58,180 nucleotides of DNA from Halioglobus sp. GTDB lineage: Bacteria; Pseudomonadota; Gammaproteobacteria; Pseudomonadales; Halieaceae. Positions 1 to 58,180 of this stretch are shown piece by piece. Location of the stretch: positions 1 through 58,180 of the forward strand of contig JARFQU010000101.1 in NCBI GenBank assembly GCA_029287595.1. The letters are read 5' to 3'. The notes under the pieces are model-generated. The model made no database searches, was not told the origin of the DNA, and saw only the letters and a list, made by a program, of their open reading frames with translations. Within the stretch, counting starts at the first letter, position 1, and each line of letters starts with the position of its first letter. A program made the position numbers and the translations under genes.

Positions 1-1
1 A

Positions 2-847
2 TGGCTCCATTTCCGGCGAACTGACATCTTTGAAGTTAGAGATTCAGCCGCCAGTATCGCCATGGGGGCTGTCTACGTTTTGATTGCCGAAGGGGTCATG
101 GTCGTAGCACTGGTCCTGCCAGCCTATGAGTGGCTTTATCAATTCCGGCTGTTCACTCAGCAACTGACGCTGGCCAGTTTGTTGACGCTATTTCTGTTGG
201 TGGACTTATGCTTCTACCTGTTCCACCTGGCGGCTCACCGGGTTCGTTTCCTATGGGGTGTACATGAAGTGCACCATGCTTCGGAGCATTTCAACTATAC
301 AGTCGCTTTCCGCCAGAGTGTTCTTTACGCCGTGGTCGGTGTTTACGTCTTCTTCATCCCGGCAGTAATCCTGGGGTTCACACCTGAATCCGTATTACTC
401 ATGTTAGCTGCAAACCTGATATTCCAGATCTTTCCTCACACACAATGGTTCGGGCGATTTCCAGAGCCTATCGAATGGGTGTTCAACACACCGTCCAATC
501 ACCGCGTGCATCACGGCAGGAACCCCGGCTATGTGGATCGCAATTTGGGTGGCGTGCTAATGATCTGGGACCACCTGTTCGGGACTTATGCCGTGGAGTC
601 CCCCGATGAACAGGTTGAATATGGTGTGGTAAGCCTGATTAACTCAACGCCTGGGTATAACCCAATTAAACTGACATTCCGGGAATACGCCTGCATGTTC
701 AGGGACTTATCCAGGCCAGGGCCACTCTGCCTTCGCCTGAAGCACCTTTGGGGTCCCCCGGAATGGGAAAGACCTGCTGTCGCCCCCGAGCTTGATGACC
801 AAAGCCTGGGGACACAAAGCCCCCAGCAGCTGAGTCATTTATCGTGA
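2..847 (+). CDS. Sterol desaturase / fatty acid hydroxylase family protein (5' end outside window)
   Basis: Membrane di-iron hydroxylase-type protein of the fatty acid hydroxylase superfamily; the substrate cannot be told. The three histidine clusters are present: HX3H (His55, His59), HX2HH (His68, 71, 72) and HX2HH (His147, 150, 151), counted from the first ATG at 62, with hydrophobic segments before and between them. The reading frame stays open from 62 to the left edge and reads as plausible family sequence (including VRDSAAS), so the true start lies upstream and the ATG at 62 is probably internal. It converges with gyrB, leaving 39 bp between the stops with no clear terminator. Confidence 0.8.
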   Translation, partial: WLHFRRTDIFEVRDSAASIAMGAVYVLIAEGVMVVALVLPAYEWLYQFRLFTQQLTLASLLTLFLLVDLCFYLFHLAAHRVRFLWGVHEVHHASEHFNYTVAFRQSVLYAVVGVYVFFIPAVILGFTPESVLLMLAANLIFQIFPHTQWFGRFPEPIEWVFNTPSNHRVHHGRNPGYVDRNLGGVLMIWDHLFGTYAVESPDEQVEYGVVSLINSTPGYNPIKLTFREYACMFRDLSRPGPLCLRLKHLWGPPEWERPAVAPELDDQSLGTQSPQQLSHLS

Positions 848-886
848 GAAATTTCCGTATAGCGTGAGCACCAACAACTGGCGGAC

Positions 887-3346
<2,460 letters not shown>

Positions 3347-4453
3347 TCAATCCCCGGGATTTGTTCGCTCTAATGTGCCATGTTCCACGTGAAACAACGC
3401 CAGGTTGGACCCCTTGGGCCAAACCTCCGTAATATCACGCCGGTCCACGCACGTTATAAATACCTGTGCCTGCATCGAATCCAGCAGACTACAAACCAGT
3501 TCGCTATGTTCTCTATCCAGCTCCGAAGGCAGATCATCTATTAAATAGGTGCACTTCCCCCTGCCATGCTCAGACATCAACTGCCCCTGGGCCAGCTTCA
3601 GGCCACACACCACCAACTTCTGCTGCCCCCGAGACAAGGTTTCCGCTGCCAGGTGGCCCGCACTGGTCACCCGAATATCTGCGCGCTGCGGACCGATGTG
3701 GGTATAGCCCTGCTCAAGATCCGCTGATATGCCCTGCTCCAATGCCTCTGCATAACTCAAGGAGCGGTCCCAGCCCTGCCTATAGCGCAAATCCAGCCCT
3801 TCAAGTGAAGGGGCAAGTCTTTCCATGATGTGCTTGAACCGCGGCGTCAGCAGCTGAAAATAGGCTTCTCGATACCCTCCAATCGCTGCGCCGGAGGACG
3901 CAAGATCCCTGGTCCAGACATCAAGCTCCTGATCGCTGATTTTACCACGGCGCAGCAGCTTATTGCGCTGTTTTATACACCGCTGAAATCGCTGCCACTG
4001 AGTATAAAAACGATGTTCCACGTGGAACACGCCCCAATCCAGAAACTGGCGCCTACCTGCGGGGGCTCCGGTCAGCAGATCAAAGCTATCTGTGGTGATC
4101 ACCTGCAATGGAAGCTGTTCCACCAGTTGCGCGACACCCCGGGCGGGGCTGCCACCGATCCTTATCTGCATCTCGCCGCTGGCTTCCCTGTGCACCCCAA
4201 TGGGCACCGCCCCACCAAGCTGGGGATTGAACAGCTCCCCGAATACAGTGCACTGACTACCCCCGTGGCTTATCAGGGTGCGAATACTGTTTCCGCGAAA
4301 TGAGCGGGCCATGCCTAACAGGTGAATGGACTCCAACACACTGGTCTTGCCGCTACCATTGCGCCCATAAAAGACGTTTACCCGTCCCAGGCCATCGAGG
4401 CTGACCTCTTTGAGATTGCGCACACGATGAATTTTAATTTTTCTTAAGGCCAA
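3347..4453 (-). CDS. recF: DNA replication and repair protein RecF
   Basis: SMC-like ATPase that, with RecO and RecR, loads RecA at single-strand gaps. It is 368 residues, the usual size. The Walker A motif GRNGSGKTS is near residue 30, the ABC-type signature LSRGQQK near residue 285, and a Walker B-like LIDDLPSELD follows. It lies between dnaN and gyrB on the minus strand. The peptide FHVEH occurs twice, once mid-protein and once near the C-terminus; each copy is encoded by a parS site (4014-4029 and 3381-3396), so the coding sequence also carries centromere elements. Confidence 0.97.
   Translation of the reverse strand: MALRKIKIHRVRNLKEVSLDGLGRVNVFYGRNGSGKTSVLESIHLLGMARSFRGNSIRTLISHGGSQCTVFGELFNPQLGGAVPIGVHREASGEMQIRIGGSPARGVAQLVEQLPLQVITTDSFDLLTGAPAGRRQFLDWGVFHVEHRFYTQWQRFQRCIKQRNKLLRRGKISDQELDVWTRDLASSGAAIGGYREAYFQLLTPRFKHIMERLAPSLEGLDLRYRQGWDRSLSYAEALEQGISADLEQGYTHIGPQRADIRVTSAGHLAAETLSRGQQKLVVCGLKLAQGQLMSEHGRGKCTYLIDDLPSELDREHSELVCSLLDSMQAQVFITCVDRRDITEVWPKGSNLALFHVEHGTLERTNPGD
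3381..3396. promoter_or_regulatory. parS centromere site in the 3' end of recF
   Basis: The 16 bases TGTTCCACGTGAAACA match the ParB-binding consensus TGTTTCACGTGAAACA with one change. On the minus strand they encode the FHVEH peptide near the RecF C-terminus. The site is about 3.9 kb from the predicted oriC, as expected for the origin-proximal ParABS cluster; parA and parB lie about 20 kb away. Confidence 0.85.
4014..4029. promoter_or_regulatory. parS centromere site within recF
   Basis: TGTTCCACGTGGAACA is a perfect 16-bp palindrome of the parS class. It encodes the mid-protein FHVEH peptide of RecF and is 618 bp from the other parS copy. Spreading of ParB from both sites would cover recF and its neighbours. 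Confidence 0.88.
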
Positions 4454-4537
4454 AAGCGTACAGGCCGGACCCGATAGCCGCGCCAGTCCCTGATGGTGAA
4501 AGAGCCGGTATTAAACGAAAGGTGCGCCGCGCCTCCT

Positions 4538-5641
4538 CTAGAGGCGCATTGGCATAACAACATAAAGAGAATCACCGGCCTCCGACTCTTCCAGCAGGGC
4601 GCTGCTATTGGGGTCAGATAACGACAGCTTTACCTGCTCACCACTCAGAACGCCCAGGACATCGAGCAAGTAACCCACGTTAAACCCTATCTCGACAGAG
4701 TCTCCCTGATAATCCACAGATACCGTTTCTTCCGCCTCTTCCTGCTCGGGGTTGTTGGCGACTATATCCAGGTTATTATCGGTTAACTTGAGACGCACAC
4801 CCCGGTACTTTTCATTGGAAAGAATTGCTGTACGGGTAAAAGCCTGGCGTAATTCCAAACGGGAACCCAACACCATCTTGTCGGGATTGCGCGGCAATAC
4901 GCGCTGATAATCGGGAAACTTGCCGTCTACGAGCTTGGATGTAAAGGTGAAGTCATTGGTGGTAGCGCGAATATGGTTGCTACCTATGACGATGGCTATC
5001 TCCGCTTCCTCGTCGAGCAGCAGCCGCGACAGCTCGAGTACACCCTTGCGCGGTAAAATGACCTGGGTGTCTCCCTTCACACCCACCTTGTGGGGCAGGG
5101 TACACATCGCCAGCCTGTGCCCATCTGTGGCCACAACCCGTAATTGCTTGTCGTTCAATTCCCACAACATGCCATTGAGATAATAGCGCACATCCTGCTG
5201 TGCCATGGCGAAGCCGGTTCGCTCTATCAGCCGCTTCAGCTCCCCTTGCTTGAGGGTAAACTGGTGGGTTCCCATGCTGTCCTCGACATTGGGGAATTCC
5301 CGGGCAGACAGAGTAGATAAGGTAAAACGACTGCGCCCCGACTTCACCGTTACCTTGCTATCCTGCATGCTGAACTGGATGTCGCTGCCTTCGGGCAATG
5401 ATTTACAGATATCCACCAGCTTTCGAGCCGGAACCGTAACTTCACCGGACTCTCCAGCTGAAGTCAGTTGCACGCGACCCACCAACTCCACTTCCAGGTC
5501 TGTACCTGTAAGAGACAGGCGATCACCATCAAGGACCATCAACACATTTGCCAGGATTGGCAGCGTCTGACGACGCTCTACCACACCAGCCACCAGGTTC
5601 AACGGCTTGATAAGAGCGTCCCGAGAAATACTGAACTTCAT
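4538..5641 (-). CDS. dnaN: DNA polymerase III beta sliding clamp
   Basis: Ring-forming processivity clamp of DNA polymerase III. At 367 residues it has the usual length, spans the three clamp domains, and ends in the typical VMPMRL tail. The start MKFSISRDALIKPL is characteristic. It lies between dnaA (about 105 bp upstream) and recF (84 bp downstream) on the minus strand, as in most gammaproteobacteria. Confidence 0.98.
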   Translation of the reverse strand: MKFSISRDALIKPLNLVAGVVERRQTLPILANVLMVLDGDRLSLTGTDLEVELVGRVQLTSAGESGEVTVPARKLVDICKSLPEGSDIQFSMQDSKVTVKSGRSRFTLSTLSAREFPNVEDSMGTHQFTLKQGELKRLIERTGFAMAQQDVRYYLNGMLWELNDKQLRVVATDGHRLAMCTLPHKVGVKGDTQVILPRKGVLELSRLLLDEEAEIAIVIGSNHIRATTNDFTFTSKLVDGKFPDYQRVLPRNPDKMVLGSRLELRQAFTRTAILSNEKYRGVRLKLTDNNLDIVANNPEQEEAEETVSVDYQGDSVEIGFNVGYLLDVLGVLSGEQVKLSLSDPNSSALLEESEAGDSLYVVMPMRL

Positions 5642-5746
5642 ATAGGTGTTATTCCTTAACTACAACTATCCGTTATTATCACCAACCGCCGTTTGACAAC
5701 ACAGCGTCAGCCCGAACTTGTAAAACAAACCTTTTTTGTTGTTTGC

Positions 5747-7207
5747 TCAAGTTGTAAGCGAGCGCAACAAATTTTTGTAATCTTCGCGAATGTCTGCGTT
5801 AGTTTCGCGAAGTTCCTTGATTTTACGACATGCGTGCAGGACTGTCGTGTGATCTCTGCCTCCAAAGCTGTCGCCAATTTCCGGCAAACTGTGGTTAGTC
5901 AGCTCCTTGGCCAGGGCCATCGCCATCTGCCGTGGCCTTGCCACGGAGCGGCTGCGTCGCCGGGACATCAGGTCCGCCACCTTGATTTTGTAATACTCTG
6001 CCGTGGTGCGTTGAATATTATCCATGCTCACTTGCTTGTCCTGTAGCGCAAGCAGGTCCTTAAGGCCTTCCTTGATCAGCTCAATATCGATGGGCTTCCC
6101 TGTGAAGTGAGCGCTAGCTATCACCCTCTTCAGCGCGCCCTCCAGCTCCCTGACATTAGATCGAATTCTCTGGGCAATAAAAAATGCGGCATCCGGCGGC
6201 AGGTCTACTCGCGCCTGGGTAGCTTTTTTCATCAGGATAGCAACCCGGGTCTCCAGCTCGGGCGGCTCGACAGCCACCGTCAGGCCCCAACCAAAGCGCG
6301 ACTTCAGCCGCTCCTCCAGGCCATCGATCTCCTTGGGATAACGATCACAGGTCAGAATCATCTGCTGGCCGCCCTCCAGCAGGGCATTAAAGGTGTGGAA
6401 AAATTCTTCCTGGGAGCGATCTTTTTTTGCGAAAAACTGTATGTCGTCGATGAGCAATGCGTCGACAGAGCGATAGTACCGCTTGAAATCAGTAATTGCG
6501 TTTAATTGCAGGGCCTTGACCATGTCCGCCACGAAGCGCTCGGAATGCAGATAGACGATCTTCGCCTGGGGATTGTTCTGTTTCAACGCGTTGCCCACGG
6601 CCTGCATCAGGTGGGTTTTACCCAGGCCAACACCGCCATAAAGAAAGAGGGGGTTGTAAGAGTCGCCAGGATTCTCCGCGACCTGCCGCGCCGCGGCCAG
6701 TGCCAGCTGATTAGATTTGCCCTCAACAAAATTATCAAAGGTATAGTTTTCCACCAAATGATGCTGATGCTGCAGCGGGTTGTCTGCTTCCGCGCGCTTT
6801 TTCAATTCCCCGGGCCGCAGTGTCTCCCGGCGCAGTGGCGTGACGTCCGCCTGGCGCTGACCACCAAAGACCACCTGTCCGGAAAGTGCAGGCTGCATGC
6901 CAGCGTTAACCGCAATATCAGGCGCTACAACAGGCTCCGCAACACGCGCAGGTGCGGCTTTCTTGCCCGCGCCTATTTCGAGAACGACATCCATACCCTC
7001 GTCGGGCTGAAGCTCCCTCACCAACTCCGAGATTCTCTGGGCAAATTTGTCAGACACAAAGTCCTTGATGAACCGATTAGGTGCAAACAAGGTGAGCATC
7101 TGTCCCTGTTTACTGGCCTGCAGCGGCCTGATCCAGGTATTAAACTGTTGTGAAGGTAATTCGTTCTGCAGTCGATCTATGCACTGCTGCCATACTACTT
7201 CAGGCAA
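5747..7207 (-). CDS. dnaA: Chromosomal replication initiator protein DnaA
   Basis: AAA+ initiator that binds 9-mer DnaA boxes and melts oriC. At 486 residues it shows the N-terminal DnaB-contact domain, a variable linker (about 85-150), the Walker A motif GGVGLGKTH, the Walker B motif LLIDDIQFF, and the C-terminal helix-turn-helix signature [15 protein letters not shown]. It is transcribed away from the intergenic region holding the predicted origin. DnaA boxes at 7333 and 7452 lie upstream of its start, so autoregulation is plausible. Confidence 0.98.
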
Positions 7208-7332
7208 AATGTTCCCCTTGAAGCCGCTGAAAGGTGTCTACGGCTTGCGCAAATGATGTAATACTAACGTCTTGTTATTAATCCGGTCCGAACGCTGGAC
7301 CAGAGCGAGCATAATACTCTCCCCGAGAGCAC

Positions 7333-7341
7333 TTATCCACA
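7333..7341 (+). promoter_or_regulatory. DnaA box (perfect)
   Basis: TTATCCACA is the strongest-affinity form of the 9-mer DnaA box, 125 bp upstream of the dnaA start at the left edge of the AT-rich core. Confidence 0.85.
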
Positions 7342-7451
7342 TATAAAACGCAAATATGCTTATTTTTATTTCTTATATATATCAATCACCTAAGCCACTA
7401 TTGATTACTTTTTAACCTATAGAGCCACACCTTCCAAAGGATAAGTATTTC

Positions 7452-7460
7452 TGTGGATAA
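7452..7460 (-). promoter_or_regulatory. DnaA box (perfect, inverted)
   Basis: TGTGGATAA is the reverse complement of TTATCCACA. It marks the right edge of the AT-rich core, facing the box at 7333. Confidence 0.85.
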
Positions 7461-7620
7461 CCTGTGTGTATCTTTGTGAAAAAATGTGCGTCGATGGCTG
7501 TAGGCCGCGATAGGGCTGGCTTTTTACGATCTGCTTACGCGCCCCTCAATTGCACGCCCGGTGAGTTGCCACAGCCGCGTTTCTATTCCACCTGCATTGG
7601 TAAAAATACCGCGGTGTGCA

Positions 7621-7649
7621 TTGAATTACAGGGCACATTTCAATAGAAT
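7621..7649 (+). promoter_or_regulatory. Predicted sigma70 promoter for rpmH-rnpA
   Basis: TTGAAT (7621-7626) and TAGAAT (7644-7649) are separated by exactly 17 bp and match the -35 and -10 consensus at 4 and 5 of 6 positions. The promoter is about 85 bp upstream of rpmH and points into the rpmH-rnpA-yidD-yidC cluster. Confidence 0.6.
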
Positions 7650-7734
7650 AGCCCACCTTTTTTCCGGCCGGGACCCGTATCGAGCCTAGAGCGCGACCGC
7701 TACCCACGCCCACCACTTATCTGGATAACTCGCA

Positions 7735-7869
7735 ATGAAAAGAACATTTCAGCCCAGCGTCTTAAAACGCAAGCGCACCCACGGTTTTCGTTCACGCATG
7801 GCTACCAAGGGCGGTCGTAATGTCCTTAATCGCCGCCGTGCCAAAGGCCGCAAGCGCCTTTCAGCATAA
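7735..7869 (+). CDS. rpmH: 50S ribosomal protein L34
   Basis: A 44-residue, very basic ribosomal protein of the large subunit. It begins [19 protein letters not shown] and ends KGRKRLSA, both diagnostic of L34. The ATG at 7735 has only a weak purine stretch upstream, and a small palindrome TTATC-TG-GATAA (7717-7728) immediately precedes it. rnpA starts 15 bp after its stop, the classic rpmH-rnpA pair. Confidence 0.97.
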
Positions 7870-7884
7870 AGGACGTCTGGCTGG

Positions 7885-8286
7885 GTGAGTGACCACGCGG
7901 CTGACGCCTCTTTCAGCAAGGCTAAGCGCTTACTCACCGCCAAGGACTACAGCCGGGTGTTTGACGGCACTGAGGCAAGAGCCTCTCACAAGCACTTACT
8001 GCTTCTGGCCAGAAGGAATATTGACGGACCCGGACATCGTCTGGGCCTGGTTATAGCCAAAAAAAATGTTCGCCTGGCGGTTGAGCGCAACAGGATAAAG
8101 CGCGTAACCCGCGAGTTTTTTCGCACCTTACCGGAGAGTGAACCACCAATGGACGTTGTGCTACTCGCCCGCCGTGGTATCGGCCAGTTAGACAACGCCG
8201 CCCTGTCCTCTCTCTTGCAACAGCAGTGGCTGAAAATGTCACGTCACGCCAGCAAACTCGATTCCAACACGGTGCAGGAGTCCTGA
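7885..8286 (+). CDS. rnpA: Ribonuclease P protein component
   Basis: Basic protein subunit of RNase P, which helps the catalytic RNA process tRNA 5' ends. It is 133 residues and contains the conserved RNRIKRVTRE block (RNR motif). A GTG start at 7885 is proposed because it lies 15 bp after rpmH and gives the normal N-terminal length before the F.K..RLLTAKDYSRVF block. Its TGA stop overlaps the ATG of yidD by one base, suggesting translational coupling. Confidence 0.95.
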   Translation: MSDHAADASFSKAKRLLTAKDYSRVFDGTEARASHKHLLLLARRNIDGPGHRLGLVIAKKNVRLAVERNRIKRVTREFFRTLPESEPPMDVVLLARRGIGQLDNAALSSLLQQQWLKMSRHASKLDSNTVQES

Positions 8287-8513
8287 TGCGTCACTTGTTC
8301 ATTTTCCTGATATCCTGCTACAAAACCTGCCTCAGTCCTTTTTTGGGCAATCACTGCAGGTTTTATCCAAGTTGCTCCAGCTATGCCCAGGACGCGATAG
8401 CAACGCATGGCGTAATAAAAGGAAGCTATCTTTCTATCCGCAGGCTGGCTAAATGCCACCCCTGGCATGAAGGGGGTGTAGATCCCGTACCCCCCTGCCC
8501 GCACTCACACTAA
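8286..8513 (+). CDS. yidD: Membrane protein insertion efficiency factor YidD
   Basis: Small membrane-associated protein that assists YidC-dependent insertion. The ATG at 8286 overlaps the rnpA stop and gives 75 residues. The family block is clear: YKTCLSPFLGNHCRFYPSCS, then a conserved Tyr-Ala, a Gly-rich turn and CHPW near the C-terminus. A longer in-frame version starting at 8226 would overlap rnpA by about 60 bp and adds no family sequence, so it is not preferred. Confidence 0.93.
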   Translation: MRHLFIFLISCYKTCLSPFLGNHCRFYPSCSSYAQDAIATHGVIKGSYLSIRRLAKCHPWHEGGVDPVPPCPHSH

Positions 8514-8529
8514 AACACTGAATACGATT

Positions 8530-10236
8530 ATGGATTTGCAAAGATCACTGCTTATTGGCGCTATCGCCGTATTGTCTTTCATGCTGCTGACCGAATGGGT
8601 GGCCTTCAAGGAGGAGCGCGCAGCCGTTCCCGAGGAAGCCAGCCGGCTGATCTCGCGCACAGACGCGCCGACAAGCGAGCTGCCTGAACCAGGTGCGGTG
8701 ATCAACTCTGAGCAAGAAGACCTGCCCACCGTCACTATGGAACAGGACGAGGCGGCTGCCCAGGTATCCAGCGACGAAATCGCAAACGCCAATGGCAGCA
8801 TAGTCCAGGTGTACACCGATGTACTGCAATTGGCCATTGACCTTCGCGGTGGTGACATCGTCGAAGTGGCCCTGCCAAAGTATCTGGCAAAGCGCGATAA
8901 CCCTGACGTGCCATTTGTACTGATGGAGCAAAACAGCACCCGCACCTATATTGCCCAAAGCGGCTTGATAGGCGTCGACGGTATCGACAGCAAAGGGCGG
9001 GCCATCTTTACTAGCCCCTCACCACGCTTTGATCTCAATGAAAGTGAGGACAAACTAACCATAGATCTCACGTGGCAGAACGACACTGATATCGAGGTCA
9101 CCAAACGCTTCACCATGACCCGTGGTTCTTACCTCGTCACAGTCGACTACCTGGTGGAAAACAACAGCGCATCGCGTTGGCAGGCCAACCTCTTTGGCCA
9201 GATAAAGCGCGACAGCAGCCCGCCGCCCGCTGCAGATTCCGCAGGCATGGGTATGCAGCCTTTCCTCGGTGTCGCTATCACCCAACCGGACGAGCGCTTC
9301 ACCAAGTTCAATTTCGACGAGATGGCAGAGGAGCCCTTTAAAGCCAAGCTTCCCGGCGGCTGGATAGCCATGATCCAGCATTACTTTCTCAGTGCCTGGA
9401 TACCGAATCCGGACCAAACCCACACCTACAGCACCCGGGTCACTAACAGTGGCTTTAATATTGCGGGATTCACCAGCCCGAAACTGGAACTGGATCCTGG
9501 CCAGTCAGGCAGTGTGGGAGCCCGTTTCTACGCCGGGCCAAAAGACCAATATAGCCTTGAAGCGATATCCCCCTACCTCGAACTGAGTGTCGACTACGGC
9601 TGGTTGTGGTGGATTGCACAACCATTGTTCTGGTTGCTGACAAATATCTATTCCCTGGTTGGTAACTGGGGCGTGGCAATTATTCTGTTGACGGTTTTGA
9701 TCAAGGCAGTTTTCTTCAAATTGTCGGCGACCAGCTACAAGTCCATGGCCAATATGCGCCGGGTGCAACCAAAAATGGCAGACATTCGCGAACAATTTGC
9801 GGATGACAAGCAAAAGCAATCCCAGGCAATGATGGAGTTGTATCGCAAAGAGAAGATAAATCCCATGGGGGGATGTCTGCCCATACTGGTACAGATGCCG
9901 GTATTCATCGCGCTGTACTGGGTACTCATGGAAAGCGTAGAGCTGCGACACGCGCCCTTTATGCTGTGGATACAGGATCTTTCGGTCATGGATCCCTACT
10001 TTGTGTTGCCCCTGATGATGGGCGCCAGCATGTGGTTCATGCAGAAGCTGAATCCACCGCCACCGGACCCCATGCAGGCCAAGATCATGCAGTGGATGCC
10101 GGTCATGTTTACCTTCTTCTTCCTCTGGTTCCCATCTGGCCTGGTGCTGTACTGGGTGGTAAACAACCTGCTGTCCATGGCTCAGCAGTACGTGATCACC
10201 AAGCAGATAGAGGGCGCGGCTGAGGCCAAATCCTGA
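8530..10236 (+). CDS. yidC: Membrane protein insertase YidC
   Basis: Inner-membrane insertase of the YidC/Oxa1/Alb3 family, acting alone or with SecYEG. At 568 residues it has the gram-negative layout: an N-terminal transmembrane segment (about 5-22), a large periplasmic beta domain (about 60-340), and a C-terminal five-helix insertase core starting near WLWWIAQPLFWLL, with NWGVAIILLTVLIK and PMGGCLPILVQMPVFIALYW. It starts 16 bp after yidD. Confidence 0.98.
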   Translation: MDLQRSLLIGAIAVLSFMLLTEWVAFKEERAAVPEEASRLISRTDAPTSELPEPGAVINSEQEDLPTVTMEQDEAAAQVSSDEIANANGSIVQVYTDVLQLAIDLRGGDIVEVALPKYLAKRDNPDVPFVLMEQNSTRTYIAQSGLIGVDGIDSKGRAIFTSPSPRFDLNESEDKLTIDLTWQNDTDIEVTKRFTMTRGSYLVTVDYLVENNSASRWQANLFGQIKRDSSPPPAADSAGMGMQPFLGVAITQPDERFTKFNFDEMAEEPFKAKLPGGWIAMIQHYFLSAWIPNPDQTHTYSTRVTNSGFNIAGFTSPKLELDPGQSGSVGARFYAGPKDQYSLEAISPYLELSVDYGWLWWIAQPLFWLLTNIYSLVGNWGVAIILLTVLIKAVFFKLSATSYKSMANMRRVQPKMADIREQFADDKQKQSQAMMELYRKEKINPMGGCLPILVQMPVFIALYWVLMESVELRHAPFMLWIQDLSVMDPYFVLPLMMGASMWFMQKLNPPPPDPMQAKIMQWMPVMFTFFFLWFPSGLVLYWVVNNLLSMAQQYVITKQIEGAAEAKS

Positions 10237-10270
10237 ATTCACCTCCCTGCGCGCCTGTAGACACCTGACC

Positions 10271-10297
10271 AGGGCGTGCAGCTGATCACCACGCCCT
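10271..10297. other. Inverted repeat between yidC and mnmE
   Basis: AGGGCGTG (10271-10278) and CACGCCCT (10290-10297) form a perfect 8-bp stem with an 11-base loop in the 146-bp gap after yidC. No T run follows, so it is not a standard intrinsic terminator. It could be a processing or attenuation structure, or chance. Confidence 0.4.
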
Positions 10298-10382
10298 TGA
10301 TTCACTGATTGCGCTAAAAGCTTCACCGCCCTGGCGCCAGACACTACACTGTCTTTCTCTTAAGCCAGTAGCTTGTTGAGCC

Positions 10383-11756
10383 ATGAAAGATCTCTCCTTC
10401 GCCGACAGCGATACCATTGCTGCCATCGCCACAGCCCCGGGACGCGGTGGCGTCGGTATCGTGCGGATATCCGGTAACAACGCACTGGCCATCGGCAATG
10501 CCATCACCAAACTGCAGCTTCAGGCACGTTACGCTCATTTCAGTTCGTTTTACGATGGCGATGACGAGGTGTTGGATACCGGCATAAGCCTGTTTTTCCC
10601 AGGTCCCAAATCCTTTACCGGAGAAGATGTGGTGGAACTGCAGGCCCACGGCGGTCCGGTGATACTTGATCTGCTGTTGCAAACTGTCATGCAACTCGGA
10701 TCCAGGCAGGCCAGGCCCGGGGAATTTTCCGAACGCGCCTTTCTCAACAACAAAATCGATCTCACTCAGGCCGAAGCCATAGCCGACCTGATAAACAGTA
10801 CCACCGAAAGAGCAGCCCTGAACGCCACCCGCTCCCTGCAGGGAGAATTTTCGCGCAAAGTGGATGAACTCGTCGCCGGGGTAACGCGACTGCGGGTTTA
10901 CGTGGAAGCCGCTATCGATTTTCCCGAAGAAGAGATCGATTTTATACAGGACGGTCAGGTTAAAGAGCAGTTACGGGAGATTATTCTGCAACTGGAAAAA
11001 GTTCTCCTGGAGGCACGCCAGGGTAGTTTGATGCGCGAGGGCATGAAACTGGTTATCGCCGGACGACCCAACGCTGGTAAATCAAGCCTGCTGAATGCCC
11101 TGTCAGGGCAGGAGACCGCTATTGTTACAGCCATAGAGGGCACTACCCGAGATGTCTTACGCGAACATATTCAGATAGACGGCATGCCCCTGCATATCGT
11201 TGACACTGCGGGTTTACGCGACAGTGAAGATGAGGTTGAACGAGAAGGTATACGAAGGGCCTGGCAAGAAATGGAATCTGCAGATCGTATTCTGCTGGTC
11301 GTCGATGATAATGACGGACCTGCTGATGCAACCACTATCTGGCCAGAGAAAGACCAACACCTGACTAAAAACATAGATGTCACTATTGTTTACAACAAGT
11401 GTGACCTTTCCGGCAACAGTGCCGCTATAGAACACGAACCACATCGTACCAGCCTGCGCCTGTCGGCGAAAACCGGAGCAGGCCTGGATCTGTTGAGACA
11501 GCACCTGAAGACCTGCATGGGCTTCGAGGAAGGTGGCGAAGGTCGCTTCAGTGCTCGCAGGCGCCACCTGCAATCCCTGCAGGCAGCAGGTGAATTTCTA
11601 TACAGCGGGGAACAACAATTATTGCATGCGGGAGCCGGGGAACTGCTGGCAGAAGACCTGCGTCAATGCCAGAACGCATTGGGAGAGATAACGGGAGCAG
11701 TCAGCAGTGACCAGTTACTGGGTGAAATATTTTCCAGCTTTTGTATCGGGAAGTAA
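10383..11756 (+). CDS. mnmE: tRNA uridine-5-carboxymethylaminomethyl modification GTPase MnmE
   Basis: GTPase that with MnmG installs the cmnm5 group on wobble uridine 34 of certain tRNAs. At 457 residues it shows the N-terminal folate-binding domain ([22 protein letters not shown]), a helical middle domain, the inserted G domain with [21 protein letters not shown] and NKCD, and the C-terminal catalytic cysteine in FCIGK. It follows yidC in the conserved order; its partner mnmG lies about 9 kb downstream. Confidence 0.98.
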
Positions 11757-12045
11757 CTTCGCCGATAGGCTTGAACAAAGCACCCACTGACTATCCACAG
11801 CTAAACAACGCTGTTAACAGCTTGTCCAATACTTACATACAAAGCTTTTTATCCAAGCCAGTAATGCCAAACGATTGTGGAGGCTTCCTGAACAAGCTCG
11901 TCACTGTCTGGGGATGAAATGCCGTTGTTCGCAAAACAATTTGGAAGGCATAAATTCGCTCCACAGAAAACGCTGTTTGCTCCACTGGATAGACACGGCA
12001 TATAGGCGAAACATACATGATTTTCGACCGTGCTTATCATCAATC

Positions 12046-12058
12046 TAAGTGCTTGATT
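12046..12058 (-). promoter_or_regulatory. Predicted IHF-binding site
   Basis: On the plus strand TAA-GTGC-TTGATT is the exact complement of the IHF consensus WATCAANNNNTTR. IHF bends DNA at many gammaproteobacterial origins and promoters, and this site sits inside the block shared with oriC. Confidence 0.5.
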
Positions 12059-12194
12059 ATTTAACCTAATAATGGGTTTTCCACAGCGATAACAGGCCCT
12101 AATAACAGTAACAACAATAATTCTTATATACCTATATACATAAATATATCTAATAAGTAATTAATATAAACACCGCTACCGCTTTCACGGGATG

Positions 12195-12233
12195 CTGTTT
12201 GCCGGGACACAAAACTCCTCGTCCCGGCAACAG
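12195..12233. other. Strong hairpin upstream of the DUF3754 gene
   Basis: CTGTT-T-GCCGGGAC (12195-12208) pairs with GTCCCGGCAACAG (12221-12233): a 13-bp stem with one bulged T and a 12-base loop, ending 84 bp before the next start codon. No T run follows on either strand, so it is not a typical intrinsic terminator. It may be an RNA structure in the leader or a protein-binding site. Confidence 0.5.
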
Positions 12234-12317
12234 TGCAAATGCTTTGCGACAAGTCGTTTACCTGAGCAACAAAGGTCGATAGTCTAATGCCGATACGCTG
12301 ACTGAACCTCTTCTCCC

Positions 12318-13487
12318 ATGACTGAACTTCCACTGCTGCGATTCATTCCTTTCAGGCGCAGTGACATTGTCGAAATGTGTCTGTCAGAAGGAGACCTGCC
12401 TGTAGAGGCAGCGCAACAGTTCCGGCACAAGTGCCAAAGCATAGAGGAATTCTTTCAGCGAGATTTTCACGCTATCAAGCAGCATATCAAGGACGCCTAT
12501 GCGCCGCTGGACCCGGACGCCGATACCCGGTTGCTCAGCGAATTTATCAAACGCGATAACACCGCAGACCTGGTCGCCAGCCTGGAACAGGTATTGCAAC
12601 GTGCCAATTACGAAAAAGTAACAGAGCAGGACCTGCAGCATGCCTTGCGTTCAGCTTCCCTGTTTCAGGTCAGGCTTTATGTTGACATGGAGGACTTTGA
12701 GGAGGTTTTGCTCTACACCCGCGGCGCCACCGCCAGGGAGGAAACGCTGCGGGAACTGTTCGGGTTGTGGCGCAGAAAAGTAAATTTTATCAACTACGAC
12801 CGGGTACTGCTGTATATCCGCTTCAAGCAGGAGATCGACAGCGACAGCGCTCTTGGAGACTGCCAGGGCGGCAGTACGATGCTCAAACTGTTTCAGAATG
12901 TGCCTGCGGCTGACCTTGAGATGCTTTTCCCTAATATACGGGTGGGTATGCGTATGTTGGACCGCCTGCTGATCGGTGTACCAGCACTGGTGAGCGGCGG
13001 CATTGTGTTTACCACCAAGTTGGGTGCCACCCTGTTGTTACTGGGATCCCTGCTTGGCTTCTGGCTGGGTGTATCCAGTAAACCAGTGCAGCTGGACAAA
13101 GCAGCGCTACTTGCTCTGGTGGCGGGATTGGGGGCCCTGGGTGGCTATTGCTGGAAGCAGTTCAGCAATTTCCGCAACCGCAAACTGAAATATACCCAGG
13201 CGCTTACAGAGAACCTGTATTTTAAACTGCTGGATAACAATGCCGGGGTGATTTACAGGTTACTGGATGATGCCGAGGAGTCCGAGTGCAAGGAGAGTAT
13301 CCTGGCCTATTACTTCCTGTTGCAAGCGGACCATGCTGTGACCGCTGCACAGCTGGATAAAGAAATAGAAAACTGGTTCGCCAGGGTATGGCAGTGCAAG
13401 ATCGATTTCGAAATAGACGATGCGCTGGGTAAGTTGTCGAAATTACAGCTTGCGCACTGTGAGGATGGTCTTTGGCAAACAGCGTGA
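12318..13487 (+). CDS. DUF3754 family membrane protein of unknown function
   Basis: A 389-residue protein resembling the DUF3754 / TMEM143-like family; its biochemical role is not known. The N-terminal block RFIPFRRSDIVEMCLSEGD and the YAPLDPDADTR element are family-typical. Two hydrophobic segments (about 216-250 and 257-275) probably form a hairpin membrane anchor, with soluble domains on both sides. No good ribosome binding site precedes the ATG at 12318, although the length fits the family. It follows the AT-rich origin-like region and the hairpin at 12195 and stands alone on the plus strand. Confidence 0.75.
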   Translation: MTELPLLRFIPFRRSDIVEMCLSEGDLPVEAAQQFRHKCQSIEEFFQRDFHAIKQHIKDAYAPLDPDADTRLLSEFIKRDNTADLVASLEQVLQRANYEKVTEQDLQHALRSASLFQVRLYVDMEDFEEVLLYTRGATAREETLRELFGLWRRKVNFINYDRVLLYIRFKQEIDSDSALGDCQGGSTMLKLFQNVPAADLEMLFPNIRVGMRMLDRLLIGVPALVSGGIVFTTKLGATLLLLGSLLGFWLGVSSKPVQLDKAALLALVAGLGALGGYCWKQFSNFRNRKLKYTQALTENLYFKLLDNNAGVIYRLLDDAEESECKESILAYYFLLQADHAVTAAQLDKEIENWFARVWQCKIDFEIDDALGKLSKLQLAHCEDGLWQTA

Positions 13488-13515
13488 TTATGGCTCGGTG
13501 TGCGACATCGGTATT

Positions 13516-13602
13516 GCGAGAAAATTGTCAATCAACTTCGATGGTTCCGAGACCTTCATTACCAATGGTCAGCATTGCGACCGGGTGATCGTGGTGGCCT
13601 AG
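13516..13602 (+). pseudogene. Fragment of an acyl-CoA dehydrogenase
   Basis: About 29 codons read ARKLSINFDGSETFITNGQH and then CDRVIVVA before a TAG. This matches the middle beta domain of acyl-CoA dehydrogenases, where a K/ETFITNG motif is followed by an aspartate and a VVVA strand. Nothing recognisable as the N- or C-terminal domains is nearby, so this is a deletion remnant. It starts shortly after the DUF3754 stop and abuts an inverted CoA-transferase fragment. Confidence 0.6.
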
Positions 13603-13636
13603 ACGGTTTAGTTTCTGCGAGCTCCGCTGGCCTCCG

Positions 13637-13747
13637 CTTGACGGTAGTCGCCCCCTGCTCTGACATTAGCGTCGCCGCAAGGGATGCAGTGACCACGGTG
13701 GACAGCTCCAGTATCTTTACCTTCTGTAGTGGTTGGTTGCTGGTCAT
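13637..13747 (-). pseudogene. N-terminal fragment of a type III CoA-transferase (CaiB/BaiF-like)
   Basis: The first 37 codons from an ATG at 13747 include LQKVKILELSTVVTASLAAT and then LMSEQGATTVK, the typical N-terminus of CaiB/BaiF-family CoA-transferases. After VK the family match stops, the frame continues as unrelated sequence for 25 codons and ends. The remaining roughly 350 residues are missing. The fragment starts 16 bp downstream of the flavin monooxygenase gene on the same strand and was probably the next gene of that operon. Confidence 0.65.
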
Positions 13748-13763
13748 TGTTCTGCCTTAGTGT

Positions 13764-14765
13764 TTAAAGGGTTTTCAGGTACGGTTGGACCTGGTCCTCG
13801 AACAGGCGCAGGCTGTCCCATCCCCTATTCAATGGCACACCCCCGGTAAGTGGGGCGAGGTGAAGAGAGCCTGTTTTTTGTATGCTTGCCAGGGCCTGCT
13901 CAGGAGTGAGGATGCGATATTTGCCTTCTGCAAGCAGCTCTTTCATGTCGCCAGCTGTTGATTCTGCGTAGGCTCGGCGATTGGGGTGGCGCCAGGCCCC
14001 GTAAGCGGTAGCGTCGTATAACAGGAACTCACCGATTTCGCGCCAGCAGCGCTGCGGGTCATCGCTGAGAAAGGTGGTGGCGGGCTCCCTGGGGAAAATG
14101 GTGAATCCCCAGTTAAAGTTGTGCTCCTTGCACGCAGCCAGATAGGCTTCGTCCAGCGCCGGGTCGTCGATAGCGGGACAGAACAGCAGGCCGAAGCGCG
14201 CCGCGCGCCGTGCCGCGACGACACTGTTGCCGCCTACCAGCAGCAGGGCCTGTACCGGAGATTGCGGTGCGGGATTGAGTTGCACCTGGGCACCGCGGTA
14301 GGCAAAGGGTTTTCCCGATAGTGCCTGCACCATGACCGCAAGCTTGTCATCAAATACCTGGCCACGGCCAGACCAATCGACCCCCAGGCTGCGATACTCG
14401 ACCTCGCGATAGCCCAGCCCGCAAGTCGCGGAAAAACGCCCCCTGCTGACCAGGTCCAGCACCGCGATGTCTTCCGCCAGCCGCAGGGGCTCGTGCAGTG
14501 GCACCAGCAGTGCGCTGACACTGATACGCACACGCCGGGTAGCTGCAGTCATCATTGCGGCGAGGGTTAGCGGTGCCGACAGGAAGCCGTCCTCGGTATT
14601 GTGGTGCTCGGACAGGCCAACGACATCAACCGATTGCTCATCCGCCCAGCGGGCCATCTCGATGGCGGCATGGTAACGCTGGTCCTGTGACTCCCGACAC
14701 GCGGGCGAACAACGCATGTCAAAACGCAGGACGATATTGCGCGTGGGATCAGCTGACTCACTCAT
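13764..14765 (-). CDS. LLM class flavin-dependent oxidoreductase (luciferase-like monooxygenase)
   Basis: A 333-residue TIM-barrel protein of the bacterial luciferase-like family, which uses reduced flavin to oxidise organic substrates; the substrate is unknown. The family blocks VVGLSEHHNTEDGFLSAPLT, RRVRISVSALLVPLHEPLRLAEDIAVLDLVSRGR and LLVGGNS are visible. It begins 7 bp after the SnoaL-like gene, so the two form an operon. With the broken CoA-transferase downstream and the acyl-CoA dehydrogenase fragment beyond, it looks like the survivor of a CoA-linked catabolic cluster. Confidence 0.82.
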   Translation of the reverse strand: MSESADPTRNIVLRFDMRCSPACRESQDQRYHAAIEMARWADEQSVDVVGLSEHHNTEDGFLSAPLTLAAMMTAATRRVRISVSALLVPLHEPLRLAEDIAVLDLVSRGRFSATCGLGYREVEYRSLGVDWSGRGQVFDDKLAVMVQALSGKPFAYRGAQVQLNPAPQSPVQALLLVGGNSVVAARRAARFGLLFCPAIDDPALDEAYLAACKEHNFNWGFTIFPREPATTFLSDDPQRCWREIGEFLLYDATAYGAWRHPNRRAYAESTAGDMKELLAEGKYRILTPEQALASIQKTGSLHLAPLTGGVPLNRGWDSLRLFEDQVQPYLKTL

Positions 14766-14772
14766 GGAATGG

Positions 14773-15246
14773 TCAGGCTTCGATGGGTTTTTCCGCAGTT
14801 TCCAGCGCCCGCTCTGCCTCTATCCAGGCGCCAATCGTCACGCCCATGTTGTGGGGGTTATAGGCGTCTTCTTCATATTTGAACAAACCCTTGCCGGCAT
14901 AGTGCAGTATGGTCAGGTTAGGTTCCTGGTAGATCTTGCCGTCTCCCAGGTCGCGCATGCGGTTCATGACCTCACAGATTACCCAGCCTTTGTCCTCGTC
15001 TATCGAGTACCAGGTGACCGGGAAGGCGGTCATTTCGCTGGCCGGCCACTTGTTCATGGTAGCCGTAATCCAGTTGAGAATATTTTCCCGTCCCCAGAAG
15101 CGTCCGTAGTGGTGTTCAAAGTAGGTGGCATCCTCGGTGAAACAGGCCGCCCAGTCTGACCAGTCCTTGGTTTTTGCCCCCTTCAGGGCAGCCTCCTGAA
15201 ATTTGTCGAAGGCTCTCTCGATTTCCTTGCGCTTCCAACGTGCCAT
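14773..15246 (-). CDS. SnoaL-like / NTF2-fold family protein
   Basis: A 157-residue protein with the alpha-beta cone layout of the SnoaL/NTF2 superfamily: an N-terminal helix, WAACFTEDATYFEHHYGRFW, then RENILNWI and EVMNRM. Members act as small isomerases, cyclases or hydroxylase partners; the reaction here cannot be assigned. The ATG at 15246 is chosen because GGGAG lies 7 bases upstream; an earlier in-frame start at 15312 lacks one. It is the first gene of the operon with the flavin monooxygenase. Confidence 0.7.
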   Translation of the reverse strand: MARWKRKEIERAFDKFQEAALKGAKTKDWSDWAACFTEDATYFEHHYGRFWGRENILNWITATMNKWPASEMTAFPVTWYSIDEDKGWVICEVMNRMRDLGDGKIYQEPNLTILHYAGKGLFKYEEDAYNPHNMGVTIGAWIEAERALETAEKPIEA

Positions 15247-15372
15247 TGTGTTACTCCCTTGAGTCGTGTTTGAGAATCTGTAAGTGGTATAGAGTGGGTT
15301 CCAGGAACGCATTGTCAGAATGCCATAGACTGATGGTAGCCGGAAAATACCAAAGGGTTAAGCGGTGAGAAT

Positions 15373-15402
15373 GTCGCGCCCGTCCCGCAGTAGGGGCGCG
15401 AC
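15373..15402. terminator. Hairpin after hppA (terminator-like, no U tract)
   Basis: GTCGCGCCC (15373-15381) and GGGCGCGAC (15394-15402) form a perfect 9-bp GC-rich stem with a 12-base loop, starting 10 bp past the hppA stop. Neither side has a proper T run, so termination by it alone is uncertain; it may protect the hppA 3' end or act with Rho. Confidence 0.45.
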
Positions 15403-15411
15403 CATAAAGAC

Positions 15412-17400
<1,989 letters not shown>

Positions 17401-17460
17401 AGTCGATCTCCGCGTTTTATTATTAATGGAGCCCCCGCATGCTACCTAACTTACCGATGT

Positions 17461-17489
17461 TGTTACAAGGGAAACCCGTGTTTATGATC
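17461..17489 (+). promoter_or_regulatory. Predicted sigma70 promoter for the alpha/beta hydrolase pair
   Basis: TTGTTA (17461-17466) and TATGAT (17484-17489) are 17 bp apart and match consensus at 4 and 5 of 6 positions. The promoter points at the hydrolase starting at 17586, about 97 bp away. Confidence 0.45.
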
Positions 17490-17585
17490 GCCCCAGAGGC
17501 CTCGCTAAACGTGTGATCGCTGCTGTATCATCCCCGCTTTCTTTAATGACAGGAATTCTCGCGTGATTTTCCCCGAGGTGTTGAT

Positions 17586-18689
17586 GTGATCTGGGCTGTA
17601 GCTGTGGCTGTGCTGGTGTTGCTGGCAGGCATTACGGTTTTTTTCCTGCGCGGGCCCGACCTGGGCCAGTTCGATACCCCCCCGGGCCAGAGTTTCGACC
17701 TGGGTCATGAACCCAGCGATGAACACGATGCCGTGGTGGCCTCTTTTGACGTGGGCCTGGGCCCGGTGCAGAGGGCCCCGCGCAGCAAGCGGCTGGCATT
17801 GATGCGCGAGTATATGGACAGCATTTCCCAGACCCAGGATTACCACGCGACCTTCACCCCGGTGGATGCGGCGGGCGTCAAGGCTGAATGGGTGCAGGCC
17901 CCCGGCGTCAGCGGCAATCGCCGGGTGCTGTATATCCATGGAGGGGCTTTTGTTATGGGCAGCCCCAAAAGTCACCGCAATATCACCAGTCGCTTCTCGG
18001 AAATTGCCAATGCCACAGTACTGGCGATCGACTATCGCCTGATGCCGGAAAACCCCCGCATGGCGGGCATAGAAGATTGCAGAACAGCTTATCAATGGCT
18101 GCTGCAAAATGGGCCCGATGGCCCAGCACCCGCGCAGCGGGTGTTTGTCGGCGGGGATTCCGCCGGCGGCAACCTGACCCTGTCCCTGCTGCCCTGGGTG
18201 CGGGATCAGGGCTTGCGTCAGCCAGATGCTGCCCTGGCCTTGTCTCCGCCGACCGATACCACCATGGGGTCCCCCAGCTTGAAGCACAATATGGAAACAG
18301 ACGCCATGCTGGGTCCCATGTTCAAAGGTATAAATCGGGTGCCGAGACCGCTGTTGTGGTGGCTTATCCTATTGCAGAACCGTATGACGCCCCGTAATCC
18401 ACTGCTGTCACCGGTCTTTGGAGACCTCTCGGGTCTGTGTCCCATACTGGTGCATGCCAGTGAGGCGGAATTGCTGTTCGACGACGCCAGGCGCTATGTC
18501 AATAGAGCGGTCCAGGCGGGTACCGACGCGCGCTTACAGAGCTGGGCGCATGTTGTTCACGTGTGGCATATGTTTTATCCCCAACTCACCGAGGCACGGG
18601 ATGCCTGGGATGAGATAGGGAAATTTCTGCGTGAGGTGGAGGGTGAGGTTGACGATGAGGACGAGGCAGTCCCCGGTGGAGGCGCGTAA
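17586..18689 (+). CDS. Membrane-anchored alpha/beta hydrolase (hormone-sensitive lipase family)
   Basis: A 367-residue esterase/lipase-type hydrolase. One N-terminal hydrophobic helix (residues 2-21) probably anchors it in the membrane. The oxyanion-hole HGGAF motif is near residue 118, the nucleophile elbow GDSAGG near 190, and the acid and base probably lie in the DDARRY and HVWHMF regions, together the HSL-type layout. A GTG start at 17586 with GAGG upstream is proposed. Its TAA overlaps the ATG of the next hydrolase (TAATG), so the two are coupled. The substrate is unknown; short acyl esters are likely. Confidence 0.8.
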   Translation: MIWAVAVAVLVLLAGITVFFLRGPDLGQFDTPPGQSFDLGHEPSDEHDAVVASFDVGLGPVQRAPRSKRLALMREYMDSISQTQDYHATFTPVDAAGVKAEWVQAPGVSGNRRVLYIHGGAFVMGSPKSHRNITSRFSEIANATVLAIDYRLMPENPRMAGIEDCRTAYQWLLQNGPDGPAPAQRVFVGGDSAGGNLTLSLLPWVRDQGLRQPDAALALSPPTDTTMGSPSLKHNMETDAMLGPMFKGINRVPRPLLWWLILLQNRMTPRNPLLSPVFGDLSGLCPILVHASEAELLFDDARRYVNRAVQAGTDARLQSWAHVVHVWHMFYPQLTEARDAWDEIGKFLREVEGEVDDEDEAVPGGGA

Positions 18690-19531
18690 TGAAGCATGAA
18701 GAGGGAACATTCACGGGTGCCCGGGGGATGTCAATCTACTACCAGCACTGGCTGCCCGATGATGCTGCAAAAGCCCTGGTGGTGCTGGTGCATGGTGCCG
18801 GTGAACACAGCGGCCGCTACCGTCACCTGGCGGAAAAATTCACCGCCCGCGGTTACCTGGTGGCGGCATTGGACCACCCCAACCACGGCAAATCCGCCGG
18901 TCACTATGGTCACGTGGATCGCTTCGATGATTTCCTGCAGACCCTGGGAATATTCCACCGCCAGGTGACCGAGGCCTATCCCGACCTGCCACAAATTCTC
19001 ATCGGTCACAGCATGGGGGGGCTCGTCAGCAGCCTCTACCTGTTGCAACACCAGGACGCCTTTTGCGGCTGTGTGTTGTCCGCAGCGGCGATAAAGAGCG
19101 ATATTGAGCCGGGGTTCATGCAGATGCTGTTGATTCGGGTGATGTCAGCTTTGGCGCCAAAAACCGGTGTATTGCAACTGGATGCCAGTGGTGTCAGCCG
19201 CGACCAGGCCGTGGTGGATAATTACGTCAACGACCCCCTGGTCAACCACGGCAAGATGACCGCGCGCAAGGTGTCCGAGCTGTTTCGGGCCATGGCCAGG
19301 ATCCAGTCTCAGGCAGGCCAGATCAAGCTGCCCATGTTGCTGTTGCACGGCGATGCCGACGCCATGGCCTCGGCTGAGGGCTCGCGCTTTTTACACCGGC
19401 ACATAGGCTCTGCCGACAACACACTGAAGATCTACCCGGGCCTGTACCATGAGATATTCAATGAGCCAGAGCGTGAGCAAGTACTTACTGACGTGCTGGA
19501 CTGGTGTGATGCCAGGATCGCGCTGATATAG
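18689..19531 (+). CDS. Alpha/beta hydrolase, monoacylglycerol lipase-like
   Basis: A 280-residue soluble hydrolase of the serine aminopeptidase S33 / Hydrolase_4 group. It shows LVHGAGEHSGRY at the oxyanion hole, the nucleophile elbow GHSMGG, an acidic residue in LLHGDADAMAS and the catalytic histidine in LYHEIFNEPE, the pattern of bacterial monoacylglycerol lipases and lysophospholipases. It is translationally coupled to the membrane-anchored hydrolase upstream and converges with a third hydrolase 3 bp away, suggesting a local lipid- or ester-hydrolysis function. Confidence 0.8.
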   Translation: MKHEEGTFTGARGMSIYYQHWLPDDAAKALVVLVHGAGEHSGRYRHLAEKFTARGYLVAALDHPNHGKSAGHYGHVDRFDDFLQTLGIFHRQVTEAYPDLPQILIGHSMGGLVSSLYLLQHQDAFCGCVLSAAAIKSDIEPGFMQMLLIRVMSALAPKTGVLQLDASGVSRDQAVVDNYVNDPLVNHGKMTARKVSELFRAMARIQSQAGQIKLPMLLLHGDADAMASAEGSRFLHRHIGSADNTLKIYPGLYHEIFNEPEREQVLTDVLDWCDARIALI

Positions 19532-19534
19532 GTT

Positions 19535-20812
19535 TCACGGCTCTGGTTGCGGCTGCTGTTCGCTTGCCGGCTGCGCGTTGCCAGCCCGAACCCACTCCAG
19601 GAAACGATGTACGCCATCGACGGTGTGTTCTGTGCGCAGCGAGTGCACGGTTTCCCAGGCATGCTCGGCACCGGGCATCTCCAGATACACCACCGGGCTG
19701 TGTGACAGCTCCCGTAATTTGCGGCTGAAGGTCCGCCCCTCGGCTACCACGGCCAGACTGTCGTGGGTGCCGTGCACCACCATGAAAGGCGGCACATCGG
19801 GCTGGACCTGCACGATGGGCGAGGCCAGGTCCCATAGCTGCGGGTTCTCCTGGGGGGTTTCGTAAATGACCTTACCGCGCAAAAAGCGCTCATAGACTTG
19901 CCGGTTGGGGTGCTGGTTCTCGCGCACCAACATATCGTATACACCGTAAAACGGGATACAGGCCTGCACCGAGGTATCGGTATCGGGGTGATCGGGTTGT
20001 AGTTCGCGCCGGTTGCCGGTTAGACCCATCAGGGCCGACAGGTGACCGCCCGCGGAGCCGCCGGTAACTGCCACGAAATCCGGGTTCATGCCGTATTCCC
20101 GGCCGTTTTCCCGAATCCAGCACAGTGCGGATTTGCAGTCGTGCAGGTGCGTCGGAAAACCCACGCTGGGGCTCAGGCGGTAGTTAGCCGCCACAACTAT
20201 CCAGCCCCTGCTGGCGAGGGTGTACATCAGGGGCAGGGCCTGGGAACTCTTGTCACCCATCATCCAGGCACCGCCGTGAATCTGCAGCAGCACAGGGCAG
20301 CCACCCTCCGGGATGAATCGGGGGCGATAGACATCCAGCTGCTGCCTGACCCCGCCGGGTCCATAGGGGATATTCCGCAGAACTTCCACGTCCGGGCGGC
20401 GCATGGCCAGGGGGTTGCGCCAATCCCTGAAAGTCACTTCCTGGCGCGTCATGGCCTGCGCGGCAGGTGGAATCTGGCGGCGATAGTTGTGGCCCAGGCC
20501 GCGGGACAAGGCGTCTTCCACAGTGGCCTGCGCCTTGGTACTCATCCAGATACTCCACACCAGGCCGGGCCAGGTGACCGCCAGTATGAACAGGGCCAAA
20601 TTACCCAGGCCCGATTCCAGCGCGCCTCCCAGGGCCAGCAGCCAGGCGATAAAGATTTGCAGTGGGAGCCAGATCCACGCCAGTTCGGTTGCCAGCAGGG
20701 CGGTGCCGAACATGGCCCAGGGCACATCCTTGCGTTTGACCGAGCGCGGGGAGAACACCATAACCATTGAAAACAGGTTGAACAGGGCCAGCGCGGCCAG
20801 TAACCAATCCAT
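19535..20812 (-). CDS. Alpha/beta hydrolase with N-terminal membrane domain
   Basis: A 425-residue protein with about three hydrophobic segments in the first 105 residues and a cytoplasmic or periplasmic BD-FAE / esterase-like hydrolase domain after them. The oxyanion-hole motif is [13 protein letters not shown], the nucleophile elbow is GGSAGGH, and the acid and base lie near VHGTHDSL and PGAEHAWE. It converges with the monoacylglycerol lipase-like gene and diverges from mnmG. The family includes carboxylesterases; the substrate is unknown. Confidence 0.78.
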
Positions 20813-20935
20813 ATATACTCACACCTTTACCAGTTGGCAGGGAATGACGCCAACGCGCGCCATTCGCAGGGCCAGCACTTTACACAAGCCGGTGTGCTTG
20901 TCCAAGCGGCGCGGGGCTGTCCCGGCGAACAAATT

Positions 20936-20964
20936 TTGAACAACAGGTCCGGGGCACGTATAAT
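20936..20964 (+). promoter_or_regulatory. Predicted sigma70 promoter for mnmG
   Basis: TTGAAC (20936-20941), a 17-bp spacer, then a perfect TATAAT (20959-20964). It lies about 50 bp upstream of the mnmG start proposed here and downstream of a spurious earlier in-frame ATG at 20834, so it also supports the later start. The same -35/-10 pair occurs before the atp operon. Confidence 0.7.
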
Positions 20965-21013
20965 CGCGCCCCCTGAAATACAATGTCCATTGGGCGAAAC
21001 AAGGCGACTGGCG

Positions 21014-22915
21014 GTGGAATACCAACAACAGTACGACGTGATTGTGATCGGTGGTGGCCATGCCGGCACCGAAGCCTGCCTGGCGGCGGCGCGCATGGGC
21101 TGCCGTACCCTGTTGTTGACCCACAGCGTGGATACCCTGGGGCAGATGTCCTGCAACCCGGCTATCGGTGGTATTGGCAAGAGCCACCTGGTCAAGGAAG
21201 TGGATGCCCTGGGCGGAGCCATGGCCATGGCCACAGACCGCGCCGGTATCCAGTTTCGGGTACTGAACTCGCGCAAGGGACCGGCCGTGCGGGCCACCCG
21301 GGCCCAGGCAGACCGGGCGCTGTACCGCAACGCAATCCGCGAAATACTCGAATCCCAACCCAACCTGTCTATCTTCCAGCAGCCCGTCGACGACCTGTTG
21401 CTGGAGAATGGCCGGGTGGCGGGTGCGATTACCCAGATGGGTCTGGTGTTCCGGGCGCCGCAAGTGGTGTTGACCACGGGCACTTTCCTCGGTGGCAAGC
21501 TGCATATAGGCATGGAAAACAGTGCCGGGGGCCGGGCGGGCGATCCGCCGTCCATCGCCCTGGCGCAGCGCTTGCGGGAGCTGCCATTTCGGGTTGATCG
21601 CCTCAAGACCGGCACGCCGCCGCGCATCGATGCGCGCAGTGTGGATTTCAGTGGTCTGGAGGAACAGTGGGGCGACCAACCCGAGCCGGTGATGTCCTTT
21701 CTCGGCAGCGCGGCACAGCATCCGCAGCAGCGCTGCTGCTGGGTTACCTACACCAACGAGCGAACCCACGACATTATTCGCGGGGGCCTGGAGCGCTCAC
21801 CCCTGTTTTCCGGTGTAATAGAGGGCGTGGGGCCGCGCTATTGCCCCAGTATTGAAGACAAGATCCATCGCTTTGCCGATAAGCACTCCCACCAGGTGTT
21901 TATTGAGCCCGAGGGCCTCAATACCAGTGAGCTGTATCCCAATGGAATTTCCACCAGCCTGCCCTTTGATGTGCAGATAGAGCTGGTACGCTCCATCGCC
22001 GGTTTTGAAAACGCCCACATTACCCGACCTGGCTACGCCATCGAGTACGACTTTTTCGATCCACGGGATCTCAACTATTCCCTGGAGACCCGCGCCTTGC
22101 CCGGCCTGTATTTTGCCGGGCAGATCAATGGCACCACGGGCTATGAGGAGGCCGCGGCCCAGGGCCTGCTGGCTGGCCTCAATGCGGCCCTGGCCGTTCA
22201 GGGTAAAGAGCCCTGGTGTCCGCGCCGGGATGAGGCTTATATCGGGGTGCTGGTCGATGACCTGATCACCATGGGTACCCTGGAGCCCTACCGCATGTTC
22301 ACCTCCAGGGCGGAGTACCGCTTGTTACTGCGCGAAGACAACGCCGACCTGCGCCTGACTCCCAGGGGCCGTGAACTGGGGCTGGTGGACGACACCCGCT
22401 GGCAGCGCTTCGCGCAAAAGCGTGAGGCCATAGAGCGCGAGACTGCCCGGCTTGGCGTCACCTTCGTGCACCCGGATACAGAGGCGGCGCAGCGGCTGGC
22501 GCAGAAACTGGGCAAGCCGATTTCCAGGGAGTATTCACTGGCTGACCTGCTCAAGCGCCCCGAGTTGGAGTACGACGATGTGGCATCACTCAAAGGCGAG
22601 CCATGTGATGACCAGCAGGCGGCCCAGCAGGTGGCGATCCAGGCAAAGTACGCGGGCTATATCGATCGCCAGCAGGACGAGATAGAGCGCCTGCGTCGCT
22701 ACGAGAATACTGTGCTGCCGGCTGATCTCGATCTCGATGCGGTGGACGGGCTGTCCAATGAGGTCAAGCAGAAGCTGCTGGAGGCGCGACCGGAGACACT
22801 GGCCAGGGCCGGTCGCATCCCGGGGGTGACCCCTGCGGCGATTTCCCTGTTGCTGATTTACCTGAAAAAACGCGGCGCCCTGGAGCGCTCTGCCGGCCAG
22901 CGCAAGTCCGCCTGA
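21014..22915 (+). CDS. mnmG: tRNA uridine-5-carboxymethylaminomethyl modification enzyme MnmG (GidA)
   Basis: FAD-binding partner of MnmE in wobble-uridine modification. A GTG start at 21014, preceded by AAGG, gives 633 residues, close to the E. coli length; the frame is open back to 20834 but that part lies upstream of the promoter and has no family sequence. The N-terminal FAD motif is [10 protein letters not shown], followed by [24 protein letters not shown]; the C-terminus has [20 protein letters not shown]. It heads the mnmG-rsmG-parA-parB series. Confidence 0.95.
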
Positions 22916-22916
22916 G

Positions 22917-23549
22917 TTGGACGATCAGCTAACTACCGAATTGCAGCGTGGTTGTGATGCCCTGGAGCTCAGTGTTAGCGCGCAGCAGCGAGCGCTGTTG
23001 CTGGAATACCTGGCCCTGCTGGTAAAGTGGAACAGGGCCTATAACCTGACTGCGGTGCGCCACCCTTCCCGGATGGTGGCAAGGCACCTGCTGGACAGTC
23101 TGGCAATTTTCCCCCACATTGACGGGCAGCGCCTGATAGACGTGGGGACTGGCGCGGGTTTGCCCGGTGTACCCATGGCAATCTTGTATCCGCAGCGGGA
23201 ATTTCACCTTCTGGACAGCAACGGCAAGAAGACCCGATTTCTTTTTCAGGTGAAAACTGCACTGGGCTTGGATAATATGCTGGTGCATCACGCGCGCGTG
23301 GAATCGTTTCAGGCCCCCGAGCTGTTCGATGCCGTTTTATCCAGGGCCTTCGCCTCCCTGGCGGATATGGTGGCCGGGTGTGCTCACCTGCTGGCACCCG
23401 GAGGACACTTTTTCGCCATGAAAGGGGTTTATCCGGCGGCGGAATTGGCGCAGATAGCGGGGCAATGTGAAATAGGTGGGGTATATCCACTGGTAGTGCC
23501 GGGTCTGGCGGAACAGCGTCACCTGGTGGACATGACACTGCGCTCCTGA
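22917..23549 (+). CDS. rsmG: 16S rRNA (guanine527-N7)-methyltransferase RsmG (GidB)
   Basis: SAM-dependent methyltransferase that methylates G527 of 16S rRNA. It is 210 residues. The SAM-binding region is LIDVGTGAGLPGVPMAI, followed by FHLLDSNGKKTRFL, both diagnostic. A TTG start at 22917 is used because it lies just after the mnmG stop and gives the usual length; no nearby ATG does. It sits between mnmG and parA as in most proteobacteria. Confidence 0.95.
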   Translation: MDDQLTTELQRGCDALELSVSAQQRALLLEYLALLVKWNRAYNLTAVRHPSRMVARHLLDSLAIFPHIDGQRLIDVGTGAGLPGVPMAILYPQREFHLLDSNGKKTRFLFQVKTALGLDNMLVHHARVESFQAPELFDAVLSRAFASLADMVAGCAHLLAPGGHFFAMKGVYPAAELAQIAGQCEIGGVYPLVVPGLAEQRHLVDMTLRS

Positions 23550-23589
23550 ATGGGCGCCAGCAGCACTAAACAGTAGCAGGGAATTTACA

Positions 23590-24396
23590 TTGGCCAGAAT
23601 TATCGCAATAGCGAACCAGAAAGGCGGGGTTGGTAAGACTACCACTTGTGTAAACCTTGCCGCCTCACTTGCAGCCATGAAGAAGCGCGTACTGCTGGTC
23701 GACCTCGACCCGCAAGGTAATGCCACCATGGGCAGCGGGATAGAAAAATACGATGTAGAGCGCACCGTTTACGATGTACTGGTGCACCGCGCGCCGGTAA
23801 ACCTGGTGGCCCAGCACGCCGGGGAAAGCGGCTTTGATGTGCTGCCGGCAAACGGTGACCTTACCGCGGCCGAGGTGGAGCTGCTGGACGTAGACAACAG
23901 GGAGCGGCGTCTGCGCGCGGCCCTGATCGAGGTGTCCGGAGAATACGATTATATGCTGATTGACTGCCCGCCCTCACTAAACATGCTGACGCTTAACGCG
24001 CTGGTAGCGGCGGACGGGGTTATTATCGCCATGCAGTGTGAGTACTTTGCCCTGGAGGGCTTGACCGCCCTGGTCAGCACCATTGAGCGGGTGGCGGAAT
24101 CCGTTAACCCGAACCTGCAGATTGAGGGAATTTTACGCACCATGTACGACCCGCGGAACAGCCTGACTAATGAGGTTTCCAATCAGCTGCACACACATTT
24201 TGGCGAGAAGGTGTATCGCACGGTAGTGCCGCGCAACATCCGTCTGGCGGAGGCTCCCAGTTATGGTCTGCCCGCTATGCATTTCGATAAATACTCCCGT
24301 GGTTCCAAGGCCTACATGGCCCTGGCGGGGGAGATCATTCGCCGCGAGGAGAAGCTCGCTATAGCGCCGCAGACTGCTGGCGCACCGGTGGAATAG
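23590..24396 (+). CDS. parA: Chromosome partitioning ATPase ParA (Soj)
   Basis: Deviant Walker A ATPase that moves ParB-parS complexes during origin segregation. At 268 residues it shows KGGVGKTT near residue 11, DLDPQGNAT and DCPPSLN. A TTG start at 23590 is proposed, with AGGGAA a few bases upstream. parB starts 14 bp after its stop. Its cognate parS sites are in recF, about 20 kb to the left. Confidence 0.96.
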   Translation: MARIIAIANQKGGVGKTTTCVNLAASLAAMKKRVLLVDLDPQGNATMGSGIEKYDVERTVYDVLVHRAPVNLVAQHAGESGFDVLPANGDLTAAEVELLDVDNRERRLRAALIEVSGEYDYMLIDCPPSLNMLTLNALVAADGVIIAMQCEYFALEGLTALVSTIERVAESVNPNLQIEGILRTMYDPRNSLTNEVSNQLHTHFGEKVYRTVVPRNIRLAEAPSYGLPAMHFDKYSRGSKAYMALAGEIIRREEKLAIAPQTAGAPVE

Positions 24397-24410
24397 AACG
24401 GGGAGTTCTT

Positions 24411-25322
24411 ATGTCGGCAAGGAAAAGGGGATTAGGGCGCGGGCTGGACTCGCTGCTGGGTGCCTCCAACGCGGCACGGCAGGCGGAAACTGACGCTGAG
24501 ATGCCAGTGGGCGCAGCGCAGGAACCCATGGCCTCTTCCGAGGATCACGCACTGAAAAACCTGCCGGTGGACCTGGTGCAGCGTGGCAAATACCAGCCGC
24601 GCAAGGACATCGACCCTGAATCATTGCAGGAGCTGGCCGACAGCATAAAAGCCCAGGGGGTGATGCAACCCATCGTGGTGCGGCCCATATCCAATCACAA
24701 ATACGAGATAATTGCCGGCGAGCGTCGCTGGCGTGCCACCCAGCTGGCTGGCCTGGACGAGATTCCCGCCGTGGTGCGTGATGTGTCCGACGAGGCCGCC
24801 ATCGCCATGGCGCTGATCGAGAATATTCAGCGCGAGGACCTTAACCCGATCGAGGAGGCAATGTCCCTGCAGCGCCTGCAACAGGAATTTGAGCTAACCC
24901 AGCAGGAAGTGGCTGATGCGGTGGGCAAGTCGCGTTCCACCATTGCCAACCTGCTGCGCCTGATGACGCTGGAGCCAGAGGTGCGTCGCCTGGTGGAGCA
25001 CGGCGATCTGGAGATGGGCCACGCCAGGGCACTGTTGGCGCTGTCTGAGGAGCACCAGTGTCAAGCGGCGCGCTCGGTGGTGGGCAAGGGCTTGTCGGTG
25101 CGCCAGACCGAGGCGCTGGTGCGCAATGCGCTGGCGCATAAAGACCAGCCTGAGGCGCCGCCCAGGCAAATCGACCCCAACATCCGCCAGTTGCAGGATG
25201 ACCTGGCCCAGCGCCTGGGTGCCCGGGTGCAGATTCAGCATAATGCCAGGGGCAAGGGCAAGCTGGTGTTGGCCTACAATAGCCTGGACGAATTGGACGG
25301 CATACTGAGCCACATCAAATAG
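24411..25322 (+). CDS. parB: Chromosome partitioning protein ParB (Spo0J)
   Basis: CTP-dependent DNA clamp that loads at parS and spreads. At 303 residues it begins with a conserved KRGLGRGLDSLLG, has the nucleotide-pocket motif GERRWRA, the NIQREDLNPIEEA block, and a central helix-turn-helix that reads parS. It follows parA with a 14-bp gap and is followed by a weak terminator. Confidence 0.96.
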   Translation: MSARKRGLGRGLDSLLGASNAARQAETDAEMPVGAAQEPMASSEDHALKNLPVDLVQRGKYQPRKDIDPESLQELADSIKAQGVMQPIVVRPISNHKYEIIAGERRWRATQLAGLDEIPAVVRDVSDEAAIAMALIENIQREDLNPIEEAMSLQRLQQEFELTQQEVADAVGKSRSTIANLLRLMTLEPEVRRLVEHGDLEMGHARALLALSEEHQCQAARSVVGKGLSVRQTEALVRNALAHKDQPEAPPRQIDPNIRQLQDDLAQRLGARVQIQHNARGKGKLVLAYNSLDELDGILSHIK

Positions 25323-25329
25323 CGCTTAA

Positions 25330-25353
25330 ATCACATGATGTGGTGTTTTTTTT
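25330..25353 (+). terminator. Possible intrinsic terminator after parB
   Basis: ATCAC and GTGGT form a short stem with a five-base loop, followed by eight T residues (25346-25353). The stem is only 5 bp and includes one G-T pair, so it is weak, but it lies directly after the parB stop. Confidence 0.45.
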
Positions 25354-25470
25354 AGCGGTCACCACAAGATGCTGTATTGACCAGGGCATTTAGCTGAAAT
25401 ACTCGGCAATCTGCAGCGAACGTGCAGCTAAGTGGGCGCATTTATTATGAAAATACCCGCCATAAGCTGG

Positions 25471-25499
25471 TTGAACCAGTCAGTTAATCCCCCTATAAT
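25471..25499 (+). promoter_or_regulatory. Predicted sigma70 promoter of the atp operon
   Basis: TTGAAC (25471-25476), 17-bp spacer, perfect TATAAT (25494-25499), 64 bp upstream of atpI. It is the best promoter match in the gap after parB. Confidence 0.7.
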
Positions 25500-25562
25500 G
25501 CGCGCCCGAATCGAGGATGGAACCCGTGTGGGAACTGGCAAGGGGAGTTGCGCGAGGCACTC

Positions 25563-25946
25563 ATGACTGGTGCTGAGATAGCGCGTCCTCCGGTACACCG
25601 CATTACCCTGGCTCAACTGGCCATACTTGTCCCACTTTGCCTGGTGATCCTGGCGCTGGACGAGGTTCGCGCCTACTCGGTGCTGAGCGGTGGCATGATT
25701 GCGATACTGCCACAGGCATATTTTGCCGCCCTGGCCTTCAGGTGGCGCGGTGCCCGGTCCGCGAGGGCGATAGCCCGTTCTGGCTATGCCGGCGAAGTGG
25801 GCAAGTTCTTCCTCAGCTTCGCTGGGTTCGCTGCAGTGTTTGCAGTGGTGAGGCCGATAGATGGCCTGGCAGTATTCGCCGGATACCTGGTGATGCTCAC
25901 GATACAGATTTTTGGTAGCTGGCTGCTGCTTTCACGCCGCCAGTGA
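25563..25946 (+). CDS. atpI: ATP synthase accessory subunit I
   Basis: Small hydrophobic protein that assists assembly of the F1Fo c-ring. It is 127 residues with four predicted membrane segments. The ATG at 25563, preceded by GAGG at a suitable distance, is preferred over an in-frame TTG at 25548 whose Shine-Dalgarno-like sequence lies directly against it. It is the first gene of the atp operon and weakly conserved, as usual for AtpI. Confidence 0.85.
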   Translation: MTGAEIARPPVHRITLAQLAILVPLCLVILALDEVRAYSVLSGGMIAILPQAYFAALAFRWRGARSARAIARSGYAGEVGKFFLSFAGFAAVFAVVRPIDGLAVFAGYLVMLTIQIFGSWLLLSRRQ

Positions 25947-25975
25947 TGGAAAAACAGACGCAAGAGTTCCTATAG

Positions 25976-27137
<1,162 letters not shown>

Positions 27138-27205
27138 TAGAGACAATTGTAATCGGGGCCGCGGCATAATTTCTGTGGCTCCCAACAACCTGTGAGGAGA
27201 AGAGC

Positions 27206-27676
27206 GTGAATATAAACCTTACGCTTATCGGGCAGATGATCGCATTCGTCTGTTTCGTCGTGTTCTGTATGAAGTATGTCTGGCCGCCCATCCTGGCTGC
27301 CATGGCCGAGCGCGAGAAAAAGATTGCTGACGGCCTGGCTGCCGCTGATCGTGCCAGCCACGATCTCGAACTGGCCCAGGAGAAAGCGGTTGAACGCCTG
27401 AAAGAAGCCAAAGTCGAGGCGGCGGGTATCGTCGACTCCGCCAACAAGCGAGCCGGTCAATTGGTTGAAGAAGCCAAGGACGCCGCAGTCGTTGAAGCCG
27501 ACCGGGTCAAGGCATCTGCGCAAGCAGAGATAGAGCAGGAAGTTAATCGCGCGCGGGAACAGCTGCGCGGCCAGGTTGCCGCTCTGGTACTAACCGGCGC
27601 GGAAAAAGCCCTGGGTTCTGCTATCGACCAGGACGCTCATAACGAGCTGGTCGAGAAGCTGGCCTCGGAACTGTAG
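27206..27676 (+). CDS. atpF: F0F1 ATP synthase subunit B
   Basis: Peripheral stalk subunit: one N-terminal transmembrane helix (about 5-27) followed by a long charged coiled coil that reaches F1. It is 156 residues, the usual length. A GTG start at 27206 preceded by GAGGAGA opens the standard [11 protein letters not shown]-terminus. Confidence 0.96.
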
Positions 27677-27689
27677 GCGAGAGGAAGCT

Positions 27690-28226
27690 ATGGCTGAATT
27701 AAGCACACTGGCACGCCCCTACGCCAAAGCAGCGTTTGAGTACGCTCGTGAACACGGCACACTGGCGCAATGGTCAGAGCAATTGACAGTAGCTGCCCTT
27801 GTCGCCACGGATGCTGGTATGGACGCGGTTCTTGGTAACCCATCCCTGACCAGCGACCAACAGGCGCGCACCATGATTGATGTCTGCGGTGACTCGCTGG
27901 GAGCGCAGGCTCAGAATTTTATTACGATTCTGGCCTCCAATAAGCGCCTGGACCTGTTGCCGGAAATATCGTCCCAGTTCGAGTTGTTCAAGGCGAACCA
28001 GGAAAAGTCGATAGATGTTGAAGTCGTCTCCGCTTTTGATCTGGCAGACGCTACGGCACAAAGACTGGCAGATGTACTGGGCAAAAAACTCGAACGCCAA
28101 GTGAAGGTCAGCACCTCCACCGACAACGACCTACTGGGTGGCGTTTTAATCCGGGCCGGCGATCTGGTGATCGACGGCTCCGTGCGCGGCAGGCTGAACA
28201 AGCTTGCCGAAGCATTGAATTCCTAG
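27690..28226 (+). CDS. atpH: F0F1 ATP synthase subunit delta
   Basis: Peripheral stalk subunit that connects subunit b to the top of F1. At 178 residues it has the N-terminal helical bundle opening with [13 protein letters not shown] and the C-terminal [20 protein letters not shown] block typical of delta/OSCP. Confidence 0.97.
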
Positions 28227-28248
28227 ACTCAGGACTGAGGAACAGAGC

Positions 28249-29793
<1,545 letters not shown>

Positions 29794-29810
29794 AGCCCGA
29801 GGACCACTAG

Positions 29811-30674
29811 ATGGCAGCCGGAAAAGAAATACGGACCAAGATCTCGAGCATCCAGAGCACGCAGAAGATCACCTCCGCCATGGAAATGGTGGCGGCGAGC
29901 AAAATGCGTAAAGCCCAGGATCGTATGCAGCTGGGCAAGCCTTACGCCAGACGTATGCGCGCGGTAGTAGGTCACATTGCGAACGCCGCTCCAGAGTACC
30001 AGCACATGTACATGGAGAAGCGCGAAGTAAAGCGCGTGGGCTTCCTCATTGTCTCGACTGATCGCGGTCTTTGTGGTGGCCTGAACATTAACCTGTTTAA
30101 GGCTGCAATGAAGTCTATGAAGGCCTGGAATGACCAGGGTATCGAGATTGACCTGAGCCTGATCGGGGCCAAGGCGACTGCATTCTTCAACAGCTACGGC
30201 GGTAATGTAGTTGCTGCAGTGCGTGACCTGGGCGAGGAGCCCGCGGTTGCGGACCTGATTGGCGGCGTGAAGACCATGCTGGACTCCTACGAGGAGGGTA
30301 AGATCGACCGCTTGTTCCTGGTGAGCAACGAGTTCGTGAATACCATGACCCAGGAACCCGCCGTTGAACAGCTGCTCCCCCTCGAAGCGGAGGAAAGCTC
30401 TGAGATGAAGCACCACTGGGACTACATCTACGAACCCGACGCCAGGGAACTGCTGGAAGGCCTGTTGACCCGTTACATTGAGTCCCAGGTCTATCAGGCA
30501 GTAGTGGAAAATGGCGCTTGTGAGCAGGCTGCGCGAATGCTGGCGATGAAAAATGCCACGGATAACGCCGGCGACCTGATCGATGACCTGCAGCTGATCT
30601 ACAACAAGGCGCGTCAGGCGGCGATTACCCAGGAGCTGTCTGAGATCGTAAGTGGCGCGGCAGCAATCAGCTAG
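29811..30674 (+). CDS. atpG: F0F1 ATP synthase subunit gamma
   Basis: Central rotor shaft. At 287 residues it has long N- and C-terminal helices forming a coiled coil, the start [20 protein letters not shown], and the C-terminal signature [14 protein letters not shown]. It lies 17 bp after atpA. Confidence 0.98.
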
Positions 30675-32162
<1,488 letters not shown>

Positions 32163-32186
32163 GTAGTATTCAGAGAGGCCAGCATT

Positions 32187-32615
32187 ATGGCAATGACAAT
32201 TCACTGCGATATCGTCAGCGCGGAAGAAGAAATTTTCTCCGGTCTGGTCGAAATGCTGGTGGCAACCGGGGGCGATGGCGAGCTGGGGGTGACCTACGGA
32301 CACGCTCCGCTGTTGACCTCGCTGGTTCCCGGGCCGGTGCGCATCGTAACCCAGGAAGGTAACGAAGAAGTGTACTATGTCTCCGGCGGCTTCCTTGAAG
32401 TTCAGCCCGGCGTGGTGTCTATTCTCGCCGACACGGCTATTCGCGCCCACGATGTGGACGAGGCTGCCGCCGAGGAAGCGCGTAAGGAAGCGGAACACGC
32501 ACTGGCCAATCAGAGTGGTGACTTCGACTACGGTCGCGCCTCCGCGCAACTGGCCGAGGCCGCCGCGCAGCTGGCCACCCTGCGTAAGCTGAAGAACCGG
32601 GCGGGTCGCGGGTAA
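32187..32615 (+). CDS. atpC: F0F1 ATP synthase subunit epsilon
   Basis: Central stalk subunit that couples gamma to the c-ring and inhibits ATP hydrolysis. It is 142 residues, with the N-terminal beta sandwich containing [13 protein letters not shown] and a C-terminal two-helix hairpin. It is the last gene of the atp operon and is followed by a clear terminator. Confidence 0.97.
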
Positions 32616-32647
32616 GCTAACAGCTCTTCCGCTATCAATTGTTACGA

Positions 32648-32675
32648 AGCCCCGGCATGGTCCGGGGCTTTTTTT
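32648..32675 (+). terminator. Intrinsic terminator of the atp operon
   Basis: AGCCCCGG (32648-32655) and CCGGGGCT (32662-32669) form a perfect 8-bp GC-rich stem with a six-base loop, followed by T residues to 32675. It lies 33 bp after atpC. The stretch from 32676 to the next gene at 32856 contains nothing convincing. Confidence 0.92.
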
Positions 32676-32855
32676 GGTTGATCGTATAGGCTGGATAAGA
32701 GATCTTTACCGGTATACGGCCAGCTCGATCGCGCTATACCCCCGGCGTTCCGAACTCCAGTCACTTCGGTGGTACACGCCAATGTGGCAGACCGTTACAT
32801 CGGCTGACTATAAAGACTTCGCAACCGTCAAATTCCCACTAACGCGCGACGAGCC

Positions 32856-33368
32856 TTACCCCGATAGTAATGCCTCCAGCGCGTGCACATGGGGATCGTA
32901 ATCGCCCAACTCCCGCAGCGCCTCGGCGAGTTGCAGCAGGTAGTCGGTATTGCTGCCGCTGGGACCGTGGGAGCGGGAAATGTGCGCGGCCAGTTCTGTC
33001 AGCTCGGCCGGCCCCAGGTAGGCGTGATTGTCCTCCCTGGCCACGTAGATCACGCCGTGCACATCGACTCCGCTATCATCCAGGAAGACTGGCACCGTGT
33101 GACGCTCATAGCCGTTCTTTTCCCGGTGGTCCAGGTGCTCGAAAACCTCTGGCTCGATGAGGTAGGCCACCCCCCGGCATACCGCCGCACCGGAGGGAAT
33201 AAGGGTAACCACTCGGCCGGGTGCGCAGGGGGTGCCGCGATGGTCGTGGGAACCCTGCCAGAAACGCCTCTCCCAACCGCGGATGCTCGCCGTCGCCCTC
33301 TCCACGTAAGGGAAGTCCACCTTGTAGATGAGTGAGCCATAGCCGAAAACCCAGGTCTGCTCCACCAT
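32856..33368 (-). CDS. chaC: ChaC-like gamma-glutamylcyclotransferase
   Basis: Predicted to cleave glutathione to 5-oxoproline and Cys-Gly. The 170-residue protein has the binding loop FGYGSLI near the N-terminus, the catalytic glutamate in REKNGYERH, and the C-terminal GPSGSNTDYLLQLAEAL block typical of the ChaC family. The ATG at 33368 overlaps the stop of the upstream regulator (TGATG), implying translational coupling; an alternative ATG at 33383 has no ribosome binding site. Coupling to a TrmB-type regulator is unusual for this enzyme. Confidence 0.85.
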   Translation of the reverse strand: MVEQTWVFGYGSLIYKVDFPYVERATASIRGWERRFWQGSHDHRGTPCAPGRVVTLIPSGAAVCRGVAYLIEPEVFEHLDHREKNGYERHTVPVFLDDSGVDVHGVIYVAREDNHAYLGPAELTELAAHISRSHGPSGSNTDYLLQLAEALRELGDYDPHVHALEALLSG

Positions 33369-34108
33369 CAAAGCAGCCCCCATAAAGTATTGAATAAAAT
33401 CTGCTGGGTTGACGCAATAGCGGCAGAATCGATGATGACTACCACGGGATAATTTTTATCTGCCAGGGTAATCATGGCCACCTTGGGGGGGTAGATGGCT
33501 ATGTAGGAAGCATCGGCGGTGGCTGCCGCCGGCAGCCACTTGCGCTCGGCGTACTCCGCCTCATCGCCACCTTCACCCACAGCGATTACCCGTACCCTGA
33601 TGCCGCGCTCTTCGCGCTGGGTGGTGAAGTTTGGAAAGGGCCGGTACAGGTGCTCGCGCAGGGTTTTGCTGGAGATCACTGCGTAGCCCCGCTCCGGGTC
33701 GCGACCAGTACTGTCGAGAATATCGCGCAGTACCAGCTCCACGCCATCGTCCCCCTCGTAAAAGCGTACATTGCCCGGGCTGAACTCGGCCTGTGATTGC
33801 TTCAGTTCCGGAATAACCTCGGTGCGCAACTGTTCCATAGCCTGGCTCAGCGCCTGCTGTCGGCGCTCGCCGAGTTGCAGCAATTGTTCGGGCTGTTCCG
33901 CCTGGAATACCCGTCGTTTACCGCGGGGAAAATAATTAACCACGCCCTTGGTGGCCAGCAATTTCAATGTTTCATAGGTGGTGCCGCGGTTGATTCCCGC
34001 CGTTGTCGCGATGTCGCGGATGGACGCGGGCCCAAGCTGTAGCAGGGCGCGATAGATATTGATTTCCCGGTCGTCCAGGCCGAGCTGGTGCAGGCTGTCC
34101 AGTTTCAT
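33368..34108 (-). CDS. TrmB-type / MarR-like transcriptional regulator
   Basis: A 246-residue regulator with an N-terminal winged helix-turn-helix (about residues 10-70; ASIRDIATTAGINRGTTYET), a short coiled-coil linker and a C-terminal ligand-sensing domain resembling TrmB-family proteins. TrmB regulators bind sugars or sugar-related ligands in characterised members. It is divergent from glmU and separated by a region with two matching palindromes, so it probably controls itself and glmUS. It is coupled to the ChaC-like gene downstream. Confidence 0.75.
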   Translation of the reverse strand: MKLDSLHQLGLDDREINIYRALLQLGPASIRDIATTAGINRGTTYETLKLLATKGVVNYFPRGKRRVFQAEQPEQLLQLGERRQQALSQAMEQLRTEVIPELKQSQAEFSPGNVRFYEGDDGVELVLRDILDSTGRDPERGYAVISSKTLREHLYRPFPNFTTQREERGIRVRVIAVGEGGDEAEYAERKWLPAAATADASYIAIYPPKVAMITLADKNYPVVVIIDSAAIASTQQILFNTLWGLL

Positions 34109-34112
34109 ATGT

Positions 34113-34131
34113 TGTCAATAAATTTGTGACA
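34113..34131. promoter_or_regulatory. Putative operator, copy 1
   Basis: TGTCA and TGACA, separated by ATAAATTTG (9 bases), form a 19-bp inverted repeat that begins 5 bp upstream of the regulator start. Its twin is at 34186-34204, with the same arms and spacing. Likely a binding site for the adjacent TrmB-type regulator. Confidence 0.55.
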
Positions 34132-34138
34132 AAAAGCG

Positions 34139-34166
34139 TTGTATTGATAATACACCTGTTTAATAT
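34139..34166 (+). promoter_or_regulatory. Possible promoter toward glmU
   Basis: TTGTAT (34139-34144) and TAATAT (34161-34166) are 16 bp apart. The element lies between the two operator copies and contains a further perfect palindrome, GTATT-GAT-AATAC (34141-34153). Repressor bound at both flanking sites would enclose it. Confidence 0.35.
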
Positions 34167-34185
34167 GCGTTTTGTACTAATATTA

Positions 34186-34204
34186 TGTCAATAAAATACT
34201 GACA
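34186..34204. promoter_or_regulatory. Putative operator, copy 2
   Basis: TGTCA and TGACA, separated by ATAAAATAC (9 bases), repeat the architecture of 34113-34131, 73 bp away, which is close to seven helical turns. The left arm read on the minus strand gives TTGACA, a consensus -35, with CATATT 18 bp further as a fair -10, so this copy overlaps a likely promoter of the regulator gene. Confidence 0.55.
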
Positions 34205-34239
34205 GCGGGCGTTGGCCGGCGGTTATGGAAGCTCTCTCT

Positions 34240-35604
34240 ATGAATCTCGAAGTCATTATCCTCGCAGCGGGGCAAGGCACCCGCATGAAATCCCCGTTGC
34301 CCAAGGTGCTGCACCCGGTGGCCGGCCGGCCCATGCTACAGCATGTGGTAGAGACTGCTCGCGCGCTGCAGGCAAAAGCCATTCATGTGGTGGTGGGGCA
34401 CGGCGCGGAGCAGGTCCGTGTGGCGCTGGATGATTCCGCCCTGACCTGGGTAACCCAGGAACAGCAATTGGGTACCGGCCATGCGGTGCTGCAAGCCATG
34501 CCCGCAGTGCAGCCGGACAGCACCGTGTTGATTCTGTATGGCGACGTACCGCTGATATCGGCCGCCACCCTGGAAAGGCTGGTTGCGGTGGCGGTTTCGG
34601 CGCCGGCGCTGTTGACCGCAAGGGTGGCAAAGCCCGCGGGTTATGGCCGTATTCTGCGCGATGAGGCCGGCGCCCTGGTAGGCGTGGTCGAGCACAAGGA
34701 TGCCAGTGACAGCCAGTTGCTTATCGATGAAATCAATAGCGGTGTCCTGGCGGCGCCGGCGAGTGATCTGCAGCAGTACCTGCCGGCGATAAAGAATGAA
34801 AACAGCCAGGGTGAATTCTACCTGCCAGACGTGTTGGCAATGGCCGTGGCAGACGGCAAGGCCGTCGCCACCTGCATGGCGGAATCGGAGCTGGAGATTC
34901 AGGGCGTCAACGACCGGGTGCAGTTGAACCAGGTGGAGCGGGAATTCCAGCGCCTGCAGGCCGAGCAATTGATGCGTGCCGGGGTGTCGCTGGCCGACGG
35001 CAGTCGCCTGGATGTGCGCGGTGTGTTGCACTGTGGGGTCGACGTGAGCATCGACGTGAATGTGGTGCTGGAGGGCGTGGTGACCCTCGGGGATGGCGTC
35101 AGTATCGGCCCCAATTGCGTATTGCGCGACGTGACCGTGGGAGAGGGCGCCACTATTCACGCTATGAGTCATCTGCAGGAAGCCGACGTCGGAGCCGCTT
35201 GCAGCGTTGGCCCCTACGCGCGATTGCGCCCCGGTACGGTGCTGGGCGCCGGTGCCCGCATCGGCAATTTTGTGGAGACCAAGAATGCGAATATCGGATT
35301 GGGGAGCAAGGTAAATCACCTGACCTATATAGGGGACTGTGACATGGGGGCCGGAGTGAATATCGGTGCGGGCACCATCACCTGCAACTACGATGGCGCC
35401 AACAAATTCAGGACGGAAATCGGGGATGGCGTGTTCGTGGGTTCCAATAGTACTCTGGTGGCACCGCTGCAGATAGCAGAGCAGGGCTTTATCGGCGCCG
35501 GCTCTACTGTTACGCGGGCCGTGGATAAGGGCGAATTGGCGGTGAGTCGAGCGCGACAGCGCAATATTTCGGGCTGGCAGCGCCCTACAAAAAACAAGGA
35601 CTGA
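34240..35604 (+). CDS. glmU: Bifunctional UDP-N-acetylglucosamine pyrophosphorylase / glucosamine-1-phosphate N-acetyltransferase
   Basis: Makes UDP-GlcNAc from glucosamine-1-phosphate for peptidoglycan and LPS. The ATG at 34240 (MNLEVIILAAGQGTRMKS) gives 454 residues, matching the family; an in-frame ATG at 34225 is less likely because GGAAG lies between them as a ribosome binding site. The uridyltransferase domain has LAAGQGTRMKS and the C-terminal half consists of left-handed beta-helix hexapeptide repeats. glmS follows after 2 bp. Confidence 0.97.
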   Translation: MNLEVIILAAGQGTRMKSPLPKVLHPVAGRPMLQHVVETARALQAKAIHVVVGHGAEQVRVALDDSALTWVTQEQQLGTGHAVLQAMPAVQPDSTVLILYGDVPLISAATLERLVAVAVSAPALLTARVAKPAGYGRILRDEAGALVGVVEHKDASDSQLLIDEINSGVLAAPASDLQQYLPAIKNENSQGEFYLPDVLAMAVADGKAVATCMAESELEIQGVNDRVQLNQVEREFQRLQAEQLMRAGVSLADGSRLDVRGVLHCGVDVSIDVNVVLEGVVTLGDGVSIGPNCVLRDVTVGEGATIHAMSHLQEADVGAACSVGPYARLRPGTVLGAGARIGNFVETKNANIGLGSKVNHLTYIGDCDMGAGVNIGAGTITCNYDGANKFRTEIGDGVFVGSNSTLVAPLQIAEQGFIGAGSTVTRAVDKGELAVSRARQRNISGWQRPTKNKD

Positions 35605-35606
35605 TT

Positions 35607-37436
35607 ATGTGTGGCATCGTGGCCGCGGCGGCGCGGCGGGAAGTATCAGAGATTTTGCTGGAGGGCCTGCGACGGCTGGAATATCGCGGCTACGATTCTG
35701 CGGGTATGGCGCTGGTCGACAACGAGCACAACCTGCAATTACACAAACGCCAGGGCAAGGTTGCTGAACTGGAAAAAGCCCAGGCGTTGCAACCCTACTT
35801 CGGTTGCACGGGTATCGCTCACACCCGTTGGGCGACTCACGGCGAGCCCTCCGGAGCCAATGCGCATCCCCATATCTCCGCCCAGCGTGTGGCCCTGGTG
35901 CACAACGGCATCATCGAAAACCACGAGGCGCTGCGCCAGGAGCTCTCCGCGCAGGGCTACACCTTCGATTCTGCCACGGATTCGGAGGTGATCGTGCACC
36001 TGCTACACGAATGCTTATCCCGGGGTGTAAACCTGGTGCAGGCGATGCGCGACACGGTGGCCAGGCTCGAAGGGGCCTACGCCCTGGCGGTGGTGGATGT
36101 GGAGCACCCTGATGAAGTGGTCGCTGCCCGCCAGGGGAGCCCACTGGTGATTGGCGTGGGTATAGGGGAAAACTTCCTCGCGTCGGATCCTATGGCACTG
36201 CGCCAGGTGACGGACCGCTTTATGTACCTGGAGGAGGGGGACCTGGTGCAAATCACGCCCTCGTCGCTGCAGGTTTATGCAGCTGATGGCTCACCGGTGC
36301 AGCGTGAAAAAATACGCATCGACGAGGCGGTTGAGGTTGTGGAACTGGGCCACTTCGATCATTACATGATCAAGGAAATTCATGAGCAGCCCCGTGCCCT
36401 GGCCGCAACCCTGAAGGCCGGAGTTGCCGAGACAGTTAGCGACGACTGCTTCGGTGCTGGCGCCACCGCAATATTCGATCAGGTGCAACAGGTGCAGATT
36501 GTTGCTTGCGGCACCAGTTTTCATGCCGGTCTGGTGGCGCGTTACTGGCTGGAGGAATTGGCAGGGGTGTCCTGCCAGGTAGAAGTAGCATCAGAATTTC
36601 GCTATCGCAGTCGGGTGCGGCAGGAAGGCACCCTGCTGGTAGCGATCTCACAGTCGGGGGAGACCGCAGATACTTTGGCCGCCCTGCGCAACGCGGCGCC
36701 TGATGAATTTTTGGGCTCCCTGGTGATTTCCAATGTGGACAACAGTTCCCTGGTGCGGGAGTGCGACCTGGTGTTCCTGACCCGCGCCGGCGCGGAAATC
36801 GGGGTGGCCTCGACCAAGGCCTTTACCACTCAGCTGCTGTCCCTGCTGCTGCTAACGGTTGCCCTGGGTCGGCGTCGCCAAATGACTCACGATCAGCAAC
36901 TGGAGATCGTCGAGGCATTGCACCGTCTGCCGGAGTATGTACAGCAGACCCTGGAGATGGACGCGGCTATCCAGAAGTTATCCGAAGCATTTATACCCAA
37001 ACACCACGCGCTGTTCCTGGGCCGCGGTATACAGTATCCGGTAGCCATGGAAGGTGCGCTCAAGCTCAAGGAAATTTCCTATATTCATGCGGAAGCCTAC
37101 CCGGCCGGCGAACTCAAGCACGGCCCGCTGGCCCTGGTGGATGACGATATGCCGGTGGTCGCGGTAGCACCCAACGACGAGCTGCTGGAAAAACTCAAAT
37201 CCAACCTGGAGGAAGTTCGCTCCCGGGGTGGTGAATTATTCGTTTTCGCCGACCGCCAGGCGGGTTTTACCAGCGAGCCGCGGGTGCAGGTGATGTCTAT
37301 GCCGCACTGCCCGGAAGTACTCAAGCCCATCGTCTACACCGTGGCTTTGCAATTATTGTCTTACCATGTGGCGGTGCAGAAAGGCACGGATGTGGACAAG
37401 CCGCGCAACCTGGCGAAGTCGGTCACCGTGGAGTGA
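35607..37436 (+). CDS. glmS: Glutamine-fructose-6-phosphate aminotransferase (isomerizing)
   Basis: Makes glucosamine-6-phosphate from fructose-6-phosphate and glutamine, the first step to UDP-GlcNAc. At 609 residues it has the catalytic N-terminal Cys (MCGIVAA), the glutaminase block YRGYDSAG, two SIS domains (SQSGETADT and the second in the last third), and the C-terminal DKPRNLAKSVTVE. It forms an operon with glmU and overlaps the next gene by 4 bp. No glmS ribozyme-like leader is present. Confidence 0.98.
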   Translation: MCGIVAAAARREVSEILLEGLRRLEYRGYDSAGMALVDNEHNLQLHKRQGKVAELEKAQALQPYFGCTGIAHTRWATHGEPSGANAHPHISAQRVALVHNGIIENHEALRQELSAQGYTFDSATDSEVIVHLLHECLSRGVNLVQAMRDTVARLEGAYALAVVDVEHPDEVVAARQGSPLVIGVGIGENFLASDPMALRQVTDRFMYLEEGDLVQITPSSLQVYAADGSPVQREKIRIDEAVEVVELGHFDHYMIKEIHEQPRALAATLKAGVAETVSDDCFGAGATAIFDQVQQVQIVACGTSFHAGLVARYWLEELAGVSCQVEVASEFRYRSRVRQEGTLLVAISQSGETADTLAALRNAAPDEFLGSLVISNVDNSSLVRECDLVFLTRAGAEIGVASTKAFTTQLLSLLLLTVALGRRRQMTHDQQLEIVEALHRLPEYVQQTLEMDAAIQKLSEAFIPKHHALFLGRGIQYPVAMEGALKLKEISYIHAEAYPAGELKHGPLALVDDDMPVVAVAPNDELLEKLKSNLEEVRSRGGELFVFADRQAGFTSEPRVQVMSMPHCPEVLKPIVYTVALQLLSYHVAVQKGTDVDKPRNLAKSVTVE

Positions 37437-37828
37437 GCCTGTTTGCGGCGCTAAAGCTGCTGCACATGGGCTGTGCATTTGCGTCCATCAGCGGCTTCGC
37501 CCTGCGCGGTTACTGGTTGCTTAGCGGGAATCCGCTGTTGCGCACTCCCCCGGCGCGGATCTTGCCGCACTGTATCGACACGCTGCTGTTGGCCAGTGCC
37601 CTGGGTATGTTGGTTATCTGGGGAGTTTCGCCCCTGGCGTTGGGTTGGCTCAGCGCAAAACTGGCGGCCCTGCTGCTGTATATAGTACTGGGAATGGTGG
37701 CCCTGCGCTTTGCCAAAACCAGGAAGGCTAAGTGCACCGCGTGGTTGCTGGCCCTGGCCTGTGCCGGCTATATCCTGTCAGTGGCTTATACCAAGCAACC
37801 GCTGGGCCCGCTGGCAAGCCTGCTATAG
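37433..37828 (+). CDS. SirB2 family integral membrane protein
   Basis: A 131-residue protein of four predicted membrane helices, matching the SirB2 family (start LFAALKLLHMGCAFASISGFALRG, and a conserved HCIDTLLL). The molecular function is not established. A GTG start overlaps the glmS stop (GTGA), so it is translated by coupling to glmS, an association not explained by known roles of either protein. Confidence 0.8.
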   Translation: MSLFAALKLLHMGCAFASISGFALRGYWLLSGNPLLRTPPARILPHCIDTLLLASALGMLVIWGVSPLALGWLSAKLAALLLYIVLGMVALRFAKTRKAKCTAWLLALACAGYILSVAYTKQPLGPLASLL

Positions 37829-37897
37829 GTCTGCGCATCAGGCGGTTCTCTGTGTGGGGAGCAACCCGACTGGCAAGTGCCGGCCGGGCAGTGGGGA

Positions 37898-38257
37898 TCA
37901 GCCCGGGTTAGCGGCTTTGTATTCCCGAATCTCGGTGTTGAACTGACCGGCAACTTCTTCTTCCATAGAGACGCCGGTGTTGTAAGTCTCTTCCAGTTGC
38001 TTGTAGTTATCGGCAGCGCCTTCTGTGCCCTCCTCAGCAGCGGCCTGTGCCGCGGTCAACTGGGGCTCCAGGCACTTGAGGTAATCCATGAGGGATGCCT
38101 GGAATGTTTTTACCGCCTGCTGTCCCTGCAGCATCTGCTCCATGGTGGCTGAAGCGCCGTCTGGCATTTCGGGCTTTTCAGGCACCTGGCAATCTTCTGC
38201 CAGGCTTACAGCGCTGCCCAGAGCAAGCCCCAGAATGGCAAATTTAAATGTTTTCAT
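37898..38257 (-). CDS. Small secreted protein of unknown function
   Basis: I do not recognise this family. It is 119 residues with a clear signal peptide (MKTFKFAILGLALGSAVSLA) and likely cleavage before Glu21. The mature protein is acidic and rich in Ala, Glu and Gln, mostly helical in appearance, with two cysteines (Cys23 and Cys62) that could form a disulfide in the periplasm. It lies between glmS-sirB2 (convergent) and the SPOR protein (same strand, 86 bp upstream). Confidence 0.7.
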   Translation of the reverse strand: MKTFKFAILGLALGSAVSLAEDCQVPEKPEMPDGASATMEQMLQGQQAVKTFQASLMDYLKCLEPQLTAAQAAAEEGTEGAADNYKQLEETYNTGVSMEEEVAGQFNTEIREYKAANPG

Positions 38258-38343
38258 AGCTCTAACCTTTACACGTTATAGGGTGAAAAACCTTAACAGG
38301 ACAGGGTCACTCTGCCAAGTCGGTTGCGTTACCGAGCGGGCAC

Positions 38344-39408
38344 TTACTGCTGCCCAACCCAGAGTTTAGACAGTCCGTACTGGCTTTCCAGTTGACCTGC
38401 CAATTTTTGGGCACTTTCGCGATTCGCCAGGCCAATCACACGCACCCGGTAAATCGTTTTGCCATCCTTGCTGCCGGTTGTTACCACTGTCCGCCCGGAG
38501 GATGGCTTGAGTTTTGCTGCCCAGTCTTCAGCGGCTGCTCGCTGGCTATAGGAGCTGAAGTTAACAAACCAGTTGCCACCGGTAGAGACGGCTGCTGTTT
38601 TGGCAGGTGCCGGGGTGGGTTTGGGCTTGGCGACTGTTGGTGTGGGTTTAGTGGGCTTGGGCAGGGCAAGCACTTTTTGCTGGGCATCCAGTTGCGACTC
38701 CAGTCCCTTCACGGTATCGCTGAGCCGCTGGTTTTCCAGGCGCAGCGATTCCAGCTCCATGGACATTTCCACATTGCGCTGTTCAAGCTGGCGTTGCGCG
38801 TCGCGACTGGCAGAGACTTCCTCGGGTGCAACGGAAGTGGCTAGCTGCGCCCGCAGTTCACGGATTTCCTCCTGGGTTGCGGAGCGCTGCTGCATCACAC
38901 CATAGCCGCCGGCTGCCAGTAGCACGACAGCCAGGATAGCGACAGCAATGAGACCCAGGGGCCAGGCGGCAGCCTGCTCTTCATACTCCTCCTGCCATTC
39001 CCGGTCTGCTTCGGCAGTATCCTCTTCCGTATCAAGGAATTCGTCGTCCTCGTCCAGCGGTTCGTCCCAGTTGTCTTCCGGGCGCTCTTTGGGAGTGGGC
39101 CAGGGGTCGGTATCGTCCCGGGAATCCAATGCGTCTTCTGCGTCCTCCAACTCATCGATGACGTCGTTCTCGAAATCATCTTCTTCAGGCAGTTCGAAGT
39201 CCTCTTCCAGATCGTCGTCTACGTAAGCTGACGCATAGTCGGTATCGCGGTCCGGCTCTTCGTACTCGTCCTCATCCTCGAAACCGGAGAACACCGGCTC
39301 GCGTCGGGTCTCCCCTTCCCCCGGGGCGGTATAAGCGTCGCGGTCAAGCCCCTGCTGTCGCGCCCTGTCCTTTCCCGATTTAGGCAGGCTGTCGTCGTCA
39401 TTCGTCAT
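38344..39408 (-). CDS. SPOR domain membrane protein with acidic cytoplasmic tail
   Basis: A 354-residue bitopic protein. The first 145 residues are extremely acidic with long Asp/Glu runs. One transmembrane segment follows (about 150-173), then a periplasmic coiled coil (about 175-245), a Pro/Thr/Lys-rich linker, and a C-terminal SPOR domain (about 275-354; NWFVNFSSYSQRAAAEDWAA). SPOR domains bind denuded peptidoglycan at division sites, so a role in cell division or envelope maintenance is likely. The layout resembles DamX and FtsN but the acidic tail is unusual. Confidence 0.8.
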   Translation of the reverse strand: MTNDDDSLPKSGKDRARQQGLDRDAYTAPGEGETRREPVFSGFEDEDEYEEPDRDTDYASAYVDDDLEEDFELPEEDDFENDVIDELEDAEDALDSRDDTDPWPTPKERPEDNWDEPLDEDDEFLDTEEDTAEADREWQEEYEEQAAAWPLGLIAVAILAVVLLAAGGYGVMQQRSATQEEIRELRAQLATSVAPEEVSASRDAQRQLEQRNVEMSMELESLRLENQRLSDTVKGLESQLDAQQKVLALPKPTKPTPTVAKPKPTPAPAKTAAVSTGGNWFVNFSSYSQRAAAEDWAAKLKPSSGRTVVTTGSKDGKTIYRVRVIGLANRESAQKLAGQLESQYGLSKLWVGQQ

Positions 39409-39487
39409 GGCTGGGCTCGACCTGTGCTAGTGCATTATTAAACCGAATAGTAACAGACCCCATGTGATTTTCCCTATCTCTCGACTG

Positions 39488-40351
39488 CTAATCGGGGCTG
39501 CGCAGGGACTGCAATCCCCGGTTGAGTTTGCTCAGGTGCCGGTCGACCTCGGCGCCCTTCATTTTTGATACGCCCACGGCCAGGATATCTATTACAGCCA
39601 GGTGTGCGATGCGCGATGGCAGCGGGGTGTAACTCTCATCGCTGGCCTGCGCCACGTCTATTGGAATGGGAACGGTGCACTGGCGGATAACCGGGGTATT
39701 GCCGGGAGCCAGGCCGATAATAACGGCGCCTGCCTCGCGCACGTGATCCATAGCCTCCAACAGCGAGGTCGTGCGCCCTGATTGGGAGATCGCCACCACC
39801 ACATCGTCGGGCGTCAGTGACATCGCGGACATGGCCTGCAGGTGCGGATCTGACAGGGCGGCGCTGGCTATTTGCAGGCGGAAAAACTTGTGCTGCGCGT
39901 CGATGGCCACCGGGCTGGAGGCCCCGAAGCCGTAGAATTCGACCCGCCGGGCATTGCACAGGGCATCTACCGCGACCTCAATGGCGTCCGGATCCAGGGT
40001 ATCGCGCACCTGCTGCAGGGTGTTCATAGTGGCGTCGAATACCTTGTAGGTGTAATCCCGCGCGGTGTCCAGTTCGCTCAGTGAGAAGGGCTGCACCGAA
40101 GGGCTGGCAGCGGTGCTCTGGGCCAGCGCCACTTTGAAGTTCTGGAAGCCCTCGCAGCCAATGGCCCGGCAAAAACGCACCACGGTCGGTTCGCTGACCT
40201 GAGCCGCACTGGCCAGGTCCACGATGCGCATGTGGATGACCTCATCGGGTCTGGCTAATACCAGGTCCGCCACTTTGCGCTCGGAGCGGCGCAATTGTTC
40301 CAGGTGGCGCTCTATTTCCCGAAGAATGGGTTTGTTGCTTATGGTCACCAC
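39488..40351 (-). CDS. RpiR/HexR-type transcriptional regulator
   Basis: A DNA-binding helix-turn-helix domain (about residues 1-80; RIVDLASAAQVSEPTVVRFC) is followed by a SIS sugar-phosphate-binding domain (about 125-260; ISQSGRTTSLLEAM). A GTG start at 40351 gives 288 residues, the usual size; the open frame reaches 40660 but would overlap uvrD. HexR members sense KDPG and control glucose catabolism, but no such genes are adjacent, so the target is unknown. It is divergent from uvrD. Confidence 0.85.
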   Translation of the reverse strand: MVTISNKPILREIERHLEQLRRSERKVADLVLARPDEVIHMRIVDLASAAQVSEPTVVRFCRAIGCEGFQNFKVALAQSTAASPSVQPFSLSELDTARDYTYKVFDATMNTLQQVRDTLDPDAIEVAVDALCNARRVEFYGFGASSPVAIDAQHKFFRLQIASAALSDPHLQAMSAMSLTPDDVVVAISQSGRTTSLLEAMDHVREAGAVIIGLAPGNTPVIRQCTVPIPIDVAQASDESYTPLPSRIAHLAVIDILAVGVSKMKGAEVDRHLSKLNRGLQSLRSPD

Positions 40352-40439
40352 CTTTGCCGACTGGTCTGCTGTGGCTTTTATTATACATATTTGCGCCACA
40401 TACCCTTCAGTAGTGCGACAATTTAGATAGAATGCGTCG

Positions 40440-42590
40440 ATGGATGTATCTGATATTCTCTCCCCTCTCAACGATGCCCAGCGCGACGCGGTAGCAGCTG
40501 AAAACCAGAACCTTTTGGTATTGGCAGGCGCTGGCAGTGGTAAAACCCGGGTGCTGGTGCACCGCATCGCCTGGTTGATACGGGCCCTGGACTTTTCTCC
40601 CTGGTCTATCCTGGCGGTCACTTTTACCAACAAGGCTGCACGGGAAATGCGCAGCCGCATAGAGGAGATGCTGCAGATACCCTCTCACGGTATGTGGGTG
40701 GGAACCTTTCACGGCCTGGCCCACCGGCTGTTGAAGGCGCACTGGAAAGAAGCGGGTTTGCCCCAGAACTTCCAGATCCTGGACAGCGACGACCAGCTGC
40801 GCCTGGTCAAGCGGGTGTGCCGGGAGCTGGAGCTGGACGAGTCGCGCTGGCCGCCCAAGCAGGCCCAGTGGTATATCAACGGCCAGAAAGACGAGGGCCT
40901 GCGTGCGGCCCATATCCAGGTGCCCCCCGGGGATCTCTTCGGCCAGACCATGCTGCAGGTTTACCGTGCCTACGAGGCGGCCTGCGAACGCGGCGGCATG
41001 GTGGACTTCGCCGAACTGCTATTGCGCGCCCATGAATTGTGGCTGAAAAACCCCGAGGTTTTACAGCATTACCGGGGACGTTTCCGGCAAATCCTGGTGG
41101 ACGAGTTCCAGGACACCAACACCATTCAGTACGCCTGGTTGCGGGTGCTGGCCGGCACCGATATTCCGGTGGTGGCGGTGGGTGATGATGACCAGTCCAT
41201 CTATGGCTGGCGCGGTGCGAAGATAGAAAACATCCAGCGCTTTGCCGAGGATTTTGCCGCCACGCGCACTGTGCGCCTGGAGCAGAATTACCGCTCCACC
41301 CAGACAATCCTGCAGGCTGCCAACGGTATTATCGCCCACAACTTCGGTCGCCTGGGAAAGGAGTTGTGGTCCGCAGGCGAATCCGGTGAGCCGATAACCC
41401 TTTACGCGGGTTTTAACGAGCAGGACGAGGCCCGCTTTATTGTCGAGCAGGCCCACAGCTGGATACTGGAGGGCAATAATCGCTCTTCGGTTGCGGTGTT
41501 ATACCGCTCCAACGCCCAGTCCCGGGTAATGGAGGAGGCGCTGATTCGCGCGGCCATTCCCTATCGTATCTACGGCGGGCAGCGGTTTTATGAGCGCATG
41601 GAGATACGCAACGCCCTGGCGTACATGCGGCTGCTGGTGAGCCGCGGTGATGACGCCGCGGTGGAGCGGGTAATCAATACCCCGCCGCGCGGTATCGGCA
41701 GCAAAACCCTGGATACCGTGCGCGAGTGTGCCCGTTCCCGCGAAATATCCCTGTGGCGGGCCATTGCGGCAGTGATTGAAGAAAAACTTCTGCCGGCCCG
41801 CGCGCTGGCCGCGCTGGAAGGGTTTACCGTGCTGATCAATGACCTGGACACTCGCAGCGACGATATGGTCCTGGAAGAGATCGCTGAGCAAGTGATCCAG
41901 GGTGCCGGGTTGGTGGCGTATTATGAGAAGGAAAAGGGCGAGCGCGGCCAGGCGCGAGTGGAAAACCTGGAGGAGCTGGTCAGTGCGGCCAAGCAATTTG
42001 TCCCTGAGGGTGAGGAATTGTCGCCGCTGCAGCAGTTTCTTGACAGTGCAGCGCTGGACGCGGGTGATGCCCAGGCGGAGGAGCACGAGGACAGCATTCA
42101 GATGATGACTCTGCATTCCGCCAAGGGTTTGGAGTTCCCGCTGGTGTTTCTGTCGGGGATGGAGGAAAACCTGTTTCCTCACCGTATGTCACTGGAGGAG
42201 CCGGGACGTTTGGAGGAGGAACGTCGCCTTTGCTATGTGGGAATTACCCGCGCCATGGAAAAGCTGGTGATGACCTATGCCGAGAGCCGGCGCCTGCACG
42301 GCAGCGAAAATTACAACACGCCCTCGCGTTTCTTGCGTGAAATACCTGCGCAGCTGTTGCAGGAGGTACGCTTGAACACCGCGATAGTCAGGCCGGTAAG
42401 CAGCATTACCCAGGCGCAGGTACCGGACACCGAGTTGAGCCTGGGACAGCGCGTTTACCACCGCATCTTCGGCGAGGGCACCGTGCTAAACTTTGAGGGG
42501 CGAGGCAGCAGTGCCCGGGTGGAAGTCAATTTCGACGACGAGGGCAGCAAGTGGCTGGTGCTGCAATACGCCAATTTGCAGTTACTATAA
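40440..42590 (+). CDS. uvrD: DNA helicase II (UvrD)
   Basis: SF1A 3'-5' helicase of nucleotide excision and mismatch repair. At 716 residues it has all major motifs: AGAGSGKTRVL (Walker A), TFTNKAAREM, DEFQDTN (Walker B), VGDDDQSIYGWRGA, QNYRST, LHSAKGLEF and VGITRAME, plus a C-terminal tail with an HRIFGEGTV element. It starts 88 bp from the divergent RpiR gene. Confidence 0.97.
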   Translation: MDVSDILSPLNDAQRDAVAAENQNLLVLAGAGSGKTRVLVHRIAWLIRALDFSPWSILAVTFTNKAAREMRSRIEEMLQIPSHGMWVGTFHGLAHRLLKAHWKEAGLPQNFQILDSDDQLRLVKRVCRELELDESRWPPKQAQWYINGQKDEGLRAAHIQVPPGDLFGQTMLQVYRAYEAACERGGMVDFAELLLRAHELWLKNPEVLQHYRGRFRQILVDEFQDTNTIQYAWLRVLAGTDIPVVAVGDDDQSIYGWRGAKIENIQRFAEDFAATRTVRLEQNYRSTQTILQAANGIIAHNFGRLGKELWSAGESGEPITLYAGFNEQDEARFIVEQAHSWILEGNNRSSVAVLYRSNAQSRVMEEALIRAAIPYRIYGGQRFYERMEIRNALAYMRLLVSRGDDAAVERVINTPPRGIGSKTLDTVRECARSREISLWRAIAAVIEEKLLPARALAALEGFTVLINDLDTRSDDMVLEEIAEQVIQGAGLVAYYEKEKGERGQARVENLEELVSAAKQFVPEGEELSPLQQFLDSAALDAGDAQAEEHEDSIQMMTLHSAKGLEFPLVFLSGMEENLFPHRMSLEEPGRLEEERRLCYVGITRAMEKLVMTYAESRRLHGSENYNTPSRFLREIPAQLLQEVRLNTAIVRPVSSITQAQVPDTELSLGQRVYHRIFGEGTVLNFEGRGSSARVEVNFDDEGSKWLVLQYANLQLL

Positions 42591-42608
42591 CAACAGGATG
42601 GAACAACC

Positions 42609-43781
42609 ATGCCGTCAGCATCTCCGGAACAACGCTATTCCCCCCTGATAATCCTGTTACTGGTTGCGGCCCTGGTCGCGACCATAGGCCTGTGGTCCAC
42701 CGATCGCGCCGGAAGCGTTGAGAGTTCGGGCGAGCAGTCAGCCGACTCCGGGGTGCAGCAAACCTTCGAGTGGAAAATGGTCACCACCTGGCCGAAGAAT
42801 TTCCCCGGATTGGGCTCCGGGCCGGAAAACTTCGCTCGTTTTGTCAATGAAATGAGCGACGGTCGGTTGACGGTGCACGTCTATGGCGCGGGTGAAATCG
42901 TTCCTGCCTTCGAAGTATTTGACGCTGTATCCCAGGGCGTTGTCGATGCCGGTCACGGAGCCGCGTATTACTGGAAGGGCAAGATTCCCGCGGCGGTATT
43001 TTTTACCGCGGTGCCCTTTGGCATGAATGCCCAGGAGCTGAACGGCTGGTTACACTATGGCGGTGGTCTGGAACTGTGGCGCGAGGCCTATGCCCCCGCC
43101 AATGTCATCCCCCTGGCCGGCGGTAACAGCGGTGTGCAAATGGCCGGCTGGTTTAACAAGGAAATCAACACGGTAGATGACCTCAAGGGACTCAAGATGC
43201 GCATTCCCGGCCTGGCCGGAGAAGTGTTTGCCGCAGCCGGCGGCACCGCGGTGCGCATTCCCGGGGGGGAGCTGTACACCTCTTTACAAACCGGGGTAAT
43301 CGATGCGCTGGAGTGGGTGGGGCCCTATAACGACCTGGCGTTCGGGTTTCACGAGGTGGCCAAGTACTATTACTACCCGGGATGGCACGAGCCTGGCTCC
43401 ATGCTGGAACTGATAGTAAATCGGCAGTCGTTTGAAGCGCTGCCTGCGGATCTGCAGGCTATCGTCACCTATGCGGCCAGGGCCGCCAACCAGGATATGT
43501 TGGACGAATTTACCGCGCGCAACAACGCCGCCCTGCAGGAACTGGTGGAAGTGCACGGGGTGCAATTGCGCCGCTTGCCGGATGAGGTCTTACTCGCCCT
43601 GTGGCGCGGCAGTGAGGAGGTAATGCAGCAGCTGGTGGCCTCAGACCCGATGGCGGCGAAGGTGTATGCTTCCTTCAAGTCATTTTACGACGGCGCGCGG
43701 GCCTATCACCATATTTCAGAACAGGCCTATATCAACGCCAGGGATGTGGTAATGGACAGTGAACTGGAGCCTGTACCCTAG
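42609..43781 (+). CDS. TRAP transporter substrate-binding protein (DctP/TakP-like)
   Basis: Periplasmic binding protein of a tripartite ATP-independent transporter. At 390 residues it has an N-terminal hydrophobic segment (about 12-29), then the DctP fold with MVTTWPKNFPGLG, VYGAGEIVPAFEVFDAVSQG, GLKMRIPGLAGEVF and TGVIDALEWVGPYND. The sequence resembles the TakP / mannitol-chloroaromatic subgroup that binds 2-oxo acids or similar carboxylates. Its membrane partners are on the opposite strand, beyond the thioesterase gene. Confidence 0.85.
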   Translation: MPSASPEQRYSPLIILLLVAALVATIGLWSTDRAGSVESSGEQSADSGVQQTFEWKMVTTWPKNFPGLGSGPENFARFVNEMSDGRLTVHVYGAGEIVPAFEVFDAVSQGVVDAGHGAAYYWKGKIPAAVFFTAVPFGMNAQELNGWLHYGGGLELWREAYAPANVIPLAGGNSGVQMAGWFNKEINTVDDLKGLKMRIPGLAGEVFAAAGGTAVRIPGGELYTSLQTGVIDALEWVGPYNDLAFGFHEVAKYYYYPGWHEPGSMLELIVNRQSFEALPADLQAIVTYAARAANQDMLDEFTARNNAALQELVEVHGVQLRRLPDEVLLALWRGSEEVMQQLVASDPMAAKVYASFKSFYDGARAYHHISEQAYINARDVVMDSELEPVP

Positions 43782-44170
43782 CTGGAGATGGCCCGGGTTC
43801 TGCCGCCGCTATCGATGGCAACGAATACAAACTCGCCCTCGGTGACCTTGAGCGGCTCACCGTCATGCAGGGAATTGATCCACACCTCAACAACGATGCG
43901 TACCGAGCTGCGCCCTACTTCCAGGACATCGCAGTAGCACGACACCACGGCACCTACGTGAACCGGCGTAAGAAATGCCATGCCGTCGATGGCCACAGTG
44001 GCCACCCTGCCTCTGGCTATCTCGCTGGCAGTAATCATGCCCGCGATATCCATCTGCGACAGCAGCCAGCCGCCGAAAATATCCCCGTTGGCGTTGGTGT
44101 CCTTGGGCATCGCTACTGTCTGCAGCGCAAGGTCACCTTGTGGCAGTGGTGTACTATCGATATCGTTCAT
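43778..44170 (-). CDS. Acyl-CoA thioesterase (YciA-like hotdog fold)
   Basis: A 130-residue hotdog-fold thioesterase predicted to hydrolyse acyl-CoA in the cytosol. The catalytic-type block NANGDIFGGWLLSQMDIAG is present, followed by VAIDGMAFLTPVHVG. The ATG at 44170 is chosen because an N-terminal extension to 44278 has no family sequence. It overlaps the end of the TRAP binding protein gene by 4 bp in convergent orientation and lies 40 bp downstream of the TRAP permease gene. Confidence 0.85.
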   Translation of the reverse strand: MNDIDSTPLPQGDLALQTVAMPKDTNANGDIFGGWLLSQMDIAGMITASEIARGRVATVAIDGMAFLTPVHVGAVVSCYCDVLEVGRSSVRIVVEVWINSLHDGEPLKVTEGEFVFVAIDSGGRTRAISS

Positions 44171-44210
44171 GGTCCGAGCCCTGGTGGTTGGGGCCGTTGC
44201 CCCGATGCAT

Positions 44211-45575
44211 TCAGTTTTTAAGCAGTGCCGGTAACCCGGTGGCCATCTCAGGCCAATACCACAGAGCTGCCATGGCAATCAGCTGGATGATTATAAAGGG
44301 TATGACTCCCCGGTAAATAGCACTGGTCGGCAGAGAATCCGGTGTTACGCCGCGCAGGTAGAACAGGGCGAAGCCAAAAGGCGGGGTGAGGAAGGAGGTC
44401 TGCAGGTTGAGTGCGATCATGATGCCCAGCCATATGGGGTCTACGCCCATGGCCAGTAGTATGGGGCCGACAATGGGTACCACCACGAAGGTGATCTCTA
44501 TGAAATCGAGGATAAAACCGAGCAGGAAGATGACCAGCATGACCACGAGTGTCGCCCCGACCACGCCGCCGGGCATATCCAGGAAGAAGTGCTGGATCAG
44601 CTCTTCGCCACCGAAACCGCGAAAGACCAGGGAGAACACCGCAGCGCCGATCAAAATCATGAACACCATGCAGGTGACTTCCATGGTGTTGATCACTGCC
44701 TCGTGCAGTCGGGAAAAGTCCATCTGCCCCTTGGCCAGCGCCAGTAGCAGCGCGCCTACGGCGCCAATACCCGCGGCTTCGGTGGGTGTGGCGGCGCCTG
44801 CCAGAATAGAGCCCAGCACTATCATTATCAGCACCAGCGGCGGCAGCAATCCTTTGAAAATCTCACCGGCGTTAACTTTTTCCCCGGTAGCCGGCGGTGC
44901 GGATTCCGGCTTCAACGCGGCGTACATCAGCATGTAGAGCATATACATTGCCACTAACAACAGGCCCGGCACCAGCGCCCCCACGAACAGGTCTCCCACG
45001 GACACCGTTTTGGGGGTAAAAATATCCATGCTCAGCTGCGCCCGTTGGTAGGCGTTTGAGAGGATGTCGCCCAGCAGCACCAGGGCAATAGAGGGCGGGA
45101 TAATCTGTCCCAGCGTGCCGGTGGCGCAGATCGTTCCCGTGGCGAGAGTGGGACTGTAGCCGCTGCGCAGCATACTGGGCAGGGACAGCAGGCCCATGGT
45201 GACCACGGTGGCGCCGACGATGCCGGTGCTGGCGGCCAGCAACATGCCAACCAGGATTACCGAGATACCCAGGCCGCCACGCAGGCCGCCAAATACCTTG
45301 GCCATGGTGCCAAGCAACTCCTCCGCCACGCGGGATTTTTCCAGGACTACCCCCATCAGGATGAACAGGGGAACCGCGATCAGGGTGGTGTTGCCGACGG
45401 TGCCGAAAATACGACCCGGCAGGGCGGTGAGGAACGAGGGATCAAACACGCCGCCTAAAATGCCGCCCGCAGCAAATGCCAGTGCGGTGCCCGCCAGGGT
45501 GAAGGCGACCGGGTAGCCCAGCATCAACAGCAGGCAGACCGCCAGGAACATGAACAGGGACAGGTACTCGATCAT
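44211..45575 (-). CDS. TRAP transporter large permease (DctM-like)
   Basis: The 12-helix ion-coupled transport subunit of a TRAP system, 454 residues. Family blocks include LLMLGYPVAFTLAG near the N-terminus, VAEELLGTMAKVFGGLRGGL, the TGTICATGTLGQIIPPSIALVLLG region, and FLTPPFGFALFYLRGV near the C-terminus. Its start overlaps the small permease gene by 4 bp. The substrate is not known; it should work with the binding protein at 42609. Confidence 0.92.
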   Translation of the reverse strand: MIEYLSLFMFLAVCLLLMLGYPVAFTLAGTALAFAAGGILGGVFDPSFLTALPGRIFGTVGNTTLIAVPLFILMGVVLEKSRVAEELLGTMAKVFGGLRGGLGISVILVGMLLAASTGIVGATVVTMGLLSLPSMLRSGYSPTLATGTICATGTLGQIIPPSIALVLLGDILSNAYQRAQLSMDIFTPKTVSVGDLFVGALVPGLLLVAMYMLYMLMYAALKPESAPPATGEKVNAGEIFKGLLPPLVLIMIVLGSILAGAATPTEAAGIGAVGALLLALAKGQMDFSRLHEAVINTMEVTCMVFMILIGAAVFSLVFRGFGGEELIQHFFLDMPGGVVGATLVVMLVIFLLGFILDFIEITFVVVPIVGPILLAMGVDPIWLGIMIALNLQTSFLTPPFGFALFYLRGVTPDSLPTSAIYRGVIPFIIIQLIAMAALWYWPEMATGLPALLKN

Positions 45576-46087
45576 TGTTCGCGGCCTTCCACCAGGACCA
45601 GCGCACTGCGCAGGATTTCTGCCAGGCCCTGCAGCAGCAGGTTAAGCGCCATCATTGGAAGCAGGCTCTTGAGCAGGAATACCGCGGGTATGCCCCCGGG
45701 TTCTGGCGAGGTCTCGCGTATCGCCCAGGAGTCGGCGACATAGTTCCAGCTGACCAGGGCGATAAAAATACACAGGGGCAGCAGGAATACGATCCCCCCC
45801 AGGCTGTTGACCCAGGCCTTGCCTCGTGCGGAGAAGTGGCTGTAGAAAATATCCACGCGCACATGTGCGCCGTGTTTCAGGGCGTAGGCGCCACCGAGCA
45901 GGAACAGGCAGCCGTGCATATAGGTCACGGACTCCTGGGCCAGGATCGAGCCGGTGTTGAAACCGTAGCGCATCGCCACAACCAGCGTGGTGAGCAGAGC
46001 CATAGCCAGGGCGAGCCAGGCCAGCACACGACCACAGGTGTCGGTGAAGGCGTCTATCAGTTGCACAAATTTGCGCAGGCCCGTCAT
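45572..46087 (-). CDS. TRAP transporter small permease (DctQ-like)
   Basis: Four-helix membrane subunit of the TRAP transporter, 171 residues, the usual length. It shows the N-terminal RVLAWLALAMALLTTLVV helix, VTYMHGCLFLLGGAYALKHGAHVRVDIFY, and a last helix near LLPMMALNLLLQGLAE. It is translated immediately before the large permease with a 4-bp overlap and diverges from yaaA. Confidence 0.9.
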   Translation of the reverse strand: MTGLRKFVQLIDAFTDTCGRVLAWLALAMALLTTLVVAMRYGFNTGSILAQESVTYMHGCLFLLGGAYALKHGAHVRVDIFYSHFSARGKAWVNSLGGIVFLLPLCIFIALVSWNYVADSWAIRETSPEPGGIPAVFLLKSLLPMMALNLLLQGLAEILRSALVLVEGREQ

Positions 46088-46185
46088 GGTGGATAAGTCT
46101 TTTTGATTATTATTGCGCAGAGTATCATAGGCGTTTCACAGACGTGAAAAGTTATTCCCCCGCACTCTCAATTGGACTCAGGCAG

Positions 46186-46962
46186 ATGTTGACAGTTATA
46201 TCCCCGGCGAAAACGCTGGACTTCGATACCCCCCCAACCACTCGCAAGGCGACCCAGCCCCAGTTTCTGCAAAGGTCCGCGGACCTGGTAGCCGATGCCC
46301 GGGCTATGAGCCCCCAGGATATCCGGGCGCTGATGGGGGTGAGCGAGAAAATTGCCGAGTTGAACCACGCGCGCTTCATGAACTGGGGCACCCCGTTCAA
46401 CCTGGACAATGCCAAGCAGTCCATACTGGCGTTCAAGGGAGATGTCTACACCGGCCTTGAGGCCCAGACTTTGAGCAGCGCGCAATTGAATTTCGCCCAG
46501 AAGCATCTGTGTATACTCTCCGGGCTATATGGCCTGCTGCGCCCCCTGGACCTGATGCAGCCCTATCGGCTGGAAATGGGGCTGAAGTTCGCCAACAGCG
46601 GAGGCAGCAATCTCTACGAATTCTGGGACGACAGCATTACCCGTGCGCTGAACACGCTACTGAAGAAATCTGGCACCCGGGTGCTGGTTAACCTCGCTTC
46701 CAACGAGTATTTCAAAGCCGTACAGCCCGGTGCCCTGGATGCGGAGGTGATTACCCCGGTGTTCAAGGATCTCAAGGGTGACAAGTACAAAATCATCAGC
46801 TTTTATGCCAAGAAAGCCAGGGGCCAGATGGCGCGCTTCATTATCGACAATGAGCTCAATGATCCCGCGGGAATGAAGAAGTTCAAAACGGGAGGCTATC
46901 GCTACAGCAAGGTCGAGTCCACTGCGCGGGAGTTGGTATTTACCCGGGATCAGGCCCCCTGA
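46186..46962 (+). CDS. yaaA: Peroxide stress protein YaaA
   Basis: DNA-binding protein that lowers free iron and protects against peroxide in E. coli. The ATG at 46186 (MLTVISPAKTLDFD) gives 258 residues, identical in length to E. coli; an upstream in-frame GTG at 46144 adds 14 unrelated residues. The family blocks FKGDVYTGL, LSGLYGLLRPLDLMQPYRLEMG and YFKAV are present. It overlaps the DUF938 frame at its stop. oxyR lies about 8 kb away. Confidence 0.93.
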   Translation: MLTVISPAKTLDFDTPPTTRKATQPQFLQRSADLVADARAMSPQDIRALMGVSEKIAELNHARFMNWGTPFNLDNAKQSILAFKGDVYTGLEAQTLSSAQLNFAQKHLCILSGLYGLLRPLDLMQPYRLEMGLKFANSGGSNLYEFWDDSITRALNTLLKKSGTRVLVNLASNEYFKAVQPGALDAEVITPVFKDLKGDKYKIISFYAKKARGQMARFIIDNELNDPAGMKKFKTGGYRYSKVESTARELVFTRDQAP

Positions 46963-47567
46963 ACGATATATCACAGCTGCCGTTCTCCCAATCCTGCGAG
47001 AACAACAAGGCGCCGATCCTGACGGTATTGCAGGAGGCCATGGCGGATCGCAGCGCCGTGCTGGAGCTGGCCAGTGGTACCGGCCAACACGCCTGCCATT
47101 TCGCCGCGGCCATGCCCTGGCTGCAGTGGCAGCCCACGGAGCTGATGCAGAACCTGCCGGTGTTGCAGCCCCGCTGCGATGCTTATACGGCAGACAACCT
47201 GCTGCCGCCGCGGGCGCTGGATGTTCGCGACGACCCCTGGCCGGTGGCGATTCCCGATGCGGTCTTCACCGCCAACAGCCTGCACATCATGCCCTTCGCC
47301 GCGGTGCGCGGCCTGTTCCAGGCCTTGGGTCGTTATGCCGGGGACGATGTACTGCTGGCAATATACGGGCCCTTCAATTACCGGGGCCGGTACACCAGCC
47401 CCAGCAATGCGCGTTTTGACCAGTGGCTGGCGCAGCAACATCCACTCAGCGCCATCCGCGATTTCGAACGGGTGGATGAATTGGCCGATGAGGCCCGATT
47501 TGTGCTGCAGGCCGACAGGGAAATGCCAGCGAACAATCGCCTGCTGTTGTGGCGCAGGTGCGGGTGA
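46959..47567 (+). CDS. DUF938 family SAM-dependent methyltransferase (probable CTG start)
   Basis: A predicted class I methyltransferase of unknown substrate. The SAM-binding block is VLELASGTGQHACHFA. The family's N-terminal signature, here LPFSQSCENNKAPIL, lies upstream of every ATG, GTG or TTG in the frame; the first such codon is a TTG at 47028, which would remove it. A CTG at 46959 that overlaps the yaaA stop (CTGA) would give 202 residues, the family length. Coupled initiation at CTG, or a nearby ATA, is therefore proposed. It abuts the convergent GNAT gene. Confidence 0.75.
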   Translation: MNDISQLPFSQSCENNKAPILTVLQEAMADRSAVLELASGTGQHACHFAAAMPWLQWQPTELMQNLPVLQPRCDAYTADNLLPPRALDVRDDPWPVAIPDAVFTANSLHIMPFAAVRGLFQALGRYAGDDVLLAIYGPFNYRGRYTSPSNARFDQWLAQQHPLSAIRDFERVDELADEARFVLQADREMPANNRLLLWRRCG

Positions 47568-48713
47568 TCAGTTCCCGACCCGGAAGGGCAGCAGCTGTGC
47601 CGCCTGGTTCTGGTACTGCTCACTGTGACTCTGTTCCCGACGGGTAAAATCACCCACTGCAGCGGACAAGTTGGGGTCGGCTATCCAGTGATTGGACCAG
47701 GTAGGGACCGGGCGGAAACCCCGCTGTATTTTGTGTTCGCCCTGGGCACCCGGATCGAAGCGGCGCAGACCACGCTCTATGCAATACTCGATACCCCGGT
47801 AATAACAGGCCTCAAAGTGCAGGCAGTCAAACTCCCTCTGGCAACCCCAGTAGCGGCCGTAGAGTGTATCCTGTGAACGAAAATACAGGGCGGCGGCCAC
47901 CGCCTGCGCACCGTGGTGGGCCACTACCATGACCACCTGCTCTCCCAGGCTGGGTGCGGTCTCCAGGAAAAACTCCCGGGTCAGGTAGCCGCGATGGCCG
48001 CTGCGCTTGGCATAGGTCAGTTGATAAAAAAGGTAAAATTGCTCCCAGTCCCGCGATGTTATTTCCCGCCCCGTCAGCGTACGCAATTGCAGCCCCTGCT
48101 CCGCGACCCGGGCGCGCTCGCGCTTCAGGCTCTTGCGTTTGCGACTGGTAAAGGTGCCCAGGAAATCATCGAAGCTGCGGTAGTCGTCGTTGAACCAGTG
48201 AAACTGGGTGGCGGTGCGCCGGTGGCTCCCCAGGTCCAGTAATTGTTGTGACACCTTCTGTTCCGGAAACAGCAGGTGCCAGGAGGAAATGTCCTGGCGC
48301 GTGGCGAACTGCTGCAGGGCCCGCAATGCGGCGGGCCAGATGTCCTCTGGACGGGTTCCCTCCCGGGTGCACAATCGTGGCCCGGTAGCGGGTGTAAAGG
48401 GGATGGCACTCACCAGCTTCGGGTAGTACTCCAGGCCGCTGCGTTGCCAGGCGTCGGCCCAGGACCAGTCAAACACATACTCGCCATAGGAGTGGGATTT
48501 CAGGTACAGCGGCAGCACGCCCAGCAGGCCCTGCGTGTCGTGCAATCCCAGATGACAGGGCTGCCAGCCCGACTCCGCCGTGGTGCAGCCGGTTTTCTCC
48601 AGGCCGTAGAGGAACTCGTGTCGCAGGAAGGGATAGTCTTCGCCGGCGATTGCATTCCAGTCAGCGGCGGTGACCTGGTCCAGGCTGGTAAGAAATTCCG
48701 CGGTTAATTCCAT
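47568..48713 (-). CDS. GNAT/FemAB-like N-acetyltransferase (DUF482, COG3146-type)
   Basis: A 381-residue protein of the DUF482 group, annotated elsewhere as peptidoglycan-related acyltransferase; the activity is not proven. It shows the N-terminal block ITAADWNAIAGEDYPFLRHEF in slightly varied form, FDWSWADAWQRSG, and the C-terminal GHRGYLTREFF and GAQGEHKIQRGF elements typical of the family. It ends directly against the DUF938 methyltransferase and begins 9 bp after ubiA ends. Confidence 0.8.
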   Translation of the reverse strand: MELTAEFLTSLDQVTAADWNAIAGEDYPFLRHEFLYGLEKTGCTTAESGWQPCHLGLHDTQGLLGVLPLYLKSHSYGEYVFDWSWADAWQRSGLEYYPKLVSAIPFTPATGPRLCTREGTRPEDIWPAALRALQQFATRQDISSWHLLFPEQKVSQQLLDLGSHRRTATQFHWFNDDYRSFDDFLGTFTSRKRKSLKRERARVAEQGLQLRTLTGREITSRDWEQFYLFYQLTYAKRSGHRGYLTREFFLETAPSLGEQVVMVVAHHGAQAVAAALYFRSQDTLYGRYWGCQREFDCLHFEACYYRGIEYCIERGLRRFDPGAQGEHKIQRGFRPVPTWSNHWIADPNLSAAVGDFTRREQSHSEQYQNQAAQLLPFRVGN

Positions 48714-48722
48714 GGTATGGGC

Positions 48723-49583
48723 TCAGCTGGCATAGTGCAGGGCGACTCCCAGGAACAGGGTCAGGCCGACCCAGTTGTTGTGCAGGAAAGCCTTGAAACA
48801 TTGCGTTGGCTCGCGCTCTCGCATCAGGTACTGGTGGTACACAAACAATCCGGCGATCACCCACAGTGCCCCGGTATAAGGCCAACCGAGGCCGAACTGC
48901 TGGCCACTGGCCCACAGGGTCAGCAGCGTCAGTAGCTGCAGAATGGCTACCGCCAGTCGATCGTGGTGAGCGAAGAGTACGGCAGTGGATTTAATGCCGA
49001 TGAGGATATCATCTTCCCGGTCCACCATGGCGTACTGGGTATCATACGCTACCGTCCACAACAGGTTGCCCAGGTAAAGCAGCCATAATGCCGCCGGCAA
49101 TTCGCCGGATTGTGCGGCGAATGCCATGGGTATGCCCCAGGAAAACGCCGCGCCCAATACCACCTGGGGCAGGTGGGTGAAGCGCTTCATAAAGGGGTAG
49201 CTGGCGGCGAGCAACACCGCGATAAATGACAGCGTGATGGTCAGGGTATTGGTAAACAGCACCAGCACAAAAGCCAGCAACATCAGGACTGTAAACAGCA
49301 GCAGCGCTTCCTTTTCGCTGACTGCTCCGGTCACCAGGGGGCGGGCATTGGTGCGCGCTACGGCGCCGTCCAAATGGCGGTCGGCGATGTCGTTGATAAT
49401 GCAGCCGGCGGAGCGCGTCAGGAATGTTCCCACCACGAAGATAAACAGCAGCCGGGTCTCGGGCACTCCCTGTGCCGCTATCCAAAGTGCGCACAGGGTT
49501 GGCCATAGCAACAACAGGGTGCCGATGGGCTTGTCGAAGCGCATCAGCTGTAATAGTGCCTGTGTTTTACCCGTTGTTGTCAT
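48723..49583 (-). CDS. ubiA: 4-hydroxybenzoate octaprenyltransferase
   Basis: Membrane prenyltransferase that attaches the isoprenoid chain to 4-hydroxybenzoate in ubiquinone synthesis. At 286 residues with about eight helices it has both Mg2+-prenyl-diphosphate motifs: [19 protein letters not shown] (about 64-82) and [12 protein letters not shown]. It follows ubiC on the same strand with a 33-bp gap. Confidence 0.96.
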
Positions 49584-49616
49584 GATCAGACTGTCAGCCC
49601 AATAGAGCCAGCAAGC

Positions 49617-50234
49617 TTACTTTGTTGCGGGGACAATTGCAGCGCTGACGACGCCGCGTTGGGTGCGGTGTACTGGCAGTGGGGCTGTCCATGGGGTAAA
49701 TTGCTCCAGGAACACCTCACTCACCATCAGGTGCTTGCCCTGGACCTCGAAACGGCAGCGCCTGGCCCAGGCCGGCTTGTCCTGGTGCAGCTGTGACGGC
49801 AGATAATCGCTGTCGCCCGGTATGTGTGCTATCTCAAAGGGGCTGCGGTGCATCCCGGGATGCTTGAACAGGATAGCTCCCAGGGACTTGTTCTGTAGTC
49901 GGCGCAGGTGCCCCAGATCGCCGCTCAGGCTGGCGATAGGGAAAACGCTGCGGGCAAATACCACCGGCCGGTCCGCCAGGGTGAGCAGCACCTCCCTGAC
50001 CAGGGCCTGCTGCCGGGGCGCCTGGCCCAGCAGCAATCGTTCGGAAAAGAGCGGTACTTGCCATCCCTGGTAGAGCCGCTGTACGGCAAACCGACCCTGC
50101 CGTAATTCAATCAGCCTGCCGGTCAAGGATCCGTCGTCCAGCAGCCAGGGCCGATGCGCGGCGGGAAGCTGGCAACTGGTGATCTGGTCGATGTAGCGCC
50201 ACCGGGGTTCGGTGACGATCCTGCGCTGGGACAC
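49617..50234 (-). CDS. ubiC: Chorismate-pyruvate lyase
   Basis: Produces 4-hydroxybenzoate from chorismate, the first committed step of ubiquinone synthesis. At 205 residues it is slightly longer than E. coli UbiC. The conserved arginine in QALVREVLL and the glutamate near VSEVFLEQF fit the family. The start lies 17 bp from the MITE-like element at 50251, so its promoter is likely within or across that element. Confidence 0.85.
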   Translation of the reverse strand: MSQRRIVTEPRWRYIDQITSCQLPAAHRPWLLDDGSLTGRLIELRQGRFAVQRLYQGWQVPLFSERLLLGQAPRQQALVREVLLTLADRPVVFARSVFPIASLSGDLGHLRRLQNKSLGAILFKHPGMHRSPFEIAHIPGDSDYLPSQLHQDKPAWARRCRFEVQGKHLMVSEVFLEQFTPWTAPLPVHRTQRGVVSAAIVPATK

Positions 50235-50250
50235 GATAGGGGCCTGGTAG

Positions 50251-50368
50251 GGTCTGTACGAATCAAGGGGCGAGGATGCGCGATAGCGCGAAGCCTTGCA
50301 AGCTTGCCCGGGCTTATTTTGTTAGCCTGCCGGCACTATAAAACCCTTGCACAATTTTCGTACAGACC
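50251..50368. repeat. MITE-like 118-bp element with terminal inverted repeats
   Basis: GGTCTGTACGAA (50251-50262) and TTCGTACAGACC (50357-50368) are perfect 12-bp terminal inverted repeats. Just inside, CAAGGG (50264-50269) mirrors CCCTTG (50344-50349), so the right arm is longer by six bases. The core has a GCAAGCTTGC palindrome and no coding capacity. No clear target-site duplication is seen. It separates divergent ubiC and the rubredoxin reductase gene. TTGCAC (50347-50352) and TATAGT (50369-50374), 16 bp apart, form a possible promoter overlapping the right arm. No second copy was noticed in this window. Confidence 0.55.
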
Positions 50369-50455
50369 TATAGTGTTGCGTCTCGAATTTCGTCCGCTGC
50401 AGGCATCGAGGGCTTGCAGGACGGGTAAAGTCAGCGCAAAAGAGTGAGCAGTGAA

Positions 50456-51826
50456 ATGAGCAAATGGGAATGTATCGTCTGTGGCCTGGTGTACGACGAA
50501 AAGGAAGGCTGGCCCGACGACGGCATTGCACCGGGGACCAAATGGGAAGACGTCCCGGAGGACTGGCTGTGTCCCGATTGTGGCGTGGGCAAGGAAGACT
50601 TTGAGCTGCTGGAGCAGGGGCCGGTAGACGACACGCCCCACCATGCAGAGCCGGTGGTGGACAAGGTCCATGCACCTGTTGTCATCCTGGGAACCGGCCT
50701 GGCCGGCTATGGCCTGGCCAAGGAATTCCGCAAGCACGACGACGAAACCCCCCTGATCCTGATCACCTCCGACGATGGACGCTCCTACTCCAAGCCCATG
50801 TTGTCCACCGGCTATACCAAGGACCACAGCGCCAACGACCTGGCTCAGCTGGATGCAGGCAGCATGGCGCGTATGCTCAAGGCCAGTGTCTGGACCATGA
50901 CCAAGGTCAATGAGATCGATACCGCGCAGCAGTTGATCAAGGTGGGAGATTCGCAGACTGCGATCCACTACGGCAAGCTGGTGCTGGCGGTAGGCGCCGA
51001 GGTTATTCGACCGCCTATAGCCGGTGACGCACTGGAGATGGTCTACTCGGTAAACGATCTCCTGGACTATGACGATTTTCGCACCGCGGTTAAAAAGAAC
51101 GACGTGAAAAAGGTCTGCATTATTGGTGGTGGTCTGATTGGCTGTGAGTTTACCAACGACCTCATTAACGGCGGCTTTGCCGTGGAGGCGGTGGACCCCC
51201 TGGCATACTGTCTGCCCACCTTGCTGCCGGAGACTGCAGGCAAGGCGGTGCAGGCCGCCCTGGAAGAAAAGGGGGCCAAATTTCATTTCGGCCCCCTGGT
51301 GACCGCGGTAAACAAGGCGGAACAGGGCGTGGTTGTCAGCCTGAACAATGGCGAGACCATCGCCGCTGACATGGTGGTATCCGCTGTCGGTGTGCGTCCG
51401 CGCACAGAGCTGGCCAGGGCTTCAGGGATTGCCACCAATCGCGGGGTGTTGACCAACCGGCTGCTGGAGACCGACGCGCCGAATGTCTACGCCATGGGTG
51501 ACTGCGCCGAGGTCGACGGGCATGTGCTGGTTTATGTCGCGCCGCTGATGGCCGCTGCCCGGGCATTGGGCAAGACCCTGGCCGGAGAGCCCACGCAGGT
51601 CAGTTATCCCGCCATGCCGGTCACTATCAAGACCCCCGCCTGCCCTGTGGTGGTGTCGCCTCCCGCGCAGGGAGCACAAGGCGAATGGAGTATCCAGGCG
51701 GATGGCCAGAATGTGAAGGCGGAGTTCCGCGATGGCGCCGGCCAACTGCTGGGTTTTGCCCTGACCGGAGATGCCACCAGGGAAAAAATGGCGCTGCAGA
51801 AAGAACTGCCGGCCATTATGGCCTGA
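50456..51826 (+). CDS. Rubredoxin-rubredoxin reductase fusion protein
   Basis: A 456-residue fusion. Residues 1-55 are a rubredoxin with the iron ligands Cys6, Cys9, Cys39 and Cys42 in CxxCG pairs. After a linker, residues about 70-456 form an FAD/NAD(P)-dependent reductase with [16 protein letters not shown], the second dinucleotide motif [10 protein letters not shown] and the FAD-binding YAMGDCAEV. The pair would pass electrons from NAD(P)H through FAD to the iron centre, for an alkane hydroxylase or an oxidative-stress reductase. The ATG at 50456 is preferred to a GTG at 50444. Confidence 0.9.
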
Positions 51827-51838
51827 CAGGGCCAGCGC

Positions 51839-53902
51839 TCAGACCTTGGCAAAATGCTGGACCGCCCCGGTCCAGCGTGCAATCAACGGCTCCGAGAGCT
51901 CCGGGTAGTGCTCGCGTATCTGCTGGGAGAGGCTCTGCACCTCATCCAGCAGGTGATTGTGGGTGGGCAGCTCAGCTATCCTGAACTCCATCAGGCCGGT
52001 CTGCCGCGTTCCCAGCACCTCTCCGGGGCCGCGTAGCTCGAGATCCTTTTCCGCGATATAGAAACCGTCTGTGCTTTCGCGCATGGCGCCCAGGCGCTGC
52101 CTGCCGTTGGCCGACAGTGGCGCCTGGTACAGCAGCACACAGTGGCTGGCCTCGCTGCCCCGGCCCACGCGCCCGCGCAGTTGGTGCAATTGCGCCAGTC
52201 CCAGCCGCTCCGGGTTTTCGATGATCATCAGGCTGGCGTTGGCAACGTCCACTCCCACTTCGATGACTGTGGTGGCGACCAGCAGTGACAGCTCGCCGGC
52301 CTTGAAACGCTGCATTACCGCCTCTTTTTCCGCGGGCCTCAGGCGGCCGTGTATCAGGCCGATGGCCAGCTGGGGCAGCGCCTGCTGCAATTCCGCGGCG
52401 GTAGCTTCGGCGGCCTGGGCCTGCAGCACATCGCTCTCTTCGATCAGGGTACACACCCAATAGGCCTGGCGGCCATCTTCACAGGCCGCCGCCACGCGCT
52501 CTACCACCTGCTGCCGGCGCAGGTTATCCACCAGTGCCGTGGTGACCGCCTGGCGCCCCGGAGGTAGTTCGTCGATAACCGAACAATCCAGGTCCGCATA
52601 GGCCACCATGGACAGGGTTCTGGGGATGGGCGTGGCGGTCATCACGAGTTGGTGCGGCCTGCCCTGCCGGGCGGCGGTCTTCTCGGTCAGTGCCAGGCGT
52701 TGGTGCACGCCGAAGCGGTGCTGCTCGTCCACAATGACCAGGCCCAGCCGGGAAAAGTTAACATCGCGCTGGAACAGAGCGTGAGTGCCTATCACCAGGG
52801 AGGCTTCTCCGCTGGCGATACGTTGCAGGGCTGCGTCCCGCTTCTTCCCCTTGGTGCGCCCACTCAACCACTCCATGCTTATTGCCAGGGGCTGGAACCA
52901 GTCACTGAAGCTGCTCCAGTGCTGCTCGGCAAGTATTTCCGTGGGCGCCATCAGGGCCACCTGGTAACCGTTGGCAATGGCCTGCAGGGCGGCGCCTGCC
53001 GCCACCAGGGTCTTGCCGGAGCCAACATCACCCTGTACCAGACGTAACATGGGATAAGATCTGGCCAGGTCTGTGGCTATCTCCGCCAGTACGCGCGCCT
53101 GGGCATGGGTGGGCACAAACGGCAGTGCGTCCAGGAAAGCCCCCAGTTCTTTTGGCCGGGAAGGCAGTGCCGGAGCGCCCTCTGCCTGCGCCCGTTGCCG
53201 CAATCGGAACAGGGACAGGTTGTGTGCAATCAGTTCTTCCAGTGCCAGTCGCAACTGGGCGGGGTGGCGGCCCTCGCGCAGCATTTCCAGAGCGGCATCC
53301 GGGGGGGGCGTATGCAGGTATTGCAGCGCCTGGGCCAGATTGTAAGGGTGGCTACCTGCGGGCAGCAGGTCTCTCGGCGGCGCGTTTCGCAGCCTGGCGA
53401 GGGCTTGTGCACACAGGCTGCGCCACTGGTTCTGCCCTATGCCGGCTGTGGTCGGGTAGATCGGGGTGAGGGATTCCTCGGTGTGTACTTCTCCTTCCTC
53501 CACTTGCCGGTACTCGGGATGATAGATCTCCAGACCGCTGCTGCCGCGGCGTGGCTGGCCGAAGCAACGCAGCCGACTACCGCTCTTGAGGCTTTTTTTC
53601 TGGGCGGCAGAAAAGTGAAAGAAGCGCAGGGTAATGGTGCCGGTACCATCCTGTAACCTGGCAACCAGGCTGCGCCTTCGGCCGAAGACGATATCCGCCG
53701 CGCGGACCTCTCCCTCAATGACCGCGTCCACACCCTCTCTCGCCGCTGCGATGGGAGTAACCCGGGTGCGGTCCTGGTAGCGCAGGGGCAGGTGAAACAA
53801 CAGGTCCTCAACGCGAAAAACCCCGCAGTCCGCGAGTTTTTCAGCCAGCCTGGGACCCACCCCACGCAGTTCCTGTACCGGGGTGCCGGCAATCTCCGTC
53901 AC
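51839..53902 (-). CDS. recG: ATP-dependent DNA helicase RecG
   Basis: Branch-migration helicase that remodels stalled forks and R-loops. A GTG start at 53902 (MTEIAGTPVQELRGVGPRLA) gives 687 residues, near E. coli; the longer open frame to 54022 would overlap oxyR. The N-terminal wedge domain, the Walker A QGDVGSGKT, DEQHRFG (DEAH-type) and TATPIPRTL are present, with HGRLRPAEKE and IEVGVDVANA in the C-terminal half. It begins 7 bp after oxyR ends, the conserved oxyR-recG pair. Confidence 0.95.
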   Translation of the reverse strand: MTEIAGTPVQELRGVGPRLAEKLADCGVFRVEDLLFHLPLRYQDRTRVTPIAAAREGVDAVIEGEVRAADIVFGRRRSLVARLQDGTGTITLRFFHFSAAQKKSLKSGSRLRCFGQPRRGSSGLEIYHPEYRQVEEGEVHTEESLTPIYPTTAGIGQNQWRSLCAQALARLRNAPPRDLLPAGSHPYNLAQALQYLHTPPPDAALEMLREGRHPAQLRLALEELIAHNLSLFRLRQRAQAEGAPALPSRPKELGAFLDALPFVPTHAQARVLAEIATDLARSYPMLRLVQGDVGSGKTLVAAGAALQAIANGYQVALMAPTEILAEQHWSSFSDWFQPLAISMEWLSGRTKGKKRDAALQRIASGEASLVIGTHALFQRDVNFSRLGLVIVDEQHRFGVHQRLALTEKTAARQGRPHQLVMTATPIPRTLSMVAYADLDCSVIDELPPGRQAVTTALVDNLRRQQVVERVAAACEDGRQAYWVCTLIEESDVLQAQAAEATAAELQQALPQLAIGLIHGRLRPAEKEAVMQRFKAGELSLLVATTVIEVGVDVANASLMIIENPERLGLAQLHQLRGRVGRGSEASHCVLLYQAPLSANGRQRLGAMRESTDGFYIAEKDLELRGPGEVLGTRQTGLMEFRIAELPTHNHLLDEVQSLSQQIREHYPELSEPLIARWTGAVQHFAKV

Positions 53903-53909
53903 CGCGATT

Positions 53910-54809
53910 TCAATCCCGCAATACGCTGACCAGCGTGTCGATGGCCTGGTGCCGCGGGTAACTGACGCGCCAGGCCAGGGCGATAGTACGCGTGGGTGCT
54001 GGAGCGGTGAACTCGCGAGCAACCAGGGCGGTACCCTGGTAAGTGGCTATATCGGCAGCAGATTTGGGTAGTACCGTAATGCCCAGCCCACTGGCCACCA
54101 TGTGTTTCAGCGTTTCCAGCGAGCTGCCTTCTACCACCGCCTGGCCCCGGGCGTGGCTGTCCTGTACCGCCTGTTGCAGGCCGGGGCAGGCCTCCAGCAC
54201 CTGGTCGCGAAAGCAGTGGCCCTCACCCATAAGCAAAACCCGGTGTTCGGCCAGCGCGGCCGGATCCACGGTTTTTCCCCTCGACAAGAGGTGATTTTCC
54301 GGCAGCAGCACCACGAAGGGTTCCCGGTAGACCTCCCGGGTAACGACATCGGTTTCAGTGAATGGCAGGGCCACGAAAATGGCGTCCAACTGTCCACTGG
54401 TCAGTTTGCCGCGCAACACCGCGGTGTAATTCTCCTCGATATAGAGGGGCATATCCGGTGCCGCCTGTTGCAGGCCTCTGACTAGCCGCGGAAACAGATA
54501 GGGGCCGACAGTATAAATTGCACCGACGGACAGCACGCTGCCCAGGGGATCTTTACCCTGCTCCGCCAGATGCTGCAGGTTACGGGTTTCCTGTAATACA
54601 ACGGCGGCCTGGGAGACAATCCGCGAGCCAATGGGCGTAGCCGTGACCTTATGCCGTGAACGCTCAAAGAGACTGATGCCCAGCTCCTCCTCCAGCTTCT
54701 TGATGGCTACGCTCAGTGTGGGTTGGCTGACATTGCACTGTTCTGCGGCCTTGCGGAAGTGCCCGGTTTCCGACAAAGCCACCAGGTAGCGCAGTTCTGT
54801 TAGGGTCAT
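53910..54809 (-). CDS. oxyR: Hydrogen peroxide-sensing regulator OxyR
   Basis: LysR-family regulator activated by a disulfide. At 299 residues it has the N-terminal helix-turn-helix (GHFRKAAEQCNVSQPTLSVA) and the redox cysteines Cys199 (GEGHCFRDQ) and Cys208 (LEACPG) at exactly the E. coli positions. It is divergent from the epimerase-like gene across 71 bp; TATAGT at 54853-54858 is a possible -10 there. With recG downstream and yaaA nearby it fits an oxidative-stress theme. Confidence 0.95.
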   Translation of the reverse strand: MTLTELRYLVALSETGHFRKAAEQCNVSQPTLSVAIKKLEEELGISLFERSRHKVTATPIGSRIVSQAAVVLQETRNLQHLAEQGKDPLGSVLSVGAIYTVGPYLFPRLVRGLQQAAPDMPLYIEENYTAVLRGKLTSGQLDAIFVALPFTETDVVTREVYREPFVVLLPENHLLSRGKTVDPAALAEHRVLLMGEGHCFRDQVLEACPGLQQAVQDSHARGQAVVEGSSLETLKHMVASGLGITVLPKSAADIATYQGTALVAREFTAPAPTRTIALAWRVSYPRHQAIDTLVSVLRD

Positions 54810-54880
54810 GGTTTATCGGCCTTGTTTGTGGCAGCGCACATTTGCGACAGGCTATAGTGTAACCAGTCAGGGAAACTAAT

Positions 54881-55741
54881 ATGAAGAGCAATTCTGTTCT
54901 AATTGTGGGTTGCGGTGATATCGGTACCCGCAGTGGTAAATTATTGCACGCCGCCGGCTGGCATGTGGCCGGGGTGCGACGCAACTGCGAGCAATTGCCG
55001 CAGTGGATAGAGCGCCATGCGGCAGACTATAGTGAGCCTGGCAGCCTGGATTTTATCGCCGCGCTGCGGCCGGACTTTGTGCTGGCCACATTCAACCCCA
55101 GCGATCGCTCACTGGAGGGCTACCACCGGGGTTTTCTGGAGGCCACCCACAACCTGTTACGCGGCCTGGGAGCGCATCGCCCCAAGGCGATCATCAGTGT
55201 GTCCAGCACCCGTGTATACGCCGAGTCCTGCGGCGGCTGGGTGGATGAAAATAGCGCGCTGGCTGGAGATGAGGACCCCCGGGCAGTTGCCATTATCGCC
55301 GCTGAGCAGGCGCTGTTGGCCTCCCCGCACCGTGCCTGCGTGGTGCGCTTTGCGGGAATCTACGGGTATAGCGGCGGCCGCCTGCTGTCCCGCATTCAGC
55401 GCGGCGAGCTGTGCGCGCCGCAACCGGGGCGTTACAGCAATCGCATTCACCGGGATGATTGTGCCGGTTTTCTCTGCCACCTGCTGCAGGCCGCTGCTGC
55501 CGGCGGCGCGCTGGCGCCGGTTTACAACGGGGTTGATGACGAGCCGGTGCTGCAGTTTATGGTAGAGACGTGGTTGGCGGCGCAGTTGGGGGTGGAGGCA
55601 GGCGCAGCAGCAGCCGGACCGGTGCCCGGACCGGTTGGCGGCAAGCGCTGCCGTAACCAGGGCTTGCACGACAGCGGTTATACCTTGCGCTATCCGGACT
55701 ACCGCAGCGGTTACACTGCGGTGTTGGCCGGGACGACCTAG
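54881..55741 (+). CDS. NAD(P)-dependent epimerase/dehydratase-like protein (YeeZ-like)
   Basis: A 286-residue Rossmann-fold protein of the extended SDR / YeeZ group. The nucleotide-binding glycine motif is VGCGDIGTRSGKLL, followed by SVSSTRVYAES and VRFAGIYG, with a C-terminal block ending in LRYPDYRSGY. The substrate is unknown. It is divergent from oxyR and overlaps the convergent ridA by 4 bp. Confidence 0.8.
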   Translation: MKSNSVLIVGCGDIGTRSGKLLHAAGWHVAGVRRNCEQLPQWIERHAADYSEPGSLDFIAALRPDFVLATFNPSDRSLEGYHRGFLEATHNLLRGLGAHRPKAIISVSSTRVYAESCGGWVDENSALAGDEDPRAVAIIAAEQALLASPHRACVVRFAGIYGYSGGRLLSRIQRGELCAPQPGRYSNRIHRDDCAGFLCHLLQAAAAGGALAPVYNGVDDEPVLQFMVETWLAAQLGVEAGAAAAGPVPGPVGGKRCRNQGLHDSGYTLRYPDYRSGYTAVLAGTT

Positions 55742-56121
55742 ATAGCGAGGATGGCCTCGACCTCGATGTCCACGCCTTTGGGCAGGGCCGCTACCTGTAC
55801 GCAGGCCCTGGCGGGATAAGGCTCCTGCAGGAAGCTGGCCATTACTTCATTCACCGCGGCGAAATGCGCCAGGTCGGTCAGGGATATATTGATCTTCACC
55901 GCGCTGTTGAGACTGCCACCCGCCGCGGCGGCAACTGCCGCCAGATTTTCGAAAACCTGTTTCGCCTGTGCGCTGATATCGCCGTTGACCACCTCCATGG
56001 AGCCGGGAATGAGCGGAATCTGGCCGGACAGCCAGACCGTGTTACCCACCTTCACGGCCTGGGAGTAGGGACCTATGGCTTCAGGGGCATCGGGAGTAGA
56101 AATAACGGCGCGATTGCTCAC
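55738..56121 (-). CDS. ridA: RidA family enamine/imine deaminase
   Basis: Hydrolyses reactive enamine/imine intermediates such as 2-aminoacrylate. At 127 residues it has family length, with APEAIGPYSQAVKVGN, the substrate-binding arginine in PYPARACVQV and the C-terminal KGVDIEVEAIL. It follows spoT by 25 bp on the same strand; the spoT-ridA order is common in gammaproteobacteria. Confidence 0.95.
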   Translation of the reverse strand: MSNRAVISTPDAPEAIGPYSQAVKVGNTVWLSGQIPLIPGSMEVVNGDISAQAKQVFENLAAVAAAAGGSLNSAVKINISLTDLAHFAAVNEVMASFLQEPYPARACVQVAALPKGVDIEVEAILAI

Positions 56122-56146
56122 TGGAATTCTCCTGCTTTTAGAGGGT

Positions 56147-58180
56147 TCAGTTCTTGATCCGGGTGACCTTGCGCACGTAGTTGATATTGCGCAGGCGTTT
56201 CATTATACGTGCCAGGTGCACCCGGCTGTGGACCAGCATCCCCAGGTCGACGTAGGTGAACTGGTAGTCCTTGTCATCGGTGGAAATCTTTTCGATATTC
56301 ACACCCATGCTGTTGATGCGGGTGGCGATAATGGCGATCATTCCGCGGCGGTTTTCCACCTCGATGCGCAGCTCTACGGGGTATTCACCCTCTACCTTGT
56401 CATCCCAGCGCAGGGCTACCAGGCGCTCGCTGTTTTCGCGCATATCGCCCAGGTTTTTGCAGCGCTCGCGGTGCACTACCACACCCTTTTCAGAGCTGAG
56501 ATAGCCCTCTATAGGGTCTCCGGGCAATGGGTGACAGCATTTGGCGTAGCTCACCATGAAGCCTTCGGTGCCGCGAATGGCCACAGGCTGTGCGCCGCCA
56601 GTGGCCTCCATCTGGCCGCCCGCCAGCTCGCCCACCAATTGCTGGGCGGTAATCGCGGGAAGCCGGTTGCCGCGGGCGATTTCCTCCAGCAGATCGTCCA
56701 GTTGCTCATAGTGGTGCCTGGCCAGAAATTCAGCTAATTGATCCTGCGGCAACTGCTCCAGGCCACTGTTGAAACTGCCCAGCGCCTTTTCCAGCAGTCG
56801 GCCACCCAGGGCCACGGAGTCTTCCCGGGTCTGGTGTTTGAGGTAGTGGCGGATATTGCTGCGGGCCTTTGCGGTTACCGCGTAATTGAACCAGGAGGGA
56901 TTGGGCCTGGCGCCCGGCGCGGTGAGGATTTCCAGGGTCTGGCCGCTCTGCAGGGGCTCCGACAACGGCGCCAGGCGCCGGTTGATGCGGCAGGCGACGC
57001 AGCTGTTACCTACGTCCGTGTGCACCGCATAGGCAAAGTCCACCGCAGTGGCGCCACGGGGAAGTTCGAGAATCCTGCCTTTGGGGGTGAAAACGTAGAT
57101 TTCGTCGGGGAACAGGTCGATTTTGACACTTTCGATAAATTCCAGCGAGTTGCCTGCGCGCTGCTGCATCTCCAGCAAACCCTGTACCCACTGGCGGGCG
57201 CGGGCCTGGCTGCCAGTGGCGGACTGCTCATCACTCTTATATAGCCAGTGTGCAGCGATGCCGTTATTGGCCATTTCCTCCATATCGCTGGTGCGAATTT
57301 GTATCTCGATGGGCACCCCGTGCATGCCCATCAGTACCGTATGCAGGGATTGGTAGCCATTGGCCTTGGGTATGGCGATATAGTCCTTGAACTCGCCCGG
57401 CACGGGCTTGTACAGGCTGTGGATGCAACCCAGTACGCGGTAACAGGTGTCCACGGAGTCGACAATGATACGGAAGGCGTAGATATCCATGATCTCGGAA
57501 AAGGATTTCCGTTTGGATTTCATTTTCTTGTAAATGCTGTAGAGGTGTTTCTCGCGGCCGGTTACCGTGACCTCATGCCCTTCCTGGGCCAGGGTGGTGG
57601 CGACCTGATGGCGTATTTTCTCCACCAGTTCCTTGCGGTGCCCGCGGGCATTGCGCAGTGCCGCGTCTATGCGGGTGGCGCGCATGGGATAGAGAGCACT
57701 GAAACCCAGGTCCTCGAACTCCATGCGCACATTGTTCATGCCCAGGCGCATGGCGATGGGTGCGTAGATATCCAGTGTTTCCCTTGCGATACGCTTGGCC
57801 TTGGTGGTCTGCAGTACTCCCAGGGTGCGCATATTGTGCAGCCTGTCAGCCAGCTTCACCAGAATCACCCGAATATCCTGGGCCATGGCCAGGGCCATTT
57901 TCTGGAAGTTTTCCGCCTGTTTTTCTTCCAGGGACTCGAATTCCATCTGGGTCAGTTTGCTGACACCGTCGACCAGTTCCGCCACAGTGGGGCCGAACTG
58001 GGTACCAATGGCAGTTTTTTCAATGCCGGTATCTTCTATGACGTCGTGCAGCATGGCGGCCATCAGGCTCTGGTGGTCCATGTGCATGTCAGCCAGGATG
58101 CCCGCCACTGCCAGAGGGTGGGTTACGTAGGGTTCGCCGCTGCGTCGCAGCTGGCCGAAGTGGGCCTGTTCGGCAAAGAA
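56147..58180 (-). CDS. spoT: Bifunctional (p)ppGpp synthetase/hydrolase SpoT (5' end outside window)
   Basis: Stringent-response enzyme. The frame is open to the right edge and 677 residues are visible; about 25 are missing compared with E. coli. The apparent ATG at 58108 is internal, since the upstream codons read family sequence ending in GEPYVTHPLAVAG. The hydrolase HD domain has MLHDVIEDT; the synthetase domain has FKDYIAIPKANGYQSLHT and EIQIRT; the TGS domain (VFTPKGRILELPRGATAVDF) and a C-terminal ACT domain follow. It precedes ridA. Confidence 0.97.
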   Translation of the reverse strand, partial: FFAEQAHFGQLRRSGEPYVTHPLAVAGILADMHMDHQSLMAAMLHDVIEDTGIEKTAIGTQFGPTVAELVDGVSKLTQMEFESLEEKQAENFQKMALAMAQDIRVILVKLADRLHNMRTLGVLQTTKAKRIARETLDIYAPIAMRLGMNNVRMEFEDLGFSALYPMRATRIDAALRNARGHRKELVEKIRHQVATTLAQEGHEVTVTGREKHLYSIYKKMKSKRKSFSEIMDIYAFRIIVDSVDTCYRVLGCIHSLYKPVPGEFKDYIAIPKANGYQSLHTVLMGMHGVPIEIQIRTSDMEEMANNGIAAHWLYKSDEQSATGSQARARQWVQGLLEMQQRAGNSLEFIESVKIDLFPDEIYVFTPKGRILELPRGATAVDFAYAVHTDVGNSCVACRINRRLAPLSEPLQSGQTLEILTAPGARPNPSWFNYAVTAKARSNIRHYLKHQTREDSVALGGRLLEKALGSFNSGLEQLPQDQLAEFLARHHYEQLDDLLEEIARGNRLPAITAQQLVGELAGGQMEATGGAQPVAIRGTEGFMVSYAKCCHPLPGDPIEGYLSSEKGVVVHRERCKNLGDMRENSERLVALRWDDKVEGEYPVELRIEVENRRGMIAIIATRINSMGVNIEKISTDDKDYQFTYVDLGMLVHSRVHLARIMKRLRNINYVRKVTRIKN

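Follow-up and report, generated by a model that had tools for sequence, protein, structure and literature searches.

The DNA analysed here, called the window, is a stretch of 58,180 bases from Halioglobus sp. (contig JARFQU010000101.1 of assembly GCA_029287595.1). Near its position 34,100, a gene for a TrmB-family regulator, read leftward, diverges from glmU and glmS, which are read rightward and are presumably co-transcribed. Two perfect TGTCA-N9-TGACA palindromes, 73 bp apart from centre to centre, lie between the divergent genes, exactly at the positions given in an earlier, sequence-only reading of this DNA. The layout of the region is as follows.

33368..34108, minus strand: gene for the TrmB-family regulator, 246 aa, with an N-terminal winged HTH and a C-terminal domain of TrmB-like predicted fold
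34113..34131, no strand: putative operator 1, TGTCA-N9-TGACA, TGTCAATAAATTTGTGACA; the core site, centred at about -51 from the predicted glmU transcription start
34139..34144, plus strand: predicted glmU -35 box, TTGTAT; in relatives, TTG stands at offset +8 from the operator
34141-34153: third palindrome, GTATTGATAATAC, overlapping the predicted glmU -35 box
34161..34166, plus strand: predicted glmU -10 box, TAATAT, with a 16-bp spacer to the -35 box; in relatives, TANNNT stands at offset +30
34163..34168, minus strand: predicted regulator -10 box, GCATAT, found by inspection; overlaps the glmU -10 box, with a 17-bp spacer to TTGACA
34186..34204, no strand: putative operator 2, TGTCA-N9-TGACA, TGTCAATAAAATACTGACA, centred at about +23 from the predicted glmU transcription start
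34191-34186, minus strand: predicted regulator -35 box, TTGACA, formed by the left arm of operator 2
34240..35604, plus strand: glmU (TIGR01173, score 608); the ORF is also open from 34225
35607..37436, plus strand: glmS (TIGR01135, score 829), the next gene after glmU

The pair makes up all the matches to TGTCA-N9-TGACA in the window. Shuffled versions of the window contain a mean of 0.05 matches, and none of 100 shuffles contains two. Over the genome as a whole (G000, 3.69 Mb), there is a single match beyond the pair, with a mixed, GC-richer spacer. As had been noticed earlier, the second palindrome overlaps a TTGACA box directed toward the regulator. The third palindrome, also pointed out earlier, exists, but it is not conserved among relatives and was rejected as a functional element on that ground. 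The start of glmU is more likely the ATG at 34240 than 34225, judging from the frames of 14 relatives, in most of which an ATG directly precedes the equivalents of N-L-E-V. The predicted divergent -10 boxes overlap on opposite strands at 34161-34168 (TAATAT and GCATAT), forming a symmetric bidirectional promoter core.

Two further genes are found nearby. A chaC-type gamma-glutamylcyclotransferase gene (32856-33383, minus strand) overlaps the 3' end of the regulator gene. Its protein has no tblastn match (E ≤ 1e-8) in the available stretches of 78 named regulator-encoding loci; some of these stretches stop close to the regulator. The chaC-type gene may have been inserted locally. A gene for a HexR-like RpiR/SIS regulator (39488-40660, minus strand) follows glmS at a distance of about 2 kb. 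Its ORF has about 110 extra N-terminal residues, and its true start is probably internal.

The window regulator matches PF01978 over residues 6-73 (E 2.2e-13; 50.3 bits, with a cutoff of 25.6). The C-terminal effector-binding domain PF11495 gives no Pfam match at E ≤ 0.01. The predicted structure has a mean pLDDT of 88 and a pTM of 0.55, the relative placement of its domains being unsure. Foldseek matches it to TrmBL2, to full-length TrmB (3qph, E 1.4e-8), and to the sugar-binding domain of TrmB (2f5t, E 9.6e-5); normalised by the query, the TM-scores are low at 0.33-0.46. The models for the archaeal TrmB equivalogs are far from reached (NF040851, 31.9 with a cutoff of 600; NF047390, 29 with a cutoff of 650). 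Judged by these profiles, the protein is a relative within the TrmB family and not the same orthologue as archaeal TrmB. The recognition helix carries a Tyr and an acidic residue, Y45-E46, that correspond, as judged by eye, to Y49/D50 of TrmBL1 (excerpts of PMC4158304). Among 40 regulator sequences, E46 is nearly invariant, and the Tyr is replaced by His in G209, G173, G186, and G296.

The regulator has a single match in every genome that carries one. Its identity to the proteins of Seongchinamella, Pseudohalioglobus, and Mangrovimicrobium is 84-90%, which places the window in Halieaceae. In a sample of its gammaproteobacterial order, 68 of 390 genomes have a match at 1e-20. Outside the order the regulator was not found, in that a class-wide sample of 369 genomes gave a match at 1e-30 only in the window's own genome. 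A midpoint-rooted tree of 36 regulator sequences broadly follows families: Saccharospirillum, Reinekea, and other genomes of family f6 stand on one side together with family f35, and the remaining lineages, including family f27, stand opposite. Family f6 is named Saccharospirillaceae here from this tree.

The palindromes are conserved with the gene pair. In 68 of the 78 named loci the regulator faces glmU within 500 bp, and a perfect TGTCA-N9-TGACA lies between the two genes in 67 of these; the exception, L115, has one arm mismatch. Absence of the palindrome from relatives with the same gene pair, which the sequence-only reading had named as the finding that would count against it, is thus not what is seen. 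The arms are constant across the named loci, and the spacers and flanks vary widely. The ATAAA with which both spacers in the window begin had been taken for a common feature; since spacers differ among relatives, and those of operator 1 share mainly A/T-richness, a function for it is not supported. In 68 of the 78 named loci, the 420 bp upstream of the regulator start contain a perfect site. The ten without one are L115; L125, L133, L138, and L167 (three Endozoicomonas and one titled Salinisphaera), in which a site lies about 2 kb or more from the regulator; and L157-L161 (Saccharospirillaceae), whose available stretches contain neither glmU nor a site. Among L125, L133, L138, and L167, the site is on the glmU side in the three whose stretch includes glmU; these three have about 2.3 kb between regulator and glmU.

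The sites also track the regulator from genome to genome. A regulator match is present in 36 of 140 Halieaceae genomes, one of them (G024) holding a remnant only. Paired sites occur in 22 of these 36, at one place per genome, vs none of the 104 without a match; a reversed control pattern occurs in none of the 140. The Fisher p-value of 1.5e-16 for this association is only indicative because the genomes counted are relatives and not independent. When the 420 or 600 bp upstream of glmU are examined, a perfect site is present in 24 of 29 regulator genomes vs none of 28 without an intact regulator (G023, which gave no glmU, was dropped, and G024 was read at the glmU copy away from its remnant). 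The five regulator genomes without a perfect glmU site are three of the glmS-linked family f35 and two, G186 and G394, with a degenerate site only. G002, which belongs to the same genus as the window, lacks both a regulator match and a paired site, and at glmU it has no site with at most one mismatch in the arms. Where the regulator is absent, glmS comes next after glmU in 24 of 28 loci, the other four having no glmS start in the available stretch, and no other gene, such as one for a DeoR-type regulator, was seen between glmU and glmS.

The sites also occur where the regulator gene is not linked. In families f6 and f27 (five genomes of each examined at glmU) the regulator lies away from glmU, yet a perfect glmU site is present in eight of the ten genomes. 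In family f35 it is glmS that the regulator faces, and all five genomes have two perfect sites in the gap between these genes, spaced by 71, 71, 92, 92, and 95 bp; no perfect site was found within 600 bp of glmU in the three f35 genomes examined there. It follows that the site goes with the pathway and not with the neighbourhood. Taken together, these comparisons indicate that the TGTCA-N9-TGACA palindromes are very probably operators of the adjacent TrmB-family regulator and, as had been suggested for this locus, that a TrmB-family protein very probably controls amino-sugar synthesis through them.

The position of operator 1 relative to the glmU promoter is rigid. We counted offsets in 96 loci with a perfect operator, 62 of which remain after removal of those at least 75% alike. 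The loci were chosen without requiring TTG, and they include L116 and L117, in which operator 2 was taken for operator 1. The offset from the operator to TTG is exactly 8 bp in 90 of the 96 loci (57 of the 62), and that to TANNNT is exactly 30 bp in 80 (51 of the 62); the next-best offsets occur in 12 loci for TTG and 11 for TANNNT. Operator 1 therefore forms one rigid unit with a promoter whose spacer is 16 bp long, the operator being centred at about -51 from the predicted start. Classical activators are centred at -41.5 or -61.5, and -51 is not among these positions. The distances to the -35 and -10 boxes are also kept in lineages with only one site. The distance from operator 1 to the regulator start varies, whereas that to the glmU -35 box is fixed.

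Operator 2 is less constant. A copy with at least 8 of 10 arm bases lies 73 or 74 bp from operator 1 in 38 of the 68 loci; any other distance between 40 and 139 bp is seen in at most two. Among the 30 loci without such a copy, at least 12 have one at another spacing, one with a 10-bp spacer, or a degenerate partner. Only one good site is present in, for example, Marinobacterium, the Osedax symbionts, and Oleispira. When N9 and N10 spacers are allowed in 86 loci, 46 perfect pairs are found within 250 bp, spaced by 71-75.5 bp in 42 cases, 92 bp in two, 95 bp in one, and 148 bp in one, that is, by 6.8-7.2, 8.8-9.1, and 14.1 turns. Where a second operator is present at these distances, it is in helical phase with the first. 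Only the few other spacings are independent evidence for phasing since the 73-bp cluster dominates and a few loci represent the same organism twice. The operator 2 copies with a 10-bp instead of a 9-bp spacer occur in several genera (L118, L122, L129, L131, L141, and L162); no such spacer was noticed at operator 1, which was selected with a 9-bp spacer.

To extend the comparison to whole genomes, a sequence-only model built on operator 1 was run on 30 regulator genomes, with the best 150 candidates per genome scored. It has a match in 29 of the 30. In 11 Halieaceae genomes every match at E ≤ 0.5 among the candidates scored falls between the regulator gene and glmU. The scan does not recover every site: most operator 2 copies and the perfect glmU site of G446 were missed. 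In Saccharospirillaceae, matches at E ≤ 0.3 are found in 10 of 13 regulator genomes vs one of nine others, and the remaining three regulator genomes have no match among the candidates scored. The one match in a genome without the regulator (G221, E 0.29) is weak and inside an ORF, and it was rejected as an operator. The Saccharospirillaceae sites lie upstream of pckA (eight genomes), fbp (two), a gap-like gene (one), and glmU (six), the names pckA, fbp, and gap resting on our reading of translated N-termini. Seven of the 17 sites have one arm mismatch (six of the eight at pckA and one of the six at glmU). In all 17 the best -10-like box, scanned from +22 to +44, is at +31 to +34, with ties in two fbp cases, and seven have no TTG between +2 and +15. 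The 17 include three near-identical pairs, namely the pckA, fbp, and glmU sites of G296 and G514. Extra matches in G436, G458, G480, G213, and G173 (C1:4928054), those at G458 C8 and G296 C17 aside, fall within genes or next to them, show no recurring theme, and are probably due to chance.

We propose, with a probability of about two in three, that operator 1 serves to activate glmU-glmS and that operator 2 adds phase-dependent feedback repression and autoregulation. The evidence consists of the sites, their conservation, co-occurrence, and geometry, and the neighbouring genes; from it we infer which protein binds the sites, the direction of regulation, the formation of a loop, and the ligand. 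The regulator bound at operator 1, some 51 bp upstream of the start of transcription, would activate the glmU-glmS promoter, whose predicted -35 box, TTGTAT, departs from consensus and is followed by a 16-bp spacer. Operator 1 is read as an activator site because it is upstream, rigidly spaced, and shared with gluconeogenic genes, several of them without a recognisable -35 box. Operator 2, seven turns away, would fall just within the glmU transcript, and it overlaps the predicted -35 box of the regulator gene. Its occupation, probably jointly with operator 1 by a higher-order oligomer, would repress both divergent promoters, providing feedback and autoregulation. The location of operator 2 inside the transcript suggests repression, and therefore the net effect in the window genome could be repressive. 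The signal is probably a hexose phosphate or an amino-sugar product, such as fructose-6-P, GlcN-6-P, or UDP-GlcNAc. It is tempting to go further, although this broader reading is tentative and we would put it a little short of even odds: the bacterial TrmB lineage may be a hexose-phosphate-sensing activator that couples gluconeogenesis to cell-wall precursors, acting on glmUS in most families, on glmS in one, and on pckA, fbp, and gap in Saccharospirillaceae, with the second, phased operator adding feedback on glmUS and the regulator.

Several regulators of this pathway are unrelated to TrmB. NagC of E. coli is a ROK-family protein and, going by the title of a 1995 report by Plumbridge, is said to be both an activator and a repressor at glmUS. 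GlmR of Shewanella and Pseudomonas controls amino-sugar (glm) genes, belongs to the DeoR family, and has another motif. B. subtilis GlmR (YvcK) is likewise unrelated to the TrmB protein. According to excerpts of the published accounts, NagC resembles the present system in controlling glmUS from two separated sites, where it is an activator, but it differs in having a 23-bp box and in also repressing the nag genes (PMC2806358). The transcription factor GlmR of Shewanella and Pseudomonas is assigned to LPS synthesis genes (excerpts of PMC3223726). B. subtilis GlmR diverts scarce fructose-6-P into UDP-GlcNAc during gluconeogenic growth, which is the same physiological need as proposed here, but its proposed action is on GlmS activity and not on transcription (excerpts of PMC6171935).

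The closer comparison is with TrmBL1/Tgr of Thermococcales and with haloarchaeal TrmB, which share the HTH family, a similar predicted fold, and palindromic operators with the window regulator. According to excerpts of the sources, TrmBL1 in archaea is an activator where its sites are upstream and a repressor where they are downstream, much as we propose for operators 1 and 2 (PMC4706686), and haloarchaeal TrmB mainly activates gluconeogenic genes, with fbp a leading target (PMC10817205). Targets at the gluconeogenesis node are common to both sides, namely fbp and a gap gene for haloarchaeal TrmB (PMC10817205) and fbp and the gap-like gene in Saccharospirillaceae. In contrast to archaeal TrmB, the bacterial regulator would act at sigma-70-type promoters, mainly on glmU/glmS; its C-terminal domain lacks a match to the Pfam TrmB effector domain; and its operator is TGTCA-N9-TGACA, compared with TATCAC-N5-GTGATA or TACT-N7-8-GAGTA in archaea (excerpts of PMC4706686, PMC10817205, and the review PMC4158304). 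The view that TrmB at glmUS is undescribed appears to hold: no report of TrmB-type control of glmU/glmS, UDP-GlcNAc, or pckA/gluconeogenesis in bacteria was found in the PMC-indexed literature, which covers few subscription papers.

GlmS and GlmU set the carbon flow from central metabolism to peptidoglycan and LPS. After NagC in E. coli and GlmR in Pseudomonas and Shewanella, the regulator would be a third, unrelated solution to their control. It belongs to a family known chiefly from archaea, and its proposed operator forms a rigid unit with the promoter in many marine genera. It would be the regulator to assign in Halieaceae, Endozoicomonas, Reinekea, and the Osedax symbionts. If the broader reading is true, haloarchaeal TrmB has a parallel in another domain of life, and the problem for which B. 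subtilis uses GlmR is solved here at the level of transcription.

The sequence-only reading had envisaged a looping or cooperative repressor, in which both operators are bound, the 73 bp are looped, and both divergent promoters are shut until a sugar ligand releases them. Part of this stands: two phased sites around a shared promoter region are supported by the conserved spacing, with all 46 perfect pairs near whole turns, and the predicted glmU start lies upstream of operator 2, which overlaps the predicted -35 box of the regulator. In addition, TrmBL1 forms tetramers and octamers (excerpts of PMC4158304). However, we consider it unlikely that the locus is primarily a looping repressor. An intact operator 2 is missing at 73/74 bp in 30 of the 68 loci, some lineages having one good site, while the upstream position of operator 1 is fixed regardless of operator 2, even where operator 1 is the sole perfect site and no regulator gene adjoins it. 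A lone repressor site upstream of a -35 box would be a poor blocker, and the operator 1-type sites upstream of gluconeogenic genes in Saccharospirillaceae, several without a -35 box, suggest activation. Activation with feedback through operator 2 is ranked above a pure looping repressor because of the rigid upstream operator, the non-consensus promoter, the gluconeogenic targets, and the precedents in known systems.

The remaining explanations fare worse. The TGTCA half-sites are short, and TrmB as the binder is deduced from sequence, so another protein, such as a different amino-sugar or carbon regulator, might bind the palindromes and the TrmB gene be a chance neighbour; this is improbable given that the sites track the TrmB regulator across families, whether adjoining or not, and that no perfect site is found at glmU in the 28 genomes examined that lack an intact regulator. 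Still more improbable is that the operators serve only the regulator's own promoter. In most linked loci operator 1 does lie a short way upstream of the start codon of the regulator gene, but the glmU site persists in eight of the ten f6 and f27 genomes with the regulator elsewhere, a perfect site is missing from the 420 bp next to the regulator start in all five named Saccharospirillaceae loci, and it is the distance to the glmU -35 box, not that to the regulator start, that is fixed. That the palindromes have arisen by chance and lack function has only their shortness in its favour and is hardly credible in light of the shuffles, the co-occurrence of paired sites with the regulator, the conservation, and the promoter geometry.

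Two local variants of the arrangement are of interest beside the proposed activator system. In the draft genome G024, locus L023 (G024:C165) has a regulator remnant without most of the N-terminal part, beside a second glmU copy, with an imperfect palindrome near it; the remnant is probably the product of decay, or else a binning artefact. In the glmS-linked family f35 (L250, L251, and L275-L277), only a few bases separate the end of operator 2 from the start codon of glmS, and the spacer of this operator contains a purine-rich stretch (AAAGGA or similar). This stretch may be the ribosome-binding site, and its placement within operator 2 may constrain the sequence further or provide another way of control.
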